Positions 1 to 64,000 of a stretch of 64,000 bases of DNA are shown one piece after another; positions within the stretch are counted from its first letter, which is position 1, and the number at the start of each line of letters is the position of its first letter. The notes beneath the pieces are model-generated. The model saw only the letters and a program-made list of their open reading frames with translations. It was not told the DNA's origin and ran no database searches. Source of the stretch: Schizochytrium sp. TIO01 (lineage: Eukaryota; Sar; Bigyra; Thraustochytrida; Thraustochytriidae). Location: positions 4,432,845 through 4,496,844 of the forward strand of contig SMSO01000014.1 of assembly GCA_004764695.1 (NCBI GenBank), given 5' to 3'. Both the position numbers and the translations under genes were made by a program.

Positions 1-316
1 CAGCACTGATGCGCTACTTTCTGTATGGGATGCGGAGGAACTTTGTGCTGTACGCACTTTTGGCAGAAGCGAAACACAGTTGCGGAGCTCAAGCCTCAGT
101 GCTAACGCCCAACTGATTGCATATGGCTCTCTAGATCGCACCATCGCTGTGGATGACGTGCAAACTGGGGCAGAAGTAGCTAGTATTGACTCTAGCATGG
201 TTGACGGTGTCAACTCCTTGGCATGGCATCCATCCGAGCTCATTTTAGCTTTCTGTGGTGATGAACCAAAGGGCACACGCGGTGGTTTTGTTCGCGTAGT
301 AGGCGTAAACTTCTAG
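1..316 (+). CDS. THOC3: THO complex subunit 3 (WD40), 3' end only
   Basis: Partial gene: the reading frame is open from base 2 and stops at TAG 314-316, so the upstream part lies outside the window. The visible 104 residues hold the last WD40 blades. A VWDAEEL strand-end motif is followed by a cysteine-valine-arginine segment, and then by an AWHP motif and a LAFCGDE strand near the end. Order and spacing match the C-terminus of THOC3/Tex1, where WDxxEL, VAWHP and LLAFACDD occur in that order. THOC3 belongs to the nuclear THO/TREX complex, which couples transcription to mRNA export. The family call comes from remembered motifs; another WD40 protein is possible but less likely. Confidence 0.8.
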   Translation, partial: STDALLSVWDAEELCAVRTFGRSETQLRSSSLSANAQLIAYGSLDRTIAVDDVQTGAEVASIDSSMVDGVNSLAWHPSELILAFCGDEPKGTRGGFVRVVGVNF

Positions 317-704
317 ACCTCCCAAACGATTTTTGTAACGGGTAGCGTTATGCTGGTTTCCTAAAAGTTTAATTTAGCGTGGGATAAAACAAGGGGTGGG
401 GCGTTATTACTCTATCTAGATTTACAGTATACACCGCATCAAGCAAAACAACGCCGTAACAAAAAGGTTCAAACAAGGGTGCAACAAAGAATTGTTTTAA
501 TGTTTATTAGAGGATCAAGCAGTGAGATAACAAAACAAAATCAACCACACAGTGAGTCCCATAAATGTGTTTGATGCCAAGTTAGAGTGAACTGAAGATT
601 GATAGGTGGAACTAGCCTCACTCAATAGGAAATGGAGAATGCAAAGCAGAATAGAGCAGAGACCAACAGCAAAGAAACAAATACAAATACTCATACAGCA
701 TCAA
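317..704. other. Convergent intergenic region
   Basis: This AT-rich stretch of 388 bases lies between the stop of the THOC3 homologue and the stop of the minus-strand Tubby-like gene. It should contain both 3' UTRs. I see no coding signal or structured element. Confidence 0.6.
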
Positions 705-2144
705 TTATGCCTTTCTGTCATTGGCAGCTTGCCAGTTGAAGAGCGAAAGCGCAATTCCAAACGCTTGAACAGGTGCGAGTGGAAATCGAAAGTCGAGATT
801 GAAGCGCTCGTCATTGTATTTACCGAACTGCATGACTACGCGCTCTTCAGTTTGAGTTCTGCTGGAATCATGGCCTGAACTAGAACTATAAGCTGCAGAG
901 GTTGCTGAGTCAGATGATGCGAGGTTATCTGAATTGTGATTAAGACAGAAAATTAGATTTTTGGAAGATGCGACACGAACTCGATTGTTCAAAAACTTCA
1001 TACGAAGGCTGCCAGTGTTACGATCGTACCTCGGCACGCGGGTGTTGATAATACATTCTCCATCCTCATTGCCAGCAAGCGGGCCAACCGCCGCGGCCTC
1101 TTTATCAGAGCGTGTTACGGGAGTCGAAGTTGTTCGTGTGAGTCGATTAGAACCTGCAACCTGTTTCTTGGCAACATAAGAATAGCCTTGACCACTACGC
1201 ATGCCAACAGCGTCCTTCGTCTCTTCATCGAACTCGTGACGCGGGTCCATCGATGTGGAAGAATGAGTCTTATCGAGGCGCGAGCGTGAGCGACCGGGTG
1301 TCATCACCTGTGGTGCAGTACTACATCCATCATCGCAGTCATGACTGGACTGGTTATCATGATCATGTTGCTGAGCTTGAGAAGACCCAAGGTACTGGCT
1401 CGCAGCGGTGTTGGGTCGTTGGGGTACAATAGACTTTGCATTTGCCGAGCGATTCTTTGGGTACCGGGGGCACCAAACATCCCGGCTGAGATCTGCATAT
1501 ACAACAGGAATCTTTACATTCACCGTATTGCATTCAATCCAGGAATCAGCACCAGCTTGAACTGGAGTGCTCCCGTGCTTTGTTTCAAGAAGTATTTGTC
1601 GATCTCCATTGACCCGGGACTGTGCACCACAAGTGTGCAATCCGAGCAGTTCATCGCAACCTTCGCACGTGCGATTATATAACGTGTACACTCGTGTTTG
1701 AGGGTTAAGGCGAAGCGCTGCACAAAAAGTGTCTCCTGAGCCTAGTTGTCCTGGGTTTTCCAAAAGCTCGAGCTCGCTGACGAAAGAGTGACAAAACTCT
1801 TCGTACTGAGAAATATAGATTGTATCGTCCACCATTTTAGCACTCAGCATAAAACGACCAGTAGTTTCGCAATATAAGTAAAAGTTTGCTTTGTCTTCAC
1901 GGACTACATGACACTTTCGTAGCTTGCGCATCTGTGGGTCTACGGGTGTAAGATGCTCCTCAATAAAAGTCTCCTTTGAACCTCCACATTCAAGCATGTC
2001 AATGTCACTGAATCGTTGTGATAGTGGCGTTCCAGGCTGGCTACCAAAGGTAAAGATGTCATCTGGGCCATACTTGTTGTGATAGCTATTGTTGCTGCTA
2101 ACGCTGCAGTCTGACATCGATAGTCTTCTCGTAAAAGCCTGCAT
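705..2144 (-). CDS. Tubby-like protein
   Basis: Intronless 479-residue frame starting at ATG 2142-2144 and ending in TAA. The first 60 residues are Ser-rich and disordered-looking. Residues of about 75-230 resemble the first half of a Tubby barrel, including an LNPQTRVYTLYNR strand. A long low-complexity insert (about 230-365) rich in His, Asp, Ser and Arg follows. The end carries the diagnostic tail of the family: an INTRVPRYDRNTGSLRMKF block (canonical TULP has a Pro-x-Trp/Tyr-Asn block followed by Leu-x-Phe-x-x-Arg-Val) and then a QFGKYNDERFNLDFRFPL block before VQAFGIALS. Tubby proteins bind phosphoinositides and sort membrane proteins, often to cilia. The usual final Cys-Glu is replaced by a short basic tail. 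The large mid-domain insert is unusual. Family call fairly sure, subtype unknown. Confidence 0.78.
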   Translation of the reverse strand: MQAFTRRLSMSDCSVSSNNSYHNKYGPDDIFTFGSQPGTPLSQRFSDIDMLECGGSKETFIEEHLTPVDPQMRKLRKCHVVREDKANFYLYCETTGRFMLSAKMVDDTIYISQYEEFCHSFVSELELLENPGQLGSGDTFCAALRLNPQTRVYTLYNRTCEGCDELLGLHTCGAQSRVNGDRQILLETKHGSTPVQAGADSWIECNTVNVKIPVVYADLSRDVWCPRYPKNRSANAKSIVPQRPNTAASQYLGSSQAQQHDHDNQSSHDCDDGCSTAPQVMTPGRSRSRLDKTHSSTSMDPRHEFDEETKDAVGMRSGQGYSYVAKKQVAGSNRLTRTTSTPVTRSDKEAAAVGPLAGNEDGECIINTRVPRYDRNTGSLRMKFLNNRVRVASSKNLIFCLNHNSDNLASSDSATSAAYSSSSGHDSSRTQTEERVVMQFGKYNDERFNLDFRFPLAPVQAFGIALSLFNWQAANDRKA

Positions 2145-3956
2145 CTTCTCGTACTAGATATACTACACCTAATCAAGAACTGTGTTTCTTATCCTCCCGC
2201 TTTGCTCTGTGTATCTATTTTGTGTGTTAAGAAGCCGCAGCTGACTTCGACCTTCTCCTTGGCAGCAGCTTTGCACCCGTTGAGCTCGTACAACACTGTC
2301 AAAGATACTGTGAATATTTGATAACTAGATACAGTATTACCTTGCAGGCATAAACGTCCGCTCCTTTGGAGAAGGAGAGCGCCAATACAAGCGGAACTTC
2401 GAATCCTTCGAAAGTGTCCTAACCTTGAGGGTCTTACAAATTAGTGACCCTAGTAGAAATATATCCTTTGCTCTTGGCTGTCGGCTCGTGCTGCTGGCCT
2501 CACAGCGTACGCGTCAGTCTTCCTGACAATGCGCGTGAGTTGCCGAATTTTGGTTTGCTCTCAGAGTATCACGTTTTTGCTTCAGCAGGAGACAGCATAA
2601 AGGTGTGCACTTCTCAATACTTAGTTTCTTGTTTCTGTGCATAGCATTTCACTTGTACGACTAACCTTAACCAAATGAATTGGTTTCCTTACTTCCTTAG
2701 ATTGCGAACATTGTAGTGTGTTTCTTTATTTTTTTAATTCTTCTTTTCCGGCGTGATGCAAATGGTACATTTATCTATATGATGATTACTATATTGCACT
2801 TGATACTAAGAGTGCCAACCAACGTCCTCATGCACCGGCATTGCGTCCGCGTAAGGGGATAATTTCTACTTTTGTCCTTAACTCTATTCTAACATCTGCC
2901 ATGCGCACCGGTATCTCTTCCTCACAATGCATTAGAATATCAGTTCCAACACAGATTCTTACTTCTTCTCTGTTATTATAATTATAAAATTGAAAAAAAA
3001 AAATCAAAAACCGCATGACACGTGCGCTTTCAACCGAATTTTTCGCCTTTCTTGATGGTCAGACCAGCACAAAATTATGAAATCTGGCATATGAAATATG
3101 TAGACCAAGTAACGCAGAGGAAACTCACCGCAAACTTGATTACTCCTACCTCCCCAAATGCAATGGCCAACAAAGCAAACACAACCATAAGTTAAGAATC
3201 ACAAGATGCCTGGCAGAATCTTTGCGAAAGTATGGTGAACGTTGTATCCGTTGACAGCCTTTTTCTCCAAAGTAAAACAAAAAGAAATAAATATATATTA
3301 AGAGGCCGCCTTTATTGCCTTTGTTTATTTTTATTTTTTGTTTTTCTTCGAAAATTCAATCTAAACATAGATGCCTGATACAGAGAGGAGCAAACAAAAT
3401 TGTGAAAGTAAGCAGTAAGCATTTTCCTTCCCGTAGTCTATCTGTTTTTACTCTCTAGTTTTTCCGGCAGTGACAGTGCATGAGGATTGTTGTGTCTCCT
3501 GCACTTCATGCACACGCGATCCGTTGATGGGCCACTTTACCGTTGTTATAAGTCTTTTACATTATATGGCGCACTTTAGCGCCGAAGTTAGGAGGTTGTG
3601 GGAGCTCTCGTGAACCAACTTTCATTCTCTTCTGCTCGCTTTTGCTGTACTATACACAGAGCACACCTTGCTATTTAAGACAACCTTGTCGAAAGCGAGG
3701 TCGTCAGATCATTGAGGTCACAGTATAATTATTAAGCTACGTGTTTTGAAGCACAGGAGTCTGCGTTGCCTCGCTGGCCGCCTGCAAGAGCATCTCAACC
3801 ACGGCGGGAGCACAACAAAGAGCATATGATAAGCATACTCTCTGTACTCCGATAAAGAACTCGAGGGTCACTAAGCATAGACATAACACGCTTCTCAAGC
3901 TTCAAGCGGCTTCAACCAAACTGGGCTAAGGCTTGCTGCTCCGCTTCCCAGTTAAC
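2145..3956. other. Long intergenic region between divergent genes
   Basis: About 1.8 kb between the starts of the minus-strand Tubby-like gene and the plus-strand OB-fold gene, so both promoters must lie here. The sequence is AT-rich, with short poly-T and poly-A runs near 2730, 2995 and 3330. Open frames are short and lack codon bias. I see no gene in it. Confidence 0.5.
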
Positions 3957-4390
3957 ATGTCAAGGTCTGGGCTAGCTAAGACTACACCAGCACCAAAACG
4001 ATACCTTCTTGAGCTACAAAACCTACACCCTGGGGAGCGCGCATGGGTACAGGGATTTGTCGTTGGTAAATCAGGCCTAAAAGAATACCTTGTCGATGAT
4101 GGTACTGCAGTTGTCTCGGTGCAGCTTTATGCCTTAGGTGGCGTTGAGACGACATTAGATGCTGGTAAGTGAAGGAGTGTTATTTAATTTTTTACCTACA
4201 AAAACTTAGATTGTCTTGGGTCAACACGAGATTTGAGACCAAAGCTGGAGTTCTAAGGCTGGCATGGGCCCATGGTAAAGCAACCATGCTGCGCTTGTTT
4301 GTATTGGGGATGAGGGCAGGGCGGATTAATCCGATCGTTTTGTACTCCACATCGTTTACGCCAGGATTGCACGTGCATGTTCAGGGCTGA
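3957..4390 (+). CDS. Small OB-fold protein, RMI2-like (two exons)
   Basis: Exon 1 runs from ATG 3957 to 4164 and ends at a strong donor (gtaagt). It encodes 69 residues whose core, AWVQGFVV then EYLVDDGTAVVSVQL, has the strand pattern of a nucleic-acid-binding OB fold. The nearest family I recall is RMI2, a subunit of the BLM-TOP3A-RMI dissolvasome, which has a WMQGRVV strand at the same place. A second exon at about 4245-4390 keeps the frame and adds 48 residues with LFVLGMRAG resembling the second OB strand block, giving 117 residues. The acceptor (aaag) has no pyrimidine tract, so exon 2 is the weak part of the model. Other OB-fold families such as STN1 or RPA are possible. Confidence 0.42.
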
Positions 4391-5450
4391 TGATATCTAA
4401 AAGCATGGCATAGCTCCCTTACTTTCAAACAACTGTAGTAATTCGAGACGAATGAGGCAAATACGAACATGATGCATTGAAAAAAAAAGAGAAATTAATG
4501 AAAAATTAATGAATTATCGAGCGGAAATTTGGATGATGGGAAATGTAGATGATGGCTAACAAACATCCACCTTGGATTGCAATGATAATTTGAATGATTG
4601 AGCAGGGTCATATATAATGGTAGTTGGCGCTGTGTCTGCACCATCAACATCAGATTCTATGTATCAAACTACCGCACTTATTGCACATAACCTTATTGAC
4701 TTGAGTTGCGATGCACAACGTGTCCCGTTATGGTGGCTGGAAATTGCTCACGCACGAGTTTAAGGGAGGTTCTCCCGCGTGTGTCTCCTCGCCGCTTCTT
4801 TCTCACCAGTCGTGGCTGATAAGATATTATTTTTAATAAAAGGAAAGCATGAAGCTAGATCGAACGTCTTTTACGGTGAGCCCAGAGGTTGAGAGAATCA
4901 ATCGAACAGAGAATTTAGAACGAAACGATAACCAATCAAATTTGAGAACCCAAATGAGGGAGAGAAGAGCAGGAGGGTCATGTTCAGCTGCTACAGCACA
5001 ATTCACTCCAAAATACCAACCGTAGTATTATGGAGCCCAAGGAGAGGCTGCAGCATTTCTTTCTATAGCTATAGACTAATGCATGCATTTCCATCCGTGG
5101 GCGCGCAATATGTCATTCTCTCACAATCTAGATTTCCAAATTGAACATCACTGTTTTCCTGGTTGTCGTGATCAATGGGGTCCCTACCATTTGATCGTCT
5201 TTATTTGTTCCATGTGACGGAACGGCTAGTTTCGAAAAAGCCTCAAATGCCACCCGTCGACCCTCTTTCAGATTGGCACGAAAGAGGCTCAGACAAGGCA
5301 GGATTAAAACACCACACGCACATGCGCACAGCTCCAGTGATCACCGTCTTCATGTTTTTTGTTTTCCATGAATAGTTGAGTCTCGACTAACAGAGTGAGT
5401 GAAGTATGATTCACGCACTACATATCATCGGGGAACTGAAGAGAAAAACG
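4391..5450. other. Intergenic, no gene seen
   Basis: About 1.06 kb, AT-rich, between the 3' ends of the OB-fold gene (+) and the CINP homologue (-). Small open frames, for example 5175-5375 on +, show no recognisable motif or codon bias. Confidence 0.5.
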
Positions 5451-8047
5451 TCATATTTCCGCGAGAAGCGCTACCTCAGCCAACCGAAACTTGCGCATGT
5501 CTATATAAGGCATTTCTGACCAAATACCAAGATACAATGTTAAGTGTTCATGTGTAGCAGCGTTGAAGGCTTGCGGATTTAAGGATAGATCCTTCAAGCC
5601 CTTAAAAACATCTTTTTTGCATTGTAAGTCCTGACCCAAACTAAGCAATACCTCCTTCAGTAGATACTCTGCGCTCAACAGGAATATTATTTGACCCACC
5701 AAATTTCGGTCCATGCAACATGCCCGTCCAAAGTGAATGTAGTACGCAAGTATTGATTCAATAGATGCGTAGAAAAGCAAATAGAAAAGATTAAGTGCAG
5801 AGACCATGTTTTTTTTTTTTTTTCACCCATTGTGCCATAAAGTGCCATAAGGAAGTTTCCGACAAGGAAACTAAGTCAGTCTCTCATTAGCCCTCACATA
5901 TACTCACTCATATTCTAAACTAATTACCCCGCCCAGGTTGCCCCTATCTTTTAATTGTGACGGTCCTTTTCTGCCTCACTTTTGCTTGTGGGCATTGGGT
6001 GCGCATCGTCAGCGCGTGCACACCCCTGGTCTGCTAATTAATTTGATCATTTAATATTACAGGGCCTGGCACCTTTGTCTCGCAAAAAAAAAAGTTCCTT
6101 ACAGTCTGAATGAAAAAAATCATCCCTCCAACTTAAGGTTTTTGCCTGCCTACCTGTCTACCTGCTTCACTGCCGAGGTCTAAAGTGTGTGCATGCGATT
6201 ACGTACCTGAGTCCAGAAGGGTGCTGAGCGCATAGCGGTAGTCGTTCCTGTTGATGCGGGAGAGCGCGTCGCAGGATTGTTCGAAGCGGTACACAAGCGC
6301 TTTGAATTCGGTATAGCGTGCTTCCTGTGAGAATATTTTTATTCAAAGTGGACCAAATGTTCATGATCCGCATCAAGTTCGGCGGGCCGTTCATTCGTTC
6401 GTGCACAATGAGTCCGTCAGAGGAGATCGTTGGTGCAGCACGATGTCATGCAAAGTGATGGGAGTTAGTCTCTCTATTGTGCGTGGATGACTGGCAGGGC
6501 GGGGTAGGCTGCATCGGGCAATTTTACCATTCCACAAGAGAGAAGCAAAGGAAAACAAAAGGAAGAAACTCCGGAGATAATCAAATGCTGAAGCAAGAAT
6601 AGAATAACTTACCAACTCCATGATGATGGCTTCCATTTTCGTCAATAGCTCCAGTCTCATGGCTGTCATCTGTTTCTGGTCGATCGCCCCGTACAAGTCA
6701 CCGCAATCAGTTTGCGGATGTTGGTCAAAACAAAACAAAAAAGCAAGCACACACACAAAATAATTCCAGTCGTCCGCCCAAAACATGCATAAACAGGATA
6801 ATGTTTCCAACGTTTGTATCGCATCGTCCGTTAGTTACCGCGCCGTAGACCTGTACACGTACTTCTCTCCGCGACCGCCAGGGCCTTCCTGTCCAGCCAC
6901 GAGCAAAAGGAACATGAGCGCAGCAGAAGAAAGCATATTAAACAAAATAGAGAAAAAGAAAAGAAAAGAAAAGAAAAGAAAAGAAAACAACCGAAAGAAC
7001 CAAAGGAAACCCAAACCAAAGCAAGCAAAGCATGCAGCCTTTCCCCCTTTCTCAAGACCTCCCAGCAGGCCTTGCCTTCCCCTCCTCCGCCATGCCCAGG
7101 CAGGCAGCACGCACGCACGCAGGCGAGCCGGCCTCTGGCAAGTGAGGCGGGGGAGACAGACGGAAGTGGGGGCGCAAGCCACAACAGTTTCACAGATCGG
7201 AATCTGCTCTGTCCCGCGTTCTGTTCTTTCGGCCCGCGTTCTCGCCTCCTCCTTTTCTTTCGTCTATTCCTTTTTTCCCTGTGCTCCCTCTCTTTCCTTC
7301 TTTCCTTAAGGCGTTTTTCCGCTCCTTCTTTGTTTTCCTTTCAGCTGTTCCTACTGATGGAACGACTGAGCGAAAGAACGAAAGAACGAAAGAACGGAGA
7401 ACGAAAGAAAGAAAGAACGAAAGAAAGAAAGAAAGAAAGAAAGAAATGTTCCTTCTTCTTAGGTCGTGGCTGGCTGACGCGGCGGGTCGGGGCTCTCTCG
7501 GCGGCACCTACCTTGGTGGCGACGGCGCTGCGGACCGTCGCGTTTGCCTCGAGCGAGGCCCAGTTTCCGGCATCCCCCGTGTAGCTGTCGCGCCGTGGCG
7601 TTTTCGAGGCCGTCGGCGCAGGCGTCACCGCCGCCATGGTCATTGTCCAAAGTTCAAAAATCACCGTCGGGTTTGAACCACGCCAAAAATTCAAAATCAG
7701 CCACGCCGCCGCGGTGGAGACCGCGCAAATCGAGTCCATCAAGGCCGTCGGTCAGTTCTCTGGATCATTCCACGCGTAAACGCCGCCCTCGACACCGGTT
7801 CCGCCCCCGCCGCCGCCTTGGACAGGGTCCTGGCGCCGGTTCGCGCGCATTTCCACTTTCAAAATCTTGAAATCCATCCATCCATCCATCCATCCAGCGC
7901 TCCATCTCTGGCAACCTACCTTGTCTCGATGAGTCTGTTCGCCAGCTGCGTGCCCACTGCCGTGCCCTGCTGCGATAGCGCCTCCCACCTGTCCCTGGCA
8001 AGCCCCACGGCCGCCGCAGTCTCCGCCGCAAGCGCGCTCTTGTCCAT
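5451..8047 (-). CDS. CINP: CINP homologue (CDK2-interacting protein), five exons
   Basis: Gene model on the minus strand: exon 1 8047-7920 (ATG), exon 2 7584-7512, exon 3 6675-6613, exon 4 6324-6207, exon 5 5668-5451 (TGA). Exon lengths are 128, 73, 63, 118 and 218 nt, total exactly 600 nt, giving 199 residues; human CINP is about 212. All donors start gtagg, gtaag or gtacg, and acceptors end in cag. Two blocks support the family: an N-terminal RWEALSQQGTAVGTQLANRL helix (human KWETLNDAGFTTANNIANL) and a C-terminal TLYLGIWSEMPYID block (human TLSYLSMWLHQPYVE). CINP acts in replication licensing and the ATR checkpoint, and in ribosome biogenesis in metazoans. Introns are long (335-930 nt) and hold microsatellites. 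The start of exon 3 is chosen as the first AG after a poly-T tract. Confidence 0.68.
6951..6988. repeat. (AAAAG)n microsatellite
   Basis: About seven near-perfect copies of a 5-nt purine unit inside the long second intron of the CINP homologue. Confidence 0.85.
7368..7446. repeat. (GAAA/GAAC)n microsatellite
   Basis: Imperfect 4-nt repeat (gaac becoming gaaa) inside the second intron of the CINP homologue. On the minus strand it forms a long pyrimidine tract. Confidence 0.85.
7871..7897. repeat. (ATCC)n microsatellite
   Basis: Six copies of a 4-nt unit in the first intron of the CINP homologue, just downstream of its donor site. Confidence 0.8.
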
Positions 8048-8210
8048 GACCCAAGACGAGCGGATCGGGATGGATGGATAGCTGTACCTCTCGATGCCTC
8101 GAGGCGTGGGCAGATAAATAGACTCCACGAGAGCAGACCGACCTGCAGGCCAGCTCGCCGACCCCGCCTTCGTGAGCCTGGTGACGGAGGACCTCCTCCG
8201 CGATCGCGGT

Positions 8211-9592
8211 CTACAGCGCCACCGTGAACGCTCTCGCGAAGCCGCTGTAATCGAAGACCGCCGCGAACTCCTTTGGGCCCAGTCTTTGACGCTGCTGCCT
8301 CCGTGCGCCCTGCGCGCCCCCGCCCTTTCCGCCGCTGCGGCCGTTCTGTTCCTGTTCTCCAGCGGCGTTCTCGCCGGATTGCGCGTTTCGCATGTTCTCG
8401 GAGTTCCCAGAGTTCTCCGGGTTCTCGCGGTTCTCGCGGTTCGAGGGACCCGTGGGACTGGAGGGACCGGGAGCAGGGAGCGCGCTGGGATTAGAAGGGA
8501 GCGAAGGGGAAGCGTCGAGAAGGAAGTCCGCTTGGACTTGGAGCTCGGACATGGCGAGACCGGGGAAAATGCAAGAGAGGGCGTAGATGAGGTCGTCTGC
8601 GGAGATCTCGCCGTCGTCGTCGTTGTCGAAGGCCTTGAAGGCGTCTGGGTGGTTGGTTGTTTGGGGGTTTGGTTTTTGCTTAAGAACGAGTTAGTGAGGA
8701 AGGCTATGTTATGGCTCACGCGAGGCTCGGAAATTGTTGACTTACATTGCTGCTTGAGGGTCTCCGGGGTGGCCGGGTGGAAAACGGAGACGATCTGAAG
8801 GAAGATTTCGAAGTCAACTTCGTTGGGGCGCAGATCGTCACGCTGGGACTCGTCGAAAACTATCTCTGACACGCGGGTCACCATAGGGTTGAGGGACAAG
8901 GCGGGAACGCGATCCATGTCGCTTACCTGGACGTAATCGTTCTCGTCTTTTCGTGTCTTCTCGCGGGAAAACCTCCGGAAGTATGCCATCATCTGCTTCA
9001 CCTCGCCTTTCGTGACTATGTTTTTGAACCGAGCCGTGGTGTTACAGGTGTCCAATAGTGTTAGAATACGATTTTTATATACACCCCGTTACATGTATGT
9101 ACACATAAATAGTTTCCACCACAATTGAAATTGAAGACAACCCGACCCCGTTTTACATCAGTTACATCAGCAATCGATTCAATTAGTTAGCCTAAATGTT
9201 TTCAGCAGCAGGATATCACTATAGAGTTATAGCATTCATGTGACTATTCTGATTCCCTTCACCTGTTTTCGAGTTTTTACCACAACTTGATGTCGCAGAC
9301 CGCCGGGAACCTTCATCCATCTTTCATCCTCGCTTCGTACTATTTATCCATCAGCACAATGTTTCTAAGTTTTGTGATACTATTTTCTTCTTCTGTACCT
9401 CAAGGCCCAGCAAGAATTCTCCCAAACTTCCTTTTAATTTTATCCTGTTCAGCTTTGCCGCTCAAGTCGTCGCCTCTCTCTCAACCATGTCTTCTTTGCA
9501 ACCAACTTACAGCACTCTGGCACGTTGAGCTCTCGCGCCTCCCCATTCCTGCCCTCTACGTTGTTCTCCCCTTTTCCAGCTGTGTTGCCCAT
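8211..9592 (-). CDS. Calcineurin B-like EF-hand protein, N-myristoylation signal, three exons
   Basis: Exon 1 9592-9511 (ATG), exon 2 9015-8746, exon 3 8644-8211 (TAG): 82, 270 and 434 nt, sum 786 nt, 261 residues, all junctions in frame with gtaag donors. The N-terminus is MGNTAGKG, a myristoylation-type start as in calcineurin B. Exon 2 keeps the family spacing (LNPMVTRVSEIVF for canonical QNPLVQRVIDIF, then EVDFEIFL), but EF-hands 1 and 2 have lost loop ligands. EF-hand 3 (about residues 124-135, DNDDDGEISADD) is canonical. A Ser/Pro/Asn/Glu/Gly-rich insert of about 70 residues precedes a degenerate fourth hand. Calcineurin B is the regulatory subunit of the Ca2+/calmodulin phosphatase; CHP/CIB relatives are the alternative. 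Length well above the usual 170 is due to the insert. Confidence 0.72.
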
Positions 9593-10126
9593 AGTATTTA
9601 GAACGTCTTCTGCTCACACAATTCGGGCTCTACAGCCCTTGGGGGTCCTCTACAGCTGCAGCCAAGCGTGCAAAGTTTCTTCAGGCAAGTCAATATTTTC
9701 TCTACTCTTGTATGTCTGTGTATGTTTTAGCTGTAAATTATTAGCTGCTCTGCTAGGGTGGTGCAAACTTAACGGACCCATACTAAACTTTGCAAAAGTA
9801 TGGTAAAGTTGAGGTGTCCGTTGAGAGAAGATGAAATCTGGGTTGCGCAGACCTGTAGACAATCACATAATATATCATTATCCGTGTTCCTATGTTTGCT
9901 AAAATATACTGCTTGAAGAAGAGACAATTGTTGGTGAGAGTACAGAACAGGCAAAGCGTGGAAAGTTGCTTCGGGAAAGGTCACGGAGAGCTCTCTCGAA
10001 TTTCTTGGAAGGAGCGTCTGAGCCAGGATTTGAGCGAACCGAGCAAGTTAAACGAAACAACAGGTCCCTCAACCCGGCAGAGGTTAAAACACTGGGCGCA
10101 TAGGTTAAAGGTTGCTTTCGGAAAAA
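9593..10126. other. Divergent promoter region
   Basis: 534 bases between the start codons of the calcineurin B-like gene (-) and the coiled-coil gene (+). It should carry both promoters. No convincing coding sequence. Confidence 0.5.
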
Positions 10127-10957
10127 ATGACTTCGGAGCCAGAATACAGCAACGATGAAGATAGAGGCAGCAAGAGCAGTGGAAGCTACAATGGCGACAG
10201 CGGGAGGCTTCGAGCCAAACTTTTGAAAGAAAAACCTGAGCAGCTTATCGAGGAGCTTCGCGATGCACCCAAAATGAAGAAGAATCTTGAGCAAGATTCT
10301 CAACTTCTTCAAAATCGCATCCGCCATCTACAACAAGAGCTTGAGAAAACAAAGCGCAAAGTCCACGAAACAGAATCAAGAGCAGAAGAAATTCGTACTA
10401 TGAAACAGAAAAATGCTGAGCGCAAAGAGGTTCGAAAGCGTACAACTGCTAGCATGTCTGGATTGTCACAGCAGCGCACACAAGAACTCCGTCGTCAGCA
10501 AGCAGAGGCAAGAGAAAAGCTATTAAGAGCTCGACAAGAGAAGGAAGAACTGGCGCGTCGCGAAGCAGACCGTTTGCGCATCAAGCGTTTAAAGGCCAAA
10601 CGGGAAAATGAGGAAATAAAAGCTCGCGAAATTGATGAAACTAAACGACGAGTACAAGATCGAAAGCAAGAGGTTGAGCGAAGGAAGCGCGAAGAAGACC
10701 GTATGCGTCGACTTGCTGAAAGAGAGAGTCTGCGGGAAGCTCGTAAACAATTGGAACATGAACGAGAGGAGAATGCTGAGCTACAGCAGCTTATTGAGAC
10801 ACTAGAATCCAAAGAGGCCAAGTGGATCGACCGACTCCGATCGGCACTCGATGAGCAACGTCAAGTATATCAGGAGCTAGAGCATGAACTCGCTCAGGAT
10901 GCAGCCGAGAAGGACGAAGCCAGATCGACAGCCGAGTCTAAATTACAGTTGAGCTAG
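10127..10957 (+). CDS. Coiled-coil protein, unrecognised
   Basis: 276 residues, intronless, ATG at 10127, TAG at 10955-10957. Residues 1-25 are Ser/Asp-rich. From about residue 30 to the end the chain is nearly all charged heptads: Arg, Glu, Lys and Gln with Leu/Ile at intervals, typical of one long coiled coil. A central ERRKREEDRMRRLAERESLR segment is strongly basic and helical. Only one aromatic cluster is seen, AKWIDRL near residue 230. I do not recognise the family. Such proteins are often structural, for example centrosomal or ciliary, but composition alone cannot show that. The frame could be opened further 5' only through non-ATG codons, so ATG 10127 is chosen. Confidence 0.72.
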   Translation: MTSEPEYSNDEDRGSKSSGSYNGDSGRLRAKLLKEKPEQLIEELRDAPKMKKNLEQDSQLLQNRIRHLQQELEKTKRKVHETESRAEEIRTMKQKNAERKEVRKRTTASMSGLSQQRTQELRRQQAEAREKLLRARQEKEELARREADRLRIKRLKAKRENEEIKAREIDETKRRVQDRKQEVERRKREEDRMRRLAERESLREARKQLEHEREENAELQQLIETLESKEAKWIDRLRSALDEQRQVYQELEHELAQDAAEKDEARSTAESKLQLS

Positions 10958-11156
10958 CCCCTTTTAAAACAATGACTTGCAGCAGAGTATAGACGGGTGA
11001 TTTAAGGAATGCGAAAGCACAGAGATCGAGATGTGATCAGTACCTGACAAATTAAAATGATCAGATGAAAATGGGCTCCTTTTCAAAGTTTCGTTCAGAA
11101 CATTTACGTAAATATGTATAGGTGAGGTGTGTAAGTTGCATTCTTAACATCAATTC

Positions 11157-11399
11157 TTAGACAGCATTGTCAATCTTTTGGGATTCAAATCGAACGAGGA
11201 AAAATAAATACAACATGAATCCCTTTGAAAGGGGGTGAGAGCCGCTCGCCTCAACAGTACCTTGATTTCTTATTGCGAAGCCCAAGGAGAAGTTTTTATT
11301 TGTCTCTCTGTCTACGAGTACTACTATTAGGCTTTCTGGCATGCTTATGATTCTAAAGAGCTCCTTTAAGTATAAGGGGAGAGACGCCGTATCGTCCAT
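11157..11399 (-). CDS. Possible small protein, unrecognised
   Basis: An 80-residue ATG-to-stop frame lies between the coiled-coil gene and the PIH1 gene. It has hydrophobic stretches (ESLIVVLVD; FMLYLFFLVRF) but no known motif. Codon use is AT-rich like the surrounding intergenic DNA. It may be chance, or part of the 3' UTR of a neighbour. Confidence 0.2.
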   Translation of the reverse strand: MDDTASLPLYLKELFRIISMPESLIVVLVDRETNKNFSLGFAIRNQGTVEASGSHPLSKGFMLYLFFLVRFESQKIDNAV

Positions 11400-11596
11400 C
11401 TTCGTACTTCAACGTTTAAAACGGCAACTATATACCTGGTGTATATATATTTTATAGTATTGAGAGGCGAGTTATCATAATATTTCCTGAACATCCCAAA
11501 ACGCAAAATAACTTGTCAACCAAAGAGAAACACTAATCCGTCTTTGTAGATAATTTGATTCTCCATATTTTTTGATATTGTTATATATTTTATCTA

Positions 11597-13312
11597 CTAC
11601 ACAAGGAGGTCATCAAGATCCTCTGCTTCCATGAAGTTTTTCTGGGCAGTGGAGTTTTGCGTGGCAAACTTTACTCCTAATGAGTTTGCTTTGGCCTTTG
11701 TTACACTCGACAGCTCGGCTTCAGCCTGAGCAAGTAAATTCTCAATGTTGGCTTGTTTCTCAGCTGCCTTTTTTCTTTCCTCTTCTTCAGCCTTGCGTAC
11801 CTCCTCTTCTTCATGTCGTTTAAACTTCTCTTGCCGCTCGCGCTCACGTTCTTCTTTGATATGGACAGAAAGCATATCGGATAAATGAAAACGGTCCTCT
11901 GGGAGAGCATCATCTTCATTATTGTCAGTTGCTTTAGAGACACTGTCAGGCGCATTTGCTTCTGTTAGCTTCTCGATGGCAGGTCCAGAAACTAGATTCT
12001 GATCCTGTTCCTGTGCATCATCTTCCATAGCAATCGCGGAAGCCAAAAGCCACGGGCGCGAGCCAATATCTGGTTTTGTGCTCGTGCGCCATGCTTCATG
12101 CTCCTCAGGATTGCGGGTTTCCTCAAGACTAATCTTAAGCTGCATCGTATTTGCATCAATACTTGCATTTACAGAAGCAGGATCAATCTGCATGGGGAGG
12201 AAAAGCTCTAAAGGAAGATAATACCCATCAACTTGCAAGGAGAGTACCTCTGAGCTGCAGTCGATTCGCACACGATCCAGCACTTGTGGCATTCCAACAG
12301 CCCGTTCAAGAGTTGCCTCAAAGAGAATCCCTTTAGGCTCTTCACTTAGTGGTTTTGCTTCGATCGTTGGGTCAGTTAGCACTGCTTCGCAAGGCACAGC
12401 ATTCTCGAGAGTACCCTCCCAGCGCTTCAATGAGTATGCCAGTTGCTGCGGTTTTACAGGTGGAGCAGCTTGAGACTTTTCTGCAGACTTCAGAGAACTT
12501 GCCAATGAAGGAGCCATGGGTGTAGCGCCTTCAGAAACCTCCTCGATCACCGGGGTGTGCTTTTTGCGAACATATTGAGCAGGGATGGCATCTTTATTTC
12601 CTTTGTAAGCAAGTTTCGGTAGCTTGTATTTATAATCGACAGAACACTTATACTTTGTTTCTACGTACCCCAGTGCAACTTCGCACAGAAAACTCCGTGA
12701 GGCACCAGACTTATCGTCACGGGCTTGCTTGACTACGTCAGGGTTGACTATCACATCATACACTAAACAAGATTTACCTGCGTTATCGCGATCTTCACGG
12801 GGCGGCCCGAGGCTCAAGGGTACATGAAGACCCTCTTGCTCCGAGCCATCCTCAGCCAGCTGCTTCCTTGTGGAAGTCTTCTGTACCGCTTCAGATTGGC
12901 ACACGTTGATGAATATTTTTTCGTCCTTGTCTGTGCGGGTCTTGATGACGAAGCCAGGCGTTGGCACTATTCTCAAACCTTCCTGGTCTTCGCTTTCTGT
13001 AACTCCCTTTTGCCCAAGGACTTTGCCCCCAATGCCTGGCATTCGCGGTGCAAATTCTTTGTCCTCCGTTTTTGGAATGAAATCAGCGGATACGTCTTCC
13101 TCCCGAGTTACAATGCGCTCAGACTCTTTCTTTTGCTCCACAAAATTAGCCATGTCCTCCATGAGCAATTTGTATTCCTCAGGATCTGACTTTTTCAGCT
13201 CTTCGAAATACGAAGCCCATTGTGCTGTCATATCTGCTTCCCCTGTCGCATTCTGCGCAGCGAGACGAGCAGCCGCCGCAAAGTCTTCCGCACCGTTTGG
13301 CATCCTGTTCAT
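11597..13312 (-). CDS. PIH1-domain protein, dynein arm assembly factor type
   Basis: 571 residues from ATG 13312 (an alternative ATG lies three codons on, at 13303). Residues of about 110-260 form a PIH1 domain: a PTPGFVIKT strand, FINVCQSE, then GLHVPLSLGPPREDRD and CLVYDVIVNPDVV, closing with KLPKLAYKG. Near residues 345-415 a beta-rich segment resembles the CS-like domain of this family. The C-terminal 100 residues are a Glu/Lys/Arg-rich coiled coil. The conserved GLHVP-SLGPPR signature is shared with DNAAF2/kintoun and PIH1D2/PIH1D3, co-chaperones that work with HSP90 and R2TP-like complexes to preassemble ciliary dyneins in the cytoplasm. This suggests the organism makes motile cilia at some stage. 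Which PIH1 subtype it is cannot be settled by eye. Confidence 0.82.
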   Translation of the reverse strand: MNRMPNGAEDFAAAARLAAQNATGEADMTAQWASYFEELKKSDPEEYKLLMEDMANFVEQKKESERIVTREEDVSADFIPKTEDKEFAPRMPGIGGKVLGQKGVTESEDQEGLRIVPTPGFVIKTRTDKDEKIFINVCQSEAVQKTSTRKQLAEDGSEQEGLHVPLSLGPPREDRDNAGKSCLVYDVIVNPDVVKQARDDKSGASRSFLCEVALGYVETKYKCSVDYKYKLPKLAYKGNKDAIPAQYVRKKHTPVIEEVSEGATPMAPSLASSLKSAEKSQAAPPVKPQQLAYSLKRWEGTLENAVPCEAVLTDPTIEAKPLSEEPKGILFEATLERAVGMPQVLDRVRIDCSSEVLSLQVDGYYLPLELFLPMQIDPASVNASIDANTMQLKISLEETRNPEEHEAWRTSTKPDIGSRPWLLASAIAMEDDAQEQDQNLVSGPAIEKLTEANAPDSVSKATDNNEDDALPEDRFHLSDMLSVHIKEERERERQEKFKRHEEEEVRKAEEEERKKAAEKQANIENLLAQAEAELSSVTKAKANSLGVKFATQNSTAQKNFMEAEDLDDLLV

Positions 13313-14098
13313 TCTTTGACGCGTTCGACACAAGCACGTTTAGTTTCTGCCAAGAAAGCGTTGTGCCTAGCGAGGCTAGTGTATGAGTCTCACGTGCTGG
13401 AAAGCCCCAACTCTTCACAGCTCGAGTGAGCTTTGTCTTTTGTTTCCAGAGTTTCTAGGCTGTTTTGAAGTGCATACGTTGAAAAAGTCTAATTTCATTA
13501 CCTAGCCTTATATACATTAGGCAGAACTTCTAATATTCGTATATATAGGGCAGTGACTGAACAATTTGATGACCTCTTTCGTTAACAAGGAAAAAGTTGC
13601 TTGACGGAGACAGCAACTGGCTAAGACACTACCGAGTTTAGTACAAATATACAAAACAAAGATTACCTTACAGATGTAGGATGAAACTCTGATCGCAAGT
13701 CATTTTTTAAAGAGTACTTGCAATATGAAGTTTGCACGCCTGACAGACATGCAATTCCAAAATTTTCTTTTAAAGAAAGCTTCGCAAGTAGATTTGATTC
13801 ATCGATCCGGAATGCAGTATGTTTCGCAGAGATGGTGTGTATCAACTTCGAGCAAATACCAATCCGTCAGGTTTCGCCACATCATTATACTTTTTGCAGA
13901 AAATGATCTAATGTGGTATTGTTTTTGAAGCATACGAACATTAAAAATGTTGCATCTGAATTATGCATGTATTTGGACAAGAGTCTTAGCATTACAAAAC
14001 AGAGAGCCAAGCATTCATACAAGAAGGGATAACAAGGTATATGTATATAGTCATGGATCAAAGAAGAGTTGATAAAATCATTACCGATTTGTGAGTGC
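13313..14098. other. Intergenic, no gene seen
   Basis: Holds the promoter of the PIH1 gene and the 3' UTR of the ribosomal P0 gene, both on the minus strand. AT-rich; the open frames around 13,660-13,930 overlap each other on both strands and look like chance. Confidence 0.5.
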
Positions 14099-15076
14099 TT
14101 AGTAGCCGTCGCCACCAGCAGCGTCACCTCCGAAGAGGTCGCCACCACCGACGTCGACCTCTTCCTCCTCCTCCTCTTCCTCAGCGGCAGCCTCGGCACC
14201 ACCAGCGGCGGCACCACCGGCAGCAGCGGAAGCGGCGGCGAGCTTGGCGAGCTCAGCGGGGTCCATGTTGAGGAGCTTGTCCCACTCAGCCATCTGCTCG
14301 AAGGAGTATCCAGAAGCAGCAGCAATGGCGATGAGGGTGCGGACACCGTTACCGACGGAGTGGGGGAGGGAGACGAGAGTGGGGTAGCCGGTGGTGAGGC
14401 AGATGGAGGCCATGCGGCGGACAGCCATGAAGAACTTGGTCTTGAGGTTGTCCTCGGTGATGTCAAGAACCTTGGCGTCAAAGATGTTACCCTTGTCGTA
14501 GACGGACTTGAGCACAAAACCGTAGGTGAAGGGGCGGATGTCGAGCCTCTGGAGGAGAGCAGCCTCAGAGCCTCCGACGACCTCACCCTTGACGACGAGC
14601 TTGAGCTCGTTGACAATCTCAATCTGACCACGAGAAATCTTGGTGGGCACGTTGAGGGCCTGGAACCAGGAGGTCTGACCGGGGTCACAGCCGGTGGGAC
14701 CGGGGGGCACGATGACATCGGACTCGGCGATCTGGCCGGCACGGGCAGCAGCGGGCACGCGGTTGCTGTCGATCACGGTGCGGATCTCAGAAACGTCGTC
14801 GTTGGTGAAGATGAAGCCGATGTTGCCGCGGACGTGCTCAGTGAGGTTGGAGATGGGGTGGGAACCGCCCTGCTCCTCAACGAACTCACGGATGATGGTG
14901 CGCTGCATGGTGTTCTTACCGAAGAGGAGAACAGCCTTGCCGCGGAGGGCAATACGGATCTGCTGGATCTGCTTGGAGCCAACATTGTTGGCACCGACAA
15001 GGAGGATCTTGTTGTACTCAGCGAAGAGCTCCTTGGTGCGAGCAAAGAGCTCGGCCTTGCGCTCACGGGAGGGCAT
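14099..15076 (-). CDS. RPLP0: 60S acidic ribosomal protein P0
   Basis: 325 residues, intronless, ATG 15076, TAA at 14099-14101. It begins with an L10-type domain (KILLVGANNVGSKQIQQIR, then GKAVLLFGKNTM), and KTKFF, VSLPHSVGNGV and GYSFEQMAEWDKLL follow as in eukaryotic P0. P0 anchors the P1/P2 stalk dimers to 28S rRNA and recruits translational GTPases. Codon use is strongly G/C at third positions, unlike the neighbours, as expected for very high expression. The Ala/Gly hinge and acidic tail are present, but the chain ends VDVGGGDLFGGDAAGGDGY instead of the usual DDDMGFGLFD peptide. The same exon reads open for 363 residues on the plus strand; that is an artefact of the codon bias. Confidence 0.97.
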   Translation of the reverse strand: MPSRERKAELFARTKELFAEYNKILLVGANNVGSKQIQQIRIALRGKAVLLFGKNTMQRTIIREFVEEQGGSHPISNLTEHVRGNIGFIFTNDDVSEIRTVIDSNRVPAAARAGQIAESDVIVPPGPTGCDPGQTSWFQALNVPTKISRGQIEIVNELKLVVKGEVVGGSEAALLQRLDIRPFTYGFVLKSVYDKGNIFDAKVLDITEDNLKTKFFMAVRRMASICLTTGYPTLVSLPHSVGNGVRTLIAIAAASGYSFEQMAEWDKLLNMDPAELAKLAAASAAAGGAAAGGAEAAAEEEEEEEEVDVGGGDLFGGDAAGGDGY

Positions 15077-15760
15077 CTTGATTTATCAACGAATGAACTT
15101 CGAAAAAAAAAGGCTTGGGAAGGAGTGGAGTTCTTTGCGTCCGGCGCAAGAACAATTTAACCACACCTAAGGCTGTTTTGATTCAAATTAATACCACATA
15201 AACTCTACCGTTAGTTCACCTTGATCAAAAATGTTTACAAAACCAAACTAAAGATGCAATACGTAGGCAATGTGTATACACGCTCACTTCTGCTAGCACC
15301 AGCAGGATGTCGCCCAGGCAATACCGAATGAGGTGGATTCCTTCGGGAGTACAACATCCTTTATTACAAAATTAACAGATGTACTGTAGCAGCCAAAGAC
15401 CGTCGACCTCATTCCTCCAGGAGAGGCCCCTTTGCCAGGTTGACCCCACTTCAACATTGGTGGTGACCACATGCTCCATGTCCAACATCCACAAGGTCAG
15501 GCCGGCTCAGCCTTAGCTCTGAGTGGCATAGGAGAACAACGGGACCTCTCCGAGAGCACCCCAGCTGTGCATGAAGTCTCCAGTCAACGCGCAGGCCTAT
15601 CTCCTGCGCAGGCTTCGCCTCGACGCTTTCACTCACCTTGTCTTTACAGGTCTGCTCGATGGCCACGACGCCATGTAGAAACAGCCTATAGTTTTTTCTA
15701 CCATTGTTCTTACTGAGCAACCCTTTTCGAAAGGTTCCATAATATCACCCAGCAGCACAC

Positions 15761-15780
15761 GGCCGCATCGCGACGCGGCC
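15761..15780. other. 20-bp near-perfect palindrome
   Basis: ggccgcatcgcgacgcggcc: six-base GC arms, a central tcgcga, and one mismatched pair. It could form a hairpin or be a protein-binding site. Nothing nearby tells which. Confidence 0.5.
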
Positions 15781-15899
15781 ACATCTCGTCCATGCATTTT
15801 TGACAGGGCCAAATATATGGGGACCTCGGTTAGGTTTAGTGGAAGCGGGTTAGGTTTGATATTAGGCCTTTTGATGATATTTAGGCCTTTTATTTGGTC

Positions 15900-15964
15900 G
15901 GGTTAGGTTAGGTTAGGTTAGGTTAGTTGAGACAAGACAAGACAAGACAAGACAAGACAAGACA
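15900..15964. repeat. Interstitial (GGTTA)n followed by (GACAA)n
   Basis: Five tandem GGTTA units are followed directly by about seven GACAA units. More scattered TTAGG-like words (ttaggttt, ttaggcctt) precede them from 15,830. The first repeat resembles a TTAGG telomere motif, but it sits between two housekeeping genes. Confidence 0.85.
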
Positions 15965-16292
15965 GCAATACAACATAGATGGATACCTACTTGCAGAAGG
16001 TCGCTTAGAGAAAAAAGGTTGAGCATCAGGGATTGGATTGCGTGGGATGATTAATGACTAATTTAGGTTCTTGACATGCGGTTAAGGTATGTAGTTAACG
16101 TGCGTGTTGGAGTTAGAACACAATGGGAAAATCTACAAGGCTAGGGGAGGCAAGACTTCAAAGCTGGCCTCGGTGGTATGGATTAGTTTATTTCAGGTTT
16201 GGATATGCCTGCGTGTTTGGGATGATTTAATGACGGTTTGATGCCTCTCCGGGTAGCAGTAGTGAGGGCAAAGCAGAAAATAAAGAGGCTAC

Positions 16293-16764
16293 TTAGGCGA
16301 GAATTTCGTCATTGTCATCATCCACAGCAGCCTTAGGAGGAGGTCCGCATGGCTGGATCATTTTTTCAAGCAAGTTGAGGCGAGTGCGTTCCACAGATTC
16401 GTTCTCCGCAGTCGCAAAGTATGTGAGCATATCAGCATGACCAAGAAAGGAAGCAAGAGAATCGCGCTGCATGTTGACGCCCCACTCAAACTTGGTCATA
16501 TCAGGATGACCGGTACCAACAAATCGGTTTTGAAGGTGCTCCCAGTTCTTTCCCAGGGAGACATTCACGTTGAAGCGATCCGTCGACTGTGTTCAATAGA
16601 ATTTATAATCTCCTTGTCAGTCTCATTTCCCTACGCCGATGGCCAGAACACATTGCAGTACGTATTTACCTCTGATCATAATACACAGCCAGAAACCTTT
16701 CTCAAACTAACCAGCAACAAGTCTCCCTCCATCCTACTCCTCATCTTTCCAAACAACGTACCAT
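16293..16764 (-). CDS. SF3B5: Splicing factor 3B subunit 5 (SF3b10)
   Basis: 98 residues in two exons. Exon 2 (16586-16293) encodes DRFNVN, then WEHLQNRFVGTGHPDMTKFE, a YFATAENES block and EKMIQPCGPPP. These are the hallmarks of SF3B5, the smallest subunit of the U2 snRNP SF3b complex that helps recognise the branch site. Human SF3B5 has 86 residues; the extra length is an acidic tail (DDDNDE). No ATG exists in frame inside exon 2. The best start is a lone ATG at 16764-16762 followed at once by a gtacgt donor, with a 175-nt intron ending in cacag. The join is phase 0 and gives M-STDRF. The divergent neighbour BCAS2 is also a spliceosome factor. Confidence 0.9.
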
Positions 16765-17531
16765 CTTGCTAGCAAAGCAAGTCCTCAGGGCACTCCCTTT
16801 CAACCTCAAGTCTACTTATCCACTCGCCACAGGCCTCTCCGTCCGAGCCGTCTGCGCTGTCGATCAATCGCTTTGTTTGCAAGTCTGAAGACAAGATAAG
16901 ACAACTCAAGCCAACAGGAGAAAGCAACGAAGACAAACATATTCCAGTAAAGTTCCACATGTTCTTTCACGTTCCATATGTTCCAATGCAACTTATCTCG
17001 CCAAACAAGGAGAAAAACAATCTAAAATAATCAAACGAAAATTAGTTGAGAGAGAGCAAAACTCTCACTTACAGAGCGCCAACCGCGACGTGAGCTTTGG
17101 CGGCGACGACTTTGAAGGCTTCGGTGCCGCTGGAGAAGACACATTGACGGGAAGAAGAACCTCTAGAGGAACCCCACCACCTTGTACAGTCAGGAGCGAG
17201 CCAGCTGAGTTTAGCTAACTGTAGAGGAGGGTCTCAGGCGCGGCGCTGGAGATAATCATCAGGAACATCTTCTTCTAAAGGCGTAGAGCGTACATTCATT
17301 TTAGTTCTTCAGGGGTATTGCGCGTGGCCTTCTCTCTCCCATTTGCGATTTTGCCCACTGCCAGGTTGGCCAAAGGCCTGGGAAATTTGCGAGTGTTGTG
17401 GCAGAACTGAGCAACTCCACAAGTTTACTTATCTGTGCTTGGGATATCATTTTTCATTCGTGTATGCGAACGTGGTGACTACCTTGAGGTGAAGAAGGAG
17501 ATTCTCCAACTTTACAAGACTATAAGTGAAG
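16765..17531. other. Divergent promoter region of two spliceosome genes
   Basis: 767 bases between the starts of SF3B5 (-) and BCAS2 (+). It holds the 5' UTRs and promoters of both and a short coding-like GC-rich block at about 17,069-17,218, listed separately. Confidence 0.5.
17069..17218. other. Coding-like GC-rich block, strand unresolved
   Basis: On + a cttacag acceptor-like site is followed by 47 open codons beginning SANRDVSFGGDDFEGFGAAG and stopping at TAA 17216. On the minus strand the same bases are also open and end AKAHVAVGAL-stop. Third positions are G/C-rich, as in the P0 gene and unlike the surrounding DNA. It may be a terminal exon of an unassembled gene or a relic. No family recognised. 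Confidence 0.25.
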
Positions 17532-18362
17532 ATGACACAGCTACTAGACTTTCTTCCCTATGTTGACCAAGAGCTGCAGGTAAAACCTGAGCTTCGAGAC
17601 GAGGTTGATGCAATGATTGAACAAGAATGCGCCCAACGACGCCGTGCAGAACCTTTTGACCCAGAGGCGTTTCTACAGTCACAAGGCTTTGAGAGTAGCC
17701 GCAATGAGCCCTTGAAAGACCCAGCTGCATCTACATCAGGCAACCCATTCTTGCGTTCTGAGTTACAGCGCGTCATGCAGAATGGACCAGCAGATACAAA
17801 TGCTATCACTGAAGACCCTACATACAAACTGGTTGAATGCCCGAAAGAGGATGCGGCTACTGATGTTTGGGAAGCTGCCCTTCGACACAACACACTTATT
17901 CTTGAGCGTCTTGACAATGACCTTTTAGACGTTGAACTTCAAGCTCAGTTTGGCCCTAGCGCCTGGAAAGTTTATGCACAAACCATGGAGGGCCTGGCTC
18001 AGCGTGTTAAAGATCGGCTCCTTGATGTCGAACAAGATATCCTTGCCATTAATCAAGCTCGGAAGCGTTCCCATCTTGCTGCTGGTGAGAGGGAACGAAA
18101 ATTACGCAATAAATGGCTTGACCATATTAACCAAATCCGACTTATTCAAAAGGCACTTGCCGAAGCAAGCTTGGGACGTACAGATTCTGCCATGGCGGCT
18201 GCATCCGATGCTTCAGGTGGAAACCAGACTATTGAAAAAAATACGAACGAAGATGTCCCGGATGAAACACGTCCCCATCATTCAAACCAAGATCACGGAA
18301 AAGAAGATGCCGAGGAAGCATTTTCTTCTTCACCACGAGCGGCCAAACGGCAGAAGACCTAG
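17532..18362 (+). CDS. BCAS2: Pre-mRNA-splicing factor SPF27 / BCAS2
   Basis: 276 residues, intronless, ATG 17532 (an upstream in-frame GTG is not used), TAG at 18360-18362. The start LLDFLPYVDQELQ followed by RDEVDAMIEQE is the typical BCAS2/SPF27 opening (LPYID, then a VxALIEEE helix). Later LERLDNDLLDVELQAQFGP and W(K)VYAQ match the family's middle. The central part is a coiled coil that packs into the PRP19/NTC core of the spliceosome. The C-terminal 60 residues are Ser/Asp/Lys-rich with KRQK at the very end, likely disordered and perhaps a nuclear signal. Family length is about 225, so the tail is extended. Confidence 0.88.
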   Translation: MTQLLDFLPYVDQELQVKPELRDEVDAMIEQECAQRRRAEPFDPEAFLQSQGFESSRNEPLKDPAASTSGNPFLRSELQRVMQNGPADTNAITEDPTYKLVECPKEDAATDVWEAALRHNTLILERLDNDLLDVELQAQFGPSAWKVYAQTMEGLAQRVKDRLLDVEQDILAINQARKRSHLAAGERERKLRNKWLDHINQIRLIQKALAEASLGRTDSAMAAASDASGGNQTIEKNTNEDVPDETRPHHSNQDHGKEDAEEAFSSSPRAAKRQKT

Positions 18363-21300
18363 ACTGGTTAGCATGCTAGATTGCTAATACCTTGAGCATT
18401 GATTGGGTACCCTAATTTTGTTCAGCGGTCTCTTTTTCGAATTTCTCTCTCTATTTTTGTGCTGAGTGCTGGGATAATTGGTGTATTGACATGGATCATT
18501 CGACTGGAGAGCTGCAGTGCACCAAGAGAAGAAGAACTCTTGTAACGACTTTGGAGCTTTAAAGCTTGCATGCCTGTTCTCTTATTCCTGATTTTGCCAA
18601 GCCTGAAGAGTGTGATGCCTGACTGGAGCATCTGTGTCAGAGTCCCCCAGACCTGTCAATTTCTTTTTCTTCCTTCTATATGGAAAGTCGAATTGTCTCG
18701 TCGGCCAACCACATGGTTTGCACTCCTTCAGCTCACTTTTTGAAATGTTTTTGCATTGCTCATTATGATCCTACTGCATGGGTCGCCGAATGCCGCTTCT
18801 TGATGTGAATATTCATGAAGGGGAGAAGCGCATCGTCTTTGGGCAAATTCTTTTTTTTTTTTTTTAAGAGTATGCTCATATCCTGGTATTCCCCTCTCTT
18901 CAGTAGAGACAACAATAAAGTTTAATGTACCTTGTTCTATATTTTTAGTTGGTTTAGAATCCTGAGCAAGTTGCGCATCTCACAAAAACTATGCAAGAAA
19001 TGCTCCGTGCCTGCTGATCCTAGTTAATCCATCGTAGTTTAAGACAACGCGAGCACCGATAGAAATATTTGCAAAGTTGAGGAATTTGCCTTCTCCAAAG
19101 CTTCGTCTAAAGTTCTGAAAATTCACCAAAGCCATTTTTGTGATCGATTCAGTCCCAACAAAACGTGTCCAATCACTTGCTCCGCACCTTCTTTAAAAGA
19201 ATTTTTTTTGCAGCCGCACATAGCTAAGCAGCTATTTTGCAATGCCATTTATTTCATTCATTGTGATGTATACATATGATAATACACAGAGAGCTATCAA
19301 AACTGGCTATTCGAACTTGCAAATTAATAAATCGCACATTTTCGTTACAATCGATGCGCTGCCGATTTCTATTAACCCCATAAATATGTTTCACCCTGGG
19401 CGAGTTGATTTTTTATAATGGGCATGGTAGTAAATCTGAAGTCTTGTGAATATTTTTCAATTCAATACAAAGATGCTACGTTAAGTATATCGATTGCCCA
19501 CAATTTTGTTTCTTCATGCAAATATAGCATACAGTCTGTTTTGCATGGTTTACCCGCTGCACTGTCTGGCAGAGTTCTTTTCTATTCGCTTATGCTTAGC
19601 CGGATTATGCTTCATTTGAGCTGGTCTCGAAGTACGGTTTGTGTTCAACTCTGGTGTGCAAGCCCAATCCAACCTTCACTTTTCTTTCAACTTGGACAAA
19701 TCAAGCCAACAGAAAGCAGTCCAGTTCTTTCCGACTCAGCGTTCCTGTGAAAAAGTTAAACTGGGGGCCGACGTTGATTTTTTTGCTTGATCGATAACAG
19801 TTAGGCATCTTTCATTTGCTCTTCCTCCATTTAGTAGCTCGTGATTTGCTTTATACTGATAAGTTGACGGTTCACCTGAGGATGCGGCAATAAACTACTT
19901 TGTATACATGGTTGTTTATAGATGAAACTTATAGCGATTCCATTAGGATAGCTAATGGATTCGTTCGGGGAAACAATTCGCAATAAATACTGTTTTAAAA
20001 TTAAAAATTGGATGACGTGAGGAAATAGGGAAGCTAATGTAATATTAAGTAGTATTACCTACCTACGTGCTGCTGGCCGACTAAAGTTATCGACGGGGCT
20101 ACCTATTCGTTTAAATTCGTCATCAAAAAAAATATGAAGGCGGGAGAATCTAAGAAAACCTAATGTTTGTAAGACAAGGTTTTTCACATACACCAGCATG
20201 ATGACAAATAGACAAATAGACAAGTGAACAGAATAATATCGACTTAACCTTGCACAATCGATTAATCGCATGCTCCCTCATAAGTACGGTAGGTTTGGTA
20301 GGTAGGTACCACTGTTCAGGAGGAAGGAGAGGGTATACTAAACTCGGTGTATATAATTAGTCAGTAGGTAGGCAGGTACTAAATAGTACTATTTGGTAGG
20401 TAGGAATACAAGGATTTAAAAAGTGTTTTGTTTTTTTACAGAAGATATTTGTATGAGGCCTTTTTAATGTATTGTTTCTTTCTTTCAGATTACAAAACAA
20501 AGGGGAAAGGCTCAAGAGAAATAAAAAGTTCGCCCATACATTATGGCTAACAAGCGGTGATGAAGTTACGATTGAGTTGATGACATTAGCGAATGCTGTA
20601 ATGGCTTGCGAAGGTCAAATATACAATTAAAAGCTGCGACAATATTTTTAATTTGCGGTGTCGATGCTGCATTCCCTTCATTATATTTCTCGACTTTGAT
20701 CTCAAACGTATCATCAACTCCTTTGCCACGCGCAACTGGCCAGCGAAACTCGCTTACCTTTCATGCTGCTAGCTTTCGATGCCTGCAGTCTGCAAAGGGT
20801 CAGCTAGCACTGCAGGCTGCCAGCGCTACAACAGCATGACCCACAGGAGAACGAGAAGGCTACTCAACGAAGATCATACGAAAGGCAGCTAGCATGCCTA
20901 GAATGTTACTGAGCGTATTGTCGCCAGTCTAGTAGCGCAGCTCTCCACCCGTCCAATGGAAGCTTTTAATCTCTTTATGCGTAACTTATTGTTCAAGGTT
21001 CCCCACTAATAGATCGCACCTAAACTTCAATGTAACTATTAGCCTTTCTGATAGCTGGATCCATAAGGGTACTATGGCAATCAGCCATATGATGAATCTC
21101 TCACCATCACGGTGGTTTTTCACTTGACCAGTTTTTTTTTAATGTATTAGCAACCCATTTTTAGATTTACCATTAGGCCCCAGTAAGGCTCCACCTATTC
21201 TTTGTTAATTTTCAATGGAACACCCCTTGAAATTTGGGTGAGCCTCGGATAGGTTTACTTGAATTTCTGTCTGACATGTTCTTTCGTTCAACCAGATTTT

Positions 21301-22908
21301 CCCCTTGCTATTGATGTGAAATTCATATGGCCAAAGTCTGACTATCTATGTATACCTTGCCAAAAATTCTGCATGATGACCTTTGGGTTGTCCTGGGGTC
21401 AAGCCTACTTGGCAGAATTAATCTTATCAGGCAAAGGCTTCTCCAAGTTTTAAAATATTGAGCTCTCAATATTCTCTGGTGGGTACCTTCTAGGCTACTG
21501 ATAAAAAAGGCTTCTCTGGTCTATTCCAAGGTTTTGCTACTGGCTAATAAATTACACTGATTCAGGCAAGCAAACCGACTGCCCAGTAGATCTTCGAAGT
21601 TTGAATCGACTCAACGCCGGTCTTGCGTGAGCCTTTGCTCCATTCATTTTCCCCTGTCAACCAAATGACCATTTCAGCCTTATATACCTGGAGATTTTCT
21701 TTATGTCCCAGAATTCTCTCAATCAACCTTTAAGTTTCACTTGCGTTGCATGCCTACCAATCAACAAACCCATGATTAAAATCGGCATCAGACCGGTCAT
21801 CACGAGAAGAAGAGTGGGCAACAGCTTGGTCATGGCTGAATTCTCTCTCTCCTTACGTCGAATCAAACACATGGTGTGAAAACTTACCGATGAGAAATTC
21901 CCAAGAACAGCTTGTCGACGAGATATAGTACAAGAACAATTCAATAGATAGATGAGGTACTTCGGATATAGGATTTGGGGCCTTTTTGCTCAGTCAGCCT
22001 GTTTGCAAGCCGACCATTCGTGACAATTTTATTCATTGCTTTCTGTAAAATTGCCCAGACAAGCCTCATTGTCTTCTTTTTATCGACTTCTTTTCTCCCT
22101 CTGGATCTCTTTACCAGTTCCCGCGCGCTCTTTTTTCTTTCCTTTTCCTTTTCTTTATCCTCCTCTCATTCACTCACTTTTTTACATCTGAAATACTAGG
22201 TGTAGCTTAGAGTCTGAATCCTTTTGCTCTAGTAGTTTCTATTAGCCAAAACAAAAAACCAATATGGAGCCTCACCATTCCACTAAAAGGAAAAGGTGAA
22301 AAAGAACGATTGTTAGGTTACGCATCAAGTAGTAAAAAAAGTTTTCTTAGCTTGTCAATTCTGTCCAGGGCTTACGGGACTCCAGGTTTCATCGAGCTTG
22401 GATGAAGAGTCAAAACTTCATGGATTTCTGTTGCAAAGCTGGTGAGTCTTGAAAGAACTCCGCTTGGCCGGCTTACCTAGCATAGCAATACTTCGTCTCC
22501 ACGCGAGCAATATTATTCTAAAGTTTATTCAAATTGCACAGAGAGGTTGGAAAGGAAGCCGACTGACGCTCTTTGTTCTGAATACACCTTTTCTCCTTTT
22601 TGGCAGGAACACGGTCAAGTTGCGCTCCATTTTGCCAGACACGCACCAAACAAAAGGGAAAGAGCTAAGTGTGAGGTTTAATCCATTGGGTAATATAGTA
22701 CTAGTTGCCGTGGGCGAATGTGGTCTCTGCGCGGAAGCAAGTGACGAGCAAAACCCAAACGCAGAGGTCGGGAGCTCGACCTCAGCGATTGCAATATATT
22801 GGTGGAGATATACCCTTCTGATTTATTCTTGTTCACGTCATCCCGAGAGGGCTAGAGCGAAAGGAAACCCCTCTTGGCTTTAGGAGAAACAGGGAAAGAA
22901 ACTTCAAC
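18363..22908. other. 4.5 kb without a supported gene
   Basis: AT-rich, with many stops in all frames. The first 300 bases are probably BCAS2 3' UTR and the last few hundred the sulfatase promoter. A poly-T run lies at 18,850-18,866. GGTAG-type short repeats occur around 20,050 and 20,290-20,405. A 7-bp inverted repeat around ggagct (gaggtcg/cgacctc) is at 22,765-22,784. A 144-codon frame at 22,449-22,883 has no motif. I see no RNA gene. Confidence 0.5.
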
Positions 22909-25098
22909 ATGCTCGCCAAGTCCCAGGTGAGCCGCGAAGAAGGCTGCAATGAAACATTCGAAACGTCAGCAATGCTTACACAGCACACTAGGTGTAGCAG
23001 GCGGCGCCCCCGTAACTGGGCCCGCGTAGCACTGACTGCAACTCTTTCTCTAGCCACATTGTTTTCGTTCACAGAAGCACGTACCACAAGACCGAATATG
23101 GTCCTTATTTTGGCTGATGATCTAGGTATTGGCCAGGTAGATACGGTGCAATCCAGGTCAAGTGGCGTCTACGCACCAAACTCAGCCAACGAGCCTGTAA
23201 AAACAGACAATCTCTATAGTCTTTCATCAGATTCATTCTCCTTTGATAGGTTTTATGCAGATTCTTCTGTCTGTGGACCATCACGATACGCTTTGCTCTC
23301 TGGCATCAGCATTGGCAGCAAGTATTCACGCGTACGAGGAAACCAAGGCGACTCGGTCGATCAATACCTCAAGTCTAACAACGAGGTTCTTTTCACAGAT
23401 ATTTTGAACAGTATCAACTACACCGTTGCAGGATTTGGCAAATGGGGATTTCTTGAAGCTCCTCATGAGTGTGGTTTTAGTTATTTTCTTGGCAAGGAAA
23501 GCCACAAGTCAGCACAACGCTATTTTGCCCCGTTTCTTTATGAGGATGACGGAACGAGTGCTTATTTTACATATGATTACACGCCTAACAACGACGGAGT
23601 TACAGATGCAGCTTTAGAGATGGAGATATGTAACTTGAATGCAGAGCGTGAGTGTGACTATGTGCCTGATGTTCTTCACAAGCAGGCTTTGAAGTGGCTT
23701 GACAATCACGCAGCAAATGCAACAGAAGAAAAGCCTTTCTTTCTCTACTATGCAAGTCAAATCCCACATGATGGCGGTAGTGCAAGTGGCTACGACGGCA
23801 ATGTCATGCCAATTTCATCATATTCAGGTCCATCTAACTGCAGCGACTGCACAAACTATAGCGCTACTGGTGAAGGTGAGGCGTACGAGGGGTATTTTGA
23901 TGCTATGTGCGGCATTGGCTCTGCTGTCACAAATCACCTTGACAAGCAAGTACTTGAAATTGTGAATAAACTTGACGATCTGAATGTACTGGAAGACACA
24001 TTGGTTATCTTTTTGAGTGATAACGGACCTGCTATCAATGTTGGAGCTGACGAGAGTGATTGGTGGCTCATTTTGGATCAACCCATGAATGCTAATGGCC
24101 CTTTCAGAGGCTATAAACGCCAATTGTTCGAAGCGTCACTCCGTGTTCCCAATCTTTTTATGTGGAAAGGTGTCATCTCCGGAAGTACTCTGGGCAAGCA
24201 AGCTGTGCAAATGTCTGATATGGCCCCGACACTGTTGGAGATTGCCGGTCTTGATTCATCTGAGCTACCTTCGCAGTATAATGGTGTATCATTTGCGAAG
24301 GCTGTACTGAAGCAACGTACAGGCTCCGTCACCGAATTTCATGATTATCTTTACCACGAGCTATGTTGGGAGGACCCTGGTGTAATTTTCGGTCACAATA
24401 ACTGTGACTTCTCCGTCAACTTTGGCACATCTCTGCAGTACCGTGTTGAGTGGACTGCCCGCACCAACCTAAACCTTAGTATCACAAACACTAAGGCTGG
24501 GTGGCTACAAGTTGATGAAAATCTCACTACCACCTACCTACTTGACAGCGACTATACCCCTGATGTCCACAAAATTACCGCAGAGTACAAGGATATTGCA
24601 ACCCAAAAACTTCTTAATCGCGCTGCAGCCAAGGTCGCGGCGCACAGAGTGCTACCTCCGACAAGTGATTCATCTATCCCCGATTACACTATGCCACCAT
24701 CGGCGCGCTCTGCTACGAGCAATTTGACGGATTCAAGTACACTTGCTCCTTCAATTGCACCTACGATCAGTCCTTCTGATGTACCTACGAAGAGTCCAAC
24801 GGTGACTCCAACCAGCGCGCCAACCACGCTTGCACCAACCACGGCAACCCCAACGACTATGCCCACAACTCTTGCGCCTACGCTCGAGCCTACACAAGCA
24901 CCAAATAATGTAACTGCCTCAACAACCCTCTCGCCAACTACAAATGAACTGACCACAGCCCCGGTAAGCTCGCAAGATGCTTCAAGTGCTACAGCATCCC
25001 CCACTGCTGCAACTGTCGAGGCTCCTTCTGCATCGTCGCGGATCACCAAGCCTATCTTCTTCGGCTTCCTTGCAGTTTTGGCGACATTTTGGATGTGA
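22909..25098 (+). CDS. Secreted sulfatase with Pro/Thr-rich stalk and C-terminal membrane anchor
   Basis: 729 residues, intronless. The first ATG (22909) is used here. A second at codon 22 (22972) would place the basic RRRPRNWAR and hydrophobic ALTATLSLATLFSF exactly as a signal peptide, so it may be the real start. The catalytic domain (about 60-580) opens with PNMVLILADDLGIG (metal-binding Asp pair) and carries CGPSR at Cys122, the C-x-P-x-R signature in which Cys becomes formylglycine. FLSDNGP and a GxWG-type FGKWGF motif follow. Residues of about 600-705 are a Ser/Thr/Pro repeat of TSAPTTLAPT type, then a hydrophobic end IFFGFLAVLATFW, suggesting a GPI signal or single membrane span. Type I sulfatases hydrolyse sulfate esters on sugars or steroids; the substrate is unknown. 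The stalk style recalls stramenopile surface proteins. Confidence 0.9.
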   Translation: MLAKSQVSREEGCNETFETSAMLTQHTRCSRRRPRNWARVALTATLSLATLFSFTEARTTRPNMVLILADDLGIGQVDTVQSRSSGVYAPNSANEPVKTDNLYSLSSDSFSFDRFYADSSVCGPSRYALLSGISIGSKYSRVRGNQGDSVDQYLKSNNEVLFTDILNSINYTVAGFGKWGFLEAPHECGFSYFLGKESHKSAQRYFAPFLYEDDGTSAYFTYDYTPNNDGVTDAALEMEICNLNAERECDYVPDVLHKQALKWLDNHAANATEEKPFFLYYASQIPHDGGSASGYDGNVMPISSYSGPSNCSDCTNYSATGEGEAYEGYFDAMCGIGSAVTNHLDKQVLEIVNKLDDLNVLEDTLVIFLSDNGPAINVGADESDWWLILDQPMNANGPFRGYKRQLFEASLRVPNLFMWKGVISGSTLGKQAVQMSDMAPTLLEIAGLDSSELPSQYNGVSFAKAVLKQRTGSVTEFHDYLYHELCWEDPGVIFGHNNCDFSVNFGTSLQYRVEWTARTNLNLSITNTKAGWLQVDENLTTTYLLDSDYTPDVHKITAEYKDIATQKLLNRAAAKVAAHRVLPPTSDSSIPDYTMPPSARSATSNLTDSSTLAPSIAPTISPSDVPTKSPTVTPTSAPTTLAPTTATPTTMPTTLAPTLEPTQAPNNVTASTTLSPTTNELTTAPVSSQDASSATASPTAATVEAPSASSRITKPIFFGFLAVLATFWM

Positions 25099-25676
25099 GG
25101 TCCATCAATTCATATGCTATCATTTGACATTTTCCTCTTTTTATTGCAAGGAAAACTCCCTTCATTTGTTTCTTCTCACAAACGATATTTACATGAGCAC
25201 CATTTGCTAGAAACTTTAATTCAAGTAATGATGTCTGCTTCAGTCTAGTCTCTCTCTGCACCAGATTTTTTCCTAATTTGGCGCTATAAAAGCTCCTAGT
25301 CTTGCATCGCAACTGTCTCTTCAAAGACTTTTATTTTAAAGCAACACCTTTGATTGTGCATTATTGCGAGTATCTAAGCTCTCACCGATCTCTCTCACCA
25401 AGGCCATTGATTTCACAGAAGATGAGCGTTTTGAAAGTTCCTTTTGAGTGCGCACGCTGATTTAATATTCAGCAGTCAAGATCTACCGCTAAGAATTTAT
25501 AAAATGGGCTATGATAAACTAATAACAAAGCTAAATTACATATGTTGTCTCCTTTCTATAACACAACAGCATTACAACTTTAATACATATATGATTTGTA
25601 ACGTAATTTTAAAGTATGCGATTTTTTAATAAAGCGATGGAGAAGCAAAAAGTTTGAATTGTAATTTGTCTCGGGT
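25099..25676. other. Convergent intergenic region
   Basis: 578 bases between the stops of the sulfatase (+) and the TPR gene (-), holding both 3' UTRs. AT-rich, no gene seen. Confidence 0.55.
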
Positions 25677-27554
25677 TCATGATGGTGAATTGCGAAGTTT
25701 CTGGCGGCACTGGTGTAGGCAGGCACTTGTTTCCGCAATATCTGGGTGATGGATTTCCAGTGTCTCGATTTGTAGATTTGATGCCTGCTGGAAATAATCA
25801 ATAGCTTCAGACCAGAAGCCCTGATCACTATATACCAAACCAATATTATGAAGAGTTTTTGCTACAAGAGGATGGTGCGGGCCGTATGCTTGCTTGAAAA
25901 TATCCATGGCATTTTTGAAGTAGGTTATTGCGTCTTCGTAAGAGCCTTCCTTACGAAGCACATTTCCAATATTGTTGAATGCAAGAGCAACATCAGGGTG
26001 GTCGGGGCCATAGGAGGCTTCTGTGATGGTCTTGGCTTCCTCAAAGAGTTTGCGAGCATCTTCATAACGGTCTTGTGCTTGATAAATAAAAGCAATATTA
26101 TTGAGCGTTTCTGCAATGCTGACATCGTCTTCGTTTAAAACCTCTTGACGAATGACAAGTGCCTCTGAGAAGTTCTGTAAAGCTTCTTCATAATCTTGGC
26201 GAGCGGAGAGGAGATGCCCAATGTTATTTAAAGTCGAAGCTACCTTAGCATCTTTCGGACCCAAGGTGTCCCGAACAATTCCCAGAGCTTCCTCATAGTG
26301 TGCTAGTGCCTCATCAAGCTCACCAAGAGACTCATAGGCACCACCTATATTATTTAGTGTGTTGGCAATATATTCATGTTCTGGTCCTACACTGTCTTGA
26401 AGGAGCTTAAGGGCCTCGTCGTATAGCTGCAGTGCGTCATGGTAATAGCCTTGTCTTTGACGAAGGTAGCCTGTTTGTGAAAATACTTGAGCTACATAAA
26501 CTTCGTCAGAGCCATCCTTTTGCGCTTTAGAAATTGCATCACGACCCACTTGCACGAACCAGCTACAGACTTGATCGGTGATGATCTCGTTAAGAACATT
26601 AAATCCTCCACCTATGGATCGCTCAATTGCAAAGTCAATCATCTCTTTATCATCAGGTTTCCTGCATTGAGCTTTACGCATGTCTGGGTAATTTGTGCAA
26701 ACCTTGTAAACCACCTCTGCATCATCAAGCAGCTGTTTTAGGTATTTTTCTTCCTGGCCCGGGGCTAGAAGCGCTTGCATAGGTTGGGTGCTTGTTGTGG
26801 CTCCATAGATCTCCCAAACACACCAAGCCCTTCCGAGTGGGGCAGGTGCATCCCACTGGTTAATCAATATCAATGAACCATCAAATCGAGCTATGGCTTC
26901 ACGTAAACCCTCGGTCAGGATTTCTTCCCGCAAGCCCTGAATATCAGGCCTAGGCCTTTCTGAGCTTGTTAAAAGAACCTGATTTGAGCAAAAAACGTCA
27001 AGCCAGATAAACTGGGCTTCGAGATGCAGGGCTCTCTCCTCGGCGTAGTCTACTAAAGCTTGGACAAGGTCAGCAAATCGGCACTCATGAGCATGGCTAA
27101 GATAGAGGCCCTCATAAGCTTCGCCAATGTCGTCGTGCGGGATAAGCTTTGTATAGAACTGCTCTCCTTGCTCAAGCCCTGTAGTCGCTGGCAGCACAAT
27201 AAATTGTGTGATGTCCTCTGTTGTCCAGTCTTCACGAGGCTTCTCTTGAGCATCTTCACATGTAAAAATCACCACATCTCCGGTATAGGCAACACGTCCT
27301 TCAAACCTATCGTCAAACTCCTTGACAAGTTTGATCGTTCTGCCTTGTTTCACAGAGGCATCAATGTCTCTTGTAGCCACAAAGAGTCGCACGCCTGGTG
27401 CTAGAAGGTCCTCCTGCACCTCCACGAGAAATCTGCGTAGAAAACTCACGCTTACGCCTTCGTATCGTACCAGAGACCTCTCCACATCTTCAACACTTGG
27501 CGCAATCTTTGACGCACTAAAAAAGCTCCCGCTCTTGCGTCTTGCCACCTGCAT
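25677..27554 (-). CDS. TPR protein with TIR-like N-terminal region (kinesin light chain-type repeats)
   Basis: 625 residues, intronless, ATG 27554, TGA 25679-25677. Residues of about 30-260 form an alpha/beta region with FIWLDVFCSNQ, then SLILINQWDAPAPLGRAWC and VWEIYGA. The pair 'W/L-D-x-F-C-x-N-Q' and 'P-L-x-R-A-W-C-x-W-E' is common in TPR proteins of protists and algae that carry a TIR/SEFIR-like fold; I know of no proven reaction for it. From about residue 355 to 610 there are six 42-residue TPRs of kinesin light chain type (A-x-T-L-N-N-I-G, Y-x-x-A-L, GPxHP), ordered and regular. These form a right-handed superhelix for protein binding. It lies about 2.9 kb from the LRR-kinase gene on the same strand. 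A sensor or scaffold role is inference. Confidence 0.8.
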   Translation of the reverse strand: MQVARRKSGSFFSASKIAPSVEDVERSLVRYEGVSVSFLRRFLVEVQEDLLAPGVRLFVATRDIDASVKQGRTIKLVKEFDDRFEGRVAYTGDVVIFTCEDAQEKPREDWTTEDITQFIVLPATTGLEQGEQFYTKLIPHDDIGEAYEGLYLSHAHECRFADLVQALVDYAEERALHLEAQFIWLDVFCSNQVLLTSSERPRPDIQGLREEILTEGLREAIARFDGSLILINQWDAPAPLGRAWCVWEIYGATTSTQPMQALLAPGQEEKYLKQLLDDAEVVYKVCTNYPDMRKAQCRKPDDKEMIDFAIERSIGGGFNVLNEIITDQVCSWFVQVGRDAISKAQKDGSDEVYVAQVFSQTGYLRQRQGYYHDALQLYDEALKLLQDSVGPEHEYIANTLNNIGGAYESLGELDEALAHYEEALGIVRDTLGPKDAKVASTLNNIGHLLSARQDYEEALQNFSEALVIRQEVLNEDDVSIAETLNNIAFIYQAQDRYEDARKLFEEAKTITEASYGPDHPDVALAFNNIGNVLRKEGSYEDAITYFKNAMDIFKQAYGPHHPLVAKTLHNIGLVYSDQGFWSEAIDYFQQASNLQIETLEIHHPDIAETSACLHQCRQKLRNSPS

Positions 27555-28974
27555 CGTGGCTACACCGATCGATATCTAAGCACCCACCAGCCCAACTTGT
27601 CCTCGAAGCCCAGTCGTTGTGTCTTGTTGCCAACGTCAATTTCTGGTTTGTTGCACTCTCGGACGCTCCCCCGCTCGTTGCTATGCCCCTGCGAGCTTTC
27701 CAGCAATAAATTGCCACATGTAGTACTGCTCTCTTGATTTATACCTGAGGCTTTTTTTCGAGCACGGTGGTGTCTAGATCACTGCCCCTACTAGTACTCA
27801 GACTCAGGACTGCCTGAAGTTGGAATATGGTAGTACTAGAAGAGAAATTGTAATTGCGTAAAAAATGACTGGAAGTAGTCCGATTCTGGTATTTCTATCA
27901 CAAGCGCACACGTATCGCACACCTTCCTCTGAAAGAGGGAGGTCTCGAGAGACCGCTGGAACAAGTATTGATCGGTACATCATTATTTAGTTGATTTTCT
28001 GTCAACTGGTATCAACCAGAGTATGGAGGATAAATCAGCAAAGACACGCGTGAGTATTGTAGAGGAGCCTGACTTGCAATTGAAACTCATCCTCGTTTTG
28101 TTTTGATGAAAAAATGAGTTCGAGCTTCTGTGACCTGAGAAATGAGGAACGCAGACGATAAAATATCTTTGCTTAGTAGAACCGAACGCTTTCATCTTTG
28201 TGAAATCAAACACTTTTTGGTATTAATAGGTGAGGTTATGGTTGTTGATGGACCAATGATGATATTTCCGGCTTCTGAAGCTCCGGTAATATTGGTAAAT
28301 CGGCATGTGCAGAGCATTTACGTGGCCAAACATGTATTATTGATGACCTAGACAGCCATAATGACTGCATTGAAGTCCTCATTACCCAAAACTTTATTGT
28401 AAGACAGTTTTGCCATGTTACCTTTTTTTGAAAATCTTGCTCAAGTTGGATACCATGTTGACTTTAGCTGCTTGGATGGGTGCTGAAGAGAATGTACGTA
28501 CCTTTTGAATCACTGCAGGTCAAACTCGGCGATTCTAATGTGATCTGATTTTCCAATGTCCACGCCCTCTGCTGAGACCTCTGTCAAGTACAATGCGGTT
28601 GCGCACTCCCCAATGTCGTATGCACTGTAGTGCTCATGATTAATGTGCATCTGTACAGACATATGAGCAATAAAAACAAGCAAATTGCTCGAAGCGTTAG
28701 AATAACTTTTAGAAGAAAGAACTGAAAAGACGCCACGTTTGCTCACTTCTAAGTCAGCCTACTATGGCGAAAAATTTATCCCGAGTGAAGCCTTGCCATA
28801 TAACACACTCTGTTTCTGGGCAGACGTTTTTGTACAGTTCAAAGTGCTAAAGCTATTCTCTGGCAGCTAGAGGTCGACTGGGAATATTTCAAAGAGAAAC
28901 TCTAAAGCTTACGCATTCCTTTGCCAGTTGTACACAAGCGACTCGATAAAATGAATTGAACATTGATTCATCTA
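27555..28974. other. Intergenic, no supported gene
   Basis: 1.4 kb upstream of the TPR gene, ending where similarity to the LRR-kinase gene begins. A 78-codon minus-strand frame at 28,510-28,746 has no motif or codon bias. No RNA gene seen. Confidence 0.45.
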
Positions 28975-30170
28975 TCTAAATCTAGTGCCGATGATATCAG
29001 ATGGAAGAGGTTGTGGAAGCTGTGGTCCTATTACATCTTGAAAACTTCAGTCTTGAATGTTTTCATCTCAGTACGAACACAGACGCTCCGCACATATCTC
29101 ACGAACTTGCTCAAACGAACCAGGGGAAGATGGATCTTAACCACGTTTTCGTTTGCAGGTGTTTACAGGAACGTAGCAATCATTCTTTGAGTTATATATC
29201 TAAGCACAAAAGAGGTTTCCACATTCCACCGCACAGCATCCTTCAAATCGATTGAGACAATTATCGCTGGTAAAACAACATGCATTTAGAATCCCCTCTT
29301 GGGCATGCATCAAATTCCGCTGCGCGTCACGAACCAGTCCATCTGCTTTTCAAACTTCTTTCATTCGCCGTCGGAATTTTTGTTCGGCCGAATAGCTGTT
29401 CTAATTTCTAATTTTATCTTCGCATTTAACAAAAGATAATTCAGATTGTTCGGGACAAGGCAAATAGTCTCTCAACCCGTGATTCCTTCATCGCACCCAC
29501 GCTCCACACGCACACCATTGTTTCATCGCAGGTTACAAAGATGGAAGACTATCGTTGCGCAGCAGCTTCTACGGATTCAATAATACAGTCTCGGCATGAA
29601 AGCTGTCCCTTCTCACAGCTTGTGCCTTTAGAAATCGTCATCTTCTTCTTATACACAAGGCATTTCTCTTCAGGATTAACAGCAGCTCCAAAAGATTCGC
29701 GCTGAATTGCTCACGAGCACTCAGACGCTGACCAGGGTTTTGAGCTTTCAACGTTTTGATGAGTTTCTGGATTGAACCGTTTGGCGCAGAGTACAGGTCC
29801 TCTACGACCACACCTACGGAGTACATATCCATTGCAGTTTCGAACTTTGTCACACGGCGATCCCGCAAGTCGGGAGCAATGTACCGAGGTGTTGCCCGTA
29901 ATCTGCGACTTTAATACCATCGAACTTTTTTACCAAGCAAGGCTGTCCAATTACTTGTAAGGAATATGTTCTCGGGCTGGATATTACATTGCACAATGCT
30001 GTGCAAGGTAGAATTGCGATACTAACAAGTAAGCCATGTTGAGTCTATTGCCAGATATTTTGCTTTCGTTGATTTGTGAATCCACTTTGCCAAGTCGCCT
30101 TGCTCGTCTGGAGATTTCATATTCAAAAATCCCGCAGTTCTATGATTCCATATCAACAATATACTACTGG
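28975..30170 (-). pseudogene. Degenerate partial copy of the neighbouring kinase-RING gene
   Basis: The segment is collinear with the 3' part of the next gene (about 30,440-31,700), from the kinase C-lobe to the stop. Best preserved is 29,560-29,920: FETAMDMYSVGVV then EDLYSAPNGSIQKLIKTLKA reads almost as in the parent, followed by a frame loss where the RING should start. The IBR part (29,080-29,290) is recognisable only by scattered identity: the Cys codons, TTCCACATTCCAC and similar words. Many substitutions and indels break every frame. The kinase N-lobe and LRRs are absent. It sits directly downstream of the intact gene in the same orientation, so it looks like an old tandem duplicate. 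Confidence 0.75.
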
Positions 30171-30422
30171 AGCCAAAATCAAGTTTATCAGGTGGCAAGG
30201 TATGCTACCTTCGTCTCTCTAAAAGATATTTGCATTAAAGTTTACCAATATTACAGGGAGATTTTAAAAGGGTCCTACGTAGGGACTTCTTAGCTGAGGT
30301 AACTTTAACAACAGCACAATAGATTTGCACCAAAACCACACTTATGGCAAAAAGTTAGTCCATCAGATCTTAAAAATCAAGCTTGAAGCAATTTTTAAAA
30401 ATTAAATTAAAATTTGATAAAC

Positions 30423-33096
30423 TTATTTCAATCGACTTAACCTAAACCTAGTGCCTACCACTCCAGATTTTAGCAGTGGTTTGAGCTGCTCTCGCAGAGT
30501 ATTTGGAAGACCTCTGTCCTTAACATTCTCATTCCAGTACTTAACAAGACGATCTGCGCGCAGCTCATCCCACGCCTCTCGAACCTGCTCGAATGAGTCA
30601 GGGAAATACGGATCTTTACAACGTCGTTTTGAGCAAGTTCTCACATGTTCATGACAAGCTTCACCGTTTTGTGAACTAAACGATAGACACCAAGCACAAA
30701 AGTGATGTCCACATTCGCGATTTCCACATTTCACAGCACAACAATCATCAAATCGATCAATGCAAAAATGACAGCTCGGGCAGAACACATTAAAGATTTT
30801 CTCCTGTATGTGCTGTAGATGACGCTGTACATCGCGACTCTGTCCATCCATCTGTACAAGATCTGCCACGCGCCTTTGAATTTCTTGTTCAGTTCTAATT
30901 GCTGCTTCACTTTCTGCTTTCCTCTTCGCAATCACCAAGAGATGATTCAGCGCCTTAGGCGCAAGCCGAATGATCGCTTGACCCGTGATTCTTCCAGCAC
31001 ACTCATGCTCCATGCATTTCATCGTTCCATCACCGCCAACAAATACGGAAGTCTGTGGTTGCGTGGCAGCTTCTACGGATTTTGCAATACAGCATCGGCA
31101 CAGAAAGTGTCCCTTCTCACAGCTTGTGCCCTCAGAAGCCAGAATCTCCTCCATACACACATGGCATTTCTCTTCAGGATCAACAGCAGCTCCGAATGCT
31201 TCGTGACAAAGTGCTTCACGAGCACTCAGACGCTGAGCAGGATTTTGCGCTTTCAACGTTTTGATGAGTTTCTGAATTGAACTGTTTGGCACAGGATACA
31301 GGTCCTCTAAGACCACACCCACGGAGTACATGTCCATTGCAGTTTCGAACTTTGACACACGGCCGTCCCGCAACTCGGGAGCAATGTACCGAGGCGTTGC
31401 CTGAAATGAGGTGTACGTTGCAGTGCAATTTGCTATCTTGATGCCATCGAAATCCCCAAGCAAGGGTGTCCCATTGCTTGTAAGAAATATGTTCTCGGGT
31501 TTGATATCACAGTGCACGATGCCGTGCAAATGTAGAGCTGCCATGCCATAAAGAAGGCCCATGGCGAGTCGATCGCGAGATGCTTTGCCTTCATTAGGAT
31601 GTTCCTGGATCCACTTTGCCAAGTCGCCATGCTCGTAATAAGGCATGACGATACAACCCCATGGCATTCCATGCATAGTGTCTACAAAAGCACCAGTAAT
31701 TCGAATCACGTTCTGTGACACCACGTTTCCCATTTTAGCGACTTGTTTGTAGAACGCCTTGGAATTACTTGCATGTCCGAGTTGAAACTGTTTCAAAACC
31801 AAAGTTCTGCCGTCGTTATCAAGAACTCGTTGTACTTTTTTGCCGCCTCTCGAGGCCAGCGGCTCGCCAACAGACTTGAAGTCCATAATTTTGATATTCG
31901 GCAGCCACAGATCAGCACAGGCCACTTCAAGAACACCTGCTGCACTCACATGTATACTTTTAAGCCAGTTTTGATCTTGCAATAGCTCTGGATAATGTTC
32001 TTTTGCGAGATGCAGTGTTTCAGCAAGCTTATGACGAAAGGCTTTACTCAGCTCGATAGGGGTGCCTTGAGAGAGGATGGATTCCATTTTCTTGACTCGA
32101 CCTCTGTAATGCTTCCTATCTTTCTCCTCTAAACCTTCTGACTCAAGCTCTTCCTTAGCTCTTTTCAAACTCCCCATTGCATTACTGGAACGAGTCAGTT
32201 TATCGTATAAATCTCGAAGTGATTGGACGTTGGGCGTATTTGAGCCCAAACGTAGATATTCGTCCAATTCTTGAATGTCTTTTGACACAAGTACTGCGTT
32301 TAACATGATATTTTCAGAGTAGCGTTCGAAACGGTTGAATGCCGAGCTCATTGTGCGAAGTATTTCTGATACTTGACCACTGAAAGTGTCTTTCTGAAGG
32401 ACTTCAAACTCTTCAAGGAGAGCATTTTTAAGCTCTAAGAGTTCTGGTTCTAGCTTCACAGCCTTTTCAGGTGCCCCGAGGGCAAGTGAAAATGTATCCC
32501 CAAGCTGTAATTCATTCATTCTATAGACAATTCTTTCAGCAGCTTCTTGGCGTCGCTGTCCAATGTTGTTTGGCCAGGTATCCGGGTTTAGGTTGTACTC
32601 ATCAATGCATTTGTTGACTCGAACAACGAGCTCTTCACAGTATCTGACATCATCTGCGCGTGGCTCATCTTCAATGACTGGTGTGACGTTTATGTCCAGA
32701 TATTCTAATAATCTTGCAAGTTTAGATTTGAATTTGTCTACTGTATCCCCATCAAATTCGTGGTTGTTAGCGCGAACGTCTTGCACAAGCGATTGTAGAT
32801 GACTCCTTTCAGCATTCCGCTGCTTAATGAGATCAGGCAAGCCATCCGAAGAGCTTCCGCGAATCTGGTCCTGAAGGGCGTCTATTCGTTGTTTGGAGTT
32901 CTGGATGCCACTGGAAGCTATCCGCAATTTCATGTGGCCAAAGTATCCCTGGATCGCTGGCCCTTTGAACTCCTCAAGTAACGTAATGCCGATCTGAAGG
33001 GAGTCTCCTCTGGCTCCGCCTCGGTTCACACGCAAGTTGTAGATTGCTTGCGCAAGTTGCACCACATCGGCGAAACTCACGCTATCCGATTGTGTT
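30423..33096 (-). CDS. Last exon of the LRR gene: helical region, kinase, RING/IBR
   Basis: Single 2,674-nt exon after a cttcag acceptor. Residue numbers are for the full protein. Residues 540-920 are mostly helical with heptad-like charged stretches and no known fold. The kinase has a candidate VAIK lysine in TLVLKQF (about 952), a catalytic loop HCDIKPENI (1045-1053; Cys replaces the Arg of HRD), a metal-binding motif written DFD instead of DFG (1065-1067), and RYIAPEL for the APE end. The Lys and both key Asp are present, so activity is possible. Then comes a RING-like set, CHVCMEEI with EKGHFLCRCC (about 1161-1186), and a second set, FCPSCHFCIDRFDDCC then GHHFCAWC (1288-1320), like IBR/RING2 of RBR ubiquitin ligases. 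The RBR label rests on Cys/His spacing only. Confidence 0.85.
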
Positions 33097-36000
33097 CTGA
33101 AGCAGAAACGTGAATGAGTGAGTGAGCGAAGATAGCATCACCAGCATTATCAGCACCATTAGTACGAGATAAACAAGTTAGTTGAACAATTCTTGCAAGA
33201 AAGAGTCCCCCAGCTCTTGAAAGAACATTGACCACCAAAACAAAACATATATGCCTGAAACTTACGGAGACCCATCTAAATCGTGTGCTATCGCAACAAA
33301 TTCAACGCCATCATCAGCAACGACGGTATTGTTGTCATTGACACTATCGACGTTTTCCTGCTCATTGCTGCGCTCTGCAGAACCCCCGCTTACCACATTT
33401 ATTGAGTCGCAGGATTTGGTATCTGAGGCATTGATGTCCTCTCCAGGGAAACATACCTTAGCGAACAGCTCTTCAGGAGTCAAACTAACAGAACTATTAA
33501 AACTGTGACACGTGGAAAATTAGAAAAGCAAACAAAGCCCTCGTTAGATCAACGATGATTGTGTGCGATGAAGCTGCCATGAAACTGCATGGAAACTCAG
33601 AAAGCTACGAATGTAAGCCCTTGCGCTAGTTGGTTGAAGCAATGGAGCAAACAGAACTTACTAGATTTGAACAAAAGGGCAGGTCTTGTGCAGAGACTTT
33701 GCGACAGCCTTAGCTCCATTATCGCTAATCTTGTCCCCACGAAGACTGTGAGTAGTAATAAGTAATAAGATCATTCGTAGTGATTACGATGCAACGTCAG
33801 TCAAATGGTTAGCCATCGAGCACTCTCTCTTTCTCAGACTGAAAATCGCAGAATTGCAGGAGACTTCCTGCTTCTGTGTTCCTTCGCTAATCGAATCCAG
33901 AGCCTAACATCCATTCTCTCATTGCAATACGATGTGCTTGAGTTCGCTTTCAGTTCTGCTTTACCCTGTTCAAGTGCTACAATTCGACTTTAGTAAACGA
34001 AGGGCTTGGCGAAAGTTATCAACAATGGTTTCTCTAATTCTCTGCTTCATCGAACAAGAAACAGCCTGAAAACCCTTTCTTGTGGATTTTTAAAACGTAC
34101 TCTAAATATATCAGGTTCTTGCATTCCGCAATTCCCTTTGCGATGGCCTTTCCACCCTCATCGCCAAACTTGCTCTCACTAAGACTGCGAATAATAATAA
34201 GAAATAAGATCATTCGTAGTGATTACGATGCAACGTCAGTCAATTAGTCAGCCATCGAGCACTCTCTCTTTCTCAGACTGAAAATCGCAGAATTGCAGGA
34301 GACTTCCTGCTTCTGTGTTCCTTCGCTAATCGAATCCAGAGCCTAACATCCATTCTCTCATTGCATTGCGACGTGCTTGAGTTCGTTTTCAGTTCTGCTT
34401 TATTCTGTTCAAGTGCTACAATTCGACTTTAGTAAACGAAGGGCTTGGCGAAAGGTAACAACGATGGTTTCTCTAATTCTCTGCTTCATCATACAAGAAA
34501 CAGCCTGAAAACCCTTTCTTGTGGATTTTTAAAACGTACTCTAAACGTGTCAGGTTCTTGCATTCCGCAATTCCCTTTGCGATGGCCTTTCCACCCTCAT
34601 CGCCAAACTTGTTCCCACCAAGACTGCGAATAATAATAAGTAATAAGATCATTCGTAGTGATTACGATGCAACGTCAGTCAATTAGTCAGCCATCGAGCA
34701 CTCTCTCTTTCTCAGACTGAAAATCGCAGAATTGCAGGAGACTTCCTGCTTCTGTGTTCCTTCGCTAATCGAATCCAGAGCCTAACATCCATTCTCTCAT
34801 TGCAATACGATGTGCTTGAGTTCGCTTTCAGTTCTGCTTTACCCTGTTCAAGTGCTACAATTCGACTTTAGTAAACGAAGGGCTTGGCGAAAGTTATCAA
34901 CAATGGTTTCTCTAATTCTCTGCTTCATCGAACAAGAAACAGCCTGAGAACCCTTTCTTGTGGATTTTTAAAACGTACGTTAAACGAGTCAGGTTCTTGC
35001 ATTCCGCAATTCCCTTTGCGATGGCCTTTCCACCCTCATCGCCAAACTTGCTCTCACTAAGACTGCGAATAATAATAAGAAATAAGATCATTCGTAGTGA
35101 TTACGATGCAACGTCAGTCAATTAGTCAGCCATCGAGCACTCTCTCTTTCTCAAACTGAAAATCGCAGAATTGCAGCAGACTTCCTGCTTCTGTGTTCCT
35201 TCGCTAATCGAATCCAGAGCCTAACATCCATTCTCTCATTGCATTGCGACGTGCTTGAGTTCGTTTTCAGTTCTGCTTTATCCTGTTCAAGTGCTACAAT
35301 TCGACTCTAGTAAACGAGGAGGGCTTGGCGAAAGGTAACAACGATGGTTTCTCTAATTCTCTGCTTCATCGAACAAGAAACAGCCTGAAAACCCTTTCTT
35401 GTGGATTTTTAAAACGTACTCTAAATATGTCAGGTTCTTGCATTCCGCAATTCCCTTTGCGATGGCCTTTGTGCCCTCATCGCCAAAGTTGTTCCAACTA
35501 AGACTGCGAATAATAATAAGTAATCAGATCATTCGTAGTGATTACGATGCAACGTCAGTCACTTAGTCAGCCATCGAGCACTCTCTCTTTCTCAAACGGA
35601 AAATCGCAGAATTGCAGAAGACTTCCTGCTTCTGTGTTCCTTCGCTAATCGAATCCAGAGCCTAACATCCATTCTCTCATTGCATTGCGACGTGCTTGAG
35701 TTCGTGTTCAGTTCTGCTTTATTCTGTTCAAGTGCTACAATTCGACTCTAGTAAACGAAGGGCTTGGCAAAAGGTATCAACAATGGTTTCTCTAATTCTC
35801 TGCTTCATCGAACAAGAAACAGCCTGAAAACCCTTTCTTGTGGATTTTTAAAACGTACGTTAAATGTGTCAGGTTCTTGCATTCCGCAATTCCCTTTGCG
35901 ATGGCCTTTCCATCCTCATCGCCAAAGTTGTTCTCACTAAGACTGCGAATAATAATAAGTAATAAGATCATTCGATGCAACGTCAGTCAAATAGTTAGCC

Positions 36001-39000
36001 ATTAAGCACTCTCTCTTTCTCAGACTGAAAATCGCAGAATTGCAGGAGACTTCCTGCTTCCGTGTTCCCACGCTAAACGAATCCAGAGCCTAACATCCAT
36101 TCTCTCATTGCAATGCGACGTGCTTGAGTTCGTTTTCAGTTCTGCTTTATCCTGTTCAAGTGCTACAATTCGACTCTAGTAAACGAAGGGCTTGGCGAAA
36201 GGTAACAACGATGGTTTCTCTAATTCTCTGCTTCATCGAACAAGAAACAGCCTGAAAACCCTTTCTTGTGGATTTTTAAAACGTACTCTAAATGTGTCAG
36301 GTTCTTGCATTCCGCAATTCCCTTTGCGATGGCCTTTCCACCCTCATCGCCAAAGTTGTTCTCACTAAGACTGCGAATAATAATAAGTAATAAGATCATT
36401 CGATGCAACGTCAGTCAAATAGTTAGCCATTAAGCACTCTCTCTTTCTCAGACTGAAAATCGCAGAATTGCAGGAGACTTCCTGCTTCTGTGTTCCTTCG
36501 CTAATCGAATCCAGAGCCTAACATCCATTCTCTCATTGCATTGCGACGTGCTTGAGTTCGTTTTCAGTTCTGCTTTATCCTGTTCAAGTGCTACAATTCG
36601 ACTTTAGTAAACGAAGGGCTTGGCGAAAGGTAACAACGATGGTTTCTCTTATTCTCTGCTTCATCGAACAAGAAACAGCCTAAAAACCCTTTCTTGTGGA
36701 TTTTTAAAACGTACGTTAAACGAGTCAGGTTCTTGCATTCCGCAATTCCCTTTGCGATGGCCTTTCCACCCTCATCGCCAAACTTGTCACGAGTAAGACT
36801 GCGAATAATAATAAGAAATAAGATCATTCGTAGTGATTACGATGCAACGTCAGTCAATTAGTTAGCCATCGAGCACTCTCTCTTTCTCAGACTGAAAATC
36901 GCAGAATTGCAGGAGACTTCCTGCTTCCGTGTTCCCTCGCTAATCGAATCCAGAGCCTAACATCCATTCTCTCATTGCATTGCGACGTGCTTGAGTTCGT
37001 GTTCAGTTCTGCTTTATCCTGTTCAAGTGCTACAATTCGACTCTAGTAAACGAAGGGCTTGACGAAAGGTAACAACGATGGTTTCTCTAATTTTCTGCTT
37101 TATCATACAAGAAACAGCCTGAAAACCCTTTCTTGTGGATTTTTAAAACGTACCCTAAAAATGTCAGGTTTTTGCATTCCGCAATTCCCTTTGCGATGGC
37201 CTTTCCCCCCTCATCCCCAAAGATGTTCCCACCAAGACTGCGAATAATAATAAGAAATAAGATCATTCGTAGTGATTACGATGCAACGTCAGTCACTTAG
37301 TCAGCCATCGAGCACTCTCTCTTTCTCAAACTGAAAATCGCAGAATTGCAGGAGACTTCCTGCTTCTGTGTTCCTTCGCTAATCGAATCCAGAGCCTAAC
37401 ATCCATTCTCTCATTGCATTGCGACGTGCTTGAGTTCGTGTTCTGCTTTATTCTGTTCAAGTGCTACAATTCGACTCTAGTAAACGAAGGGCTTGGCGAA
37501 AGGTAACAACGATGGTTTCTCTAATTCTCTGCTTCATCGAACAAGAAACAGCCTGAAAACCCTTTCTTGTGGATTTTTAAAACGTACTATAAAAATGTCA
37601 GGTTTTTGCATTCCGCAATTCCCTTTGCGATGGCCTTTCCCCCCTCATCCCCAAAGATGTTCCCACCAAGACTGCGAATAATAATAAGAAATAAGATCAT
37701 TCGTAGTGATTACGATGCAACGTCAGTCAATTAGTTAGCCATCGAGCACTCTCTCTTTCTCAAACTGAAAATCGCAGAATTGCAGGAGACTTCCTGCTTC
37801 TGTGTTCCTTCGCTAATCGAATCCAGAGCCTAACATCCATTCTCTCATTGCATTGCGACGTGCTTGAGTTCGTTTTCAGTCCTGCTTTATTCTGTTCAAG
37901 TGCTACAATTCGACTCTAGTAAACGAAGGGCTTGGCAAAAGGTATCAACAATGGTTTCTCTAATTCTCTGCTTCATCGAACAAGAAACAGCCTGAAAACC
38001 CTTTCTTGTGGATTTTTAAAACGTACGTTAAATGTGTCATGTTCTTGCATTCCGCAATTCCCTTTGCGATGGCCTTTCCACCCTCATCGCCAAACTTGTT
38101 CCAACCAAGACTGCGAATAATAGTAAGTAATAAGATCATTCGTAGTGATTACGATGCAACGTCAGTCAATTAGTCAGCCATCGAGCACTCTCTCTTTCTC
38201 AAACTGAAAATCGCAGGATTGCAGGAGACTTCCTGCTTCTGTGTTCCTTCGCTAATCGAATCCAGAGCCTAACATCCATTCTCTCATTGCATTGCGACTT
38301 GTTTGCTTTCATTTTTAGTTTTGCTTTATTCTGTTCAAATTCTACAATTTGAACATAGTTACAGGAGGGCTTTGCAAAAGGTATCAACAATGGTTTCTCT
38401 AGTTTTTTGCTTCACGGAACAAGAACCAACTGGAAAACCCTTATTTGTGGGTCAAAATAACGTACGTTAAACGTGTCAGGTTCTTGCATTCCGCAATTCC
38501 CTTTGCGATGGCCTTTCCACCCTCATCGCCAAACTTGTTCCCACCAAGACTGCGAATAATAATAAGTAATAAGATCATTCGTAGTGATTACGATGCAACG
38601 TCAGTCAATTAGTCAGCCATCGAGCACTCTCTCTTTCTCAAACTGAAAATCGCAGGATTGCAGAAGACTTCCTGCTTCTATGTTCCCTCGCTAATCGAAT
38701 CCAGAGCCTAACAACCATTCTCTCATTGCAATGCGATGTGCTTGAGTTCGTGTTCAGTTCTGCTTTATCCTGTTCAAGTGCTACAATTCGACTCTAGTAA
38801 GAGGAGGGCTTGGCGAAAGGTATCAACAATGGTTTCTCTTATTCTCTGCTTCATCATACAAGAAACAGCCTGAAAACCCTTTCTTGTGGATTTTTAAAAC
38901 GTACTCTAAATGTGTCAGGTTCTTGCATTCCGCAATTCCCTTTGCGATGGCCTTTCCACCCTCATCGCCAAACTTGTTCCCACCAAGACTGCGAATAATA

Positions 39001-40067
39001 ATAAGTAATAAGATCATTCGTAGTGATTACGATGCAACGTCAGTCAATTAGTCAGCCATCGAGCACTCTCTCTTTCTCAAACTGAAAATCGCAGGATTGC
39101 AGAAGACTTCCTGCTTCTATGTTCCCTCGCTAATCGAATCCAGAGCCTAACATCCATTCTCTCATTGCCATTACGACTTGCTAGCGTTCGCTTTCAGTTC
39201 TGCTTTATCCTGTTCAAGTGTTACAATTCGACTTTAGTAAACGAAGGGCTTGGCAAAAGGTATCAACAATGGTTTCTCTTATTCTCTGCTTCATCGAACA
39301 AGAAACAGCCTGAAAACCCTTTCTTGTGGATTTTTAAAACGTACTCTAAATGTGTCATGTTCTTGCATTCCGCAATTCCCTTTGCGATGGCCTTTCCACC
39401 CTCATCGCCAAACTTGTTCCAACTAAGACTGCGAATAATAATAAGAAATAAGATCATTCGTAGTGATTACGATGCAACGTCAGTCAATTAGTCAGCCATC
39501 GAGCACTCTCTCTTTCTCAAACTGAAAATCGCAGAATTGCAGGAGACTTCCTGCTTCTGTGTTCCTTCGCTAAACGAATCCAGAGCCTAACATCCATTCT
39601 CTCATGCCCTTACGACGTGCTAGCGTTCGTTTTCAGTTCTGCTTTATCCTGTTCAAGCGCTACAATTCGACTTTAGTAAACGAAGGGCTTGGCGAAAGGT
39701 ATCAACGATGGTTTCTCTAATTCTCTGTTTCATCGAACAAGAAACAGCTTGAAAACCTTTTATTGTGGATTTTAAAAACGTACGTTAAGTTTGTCAGGTT
39801 CTCGCATTTTTTCAGGGACTTTGCAATTGCCTTTGCGGTATTTGGACCGATGCGCTGGTTGCTAAGACTGTGTTTGTTGAGTTTTCAAGTATATATCATT
39901 TCCAACTTCATCAGTACCGATCCAAAACTCTTCTACTACAAGGCTTGCATTCTTGAACACATTAATAACGCCAATGCCTCCTGCTGTCTCCTCTTTTTGC
40001 CACCGCGCACTTACTCAATCTCCGTCGTATCTTTACTGATGTCCTTAACCTTGCGTGCTACACTCAT
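30423..40067 (-). CDS. LRR - protein kinase - RING/IBR protein, 18 coding exons
   Basis: Model on the minus strand: start exon 40067-40015 (ATG, MSVARKVKDI); fifteen 84-nt LRR exons between 39867 and 33662; linker exon 33502-33266; last exon 33096-30423 (TAG/TAA-type stop at 30423). Coding lengths 53 + 15x84 + 237 + 2674 = 4,224 nt, exactly 1,407 residues plus stop. Every internal junction has the same phase (two bases, then one), with donors gtacgt or gtaag and acceptors ending cag. Predicted order: short N-terminus, 15 ribonuclease-inhibitor-type LRRs (about residues 19-438), acidic linker, helical region (520-920), kinase (930-1150), two zinc modules (1160-1340), basic tail. There is no signal peptide or membrane span, so it is probably cytosolic. 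The combination suggests a receptor-like sensor coupled to phosphorylation and ubiquitin transfer; that role is inference. I found no other gene start inside. Confidence 0.8.
33662..39867 (-). repeat. Tandem array of 15 one-exon LRR units, about 439 bp each
   Basis: LRR exons in coding order: 39867-39784, 39428-39345, 38988-38905, 38549-38466, 38110-38027, 37671-37588, 37237-37154, 36798-36715, 36370-36287, 35942-35859, 35503-35420, 35062-34979, 34623-34540, 34184-34101, 33745-33662. Each is 84 nt and encodes one 28-residue repeat with core NxFGDEGGKAIAKGIAEC then KNLTxL. Start-to-start distances are 428-441 bp, mostly 439. The roughly 350-nt introns are nearly as conserved as the exons, including donor gtacgttttaaa and acceptor ttattattcgcag. 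The two end exons are diverged (LSNQRIGPNTAKAIAKSL; LRGDKISDNGAKAVAKSL), as expected for an array that grows in the middle. Confidence 0.92.
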
Positions 40068-43000
40068 CTTCTTGTCGCAGTGCCCACTGTAATGATTCGT
40101 GAAGACTAATCGATCAACGACGCCGTTTCTTTTGCCTTGGAGCCCTCGCTCTCAAGACCACCTTTGTGTGCTAAAGGACTTCTTCCGAGCCGCAAGAGGT
40201 GAGCTCCACGCGGCGCCTCGCCTTGCCTCTGCAGCCTACGCTTCGTCCACGAGCAGGTCGGCGGTGCTGTGCTATAGAGGTTGCGTGTTTGTCGAATGTG
40301 TTCACTGCGTTGAGTTGAGGGTTTGCGAGGCTGGTTTTGGCAGCGTTGATCTCATTCTTTCTCTGTGAGCAGAAAATAAGCTCTGCGTGGAGTTTTCACT
40401 AAGTGAGTGACTAAAAGGCCTAAAAATTTGATTGATTGATTGATTGATTAATGAGTCATTAAAAGATCGCTTGACTGATCGATGGATAGGAGTGCTTAGT
40501 CTCTGACTATTGGAAATGTCGGATCTTTCTTTCTTTCTTTCTCCTTTCTTCCTTACTTTTGCAAGAGGTCCTTCTTCCAGCTTCTCTTTTTTATTCTGGG
40601 AGCGAGAAACTTTAGGAGGAGTGTTAAGTATCACTTAGCACTTCTCCTTTAAAAGGTAGCGACGGTGGCCGCGAAGTACCAACCTACCAATGCCGATTGA
40701 AAGAAGGCGAAACACTTCATCGTTTGGAGAGTAAACCCGAAGAGCGAAAGTGTCTCTATAATGACTTTTGAGTGAAGGAGAGCCTTGTAGGTTGTATTTT
40801 GATTTATACCTGACGATGTTAACTTTGCACACCCTGATTGAAAAAGGAAATCAACTCAAGGGATCACCAAAAAGCCTGGTTTTGGACTTAAGTTGAGAAA
40901 AAGATCGAAAATACCGTACAGTCGCACTTCTTAGTATCTTTGACCTTGTTCTGGCAACGCTGTTGAGAAATACCTCTCCAGGAGGGACCACGATTCGTCA
41001 TATTCAACTTGATAGGTAGGTAGGCAGGGTCAGTACTGCGACCGATCATGAAGCATCATCGCTTAGGAAACATGCAAATGAGTAAGATGTTGAATCCAGA
41101 TAAGAATGGGTTTTGTACAAGGGAATCGCTTTTAGGTAAGAGTTGGATTTATCATTTGTGCCCTAGCAGCGTTGGAGATAGGTAACGAGTACTTCAGGCA
41201 GTTATGCGTGCTATATGTTTTTACCAAAGTTAAAGGGTTGATACTGATGTTTTGGACGAGTGAAGGCGCAGGCTCGTGCGTCTCCAACTAGTATTAGACA
41301 TTCTTCTTCACTCGTCCAAGTCACCCATGGCCAATCCGACGAAGATATTTCTGCTCATAAAGGCTTAAAGCAAATGACCGCTGAGCAGGTCTTGCTTACT
41401 TGACACCCTTTTGTCTAATTGATGTCAGGGCGCAAACTTTACGGGATTATCCAGAGAGTTATCCAGAGAAGGCACCAGCGCAGATGCCAGGAGTACTGAG
41501 TCAAAGAACACTGAATTTGACAGAAAAAATGTTTGAAGTGTACAAAATTTGGTTTGCTCAAGTAAAATTACGGCCTTAGGTCATTGCAACTGAGACCTCT
41601 AGCCTCGAAGTCAGGTCTTATACTATAGTTTAGCGCTTGTGTTAAAAGACTATTGGGCAGCCGCATTTTGATTTTGCGAGTTGTGAATATATTGGAGTTG
41701 TGTGATCATATTCTGATATTACCTTACAGACATAGAGCATTCTATTCATTGCAGCTAGACTCTTCATATAGGAGAGGCAAGCAAACTAAAAGCAGAATTA
41801 GTTTGAAGCCAGAAACCTGCACAGAGTCAAAGAAACTTCCAGCATATTTGAAACAAGATTTTTTAACTGCTTGTTCGTCAAATGATTGAATGCTATACTT
41901 ATTTCTCGTTCAAATTCAGTCATTTTGACAAAATGCCAATGTCGGTAACCTCGAGTAACTGGCCATTGTTCGCCATTGATGTTTGAATAAAACGTTTACC
42001 ATGGTGCTGTAAAGACACAGATCTCATCATCAACAAAGAGTACAGAGGTTCTAGCTGATAGGAATATTACTTACATACGAGCAAGCATGCTGAAATGTAT
42101 TCAGTGAAGTTTGCACGGATAAATTTGAAAACACTTGAACAGATGGATCCAATGACTCAGCGATAGGGGTATTTTTTGGTAATAGCTCGTTTGAATTCGT
42201 TTAATGTGTCTAGAGAAGGTCTTGATGCCTCAACACTACAAGCAATGAGACTCTTCAGCGTTTACGCTTCCTCACCAAGTAGCTTCCCCTCTCGAATGAA
42301 CGGATTTTTGTTTACTGCTTCTGCGGTTAAAGAGATCTAAACAATTGACTGATGGAATTCGTCGAGTTTTTGCCTGCATTCAAATGAGTGAGGCATTAAT
42401 GTGAGACTTTAACGGTAAGGAACAAGAGTACGCTTCTTATTGAGTGTTGAGTCTTTGAATCACAACTTTTGCAGGAGATAGTGCCACACAGTGGGCCTCT
42501 TCAACAATTCTCGGAATTGCATGTTCTGTTTCTTAATTATGGCGGTGCCTTTTGCCGGCGTTAAGTTATTACTAGGCCAGATGCTGATAAAACTGCCCAC
42601 GAGACCTAGCACTTACCAAGCATCATTGGTTTCTTCCTGCTCTTCGCGAGTTTTGTAGTATGTCCACGCCACAAACGCCCTTCGTGGCGTTATTGGTTGG
42701 CAATAAATTCTCTTGCGAAGAGAACTTATCTAATCCTTATCGATCTTGTTGAGATTTCTAATCAAAGAATCATGTGAACAACACAGTGCGTAGCTTCTTG
42801 GTGTACCTTTGTAAGACCTCGAAGAGTAAGGCGATGAATAGGATAAGAAGCAGGCAATCAGATGCGTGACTGCGGATTCAAAGAAAGCCAAGGCACAAAA
42901 GGTGCACAGGCACCTTGGTAGAGCGTGTATGGCGAGATTTACTTTGATGGTTGAAGAGGCAAGTGAATTAAACCTCTTCAAATATGTCTAGCTCTGTTCT

Positions 43001-45079
43001 AGGCTTTCGATTGTGATATAGATTTGCCTATCATGGGATATCATGAACAGCAGATCGCTAACTCTAACGAGCCAAAGGTTCTTGCTATTTTCCGAGCTCT
43101 CCTAAGTTTTAAAAGCCTTTTATAGGCCTTCTTCAAGTCTCTTGCCTTCGTCTTCATAGTCAACCTTCATCTGTCCAGACTCAATTTGAGCAAGGCTGGG
43201 CCACTTTGTCGATGATCTTTTCCTGAACGAAAGAAGAAGAAGAAGAGATTTTCCAGAACGCCAACAAGCGCAAATGAATTTGAGACTCGAGCTGGTGCTT
43301 CCATGAGCAACTACATGGCCTTGACAGCAAATAATAATTCAGGTTAAGATTTCTTAGTTTATCATCTTTGCTTGACTTTGATGTCCAAGCATTGAGTAGT
43401 GCTGTATACATTTGGATAGAACATACGTAGAGCACTTTATATTGGTAACCATCATATTTTGGAACATGGTGGCCAAAGTAAGTTCTGCTACATGTTTCTG
43501 CTGGATGCCAGTACTCTCTGTCCAGCTTGCCTTTCTAGGTACAGGCATGTTTCGGAATCTATATGTGTCACGATTTGATAAATTCTTCCATAGGAATGGC
43601 GTCGCACAGTCTAAAGAGAACTAACTCAAAAGAAGGAGCTCGCTTTTTCTAGAAGTGAATCAGCAGTGCTCAAATGGTGTTATTTCAGGTCCTTCGAATC
43701 ATCCTCGATGAGGCAATCATATATCATAAAAGCTTGGACAAAATCATACAGGATTACCATCCAGCAAAACTTTTGAAATACCAATCAATTGTAGAAATGG
43801 GAGCGAAATAGAACCGTCGAATACTTCTCTTGATACCCACGCATGGTGTGCACACATGTAGCTAAGAACCATAAGCATACGTTTGTATCGCACAGGTACT
43901 TCAAGCACTCTCTAAAGTCCAACTGAAAACATAAACTTAGCAGAGGTTTTGAGGTTCGCACCTCTGAAGGATGCTGAGCGTAGTGGATTGTTTGAACGTA
44001 ACGCTTAGGTATGAGACCAATAAATGTTTTCCAAGAACAATCATCGCGTACGCCAATACTTCTCTAACAGCAGACTGGATCGACATGTTCGAAAGGAAGT
44101 CACCATCTAGTCCGTCATGGAACTTCAATCCCCAGCGAGCCGAGCGTTGATATTATGATGTATTAGCGCGTCCATCCGCATGCACGTTCTAACATCCCGA
44201 CTAGACATTACATTTTTTGCCTTTCCCTCGCCCATAATATCGGACACAATTTGCGTCTCCAGGAATTCCTCGACATTGCCCTTTCCTTTGATACACTGAC
44301 TCATCAATGCATCGGGGGTTCTTCGAGCAGGCTCGTGGCTGAGGCTTACTTCTCTTTTCTATGAGCGAGGAATCCTGTTTCAACGGCTACGGAGTGCCTA
44401 CCTATCTAGCTAGGTACCTGCATCTACGCTTATGTGCCGCTCAGTTCTTTTCGATGATCAACTAAATGACATAGCACTAAATAGCAAAGCGGTGATCGAC
44501 CACTGTTTGCGATTACTACAAATAGATAAGAACAGTTTGACCCCATTGAGTTTTCCCAATTCCATTCTTCAGAAAGATCATTAAGTTATAAGGGAATATG
44601 GAGAAGAATGCATACAGATCGATTGATCCACCATTGGGTTATTATAAGTGTCGATGGCGCACGAGAACTCGGCCTCCATTTCCACACCCAGGCCTGCAGC
44701 ACACCGTCGACCCGGGCATGGTGGAGGTCCACGATGTGCGGTGCGAGGTCGAGCTGCAGAGCAGGTCAGCCATCGGTCGGTCGGTCAGTTCGACCACTTG
44801 AAGTTGGTTGGATGGATGGTTAGTTAGTTTGTTGGTTAGTTAAAGGTTTAATGAGTCAGGTTTTTTCCTTTTAAAATAAAAATGTATGATCATCATACTT
44901 CCCATAGCAATAGAGGACAGAGTGAAAGAAATCAGCGATTCCAAGTGTATTTATCGAGAAATATATATTGCTATGCTGTCGCAACGATGATTATTTGAGA
45001 CGATCTATGGAGATCTCTGGCTTCTCGATGTGGCATGCATTCATGTATATCAAGATTGGGCAGGACACAGACACTTGCT
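40068..45079. other. 5 kb without a supported gene
   Basis: The first 300 bases, GC-richer, are probably the promoter and 5' UTR of the LRR gene. A (GATT)n run lies at 40,428-40,452 and T-rich short repeats near 40,520. The rest is AT-rich with short frames lacking motifs. A GC-rich patch at 44,640-44,800 has coding-like short frames on + (IISVDGARELG; VEVHDVRCEVELQSRS) but in different frames. No RNA gene recognised. Confidence 0.45.
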
Positions 45080-45583
45080 TTACATCGAGGATGAGATTGC
45101 ATTCGTTTGCACGTCTAGAGGACTACTAGTACCATTATAGGTGCTAAGTACGAAGTAAATACTAACGTGTATACGAATTCTTTTCTTGTTGTTCACCATT
45201 TCTGAAGGCTGCTCATTTTGCACCTCATTGAACAGTAGTAAAAGTAAGCGTGGGAAGGATTCTAGTTCATTAACACGCCAAGGACCTCGACACAGCTGGT
45301 CTCGTACATATTGTTCCATTCTAGACTTCGAGTTCGCTATACTGCCTTGATGATGGCGCAAATTTATTATTGTGCGAATAAAGTATCCATGACGATATGA
45401 TTTTTCGCGCTGAGAATTAAAAAAAAGAAAATGAAGAAAAGAATTAAATCGATATTGAAAAATAAACACACCTTCTTTGCACAACACTGCTAATAGACAA
45501 ACCCGCAACAAAGAGCCAACCCAGTCAGGGCCCGATTCCTGCGCTGCAAAGGACTTGATCAAGCCAACCGCCGTCTGGCCCAT
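45080..45583 (-). CDS. Possible protein-coding gene, unrecognised
   Basis: Open ATG-to-stop frame of 167 codons (ATG 45583), divergent from the DENND4-type gene 635 bases away. The first 38 residues (MGQTAVGLIKSFAAQESG and a hydrophobic VCLLAVLC segment) and the part EQYVRDQLCRGPWRVNELES look protein-like. The middle is AT-rich and intron-like: a gtgtgttt donor after 38 codons and a T-rich tract ending ctcag. An alternative join to an acceptor at catcaag keeps the frame. No family recognised; the true exon structure is uncertain. Confidence 0.3.
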   Translation of the reverse strand: MGQTAVGLIKSFAAQESGPDWVGSLLRVCLLAVLCKEGVFIFQYRFNSFLHFLFFNSQREKSYRHGYFIRTIINLRHHQGSIANSKSRMEQYVRDQLCRGPWRVNELESFPRLLLLLFNEVQNEQPSEMVNNKKRIRIHVSIYFVLSTYNGTSSPLDVQTNAISSSM

Positions 45584-46217
45584 CGGCAGGGGCTTGTCAA
45601 CGGGCCTTTCTTAGTTTCTATCTCGTGAACACTCGGTTGCTGTTTCTGCATTCGTCGTTTTTGTTGTTGATACTGTTAACATTGATTGTGGTGGCGTTAG
45701 TTAGTTAATAGCTTTATTGAGTACTTGAGCTCGCCAGCACCTCGGCAGTATTGAAAGTTGCTGCGCTCTCGGGTTTACAGCGACTCTCTTCGGCAGGGCC
45801 TGCTATCGTTGCGGCCCTTCGTAAGGCATTTGAGTCTTCGAGAAGGAGACTCACTGTGGAATTTGCTTTAAAATATATACTATTGAAATATCAGGACGCT
45901 TGGTGACAGAACTATCTTGGGTGCCGACCTTCCTGGCTGTGCTAGGCAGGAGGTTGCGTCGATTGTGTTTCCCTGCTATCTATACCCTTGGTTCTCCCCC
46001 AAAGACACCGAATATAGTTAACTGGAAAGGCCTTTAGCGAAATTAAAGTCGTCTCTGGTCACAGCTCCAGAACGTGCTTGATAATTCACGGGTTGTTGAT
46101 TCTTGTGAAGATACCCTGAGAACATCTTGGTACAGAAGGTGGTGAAGAGGCTGAAGAGATCCTGTGCGGGCCCATCCGAGGGCCCTGCGTATCAGCACAT
46201 TGCCAGTGTAAGCAGCC
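45584..46217. other. Promoter region of the DENND4-type gene
   Basis: 634 bases upstream of ATG 46218, mixed composition, with no coding signal on the plus strand. The ATG context is gcagccATGa, favourable for initiation. Confidence 0.4.
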
Positions 46218-49200
46218 ATGAACAACAACAATTTAACCAAAAGGCTCGTGGAATATTTCATTGTTGTGGGCATTGATGAATTTGAGGGGCTTTCTCGAGC
46301 AGAGGATCAGCGCCCGTTCGTGATAAGCAATGAGCCTCAAGACAAGGCCTCAGATGATGTGGATGACTTAGCCAAGGCAAAGCTCAAGGTTGGCGTCCTT
46401 AGCCGATATCCAGATCTGGACCATGCCGACGTGCCTTTCCCAAGTGGTGTACCCGTGTTTTGTTTTCCAAACGGCGGCGCGGAGTTAACAGATCGTATGG
46501 AGATGCCCAAATTCTTTGAGTTTGTCAGCACAGGGGATAACGGATCACACATTTTTGGTTTTGTTCTGTTAATATACGAACCGATCAACCGAGAATTGTA
46601 TACAGAATCAATGATCGAAAGCGAGATCACATTCCACGCACCCAAATGTCTATGCCTGCTTTCTCACTGGCCCTTTCGCAGCCAGTTCCGCACATTCTTA
46701 ACAACACTTTATAGGCTTTCTTTGAGTCCAATAACTGCTCCCCTGGAGCGTGTTGTGAGCAACTTTGTTTCTGAAGTCCCGCTTCCCCCGGCAGGAAGAA
46801 TTCGTGTACAGTACCAAGTGGGCGACACTGAACTAACTTTCACTCGTCCGCCTGCAAACAACCCAATCTCTTGGACTGATATTGGTTTTCAACAGGTGTT
46901 CGAGTGTTTGGACCTGCAAAACATCTTGCTCGTGTTTTCAGCTCTGCTCACGGAGCGGCAAGTTCTCGTTCGCTCGTCGCAACTGAGTCTTCTTGGCGCA
47001 TGCGGAGAAGCGTTTCGTGCTTTAATCTATCCCCTAGTGTGGAGCCATGTGTATATTCCTGTACTCCCTTATGCCATGTTGATGGTGATGCAGGCCCCCC
47101 TACCTTATTTAATTGGAATCCACGAAGACACCTTTCGTCTTGCCATAGAAGAGGGTTACGAGATTCCCCCAACTGCCGTGGTTGTTGATCTGGATCGCAA
47201 CAAAGTGATGGTGTCATCTAAAGATTTTGCAATTATGGAATTACCCATGCACGACTGTAAAAAGTTGCTAGGGCGCATTCAGCAATGTGCTCCTGCTTTC
47301 GAACGACGCTCCATGTCTTGGAGCGAGGACGAGCTTCCAAATATGGATTTGGCAATTAGTCACGCTGCTCGCCCGTATGAGATTGATGATGACACGGCTG
47401 CGTATGTGCGGAAAATTGCGCAGTCTGGGTCAGACTACGACGCTTCTGGGGTTCATTCTGTATGGCGAACGTTGCCTGATGGTTCATGCAACTGGCCAAT
47501 GGTTCGTACTGCGTTTTTCCGTTTCTTTGTCTCTATTTTGCGCGACTATCGCGAGTTCTTGGTCTACCCAGTACAAAAGCCTGGGTCGCCGCGGCGCCGT
47601 GGCATGTCCCGAGCGCAACGTGAAGCGGCATTGGGTTCATTTAACGCAGAAGGCTTTCTTATGCGTAGACGTCGAGCTAATGAGCGGAACTTTATGGCGG
47701 TTCTAGTTGATACTCAGCATTTTCAGTGTTTTATTGCAGAACGTCTGCACCCTGATGGTGCTCACGATGCGGATGTGGTATTTTTTGAGCAGTCCTTAGA
47801 AGCAAAATTAAATCGTAGCTTCTTCACCAAGCTCATTCCTGGTATGAAAGCTGAGACACCGTTTTTGGACGATCGTCAATATTCAATATCCAAAACCGTG
47901 GTGGCTAATGGACCTGATCAAACCCCTGTGCTTCTTGCGACAGAGTCTTGGATGCCGCTTCAACCACACTTTGGTTATGAACGCTTCCCGCGTTTACGTG
48001 TTAGTTTGTTTGGTTTAATTCGTCCCATGCCAGACACAGGAGCAGAAATGGAGCGTTCGGAAGGCCTCTTGGCAAACAAGTCACACCTTTTGCGTAAGCA
48101 TCGAACCCCAGGTCATGAGGACGACGATTTTGGTTCAGCTTCTGATGCAATTTACGCAACATGGTTCATCTTGTTCTGCTCATCTATTGGTCGACAGACA
48201 GAGAATTGGCTTGCTATTGAGCAGTACGACGCCCGACTGGGCCCCTTTTCAGGTCGCATGTCTGTGGATAGCACTTCATCGTCAGTGCGGACAATGACTG
48301 AGCTGGACCCTGACTCTGGGCGCGTTCGCGCTGATAGCGATGCCTCAAGTCAATTTCGAGGTGGCACACGAATGTCTGTTTCGAGTTACGACGAGGTAAA
48401 GCGCGCAGAGACCTCATTGATTGATCTCGCCACAGCCTTTGAGGTTCTGGAGGCCTCTCAGCAGTGGTCAAACGCAGTAGATGAGATTGTTTATCGTGCG
48501 CTCATTGACGCATGTGGCCGTTGTGGTGCAACTGACCACGCCATTCGTGTTCTTGGTATGATGCATGAGTCAGGTGTCACAGTGGATTCTCTGATCTATT
48601 CCAATTTTGTACAATCTTTCAGTATGAATGGCGATGCAAGGTCGTTCAAGATGGATATCCTTGACTGGAAAAAGCTACGACAAGAGGTTAAGGCTGCAAA
48701 TCAGCGTATTGAGCGCTCTATGCGGGAGCTTGCCCATCGTAGCTTTGCGTCATCGACAGGTTCATCAAGTGGTTCTCGGGCGAGAAGACATCGTCTGAAT
48801 AGTGGGATTCGCAGCCGCAAGGGAACACTCGTGCGCCAACTCCAGACTGCGACACCACCACTGCCACAACACGGACGAACTATGTCTGGAGGTGGTAGTG
48901 AAGGTGTGCCTGGGGGACACAAGCGAGTCGCTTCGGACTCGCTCAAGGCTTTCATGTTGTCTTCGTTTACTCCTGAATCCGGAGGTAGTAGTAGTGCGGG
49001 TAGCAATGCAAGTCCCATGTCTCCTGCACTAAGAACTTTTGCGAGCACAGGTACTCCACTCCCTAGCGTGCGGCGCACGATGCAACATTGGGGTTCGCGT
49101 TCTCGCGCCCCGGAAGGTTGTGACAGTGCTGACATGGAGCGCAAGCCAAGTACAAGTTCCCGCTCAAGTGCAGCGAATAGCGCAGGGCGCAAGAATTCTC

Positions 49201-50765
49201 GCTTTGATGCAAGTCGCATGTTTCAATCTTTCATGTTTGGCAACAACAAACAGCCTTCAAGCCCCCCTGTGGAGAGTACAAGATCTCAGAACTCAGCTAT
49301 TTCGTCACCTGGGTTGTATGGGGCGCTGAGTCAGAGTGGCGATTCCTCGCCTGAGGCGGATATGGTAGCAAAATCTTTACCTGTAAGTCCGGCAGCATCA
49401 ACCCCACCTCCACATCTTGAACCACTCACGATTCAGATTAGCACAGAAAACCTAGGGGCAATTGCAAAGGTCTCTGGGCCAGGAGGCTCTTCGTCATCAT
49501 CTTCAGAGCAACAGAACCAACAACAAAGCCAAAGTGACGCAGAGCCAGCGTCTGCTGGTCTGAGAGCGGAGCGTCTGGATCTTGACCACATTTTTCCATG
49601 CTTGGAGATTGACACCGAGCGAGAAACATGCCCGCAGTGCAACCGCATGATTCACAATGATGATATCCGCAAAGGCTGGGACACAGACCCGAACGACTAC
49701 AACACTGAATGCCCTTCGTGCGGTCGCAAGTTTGTTGCGTTTTTCACTGTTTTCTCTTCTGATGAGGAATGGGTAGGCTCGCGAGGGCCTTGTACGCCTC
49801 TCTTCTGTGAGTTCTTGCCTCCATGGGCACTTTCAAAAGAGGTACGAACTATCTTGGAGAATCATTCTATTGATTATGTGTGCTGTCCTGCGTTTCGGGA
49901 GTACAAGGCAACTGTGTTTTGGAATCTTGTCCTGTACTTTAGCGAGTTTAGCCTTCCTCTCGAGTTTCTCACAGGTCCGCCTGCGACAGACCCTGATTTT
50001 TCAGATATCGATGCATTTGCTCTTAATGCAATTGGTGTAGTCTTACCTACAACGGTACGCAAGTCTCGGCAGAGTGGTGGCGAGCAAACAGTGGTGAGCA
50101 GTGGCGAGGAGAGCGGTGCAGAAGACGGGTTTGACGGGACTTCACAGACCGCGGAGATCGAGGCTTTGCCCACCAAGAACCGCGCTGATCCCTTGAAGGT
50201 TGCAGAGGGCCTACGGAGAAGCAGTGCTACCAGTATTTCGAAAAGAGCCCTTTCTGTGGAAACTAAAGCTTCTGCTTCTTTGATAACATCAGGCTCGCAC
50301 GCACGCCTCGCGATTCAAGATGCTACTTCCGAATTTGCGAGCGAGGATGAGGAAAGTAAGGCAAGATCTGGGACTTTGAGTGTAGCTGAAGACTCATTTG
50401 CTGATAGCTCCACCTCCGCCTCAAGAGCGTTTGATGCACAAGAGGCTGGTGGGTCCAGGGCTCACCATCACAGCTTGGATCTTTCGTTCGCTGGGACAAC
50501 AACTTTAGGCGAGCCAGCCTCATCATCGCCCATGGCTCCACCGCGTATCTCGCATTCGCAAAAATCTAAGTCTTGGTCTGCTTTGGGTCCGGATGAGCCT
50601 CGACGTCCTCGCTACTCGGCGTCCAAGTCACCCTCCACTGCACTTGCCTCGACTCGCAACATGAAGAGTGTTACCGGAGACTTTTCGAAGGGAGAGTCTA
50701 GTTTTACCTCTCGAAATGTGAAAGAGGCGGCTATTCGTCGGCGCAGTGTTGTACTGGATCAATAA
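46218..50765 (+). CDS. DENN-domain Rab GEF, DENND4 type
   Basis: Intronless, 1,515 residues. The start LVEYFIVVGID is a classic uDENN opening. PKCLCLLSHWPF and FRTFLTTLYRLSLS continue it. The core DENN has VFECLDLQNILLVFSALLTE, then RQVLVRS and PYLIGIH; the dDENN (about 430-610) has FFRFFVSILRDYREFL. Around residues 770-830 a PPR-like helix pair (YRALIDACGRCGATDHAIRV) follows, as in human DENND4A-C. A long Ser-rich stretch (850-1130) precedes a Cys4 motif (CPQCN at about 1138, CPSCGRKF at about 1159) and the C-terminal WALSKEVRTILEN and VFWNLVLYFSEFSLPLEFL, again as in DENND4. DENND4 proteins activate Rab10 by GDP-GTP exchange in membrane traffic. The first potential poly(A) signal, aataaa, is at 51,070. 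Confidence in family is high, in exact Rab partner low. Confidence 0.92.
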   Translation: MNNNNLTKRLVEYFIVVGIDEFEGLSRAEDQRPFVISNEPQDKASDDVDDLAKAKLKVGVLSRYPDLDHADVPFPSGVPVFCFPNGGAELTDRMEMPKFFEFVSTGDNGSHIFGFVLLIYEPINRELYTESMIESEITFHAPKCLCLLSHWPFRSQFRTFLTTLYRLSLSPITAPLERVVSNFVSEVPLPPAGRIRVQYQVGDTELTFTRPPANNPISWTDIGFQQVFECLDLQNILLVFSALLTERQVLVRSSQLSLLGACGEAFRALIYPLVWSHVYIPVLPYAMLMVMQAPLPYLIGIHEDTFRLAIEEGYEIPPTAVVVDLDRNKVMVSSKDFAIMELPMHDCKKLLGRIQQCAPAFERRSMSWSEDELPNMDLAISHAARPYEIDDDTAAYVRKIAQSGSDYDASGVHSVWRTLPDGSCNWPMVRTAFFRFFVSILRDYREFLVYPVQKPGSPRRRGMSRAQREAALGSFNAEGFLMRRRRANERNFMAVLVDTQHFQCFIAERLHPDGAHDADVVFFEQSLEAKLNRSFFTKLIPGMKAETPFLDDRQYSISKTVVANGPDQTPVLLATESWMPLQPHFGYERFPRLRVSLFGLIRPMPDTGAEMERSEGLLANKSHLLRKHRTPGHEDDDFGSASDAIYATWFILFCSSIGRQTENWLAIEQYDARLGPFSGRMSVDSTSSSVRTMTELDPDSGRVRADSDASSQFRGGTRMSVSSYDEVKRAETSLIDLATAFEVLEASQQWSNAVDEIVYRALIDACGRCGATDHAIRVLGMMHESGVTVDSLIYSNFVQSFSMNGDARSFKMDILDWKKLRQEVKAANQRIERSMRELAHRSFASSTGSSSGSRARRHRLNSGIRSRKGTLVRQLQTATPPLPQHGRTMSGGGSEGVPGGHKRVASDSLKAFMLSSFTPESGGSSSAGSNASPMSPALRTFASTGTPLPSVRRTMQHWGSRSRAPEGCDSADMERKPSTSSRSSAANSAGRKNSRFDASRMFQSFMFGNNKQPSSPPVESTRSQNSAISSPGLYGALSQSGDSSPEADMVAKSLPVSPAASTPPPHLEPLTIQISTENLGAIAKVSGPGGSSSSSSEQQNQQQSQSDAEPASAGLRAERLDLDHIFPCLEIDTERETCPQCNRMIHNDDIRKGWDTDPNDYNTECPSCGRKFVAFFTVFSSDEEWVGSRGPCTPLFCEFLPPWALSKEVRTILENHSIDYVCCPAFREYKATVFWNLVLYFSEFSLPLEFLTGPPATDPDFSDIDAFALNAIGVVLPTTVRKSRQSGGEQTVVSSGEESGAEDGFDGTSQTAEIEALPTKNRADPLKVAEGLRRSSATSISKRALSVETKASASLITSGSHARLAIQDATSEFASEDEESKARSGTLSVAEDSFADSSTSASRAFDAQEAGGSRAHHHSLDLSFAGTTTLGEPASSSPMAPPRISHSQKSKSWSALGPDEPRRPRYSASKSPSTALASTRNMKSVTGDFSKGESSFTSRNVKEAAIRRRSVVLDQ

Positions 50766-53225
50766 GAGGGAAACATACTCTATTATTTTTGTATCGGTTC
50801 CGGCGTGGCCTTGCTTGTTAAAAATGTACCGCTTTAAAAGCGTTCTTCTCGTAAGAAGAGGGTTTTGGCCATGAGTTTAAGAAGAGGAAGAACTAGGCGC
50901 TTTCTCCCCCTTTTCTTTCGTGCTTGTTCCCCACAAGAAATGTATTAGCAAAGTCCGCATGTGTGTTTTTGTATGTTTATTTTTTATGTTCTTCAGCTCG
51001 CTTCTTATTTGTTGCTTCGTGTCTCGTCCACTTGCTCTTTGATTAATTTTATTTTGTTATTATTATTTTAATAAAGTAGAGACGATTCCTTTTCTCTTCA
51101 CTCCCTCCGCACGGGCAGCACACTAGGTAGGCAGTTTTCCAAGTAAAGTTCTGATGATACCTCTCTACAGTGGTTTGGCAGACAACTTATACAATCGATT
51201 CCAAGTCAGTACCTCTGACTAGTGAGAACGTGACGGCGCTTTTGGGACGATGCTGCATTTGCCTAACTTCCAAGTGGCGAAGCGCAGCACCATTGAAACG
51301 CCGCAGAGAGCCTTTTGATTCCTTGCTTGCACGCACTTGCGTTGACTTCGCAAGTTTGAGCTTGCGTTTCAAGCTTGAAGTTCAAGATTTGCACAGCATC
51401 ACTCCGGGCCTTCCAAGTCTCGCACTACCCAGTTCATCGTGTGCTCTCCACGATCCGGGTTCTATCTCCGTCTAGTTCCGCGCTCTTTCCTGTTATCCTG
51501 TTTCGTCGTCTCGGGCTTTAGCTCTCCAAGCTCTTGAAGCTCTTCGAGTTCTAGGCAGGTGCTTCCACAAACTTATAAGCTACACAAGTTCACAAGCTAC
51601 AGCTTAAGCTAGAACCTCAGCGCGTGCTTCACGCATCGCAAAGCACGTATGCATGCATGAGCCTGATCGTCGTCCCCTCTTCGAGCTTGCCCATCATTTC
51701 TCCAGGCTTGATGAGCGTGCTCGACCGCCTCAATGACCTTCAACGAGCCATTTTCCGCCGCCAGTATCCCAAGCCTCGAGCCGGAACAAGTTGAGACTGA
51801 CCTCCCTCCACAAAGTCCGTCAAATCCTTCTTCGATGCAGACCATCATCGTCTCAAAGTTCTTCAGAGCGAACTTTCATCAATCATTCCATGAACGCCGC
51901 CACAATCGTCGCGGCTAGGGTAAGCCCTATCCGCCCCTAGTACACACCATTGAGCCTCTGGGGCGGACACAACTTTGGTTTCTGTAGTGCTTCTCGTGGA
52001 AAGAGTGCCTAGGAGCGGACAGTGAGTAAGTAAGTAAGCAATATGAAGGTTTGCTCAGAGTCAGAGAGAGGATTGGTTATCGGCAGCGCCACTAACGCTG
52101 TTCAGAACTAGTGCGGCCTCTGGGCTCTTTGACTGCCTGCCCTTTTATGAAGGGGTTTATCATTTCAGAGGAGGTGTGCCGTACTTGCGAAGAATCTTTG
52201 GTTTGACCGTCGTTTTATCCAGAGTTCCTGTCTCTACGTTCACAACGCGAGAATTGATGAAGTATGATATATATAGCTAATGAAAGCAAGTTGTTTTAAA
52301 ACGAAAAGGAATTTGTTCGAGTTTATTTTCAAGTTAGAAAAAGGAAAAAGAGAAAAAAGAAGTCTATTACAATTTTAAATGTAGTTAAAAAAAAATAAAA
52401 AATTCTTCGAGTCTGTTCTATGACAAGTAATCAATATATCCTTGAGGGGAGGAAACGGGAAAACGAAAAGAAAGTAACAAATCAACAAAGCGAAAAACGA
52501 AAAGAGAAACAAAACAAACAAACAAACAAACAAACAAACAAACAACAGTGACGAATCAGGAATCGTTGCCTGAAAGTGAAACAGTTCAGGGTGGGTCATC
52601 TTCTCTTCTCAGGCGTACGTACAATTCGCGATGGACAGACTCTTTCTGGTCTCCCACCTTCTCCAAACCCCTTCTTCGTCATCGTCTTCGTCTTCGTCGT
52701 CATCTTCTTCTGCAGAGTCCATGACACACGCATTCGATGAGGTCTATCTTCGATCGACCTTTGGCAATTTCTGAGATTGAGCCGTTGAATGACTTTATGC
52801 GATGTGATTTGATTTCGTCGTTGTCGTCGTCGTCGCCGCCGCCGTCAACCACGGCTCCCGCATCCTCGAGCGGCGAAGAGACCGCGTTGCTTGGCCGGCA
52901 AGAGGAGCTGCTCCGCCACGCGTCGATTGAGCCCGTTCTGATCTACGAGCACCTCGGATCCTCAAGAGGTCAGCCTGCTCGTGCGAGTGTCGTTGGAGAA
53001 GAAACCGTGGCAACCGTGGCACGAGCGAAGAGTACCGTTGCGACGTCACCGCCGTGGGTCTCGCCGGCGAGCTTCTCGAGCTCGAGCGAGCGACTTCGAC
53101 GCCCCTCCCCGGGCCCCTCGAGGCTGTCTTCGTCCACGACCTCGTGGGCTCCGAGCACAGCCAACTGGCTCATCGATCGATCGATCGATCGATCGATCTC
53201 TCAGCGATCTCCGCGCTGAGGAAGG
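50766..53225. other. 3' UTR and mixed intergenic region
   Basis: The first 310 bases are the DENND4-type 3' UTR. 51,170-52,560 has no convincing frame and includes (AAAC)n at 52,506-52,543. From 52,600 a GC-rich island starts, open in several frames on both strands: for example GSEVLVDQNGLNRRVAEQL on - and ETALLGRQEELLRHASIEPV on + over the same bases. A (TCG)n stretch lies at 52,815-52,840 and (GATC)n at 53,171-53,199. Exons may be present, but I cannot choose a strand. Confidence 0.35.
53171..53199. repeat. (GATC)n microsatellite
   Basis: About seven copies of the self-complementary unit GATC, able to form a hairpin or cruciform, inside a GC-rich island. Confidence 0.85.
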
Positions 53226-53730
53226 CTACACGGGCAGCCCTGGCGATGACCTCTTCTGCTTCTTCGTCTTCTGCCCGTTCGCATCGTCATTCTCCAGCGA
53301 CCGCAGGCCGAGCGACGACTCTGCGGAGGGCGAGGACATTTCCTGGCGCAGCGCCACGAGCTGATGGGGCAGGTCGTCCTTCTTGTCCTCCTTCTGGTCG
53401 TCGTGGTCGTCGTCGTTGAGCGCGAGCTCCACAAGTATTGCGGGTGTCCTGTGCGGAGTCCAGGCGTCCAAAAGGGCCTGTGCTGCGACGAGCGTCACAG
53501 TTTGCTGCAGTACGAGTCCACGGGCCTCAGTTGTGGATTCCTACGTGCACGCACGCACGCACGAATGAATTCATTCATAAGTAAGTAAGCAAGCAAGCAA
53601 CCTGTTGGGTCCCGATCTTCGAGGCGTCGTAGTTCAGGTTTTGAGCCTCCTCGTTCGAACCGCGCAACTGAGAATCCATTTCCCGATCAGCTCCTTCTTC
53701 TCTGCCAAAGGGGGTCACGACAAACTGCAT
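53226..53730 (-). CDS. Small two-exon gene, unrecognised
   Basis: Exon 1 53730-53602 starts at ATG (MQFVVTPFGREEG) and ends KIGTQQ at a gttgct donor. Exon 2 53540-53226 begins after a cacgtag acceptor, ESTTEARGLVLQQTVTLVAA, and stops at TAG. The lengths 129 and 315 nt are both multiples of three and give 147 residues. Exon 2 has a hydrophobic-helical start, a DAWTPHRTPAILVELALN segment, an Asp/Lys-rich run, then a Ser/Lys-rich tail ending KKQKRSSPGLPV. The intron (61 nt) is made mostly of GCTT/ACTT and GTGC short repeats. The donor is not of gtaag type, which weakens the model. I do not recognise the family. The plus strand over exon 2 is also partly open. Confidence 0.4.
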
Positions 53731-55353
53731 TCTAACGATGCCGACTTTGAAGAAGATCAGCAAATCAATCCATCGATCAGCCAGTCCTTCAGTTTGCTGA
53801 CTTACCGGTTCTATTGATTCATCGATTCTTTGTCTGCTGGGAATGATGGATGCTCAAGAATGATGGATGCTCAACGATGAAGTGAAACGGAGTGAAACGG
53901 AGTGAGATGAGATGGAATGGAGTCGCGAATCGTAGGATAACGAGCTCTCGCGAAGATAGCGATGCAATGCATATGCAATCGGTGCTTTGGTTCTCTAAGA
54001 ATGTAGGTATCACCGGCTTTTGATCCCCTCTAACCAGCTCTCTTTTATATCATTTCACGTTCTTGACCACGCGTATCTTATTTTAGTTTCCTCCAGTAGA
54101 GAGTTTTAAATTAAAATTTAGCAAGACAAGACAAGAAAAGAAAAGAAAAGAAAAGCTTTTTGATTCAAAATCAAACAAATGTTTTATCTTATGCATTATT
54201 AAAAACAATCTTTCCTTCTTCCGGCGCAGTGTGCTAGTATCTTGCTACATCTTATCGTAACAGTGGCAGCCGTGCTAGAAAAAGAAAAAAGAAAAAAAAT
54301 AGAGAAGGGCGCTCACTCTTTCTCTCTTTCTTTCGTTTCATTCATTCATTGGTTTCCCGCATTGCAACGCTCGCGAAGCTCTCAGGTATCCTGCGAAGAA
54401 TGCCAATAGGGGGACAGACCTTCTCCAGGGACCCTCGAGAGCTCCTTTTCAAGCCTTCTCAGAGTCCTTTGCGGTTTTCTTCTTCGTCAATCTATGGTTT
54501 GCTTCGAGTTGGTCTTCTCTTTTTGGCCTCCTTCTGCTTTTGCTTTTCTCTTTACCGATCATTTCATTTCATTTCTATTCATTTCATTTCTATTCATCTC
54601 ATTTCTATTCATCTCATGTCACTGTTTTCTATTTGTACATTCAACTAAATCGTTTCATCGACATCTGTTCGATTAAAAACTAAAGATTATCCAACAAAGG
54701 GAGAGAAAGGAAGGAAGAAAGAAAAGCGGAAAAGGCTTTCTTTCTTATTCTTGCAAAGCTCTTTCTTGGTCTGATAGACAATGACAATGCGGTTGAGGCG
54801 CCAATGACGTGCGCTCTGCGAAAGCGATGACGACCGTCCGTGCATAAGAGAGCGCCCAAACGCAACGAGGGAGGCCTATCCAGAGAGGAGAGAGCGGGAA
54901 GAACTGAGTGGGCACGGCGAAGAAAGCACCGCGGAACTCTCTTCGAACGAGGGCAAACCATCCGATGATGCTTTCTTTTCTTTTCCAGTTCTTTTCACCC
55001 ATAGCTTTTCTTTCATTATTAACTCAAGTTCTTCGCTGGAAAGTAAAGCTTTATTTTTTTAATATAAAATTTAATTAACAGTACCTGTTCTCGTGGTGTA
55101 TACCTATTTTCATTGAAAAAAAGAAAAGAGAGAAAAGAAAGAGAGAAAAGAAAGAAAGAAAGAAAGAAAAATAAAGTAAAGCGTCAGAATAATTAAAACT
55201 TTAAAACTCTAAATCATTAAAACTTTAAATAAATCTTTACCTCCAGAAGATACTATTTTGGGAACACCAACAAACATCAGTCGCCGATCATCGAGCTCAA
55301 TGCTGCAGCAGCAGCTCTTCCTGGCGGTCGGTGGCGGAGGCCGCTGCGCTTAG
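53731..55353. other. AT-rich spacer with microsatellites and short GC patches
   Basis: Contains (AAAAG)n at about 54,120-54,155, a CATTT/CTATT-rich repeat at 54,565-54,620, and GAAA runs at about 55,120-55,170. GC-rich patches at 54,350-54,500 and 54,770-54,960 are open in more than one frame on both strands. No gene supported. Confidence 0.4.
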
Positions 55354-55704
55354 CCGGTAGCGCAGCTCCACTGCCGCCTCCCTCCCTCGGAGAACGCGGT
55401 GCCTCGCGAACTAGTGCCCACCCGCTTCGTTTCCCAGGTCCCAGCCTCGTTTCTGGTCGAGCTGGAAACCTTAGAAACTCGAGAAAGATCGAAGAAGCGC
55501 ATTTGGGAGAAGAGCAGTATAGCCACGAAGAAGAAGGAAGGTTTGGATTGCACGGGAGTCAGGAAAGAACCCCAGTTCGTCTCGGTTTGGTCCTGAGGGC
55601 CTGGCAGAAGAGATAATATCCGCTTCTACTTGAACCAGGAGAACTTTGAGGTCAAGTTCATGAGGTTCGTGGCCAAACGGCCTTCAGTGCAAACCGCTGT
55701 TTAG
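55354..55704 (+). pseudogene. Coding-like block interrupted by an in-frame TGA
   Basis: After a cttag acceptor-like site the frame reads 80 codons (including ELVPTRFVSQVPASFLVELE and RERSKKRIWEKSSI), stops at TGA 55594-55596, then continues in the same frame for 35 codons (DNIRFYLNQENFEVKFMRFV) to TAG 55702. Both halves have protein-like composition. I recognise no family. It may be a relic gene, a real C-terminus followed by chance, or an intron-containing gene. A minus-strand frame over the 5' part (LRYRLSAAASATDRQEELLL) is also open, so strand is not certain. Confidence 0.28.
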
Positions 55705-57204
55705 CTCTTGAAAACAGTGCAAGATCTGCGAAACCCAAAATAGCAGCAACATGAGCAGCAGCTTCTGTGTGATGATTAGTGTGTGCCTTCAGTGAGAACA
55801 AAAACCTACAGACAGGAACTTTGTCGTATAGGCTGAGAACCCGCACAGGATCAATTTGATTTCTTGAATGAACGAATTGAGTTGACCTTAGAATTACGAG
55901 CTCTGCATTGAAGCTGTTGATGATTATTGCGCGAGAGAATGTGACTTTGAGTCTTAGAGGATGACTCTTCCCCCGATCTCTGAAACCCTGGTCTTCAGCT
56001 TGTAGCATCCTTTAGACCTGACCTTTAGCCACAGACGCCTCGACGTATGAAGGTCGAATTATAGTACCTTTTTGAAGAGATCTATGATGAATCTGCAAAC
56101 TTGTTGAGGGACGCTAACTCTATTCTATCATTGCACTGCACTGAGTGGATAGGTCAGAGGTTGCGCAATATTGAAGATGTGCTTTAGTGCTTCAGGATAA
56201 AAGATTGCGTCAATCGAGGTGGAGAATGTGTTATTGCTTCAACTTCATGCGATAACTTGCCGTTTCTTTCGACACATGACATAGGTTAGATGAATAAATA
56301 GTAAATCCAAATCTTCTTCCTTTGCCGGTTGAATAATTGTCAGCTCAAAGAGTTTCAACCAAGGAATTGAATTCTCAGATGGAAGAAGCACTTCCAGGAG
56401 GCTCTCGAAGGAGCTGCTCAACAACAAATAATGACAGTGAAACCTCTAATAAATCGCAAAGGCAGCCAAAGAACCCTCGAAAGTAGAGTTCCTTCATTGC
56501 ACATGAAAGTGCTTCTTTTCGATCTCGCTTCGTCCACCTTGAATGACTGTGAGGCCTTTTCATAATTCACTCGCCAAACGAAAAAAGAATTCATTTCATC
56601 TTCTCTGGTCAGCACAAGCACTTGAGTTTTTTGCCCACGATTATTCCGAGCTGACCGCCCTCCGTCATAAACTGATCTTCAGTTTCTTCTGGAGCAGCTT
56701 CAGGTCCCTCATAAGCATCAAGCTCAACCCAGCAAGTCCCTAAATCGTGCGTTCTCTAGTGGTTTGTCTCTTCATGACCTCAAGTCATGTGATTTATAAA
56801 TAGACGAAACGCCATCGCTTCTGTTCTGCATTGACGGCAACCACAATCGTCCCGACAAAGATCAACGGTTCTTCTTCTTCCCCATCCGCTTTGCATTGCA
56901 AGAGCATTTCCCCAATTCTTTATTTTTATACTCCACTAAAAAGGTACATTAAGACCTTGACAACTTGAAATCCTTAAAATATAAAATATGCATCGCTCAA
57001 TCTCTCAATCAATCAATCAATCTATTGAGTATAAGTACCATACTGAGCGCCCATAACCAAAGATCGCGCCATTCGAAACAAAACAACAGCTATTCTCACG
57101 CAGAGGAGACTCATGGGTGCAGTCTCTACTGCGTCGTAGTAGCTGCGCCGAAGCAGCGTCTGCGTGCTATTTTGGATCAGATCAGAGTGATATCCTCGTC
57201 ATCA
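55705..57204. other. Intergenic or relic region, no supported gene
   Basis: Moderate GC, many short frames on both strands, no motif. The stretch 55,705-56,760 has no long simple repeats; 56,890-57,050 is AT-rich with a short (AATC)n run near 57,005. Confidence 0.35.
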
Positions 57205-57748
57205 TCACTTTGACGCCCAATCTCGAAAAGAAGCTTCTTCCTCTTCTTTTTCTTTTTCTTCTTCTTCTTCTTCTTCTTCTTCTGTGATGACCACGGATAT
57301 GGTATGAACGTACGAATAGCTATCTATCAGGTGCCTTTCAAGTTCTTCAATGTACTTTGGTGGTTCTGTCATCACGATCGTCAAGCGAGTTATCGCAACG
57401 AAGGGAGGGCTTGCCTCGTAGAGTTTGGAATAGCCAGCTGCTAGTCTACTGCCTGCGACGCTGTGGGTGTGCGATCACTGCCGATTCAAGAGTCGTCTTG
57501 GCGGCATTCGCAATCTTTCCTGAGATCGTGGCAACAATTGCAAATCGCGCAAAGACAGCCCTCAAAGCCTGAACTCAAGCCGGAACGCGGCACCGACTTC
57601 GCGCTGGTCTCGAAGTTCAGGAAGGCTGCAGTGCAATGCCATCTTCACATTGTGCGCCGCCGTGCTTTCTTGAAACCTGCGAGATCCGTAGATTCTGCTG
57701 ACTAAGCGAGTGATCCTTTTTCCGCCGCTGCCAAAGTCATCATAACTT
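57205..57748 (-). pseudogene. Frame-shifted coding relic or unassembled gene
   Basis: Three successive minus-strand frames read protein-like without overlap of sense. First (57,748-57,562): FGSGGKRITRLVSRIYGSRR and VKMALHCSLPELRDQREVG. Second (about 57,575-57,446): AVFARFAIVATISGKIANAA. Third (about 57,445-57,205): YSKLYEASPPFVAITRLTIV, PPKYIEELERHLIDSYSYV, then a Glu/Lys run and FRDWASK-stop. Each is cut by a stop, and no good GT-AG junction joins them, so two frameshifts would be needed. The Glu run is a (GAA)n microsatellite. Family unknown. Confidence 0.33.
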
Positions 57749-58210
57749 TATTTTTTTAAAGTTTATGTATTTATGTATTTATTTTTAATTGAAAGAAGTG
57801 TTTATTTTTTTTTTTTAAAAAATATAAAAATCTAATGTATATCTCTCTATATACCCTGTTTATCGATTTCTCTTTGCCGGTCTTTCTGCAAATCTTCAGG
57901 TTATGCAATGCAACGCAATGCGAGTGCATTGAAAAGGGTCCGAAGGGCGTCCTTGGTAGCTGATTACTGCGAAAGGGCCGTCCTCAGCCCCCTTCGATCA
58001 GCTTTCTCGCAGCTTGGACGTCCCTTGCTCCGCCTCTCACGGCCCAATCTGCGCGGTCTGACCCTGCGGAGAATTAACAACTTTGATATCTTAGCATCAC
58101 TTTCTGAGTAAAAAGAAAGGGGTTCCTTTTTCTTTAAGTACTGTAGTCTCCATCCAAGCTTTTTCATTTTTTTTTTTCTTCTCTCTCTCTTCATGTTTTC
58201 ATGTTTTCAT

Positions 58211-58211
<1 letters not shown>

Positions 58212-58245
<34 letters not shown>
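58212..58245. repeat. Poly-T tract
   Basis: About 34 consecutive T, preceded by three ATGTTTTC units. It lies between two GC-rich islands in the repeat mosaic. Confidence 0.9.
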
Positions 58246-58253
<8 letters not shown>

Positions 58254-59550
58254 ATTAGAAGTAGTAGTATTCTTAATATGTGTATTTTAAAAATATATCA
58301 TATTAAATTATTAAAAACCTCACTTGGTTGTAAAAGAGGTGGTTAGGTTAGAGGGTGAGCTCAAACAAAGAAGTTTTTCCAAAGAAGGAACTTCTTTTGA
58401 AAAAGTAAAGGACCTGAGGACATCTTGGAATCTATTCGTAAAGAGCGCATTAGTTGGTAAGATTGGTCGATCCATCCGCCGCGTCATTTTATAGAGGGTT
58501 CGTCCTTATTCTGCGAGGTTTCCAAAAGGTTTTGGGTGTCCTTGCGCGGTTTTGCTTGATCGTGGTGCCAAAGTATCATGGTATCCGCAACTTAGTTCGT
58601 ACACTAACTAACTGGCGTGCGCAGGTGTGCGTTTTACGTTAGCTGGTAGGTAGGTGTAGGTCCTAGCTATTCTCCGCAACCCTTTTCGCGCACCACAGAT
58701 AATATATGGGGACTCTTGCCTTTTTACTCCATTACTCATAGATGCAGTCACTACTTATCTTTAAAAGTTGTTCTGCTATTTTGTTTTTGTCTTTAACAGA
58801 ATAAAAGGTATTCATACTTCTTATTTAATATATTTTGAATCATAGTGTGTTACTTTTAATTATATTTTAATTCAAAAAGAGCTGAAGGGGGAAAAGGTAA
58901 AAGAGAAGAAAAGAAATGAGAGTAAGGAAGATTGCTTTGCTTTGCTTTTTCTTTTTCCTCCTCTTCACTGTTGCGATGACCCCTTCTTTGTTTTTTCTAC
59001 GTCCGTCTGAAATTCATTTCTCTTGAAGCTACCAAAGTGCCGCGGATGCTTCCTGAAGCGTGCTTGTTTCCCCGTCGTTCGTTCTGTTCTCTTCGCGTAA
59101 TGGAAGCGCGAGCAGCACGCCCATTCATCCCCTCACACCTTTCACCTAGTACCTAGTTAATAATAGGTAATTAATTATCTAGCATTTCGAAATGTTTTTG
59201 ATTAAAGTCAAAACCCTCTTAGGGGAGCTTACATAGCTAGATACTAGAAGGCACGAGCTTTGTTTCTTCTCATTCACGCACTGTCGCGCACTGTAATTCG
59301 ATTGGAAAGCCTCAGACTTTGGATGCTCAGACTTTGGTTGTTCATCAACCTATTCCGGTGTGTTTGCCTTTGTTTACACCGTATCAATGGCTTTGGAATG
59401 GTGAAGGAAGGGTTAGTCACAGCAGAATACCGACACGAAACACGCACGGATATCATTGAATGCTCAAGGTTGTTGGTAATAGGGGGTTGATTTAGAACGA
59501 GCCGCAGCCAACCACTGCCACGATGCGACAGATGTTGCCTGCCCGGGGAC

Positions 59551-59910
59551 CTATCTCGCCATCTCTCGAGGACGAGAACCCACGCCAGGCAAGCCCAAGT
59601 CGAGGTCTGCAAGCGTCCCCGTCGGTTTGTCGATCGATAGGTTGAGCTCGAGCGAGCGTCTTCCATGGAGATCAGGAGCATTTCGGTTCGTCGTTACCAC
59701 GGTGATATCGACGCTATCGGGTACCTGGAATTGTAGTAGTTTTGGGCTTCCACTGTTGTCGATATCTTGGGAGCGTCGCTCGCTCGAGGGTTTTGACAGC
59801 GCCCTCGCACGTGAAGACACTGCACGAACCAGCAACCTCAAGTCGAGCAACTTGAAGGAGGGGGTGCCACCCGCTAGGTTGGGGCAAGATTGTAACGGTG
59901 TTCTCGACAT
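59551..59910 (-). CDS. Possible exon, beta-rich protein segment
   Basis: A 119-codon minus-strand frame (ATG 59910) whose second half, LQFQVPDSVDITVVTTNRNA then LHGRRSLELNLSID, has alternating hydrophobic residues as in a beta-sandwich domain. A gtgggt donor-like site follows LDLGLPG. The frame is also open on the plus strand over much of its length. A partly similar segment (SCPN, then FKL) occurs at about 60,890-60,930 on the same strand. No family recognised. Confidence 0.25.
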   Translation of the reverse strand: MSRTPLQSCPNLAGGTPSFKLLDLRLLVRAVSSRARALSKPSSERRSQDIDNSGSPKLLQFQVPDSVDITVVTTNRNAPDLHGRRSLELNLSIDKPTGTLADLDLGLPGVGSRPREMAR

Positions 59911-61425
59911 GGAAATTGGCAGCTTTAGTCGCTCTTGTTGAGGTAGGTAGGTCAGCGCAACGTGCTACAACTCACACGAAGGGCTTCCTTCTTCTACAGC
60001 TAGCTGCAAGCAAGCAAGCAAGTCTTGCCCAATACCGTCAGCACAGGCGGTTTGTTTGTCCGTGTGTGTCTGTCTACCTGTCTGTCTGTTTGTCTATCCT
60101 TGAAGCTCGGTGCTGCCGCTTAGAAGGCCCTTTCGCAAGAATCGCAGACCTCATGACATCAGGCTAATTTGTTCATGTACTCGCATCGTCGTCAACCCTA
60201 TCCTGAAGGCTAGTGCTAGTGCTCCGCCGTTGTTGTTAATCCTCAACCCGGCCATTAACATCCACGACCTTGAATTTACCTTCTTCGCCTTCTCTCTCTA
60301 TTGATGGCGCTGATGGCAGGAGCAAACTCATGGTGCGGCGGTGCAGTGCGAGGCTGGCTAGGTCGCGGCTCCAAGCCTGGGCCTGAGCTTAAGCTTGAGC
60401 TTGCTTGGCAGCGGTTCATTCATTGCTGCTGCGCATTTTACAAATTCACAAGCTCACGAAACCACTCGAGGAGGGCTCGGAAGATATTGAAGGTAGCTAG
60501 CTAGAATTCGGCGACTGCATTCTCTCATCTTATTCACTCACTCACTCACCCATTCATTCCTTTCACTCATCACAGAACCAGGTTGAACTCTAGAAGCTCA
60601 GCTGCGTGATGGCATCTTTGGCGCAGCCGCACAGCAGCAGTAGCAGCAGCAGAAGCAGAAATAGCAGCAGAAGCAGAAATAGCAGCAGCTTCGTATCGAT
60701 GTTGGCCTCCTCGAGCCATGATCTGTGAATGCCGATCACAGCCACATTTTGGCTTGGAATTCGTGAACCCGAAACCATTGTAAAAGCCTCAACCTGCCAA
60801 AGGTGCTACCAACTAGGATGAAAATCGTCGTCATCCTTGTCGTGGAGGACGCAAATGGGTTGCGCGGCCCTCGCTCTGGTAACTTGAAGGTGGGGTTGTC
60901 GGGGTTGGGACATGACATGGCTAACCTTGCACCCTTTCGAGAGGCTGGCCACAAAGCATCCCGTCCTCGTCTTGAGCTCGAGCCCTGCTCCTCCTCATCG
61001 CGAATAGCTGCAACCTCCGTCCACCATCCATCTTCATCTTCATTGCACCGTTTCGATCTATGATCTCTTGGCCACATGGCCAAACGCGGTCGTCATTGTA
61101 GTCGTCATGCTTGCTTGCTGCCGCTTGCTAGCTAGCTAGCTTTGTGGCGCTGCTTGGGCCACCAACCACTCCCAACCCCCACTCGAACAACCAGTCGTCC
61201 TGGCGCGAGAACAGGTTGGTTCGCGAGAAGCGGCACCAGCGAGCGCTTCAGCGGCTTCACCAGCGGAGGCTCGCAGCCTCTCATTTCGCGATGCATGCAT
61301 GATCCCGTGCCGCCCAAGAAAGCACTTTGCAGAACCATCGCAGTGTCAGATTTGGCAGAAAGCGAAAGTCAGAACTTTGAACTAACTATACTATTCTATC
61401 CCATAATAACGAGGCGCCTGAATTG

Positions 61426-61580
61426 TTTGAATTCGAATAGTTTGAATAGTTTGAATTTGAATTTGAATTTGAATAGTTTGAATTTGAATTTGAATTTGAA
61501 TTTGAATTTGAATTGTTTGAATTTGAATTTGAATTGTTTGAATTTGAATTTGAATTGTTTGAATTTGGATTTTGAATTGT
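61426..61580. repeat. (GAATTT)n-type hexamer repeat
   Basis: About 150 bases of gaattt, gaatag and gaattg units. On + it reads as Leu-Asn repeats within a longer open frame (61,142-61,714); on - as Lys-Phe or Ile-Gln repeats. The period is a multiple of three, so the repeat keeps all frames open and proves nothing about coding. Confidence 0.88.
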
Positions 61581-63070
61581 TTGAATTGAAGAAGAAAGAA
61601 AGAGCGCACCGCACTGCCTACTGCCTCCTATGCCCTCGCGTAGGCACTGCTAACCGCGATGTAGTTTGGTCTCGCGTCTCACTGTGTAATTACTTAGTTT
61701 GGGTGAGAAAGTAGTGACGACCAATTACTTTCTTTTACTTCCTCTGTGATGATGGCAATCTCAGCCAAAAGGCTCTGTTTGTTGGGTTTTCAATTGATGG
61801 AGCGATACTTAAGCAAGTGAGTGAGCAGGCAAGTAATTAATTAATTGATTAATTAAGTAAGTAAGTATGTAAATAAGCAATTCCTCTGACCCCTTTGACC
61901 TTTCCTGAAAGGTTCATCGCAAATGTTTTAAGAGGGGAAATAATCATCAATTTTAGTTTCGTTTTGTTTTTTAAATTAAAAAGCAAAAGCAAAAGCAAAA
62001 ACTTTGCCTTCCTTCGTTAGATTCTTATTGCCTTATCAACCCTCGAACGATGAAATGAGAAGGTCTTCATTGATTGATTGATTGATTAATTAATTAATTG
62101 AATTGAATGATCGATTGAATCTCTCTACCTGTAGCAAGAAAGAGAAGAAGCGACTTGAACGAGCGGGAGCAGCCTCGGCCTCTCTCTGAAAGCTCCGCAG
62201 CGCCGCTCAATCGAAAGGGCCTCAAGAGGGAACGAAAGGGAATGGGGGAGTGGCTGAGCTTGGAATCGAATCGGGTTTCGCCCAAAGATTAAAGAGAGAG
62301 CTCTTTCTTTTCTGTTTCTTTTAACTTCATTATTTTAGGTAGAAAAAACAAAATATTCTAAAGAAAAAGAAGCGAAGCAAAAAGTAGGTAAAAGGGGGAA
62401 AGAGAAACTGCTTTAAATAGAGGTTATTGGCGAGTGCTCTTTTGGGGTTTCTGACCACTCACTCTCTCGTTCATTCGCCTTCATTTGTCGCGATTGGAGA
62501 ACTCAATCACTCAATCAGAGACAACCTGCGAAACGTGGGCAACTTGCCTTGCTCGAAGAGGGAGATTGTTCGATAAAGTCGAGTACAAACAAAGGATCGA
62601 TGGGCAATCGACGATCGCGAAGTACACTCCATCCAATTCAATTCAGAAGCACTCCGAAGAAGTTGTAGACGAAGATGGCAAAGCAAACAGTGATAATAAG
62701 AGTGAGAACAAACAAACAAACAAACTCACATAATAAATAAAACCTTTCAAGTTCTTTCTTTACACTCCTTTCTAATCGCTTCGCTCGCAGCGCCTCAATA
62801 GTCTATGAATGCGTAGGCATAAGTAAGTAAGTAGGTAGCACCTAGCTAGCGCCGCTTATTTCCTTCGCACTCCGGAACGCTTCGAGAGCGTGCCAGTTTA
62901 AGCAAATAAGCCTGCGTTTTGGCTTCTGCAGCAGGGCACCTGCGTTCCTTTTGATCTGAAGAAGGCGACGAGCCGAAGAAGACCCTCGAAGATCACGAGG
63001 AATGAGCTGTTTGCTGAGCTTTGCGCAAGTTGCGAAGATTTCGAAGGGCTCTTTTCGAGATGCGCGAGAC

Positions 63071-63201
63071 TCTCTTTTTCTTTCCTTTTCTCTCCTTTTC
63101 ATTCCTTTTCTCTCCTTTTCATTCCTTCTCTCTCTTTTTCTTTCCTTTTCTCTCCTTTTCATTCCTTTTCTCTCCTTTTCATTCTTTTTCTCTCCTTTTC
63201 G
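63071..63201. repeat. Polypyrimidine tandem repeat, about 20-bp unit
   Basis: Units of the form ttttctctccttttcattcc repeat about six times with small changes. Nearly all bases on + are pyrimidines, so the tract could adopt triplex DNA. It is not coding. Confidence 0.88.
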
Positions 63202-63851
63202 AGGCCCATTTCACTATTAATTACATCGTTAGGTTGGTTGGTTGGGCGCCATGGTAGGACCCGCTAGGACCTCCTAGGCAGCACAAGTGACCCTCCCTTT
63301 CTTTCCGTATATCAATCACTTTACCTGCTTTGGACAGAAATGAGCGAATGAAAGAGAATTCTGATGCTTCTCATCGCACAACTTCTTCTTCTTCGAGTGC
63401 CATGAAAAAGCGCGGCAGAGAAAGAGCCTTATTCCCCTTGAAGGCGGCTCCTCCGCTGACAGCTGTCTATCTATCTGCCAAAGTAGTTTGATAGATCGAT
63501 GGCAGCGCTCTTTCTTTCCACGCGCAGCGAATGCTTTCTTTCCCTTCTGCCTCGCAGCGAAAATTGAAAATGCCACGAAAACTTTGACGGCAGGAAGTCG
63601 CCGGCTACCCGTTACTATAGTAGTCAGATAGCACCAGAAAAGTCAGCACTGCCGAAAAGACGAAGAAATAAGAACGGAAAATGAAATGAATGAATGAAAG
63701 AAAGAAAGGAATCGGAAGTGACTAGTTAAAGAAAACATCGCCCGAAAAGGCACTTTGAAACGAATAAACATTGAAAGAGTTTTACTTTAAAATGCAAACA
63801 AACAGCAACAAATAACATAAATAATGAAAATAATAAAATTATACAATACTT

Positions 63852-63888
63852 TTAAAGAAAGAAAGAAAGAAAGAAAGAAAGAAAAAAA
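63852..63888. repeat. (GAAA)n microsatellite
   Basis: About seven GAAA units ending in an A run, near the window end. Confidence 0.85.
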
Positions 63889-64000
63889 GTCTATGAAGGC
63901 AGACAGGCAATACTGTAGGAATCCCTCTGCCTTGGATAGTAGTAGTTGCAGACAGCCAAAGAGAGGCTGTGCAGGAGTGGCAGAGAAAGCACTCCCGATC

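Follow-up and report, generated by a model that had tools for sequence, protein, structure and literature searches.

A tandem array of single-exon leucine-rich repeats in a kinase-RING-like gene family varies mostly at its exposed codons

RESULTS

A gene with one exon for each leucine-rich repeat

We analyzed a 64,000-nt stretch of DNA, called the window here (C13:4432845-4496844), from a genome of 64.06 Mb in 37 contigs. A short rRNA pattern located four SSU sites in this genome. Of five thraustochytrid primers, RA1, RA2 and RA3 match exactly and FA2 matches with two mismatches, and FA1 had no match within five mismatches in the 3,020 bases compared; we read the SSU as stramenopile-like. On the minus strand of the window lies a predicted gene whose every exon we modeled from splice signals and reading frame (Table 1). 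The full model has 18 exons and 17 introns, and its joined coding sequence of 4,224 nt has a sole stop codon at its end. The predicted protein of 1,407 aa comprises leucine-rich repeats (LRRs), a linker, a kinase domain and a RING-like cysteine-rich end.

Table 1. Features of the gene and its downstream neighbor, in window positions
Feature	Position	Strand	Remarks
Proposed first coding exon	40015..40067	-	53 nt, ATG...GA/GTAAGT, phase-2 end, MSVARKVKDISKDTTEI-; putative
LRR exon 1, diverged N-terminal cap repeat	39784..39867	-	LSNQRIGPNTAKAIAKSLKKCENLTNL; splice signals and frame
13 inner LRR exons, 84 nt each, near-identical introns	34101..39428	-	TRF, splice signals, frame
Starts of inner LRR exons, each running 84 nt downwards	39428, 38988, 38549, 38110, 37671, 37237, 36798, 36370, 35942, 35503, 35062, 34623, 34184	-	
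LRR exon 15, diverged C-terminal cap repeat	33662..33745	-	LRGDKISDNGAKAVAKSLHKTCPFVQI; splice signals and frame
Linker exon, 237 nt, phase 2 on both sides	33266..33502	-	putative
Last exon: N-terminal region, protein kinase domain, C-terminal cysteine-rich RING-like region	30423..33096	-	partly Pfam; exon putative
Degenerate second kinase/cysteine-rich tail, three pieces	28975..30105	-	42-60% identity; directly downstream of the gene

An earlier note on this DNA had described 15 exons of exactly 84 nt with one LRR each. We found exactly that between 39867 and 33662: 15/15 segments are open stretches of 84 nt flanked by AG and GT, and each encodes one 28-residue LRR. The note's units of about 439 bp with near-identical introns hold for the 13 inner units, where the mean pairwise intron difference is 0.056; TRF reports a tandem repeat with a period of 439 bp, 13.9 copies and 93% matches. 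However, LRR exons 1 and 15 are diverged caps, and exon-to-exon spacing in the array ranges from 428 to 441 bp. The 14 introns inside the array are 344 to 357 nt long, all of the form GTACGT...CAG, and retention of any single one brings an in-frame stop within 42 codons (14/14). The arrays of relatives finish with the same cap type as LRR exon 15, and the first ~50 residues of the linker exon are matched in many relatives. Farther along the same strand, a 632-aa open reading frame (window 25677-27575) resembles tandem TPR repeats by eye.

The note had also stated that all junctions share one phase, so that adding, losing or skipping a unit is neutral for the frame. This was borne out, with phase 2 at all 17 introns of the model. 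Exons of 84 nt with phase-2 junctions make any skip frame neutral, and the array might therefore serve as a splicing pool from which each transcript or cell would draw its own subset of LRR exons, so that one gene would yield many receptors. Such splice variants are reported for brown algal ROCO genes (PMC11378527) and for human NLRP3 (PMC6642158). However, the inner units hardly differ in their splice signals, which give no hint that exons are chosen under regulation or exclude one another, and the cap exons fit constitutive inclusion. We therefore regard a splicing pool as rather unlikely.

Predicted domains of the protein

The LRR part matches Pfam LRR_6 (PF13516; E=4e-86, 12 stretches), and we read the 28-residue repeats as RI-type LRRs. 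A predicted kinase (Pkinase, PF00069; E=4.6e-30) covers residues 434-612 of P0001, numbered from window position 33134. It has the kinase motif HCDIKPEN, and DFD stands where the motif DFG would be. The N-terminal region of the last exon had no Pfam match. No Pfam RING family reached its cutoff in the protein, while a 12-member profile had matches to RNF4 structures (1.8e-4) and to Ariadne-1 (0.023). Neither ROC and COR domains nor NACHT/NB-ARC were listed by Pfam in the tail or LRR part at E<=0.01. We therefore rejected the gene as a member of the ROCO or NLR family, whose defining domains are absent from the Pfam list for these two parts. The highest 19-residue hydrophobicity mean in the model is 1.32; because a strongly hydrophobic stretch is absent, the product is probably a soluble recognition protein, as judged from its sequence.

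Relatives of the cysteine-rich tail were also sought in viral contigs; 38 pattern matches gave 0 confirmed relatives in a search from which records near the own genome were possibly excluded.

The window gene is a divergent copy within an expanded gene family

The kinase/cysteine-rich tail has at least 51 matches in its own genome, counting the window gene and its broken neighbor. At least 28 of these, the window gene among them, span 770 or more of the 903 residues; the remaining 27 long matches are 53 to 62% identical to the window gene's tail. We examined 20 loci (L009-L028), which take in part of the tail matches listed. Both the tail and LRR exons of the window type were present in 18/20, the tail being absent from the stretch examined at L011 and L027. 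A search of the 20 loci and the window with an exon model gave 190 exon-like matches, which take in other LRR families and near-duplicate loci. Of these, 171/190 were open segments of 84 nt flanked by AG and GT, a count that is partly circular because the model was trained on such exons from the same loci. The 19 misses include cuts at locus ends, one exon matched twice, exons with insertions and shifted exons. We see the window gene as a divergent representative of this expanded family. A chance repeat was rejected as an explanation of the array on the grounds of the splice signals, the open frame and the gene family.

A divergent relative, L031, has tail pieces that are 32 to 42% identical. 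Its LRR exons gave 14 matches, 13 of them with 84 nt between AG and GT, yet their sequences are unlike one another. It thus appears that repeats have long had one exon each and that units became near-identical only recently.

Several relatives have stops or shifted exons and a broken tail copy adjoins the window gene, as would be expected if the locus were a decaying or silent gene. However, the window copy has intact splice signals at all 18 exons and no internal stop in its 1,407 codons, and we consider decay very unlikely.

We also observed other LRR exons in this genome. A second, KENR-type family (..KENRSLTSL) has 84-nt exons in units of mostly about 355 to 409 bp, on the minus strand at L022, L017 and L018 and on the plus strand at L019, L023 and L037; codons 2 and 3 are variable there too. 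A further array lies at L035 (181-2631, minus strand; C5:1634000 on), with a unit of about 357 bp (..GCQALAKSLEHCQNLTTL) and 84 nt between AG and GT in 6/8 matches. At L027 a lone LRR exon (4813; C6:1113721 on) has both splice signals, and the 10 kb examined there held 0 further exon matches and 0 tail matches. Several members of the window gene's family lie near contig ends, e.g., at C24:458, C35:2708734, C32:2889857, C13:4232 and C13:15243, which may point to a subtelomeric bias.

Units differ chiefly at exposed codons

Codons 25, 26, 28, 2 and 3 of the 84-nt exon are the x positions of LxxLxLxxN, on the exposed face of the strand. Among the 13 inner units of the window, nucleotide columns vary at 11/14 exposed sites, at 11/70 other exon sites and at 78/358 intron sites. 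The exposed columns differ from the introns (Fisher P=1.7e-5), whereas the exon body does not (P=0.33). The five exposed codons rank first among the 28 shifts of a five-codon set. When all 98,280 five-codon sets are scored, as few as 0.012% score as high in the window (13 units) and 0.004% in 55 units of nine loci. The variation extends beyond these five codons, because codons 4, 5 and 24 also vary in the window and codons 5 and 8 in the nine loci. Across 91 exons of 20 loci, a set that contains near-duplicate loci, entropy is raised at codons 2, 3, 26 and 28, peaks again at 5, 8 and 25, and is low across most other exon positions, many silent ones included.

We then compared nonsynonymous divergence at the exposed codons with two yardsticks, in simple quotients rather than a fitted omega or a PAML site model. 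Relative to intron divergence, exposed-codon dN is 7 to 19 in six young arrays (L009, L010, L012, L016, L017 and L018), 6.4 in the window and 3.3 in both L020 and the KENR array of L022. In older arrays it is 1.4 (L013) and 1.1 (L028), and the excess is gone. In the six young arrays, body dN is 1.0 to 2.4 times and body dS 1.7 to 3.8 times the intron divergence; therefore, the introns are unusually conserved or converted and make a generous yardstick. With exon-body dS as the yardstick, the quotient for exposed-codon dN is 3.7 to 5.7 for the six young arrays and 5.0 for the window. The window values of dN and dS come from 11/13 inner units, as a residue-24 filter removed two, while the column counts used 13/13.

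Thus, the units differ in amino acids chiefly at the exposed positions of the beta strand, and exon bodies and introns are nearly uniform. This pattern agrees with diversifying selection that acts on a binding face within a homogenized scaffold. It bears on neutral drift of a tandem repeat, by which the array would have expanded like a minisatellite, with repeat number tolerated and the binding face unselected. Neutral drift would account for units that are near-identical, introns included, and for the block duplications in L020 and L028. However, the exposed codons vary above the levels of intron and body while the helix part is fixed, and this makes neutral drift very unlikely.

Gain, loss and exchange of units

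The earlier note had proposed that the array is a device for changing copy number by recombination. Evidence for this came from the family and does not reach the window array. Starting at the last LRR exon, 4,650 nt are the same in L024 and L025. The three units of L024 before that exon match three L025 units at 99.8, 98.6 and 99.3%, and L024 is without one whole exon-intron unit that L025 has directly before the last exon. The comparison spans only part of the array, as L024 begins at a contig end. L025 also lies near a contig end, and L026 is its 99.93% twin. Decay or assembly error may thus explain the difference, because of the contig ends and of exons with G/T runs whose frame is uncertain.

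We also asked how alike units are within and between loci, using 55/97 units from nine loci chosen for alignable introns. The 55 introns differ by 0.039 within loci and by 0.044 between loci. The nearest neighbor of an intron is in the same locus for 21.9/55 (ties shared; 6.7 at random), and for about 33 it is therefore elsewhere. Tails could be compared in 21/36 locus pairs, L009 and L011 being without a full tail. In 21/21 of these pairs, the introns are on average more alike than the fourfold sites of the tails. The same holds for the fourfold sites of the exon body in 18/21, and the three exceptions all involve L021. The intron and fourfold-site comparisons exclude L023, L024 and L026. Interlocus exchange together with local homogenization is the best explanation for the likeness of arrays between loci; constraint on the array sequence is an alternative. 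For the window introns, no match of at least 70% of their length was found in the other loci examined. Interlocus exchange is thus supported for the recent subfamily and not for the window gene, whose array is a private unit type.

Source of the variation at exposed codons

The concentrated variation could also come from targeted mutation of the exposed codons, either hypermutation or templated rewriting. Variation is high in six adjacent nucleotides after TCTT, with flanks on both sides that hardly change across contigs, and 57 distinct hexamers occur at the variable site in 86 exons. In some LRR exons of L017 (6439), L024, L025 and L026, a G/T-run insertion sits exactly at the variable codons after TCTTGGTGGG, which is a further point for targeting; the lengths of these runs differ between gene copies.

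However, the codons are fixed by position for many residues. Gly at codon 2 is GGT in 18/19, and at codon 3 Asn is AAC in 11/11, Glu is GAG in 8/8 and Ser is AGC in 7/7. For Gly at codon 3, by contrast, each of the four codons occurs, with GGG in 13/20. Between loci, pairs with the same residue share the codon in 274/361 cases at codon 2 and in 188/321 at codon 3, where tail codon usage predicts 117 and 113. These codon counts, like that of the hexamers, exclude L023 and L026, near-duplicates of L022 and L025. In same-residue pairs the silent difference per site over the five codons is 0.053, near that of introns (0.043) and below that of the exon body (0.114), although such pairs are enriched for identity by descent, which weakens the test. 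Quiet silent sites speak against random rewriting, because rewriting should scramble them. Position-specific codons and quiet silent sites therefore favor selection on residues and re-use of variants. With the same caveat on common descent, hypermutation was rejected as the main cause, and targeted mutation in any form is, in our judgment, extremely unlikely. A bolder form of the idea is that a dedicated process, somatic or germline, rewrites the exposed codons on a homogenized cassette array, giving a single-celled eukaryote an inducible repertoire with units traded between chromosomes. We give it hardly more credence.

DISCUSSION

The initial observation of a uniform array was right but understated. 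Beyond it, the array belongs to a genome-wide family and its variation lies mostly at codons of the concave face. The copy-number mechanism suggested earlier is plausible and is partly evidenced in relatives. In the family, units appear to behave as modules that are gained, lost and exchanged, with strongly variable contact residues. We think it probable that the window gene is an LRR-kinase-RING-like recognition gene whose arrays grow, shrink and homogenize while their concave residues are selected to differ.

Unequal exchange and gene conversion would make the arrays grow, shrink and become homogeneous. Homogenization would proceed within one locus, as for the private unit type of the window, and in the recent subfamily between loci as well. 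Selection would maintain the differences at the concave contact residues. We propose that the LRR face may bind a variable partner, such as a pathogen, a virus or a self marker. The least supported step is what would follow binding, namely, a predicted signal through the kinase and/or E3 activity. As the variable contact codons stand against introns that differ by a few percent, the source of the variation is directly testable.

Several known systems share parts of this design. Plant LRR receptor kinases join an LRR sensor to a kinase, as the window gene does, with LRRs of a different class. Unlike them, the window model is without a strongly hydrophobic span and has a RING-like tail. Vertebrate NLRs are NACHT-type proteins in which several LRR exons are 84 bp long, and we know of none with a homogenized LRR array. 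LRR exons of human NLRs are reported to be modular, and vertebrate NLRs resemble the window gene in their modular RI-type LRR exons and frame-neutral skipping (PMC6642158). Our literature search, which covered few subscription papers, found no description of the window gene's family and no single-exon LRRs in thraustochytrids.

The earlier note knew of no protist array of comparable uniformity in a gene of this kind, and this view has to be given up in light of precedents in Tetrahymena (PMC6564038) and brown algae (PMC11378527). Tetrahymena has tens of thousands of 90-bp phase-2 LRR exons in thousands of genes, with an exon-intron unit of about 347 bp in T. thermophila; its arrays show recent clonal expansions, ectopic recombination between genes and a retrotransposon link, and its LRR genes are reported to be mostly under purifying selection (PMC6564038). 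The two systems are alike in tandem phase-2 LRR exons of equal length and in a characteristic unit length. They differ in that the exons here are 84 nt long, tail matches number in the dozens and concave-site variation is strong.

The brown algal LRR-ROCO genes have tandem 72-bp phase-2 LRR exons with splice variants and exon shuffling, show positive selection at four concave sites (14, 16, 18 and 19) and are proposed immune receptors (PMC11378527, which cites Zambounis et al. 2012 on these genes). By the LxxLxLxxN register, these sites seem to us to be codons 26, 28, 2 and 3 of the window exons. Thus, the two share one exon per LRR, tandem arrangement, phase 2 and diversification at concave sites. 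The algal genes have 72-bp exons and a ROC-COR GTPase tail where the window gene has 84-nt exons and a kinase and RING-like tail, and of the two, alternative splicing of LRR exons is reported for the algal genes only. Phase-2 arrays with one exon per LRR are therefore known in brown algae and ciliates, and what is new here is the 84-nt repeat with a kinase-RING-like tail. That another genome has modular LRR exons suggests that such exons have been used repeatedly to make recognition proteins that change quickly.
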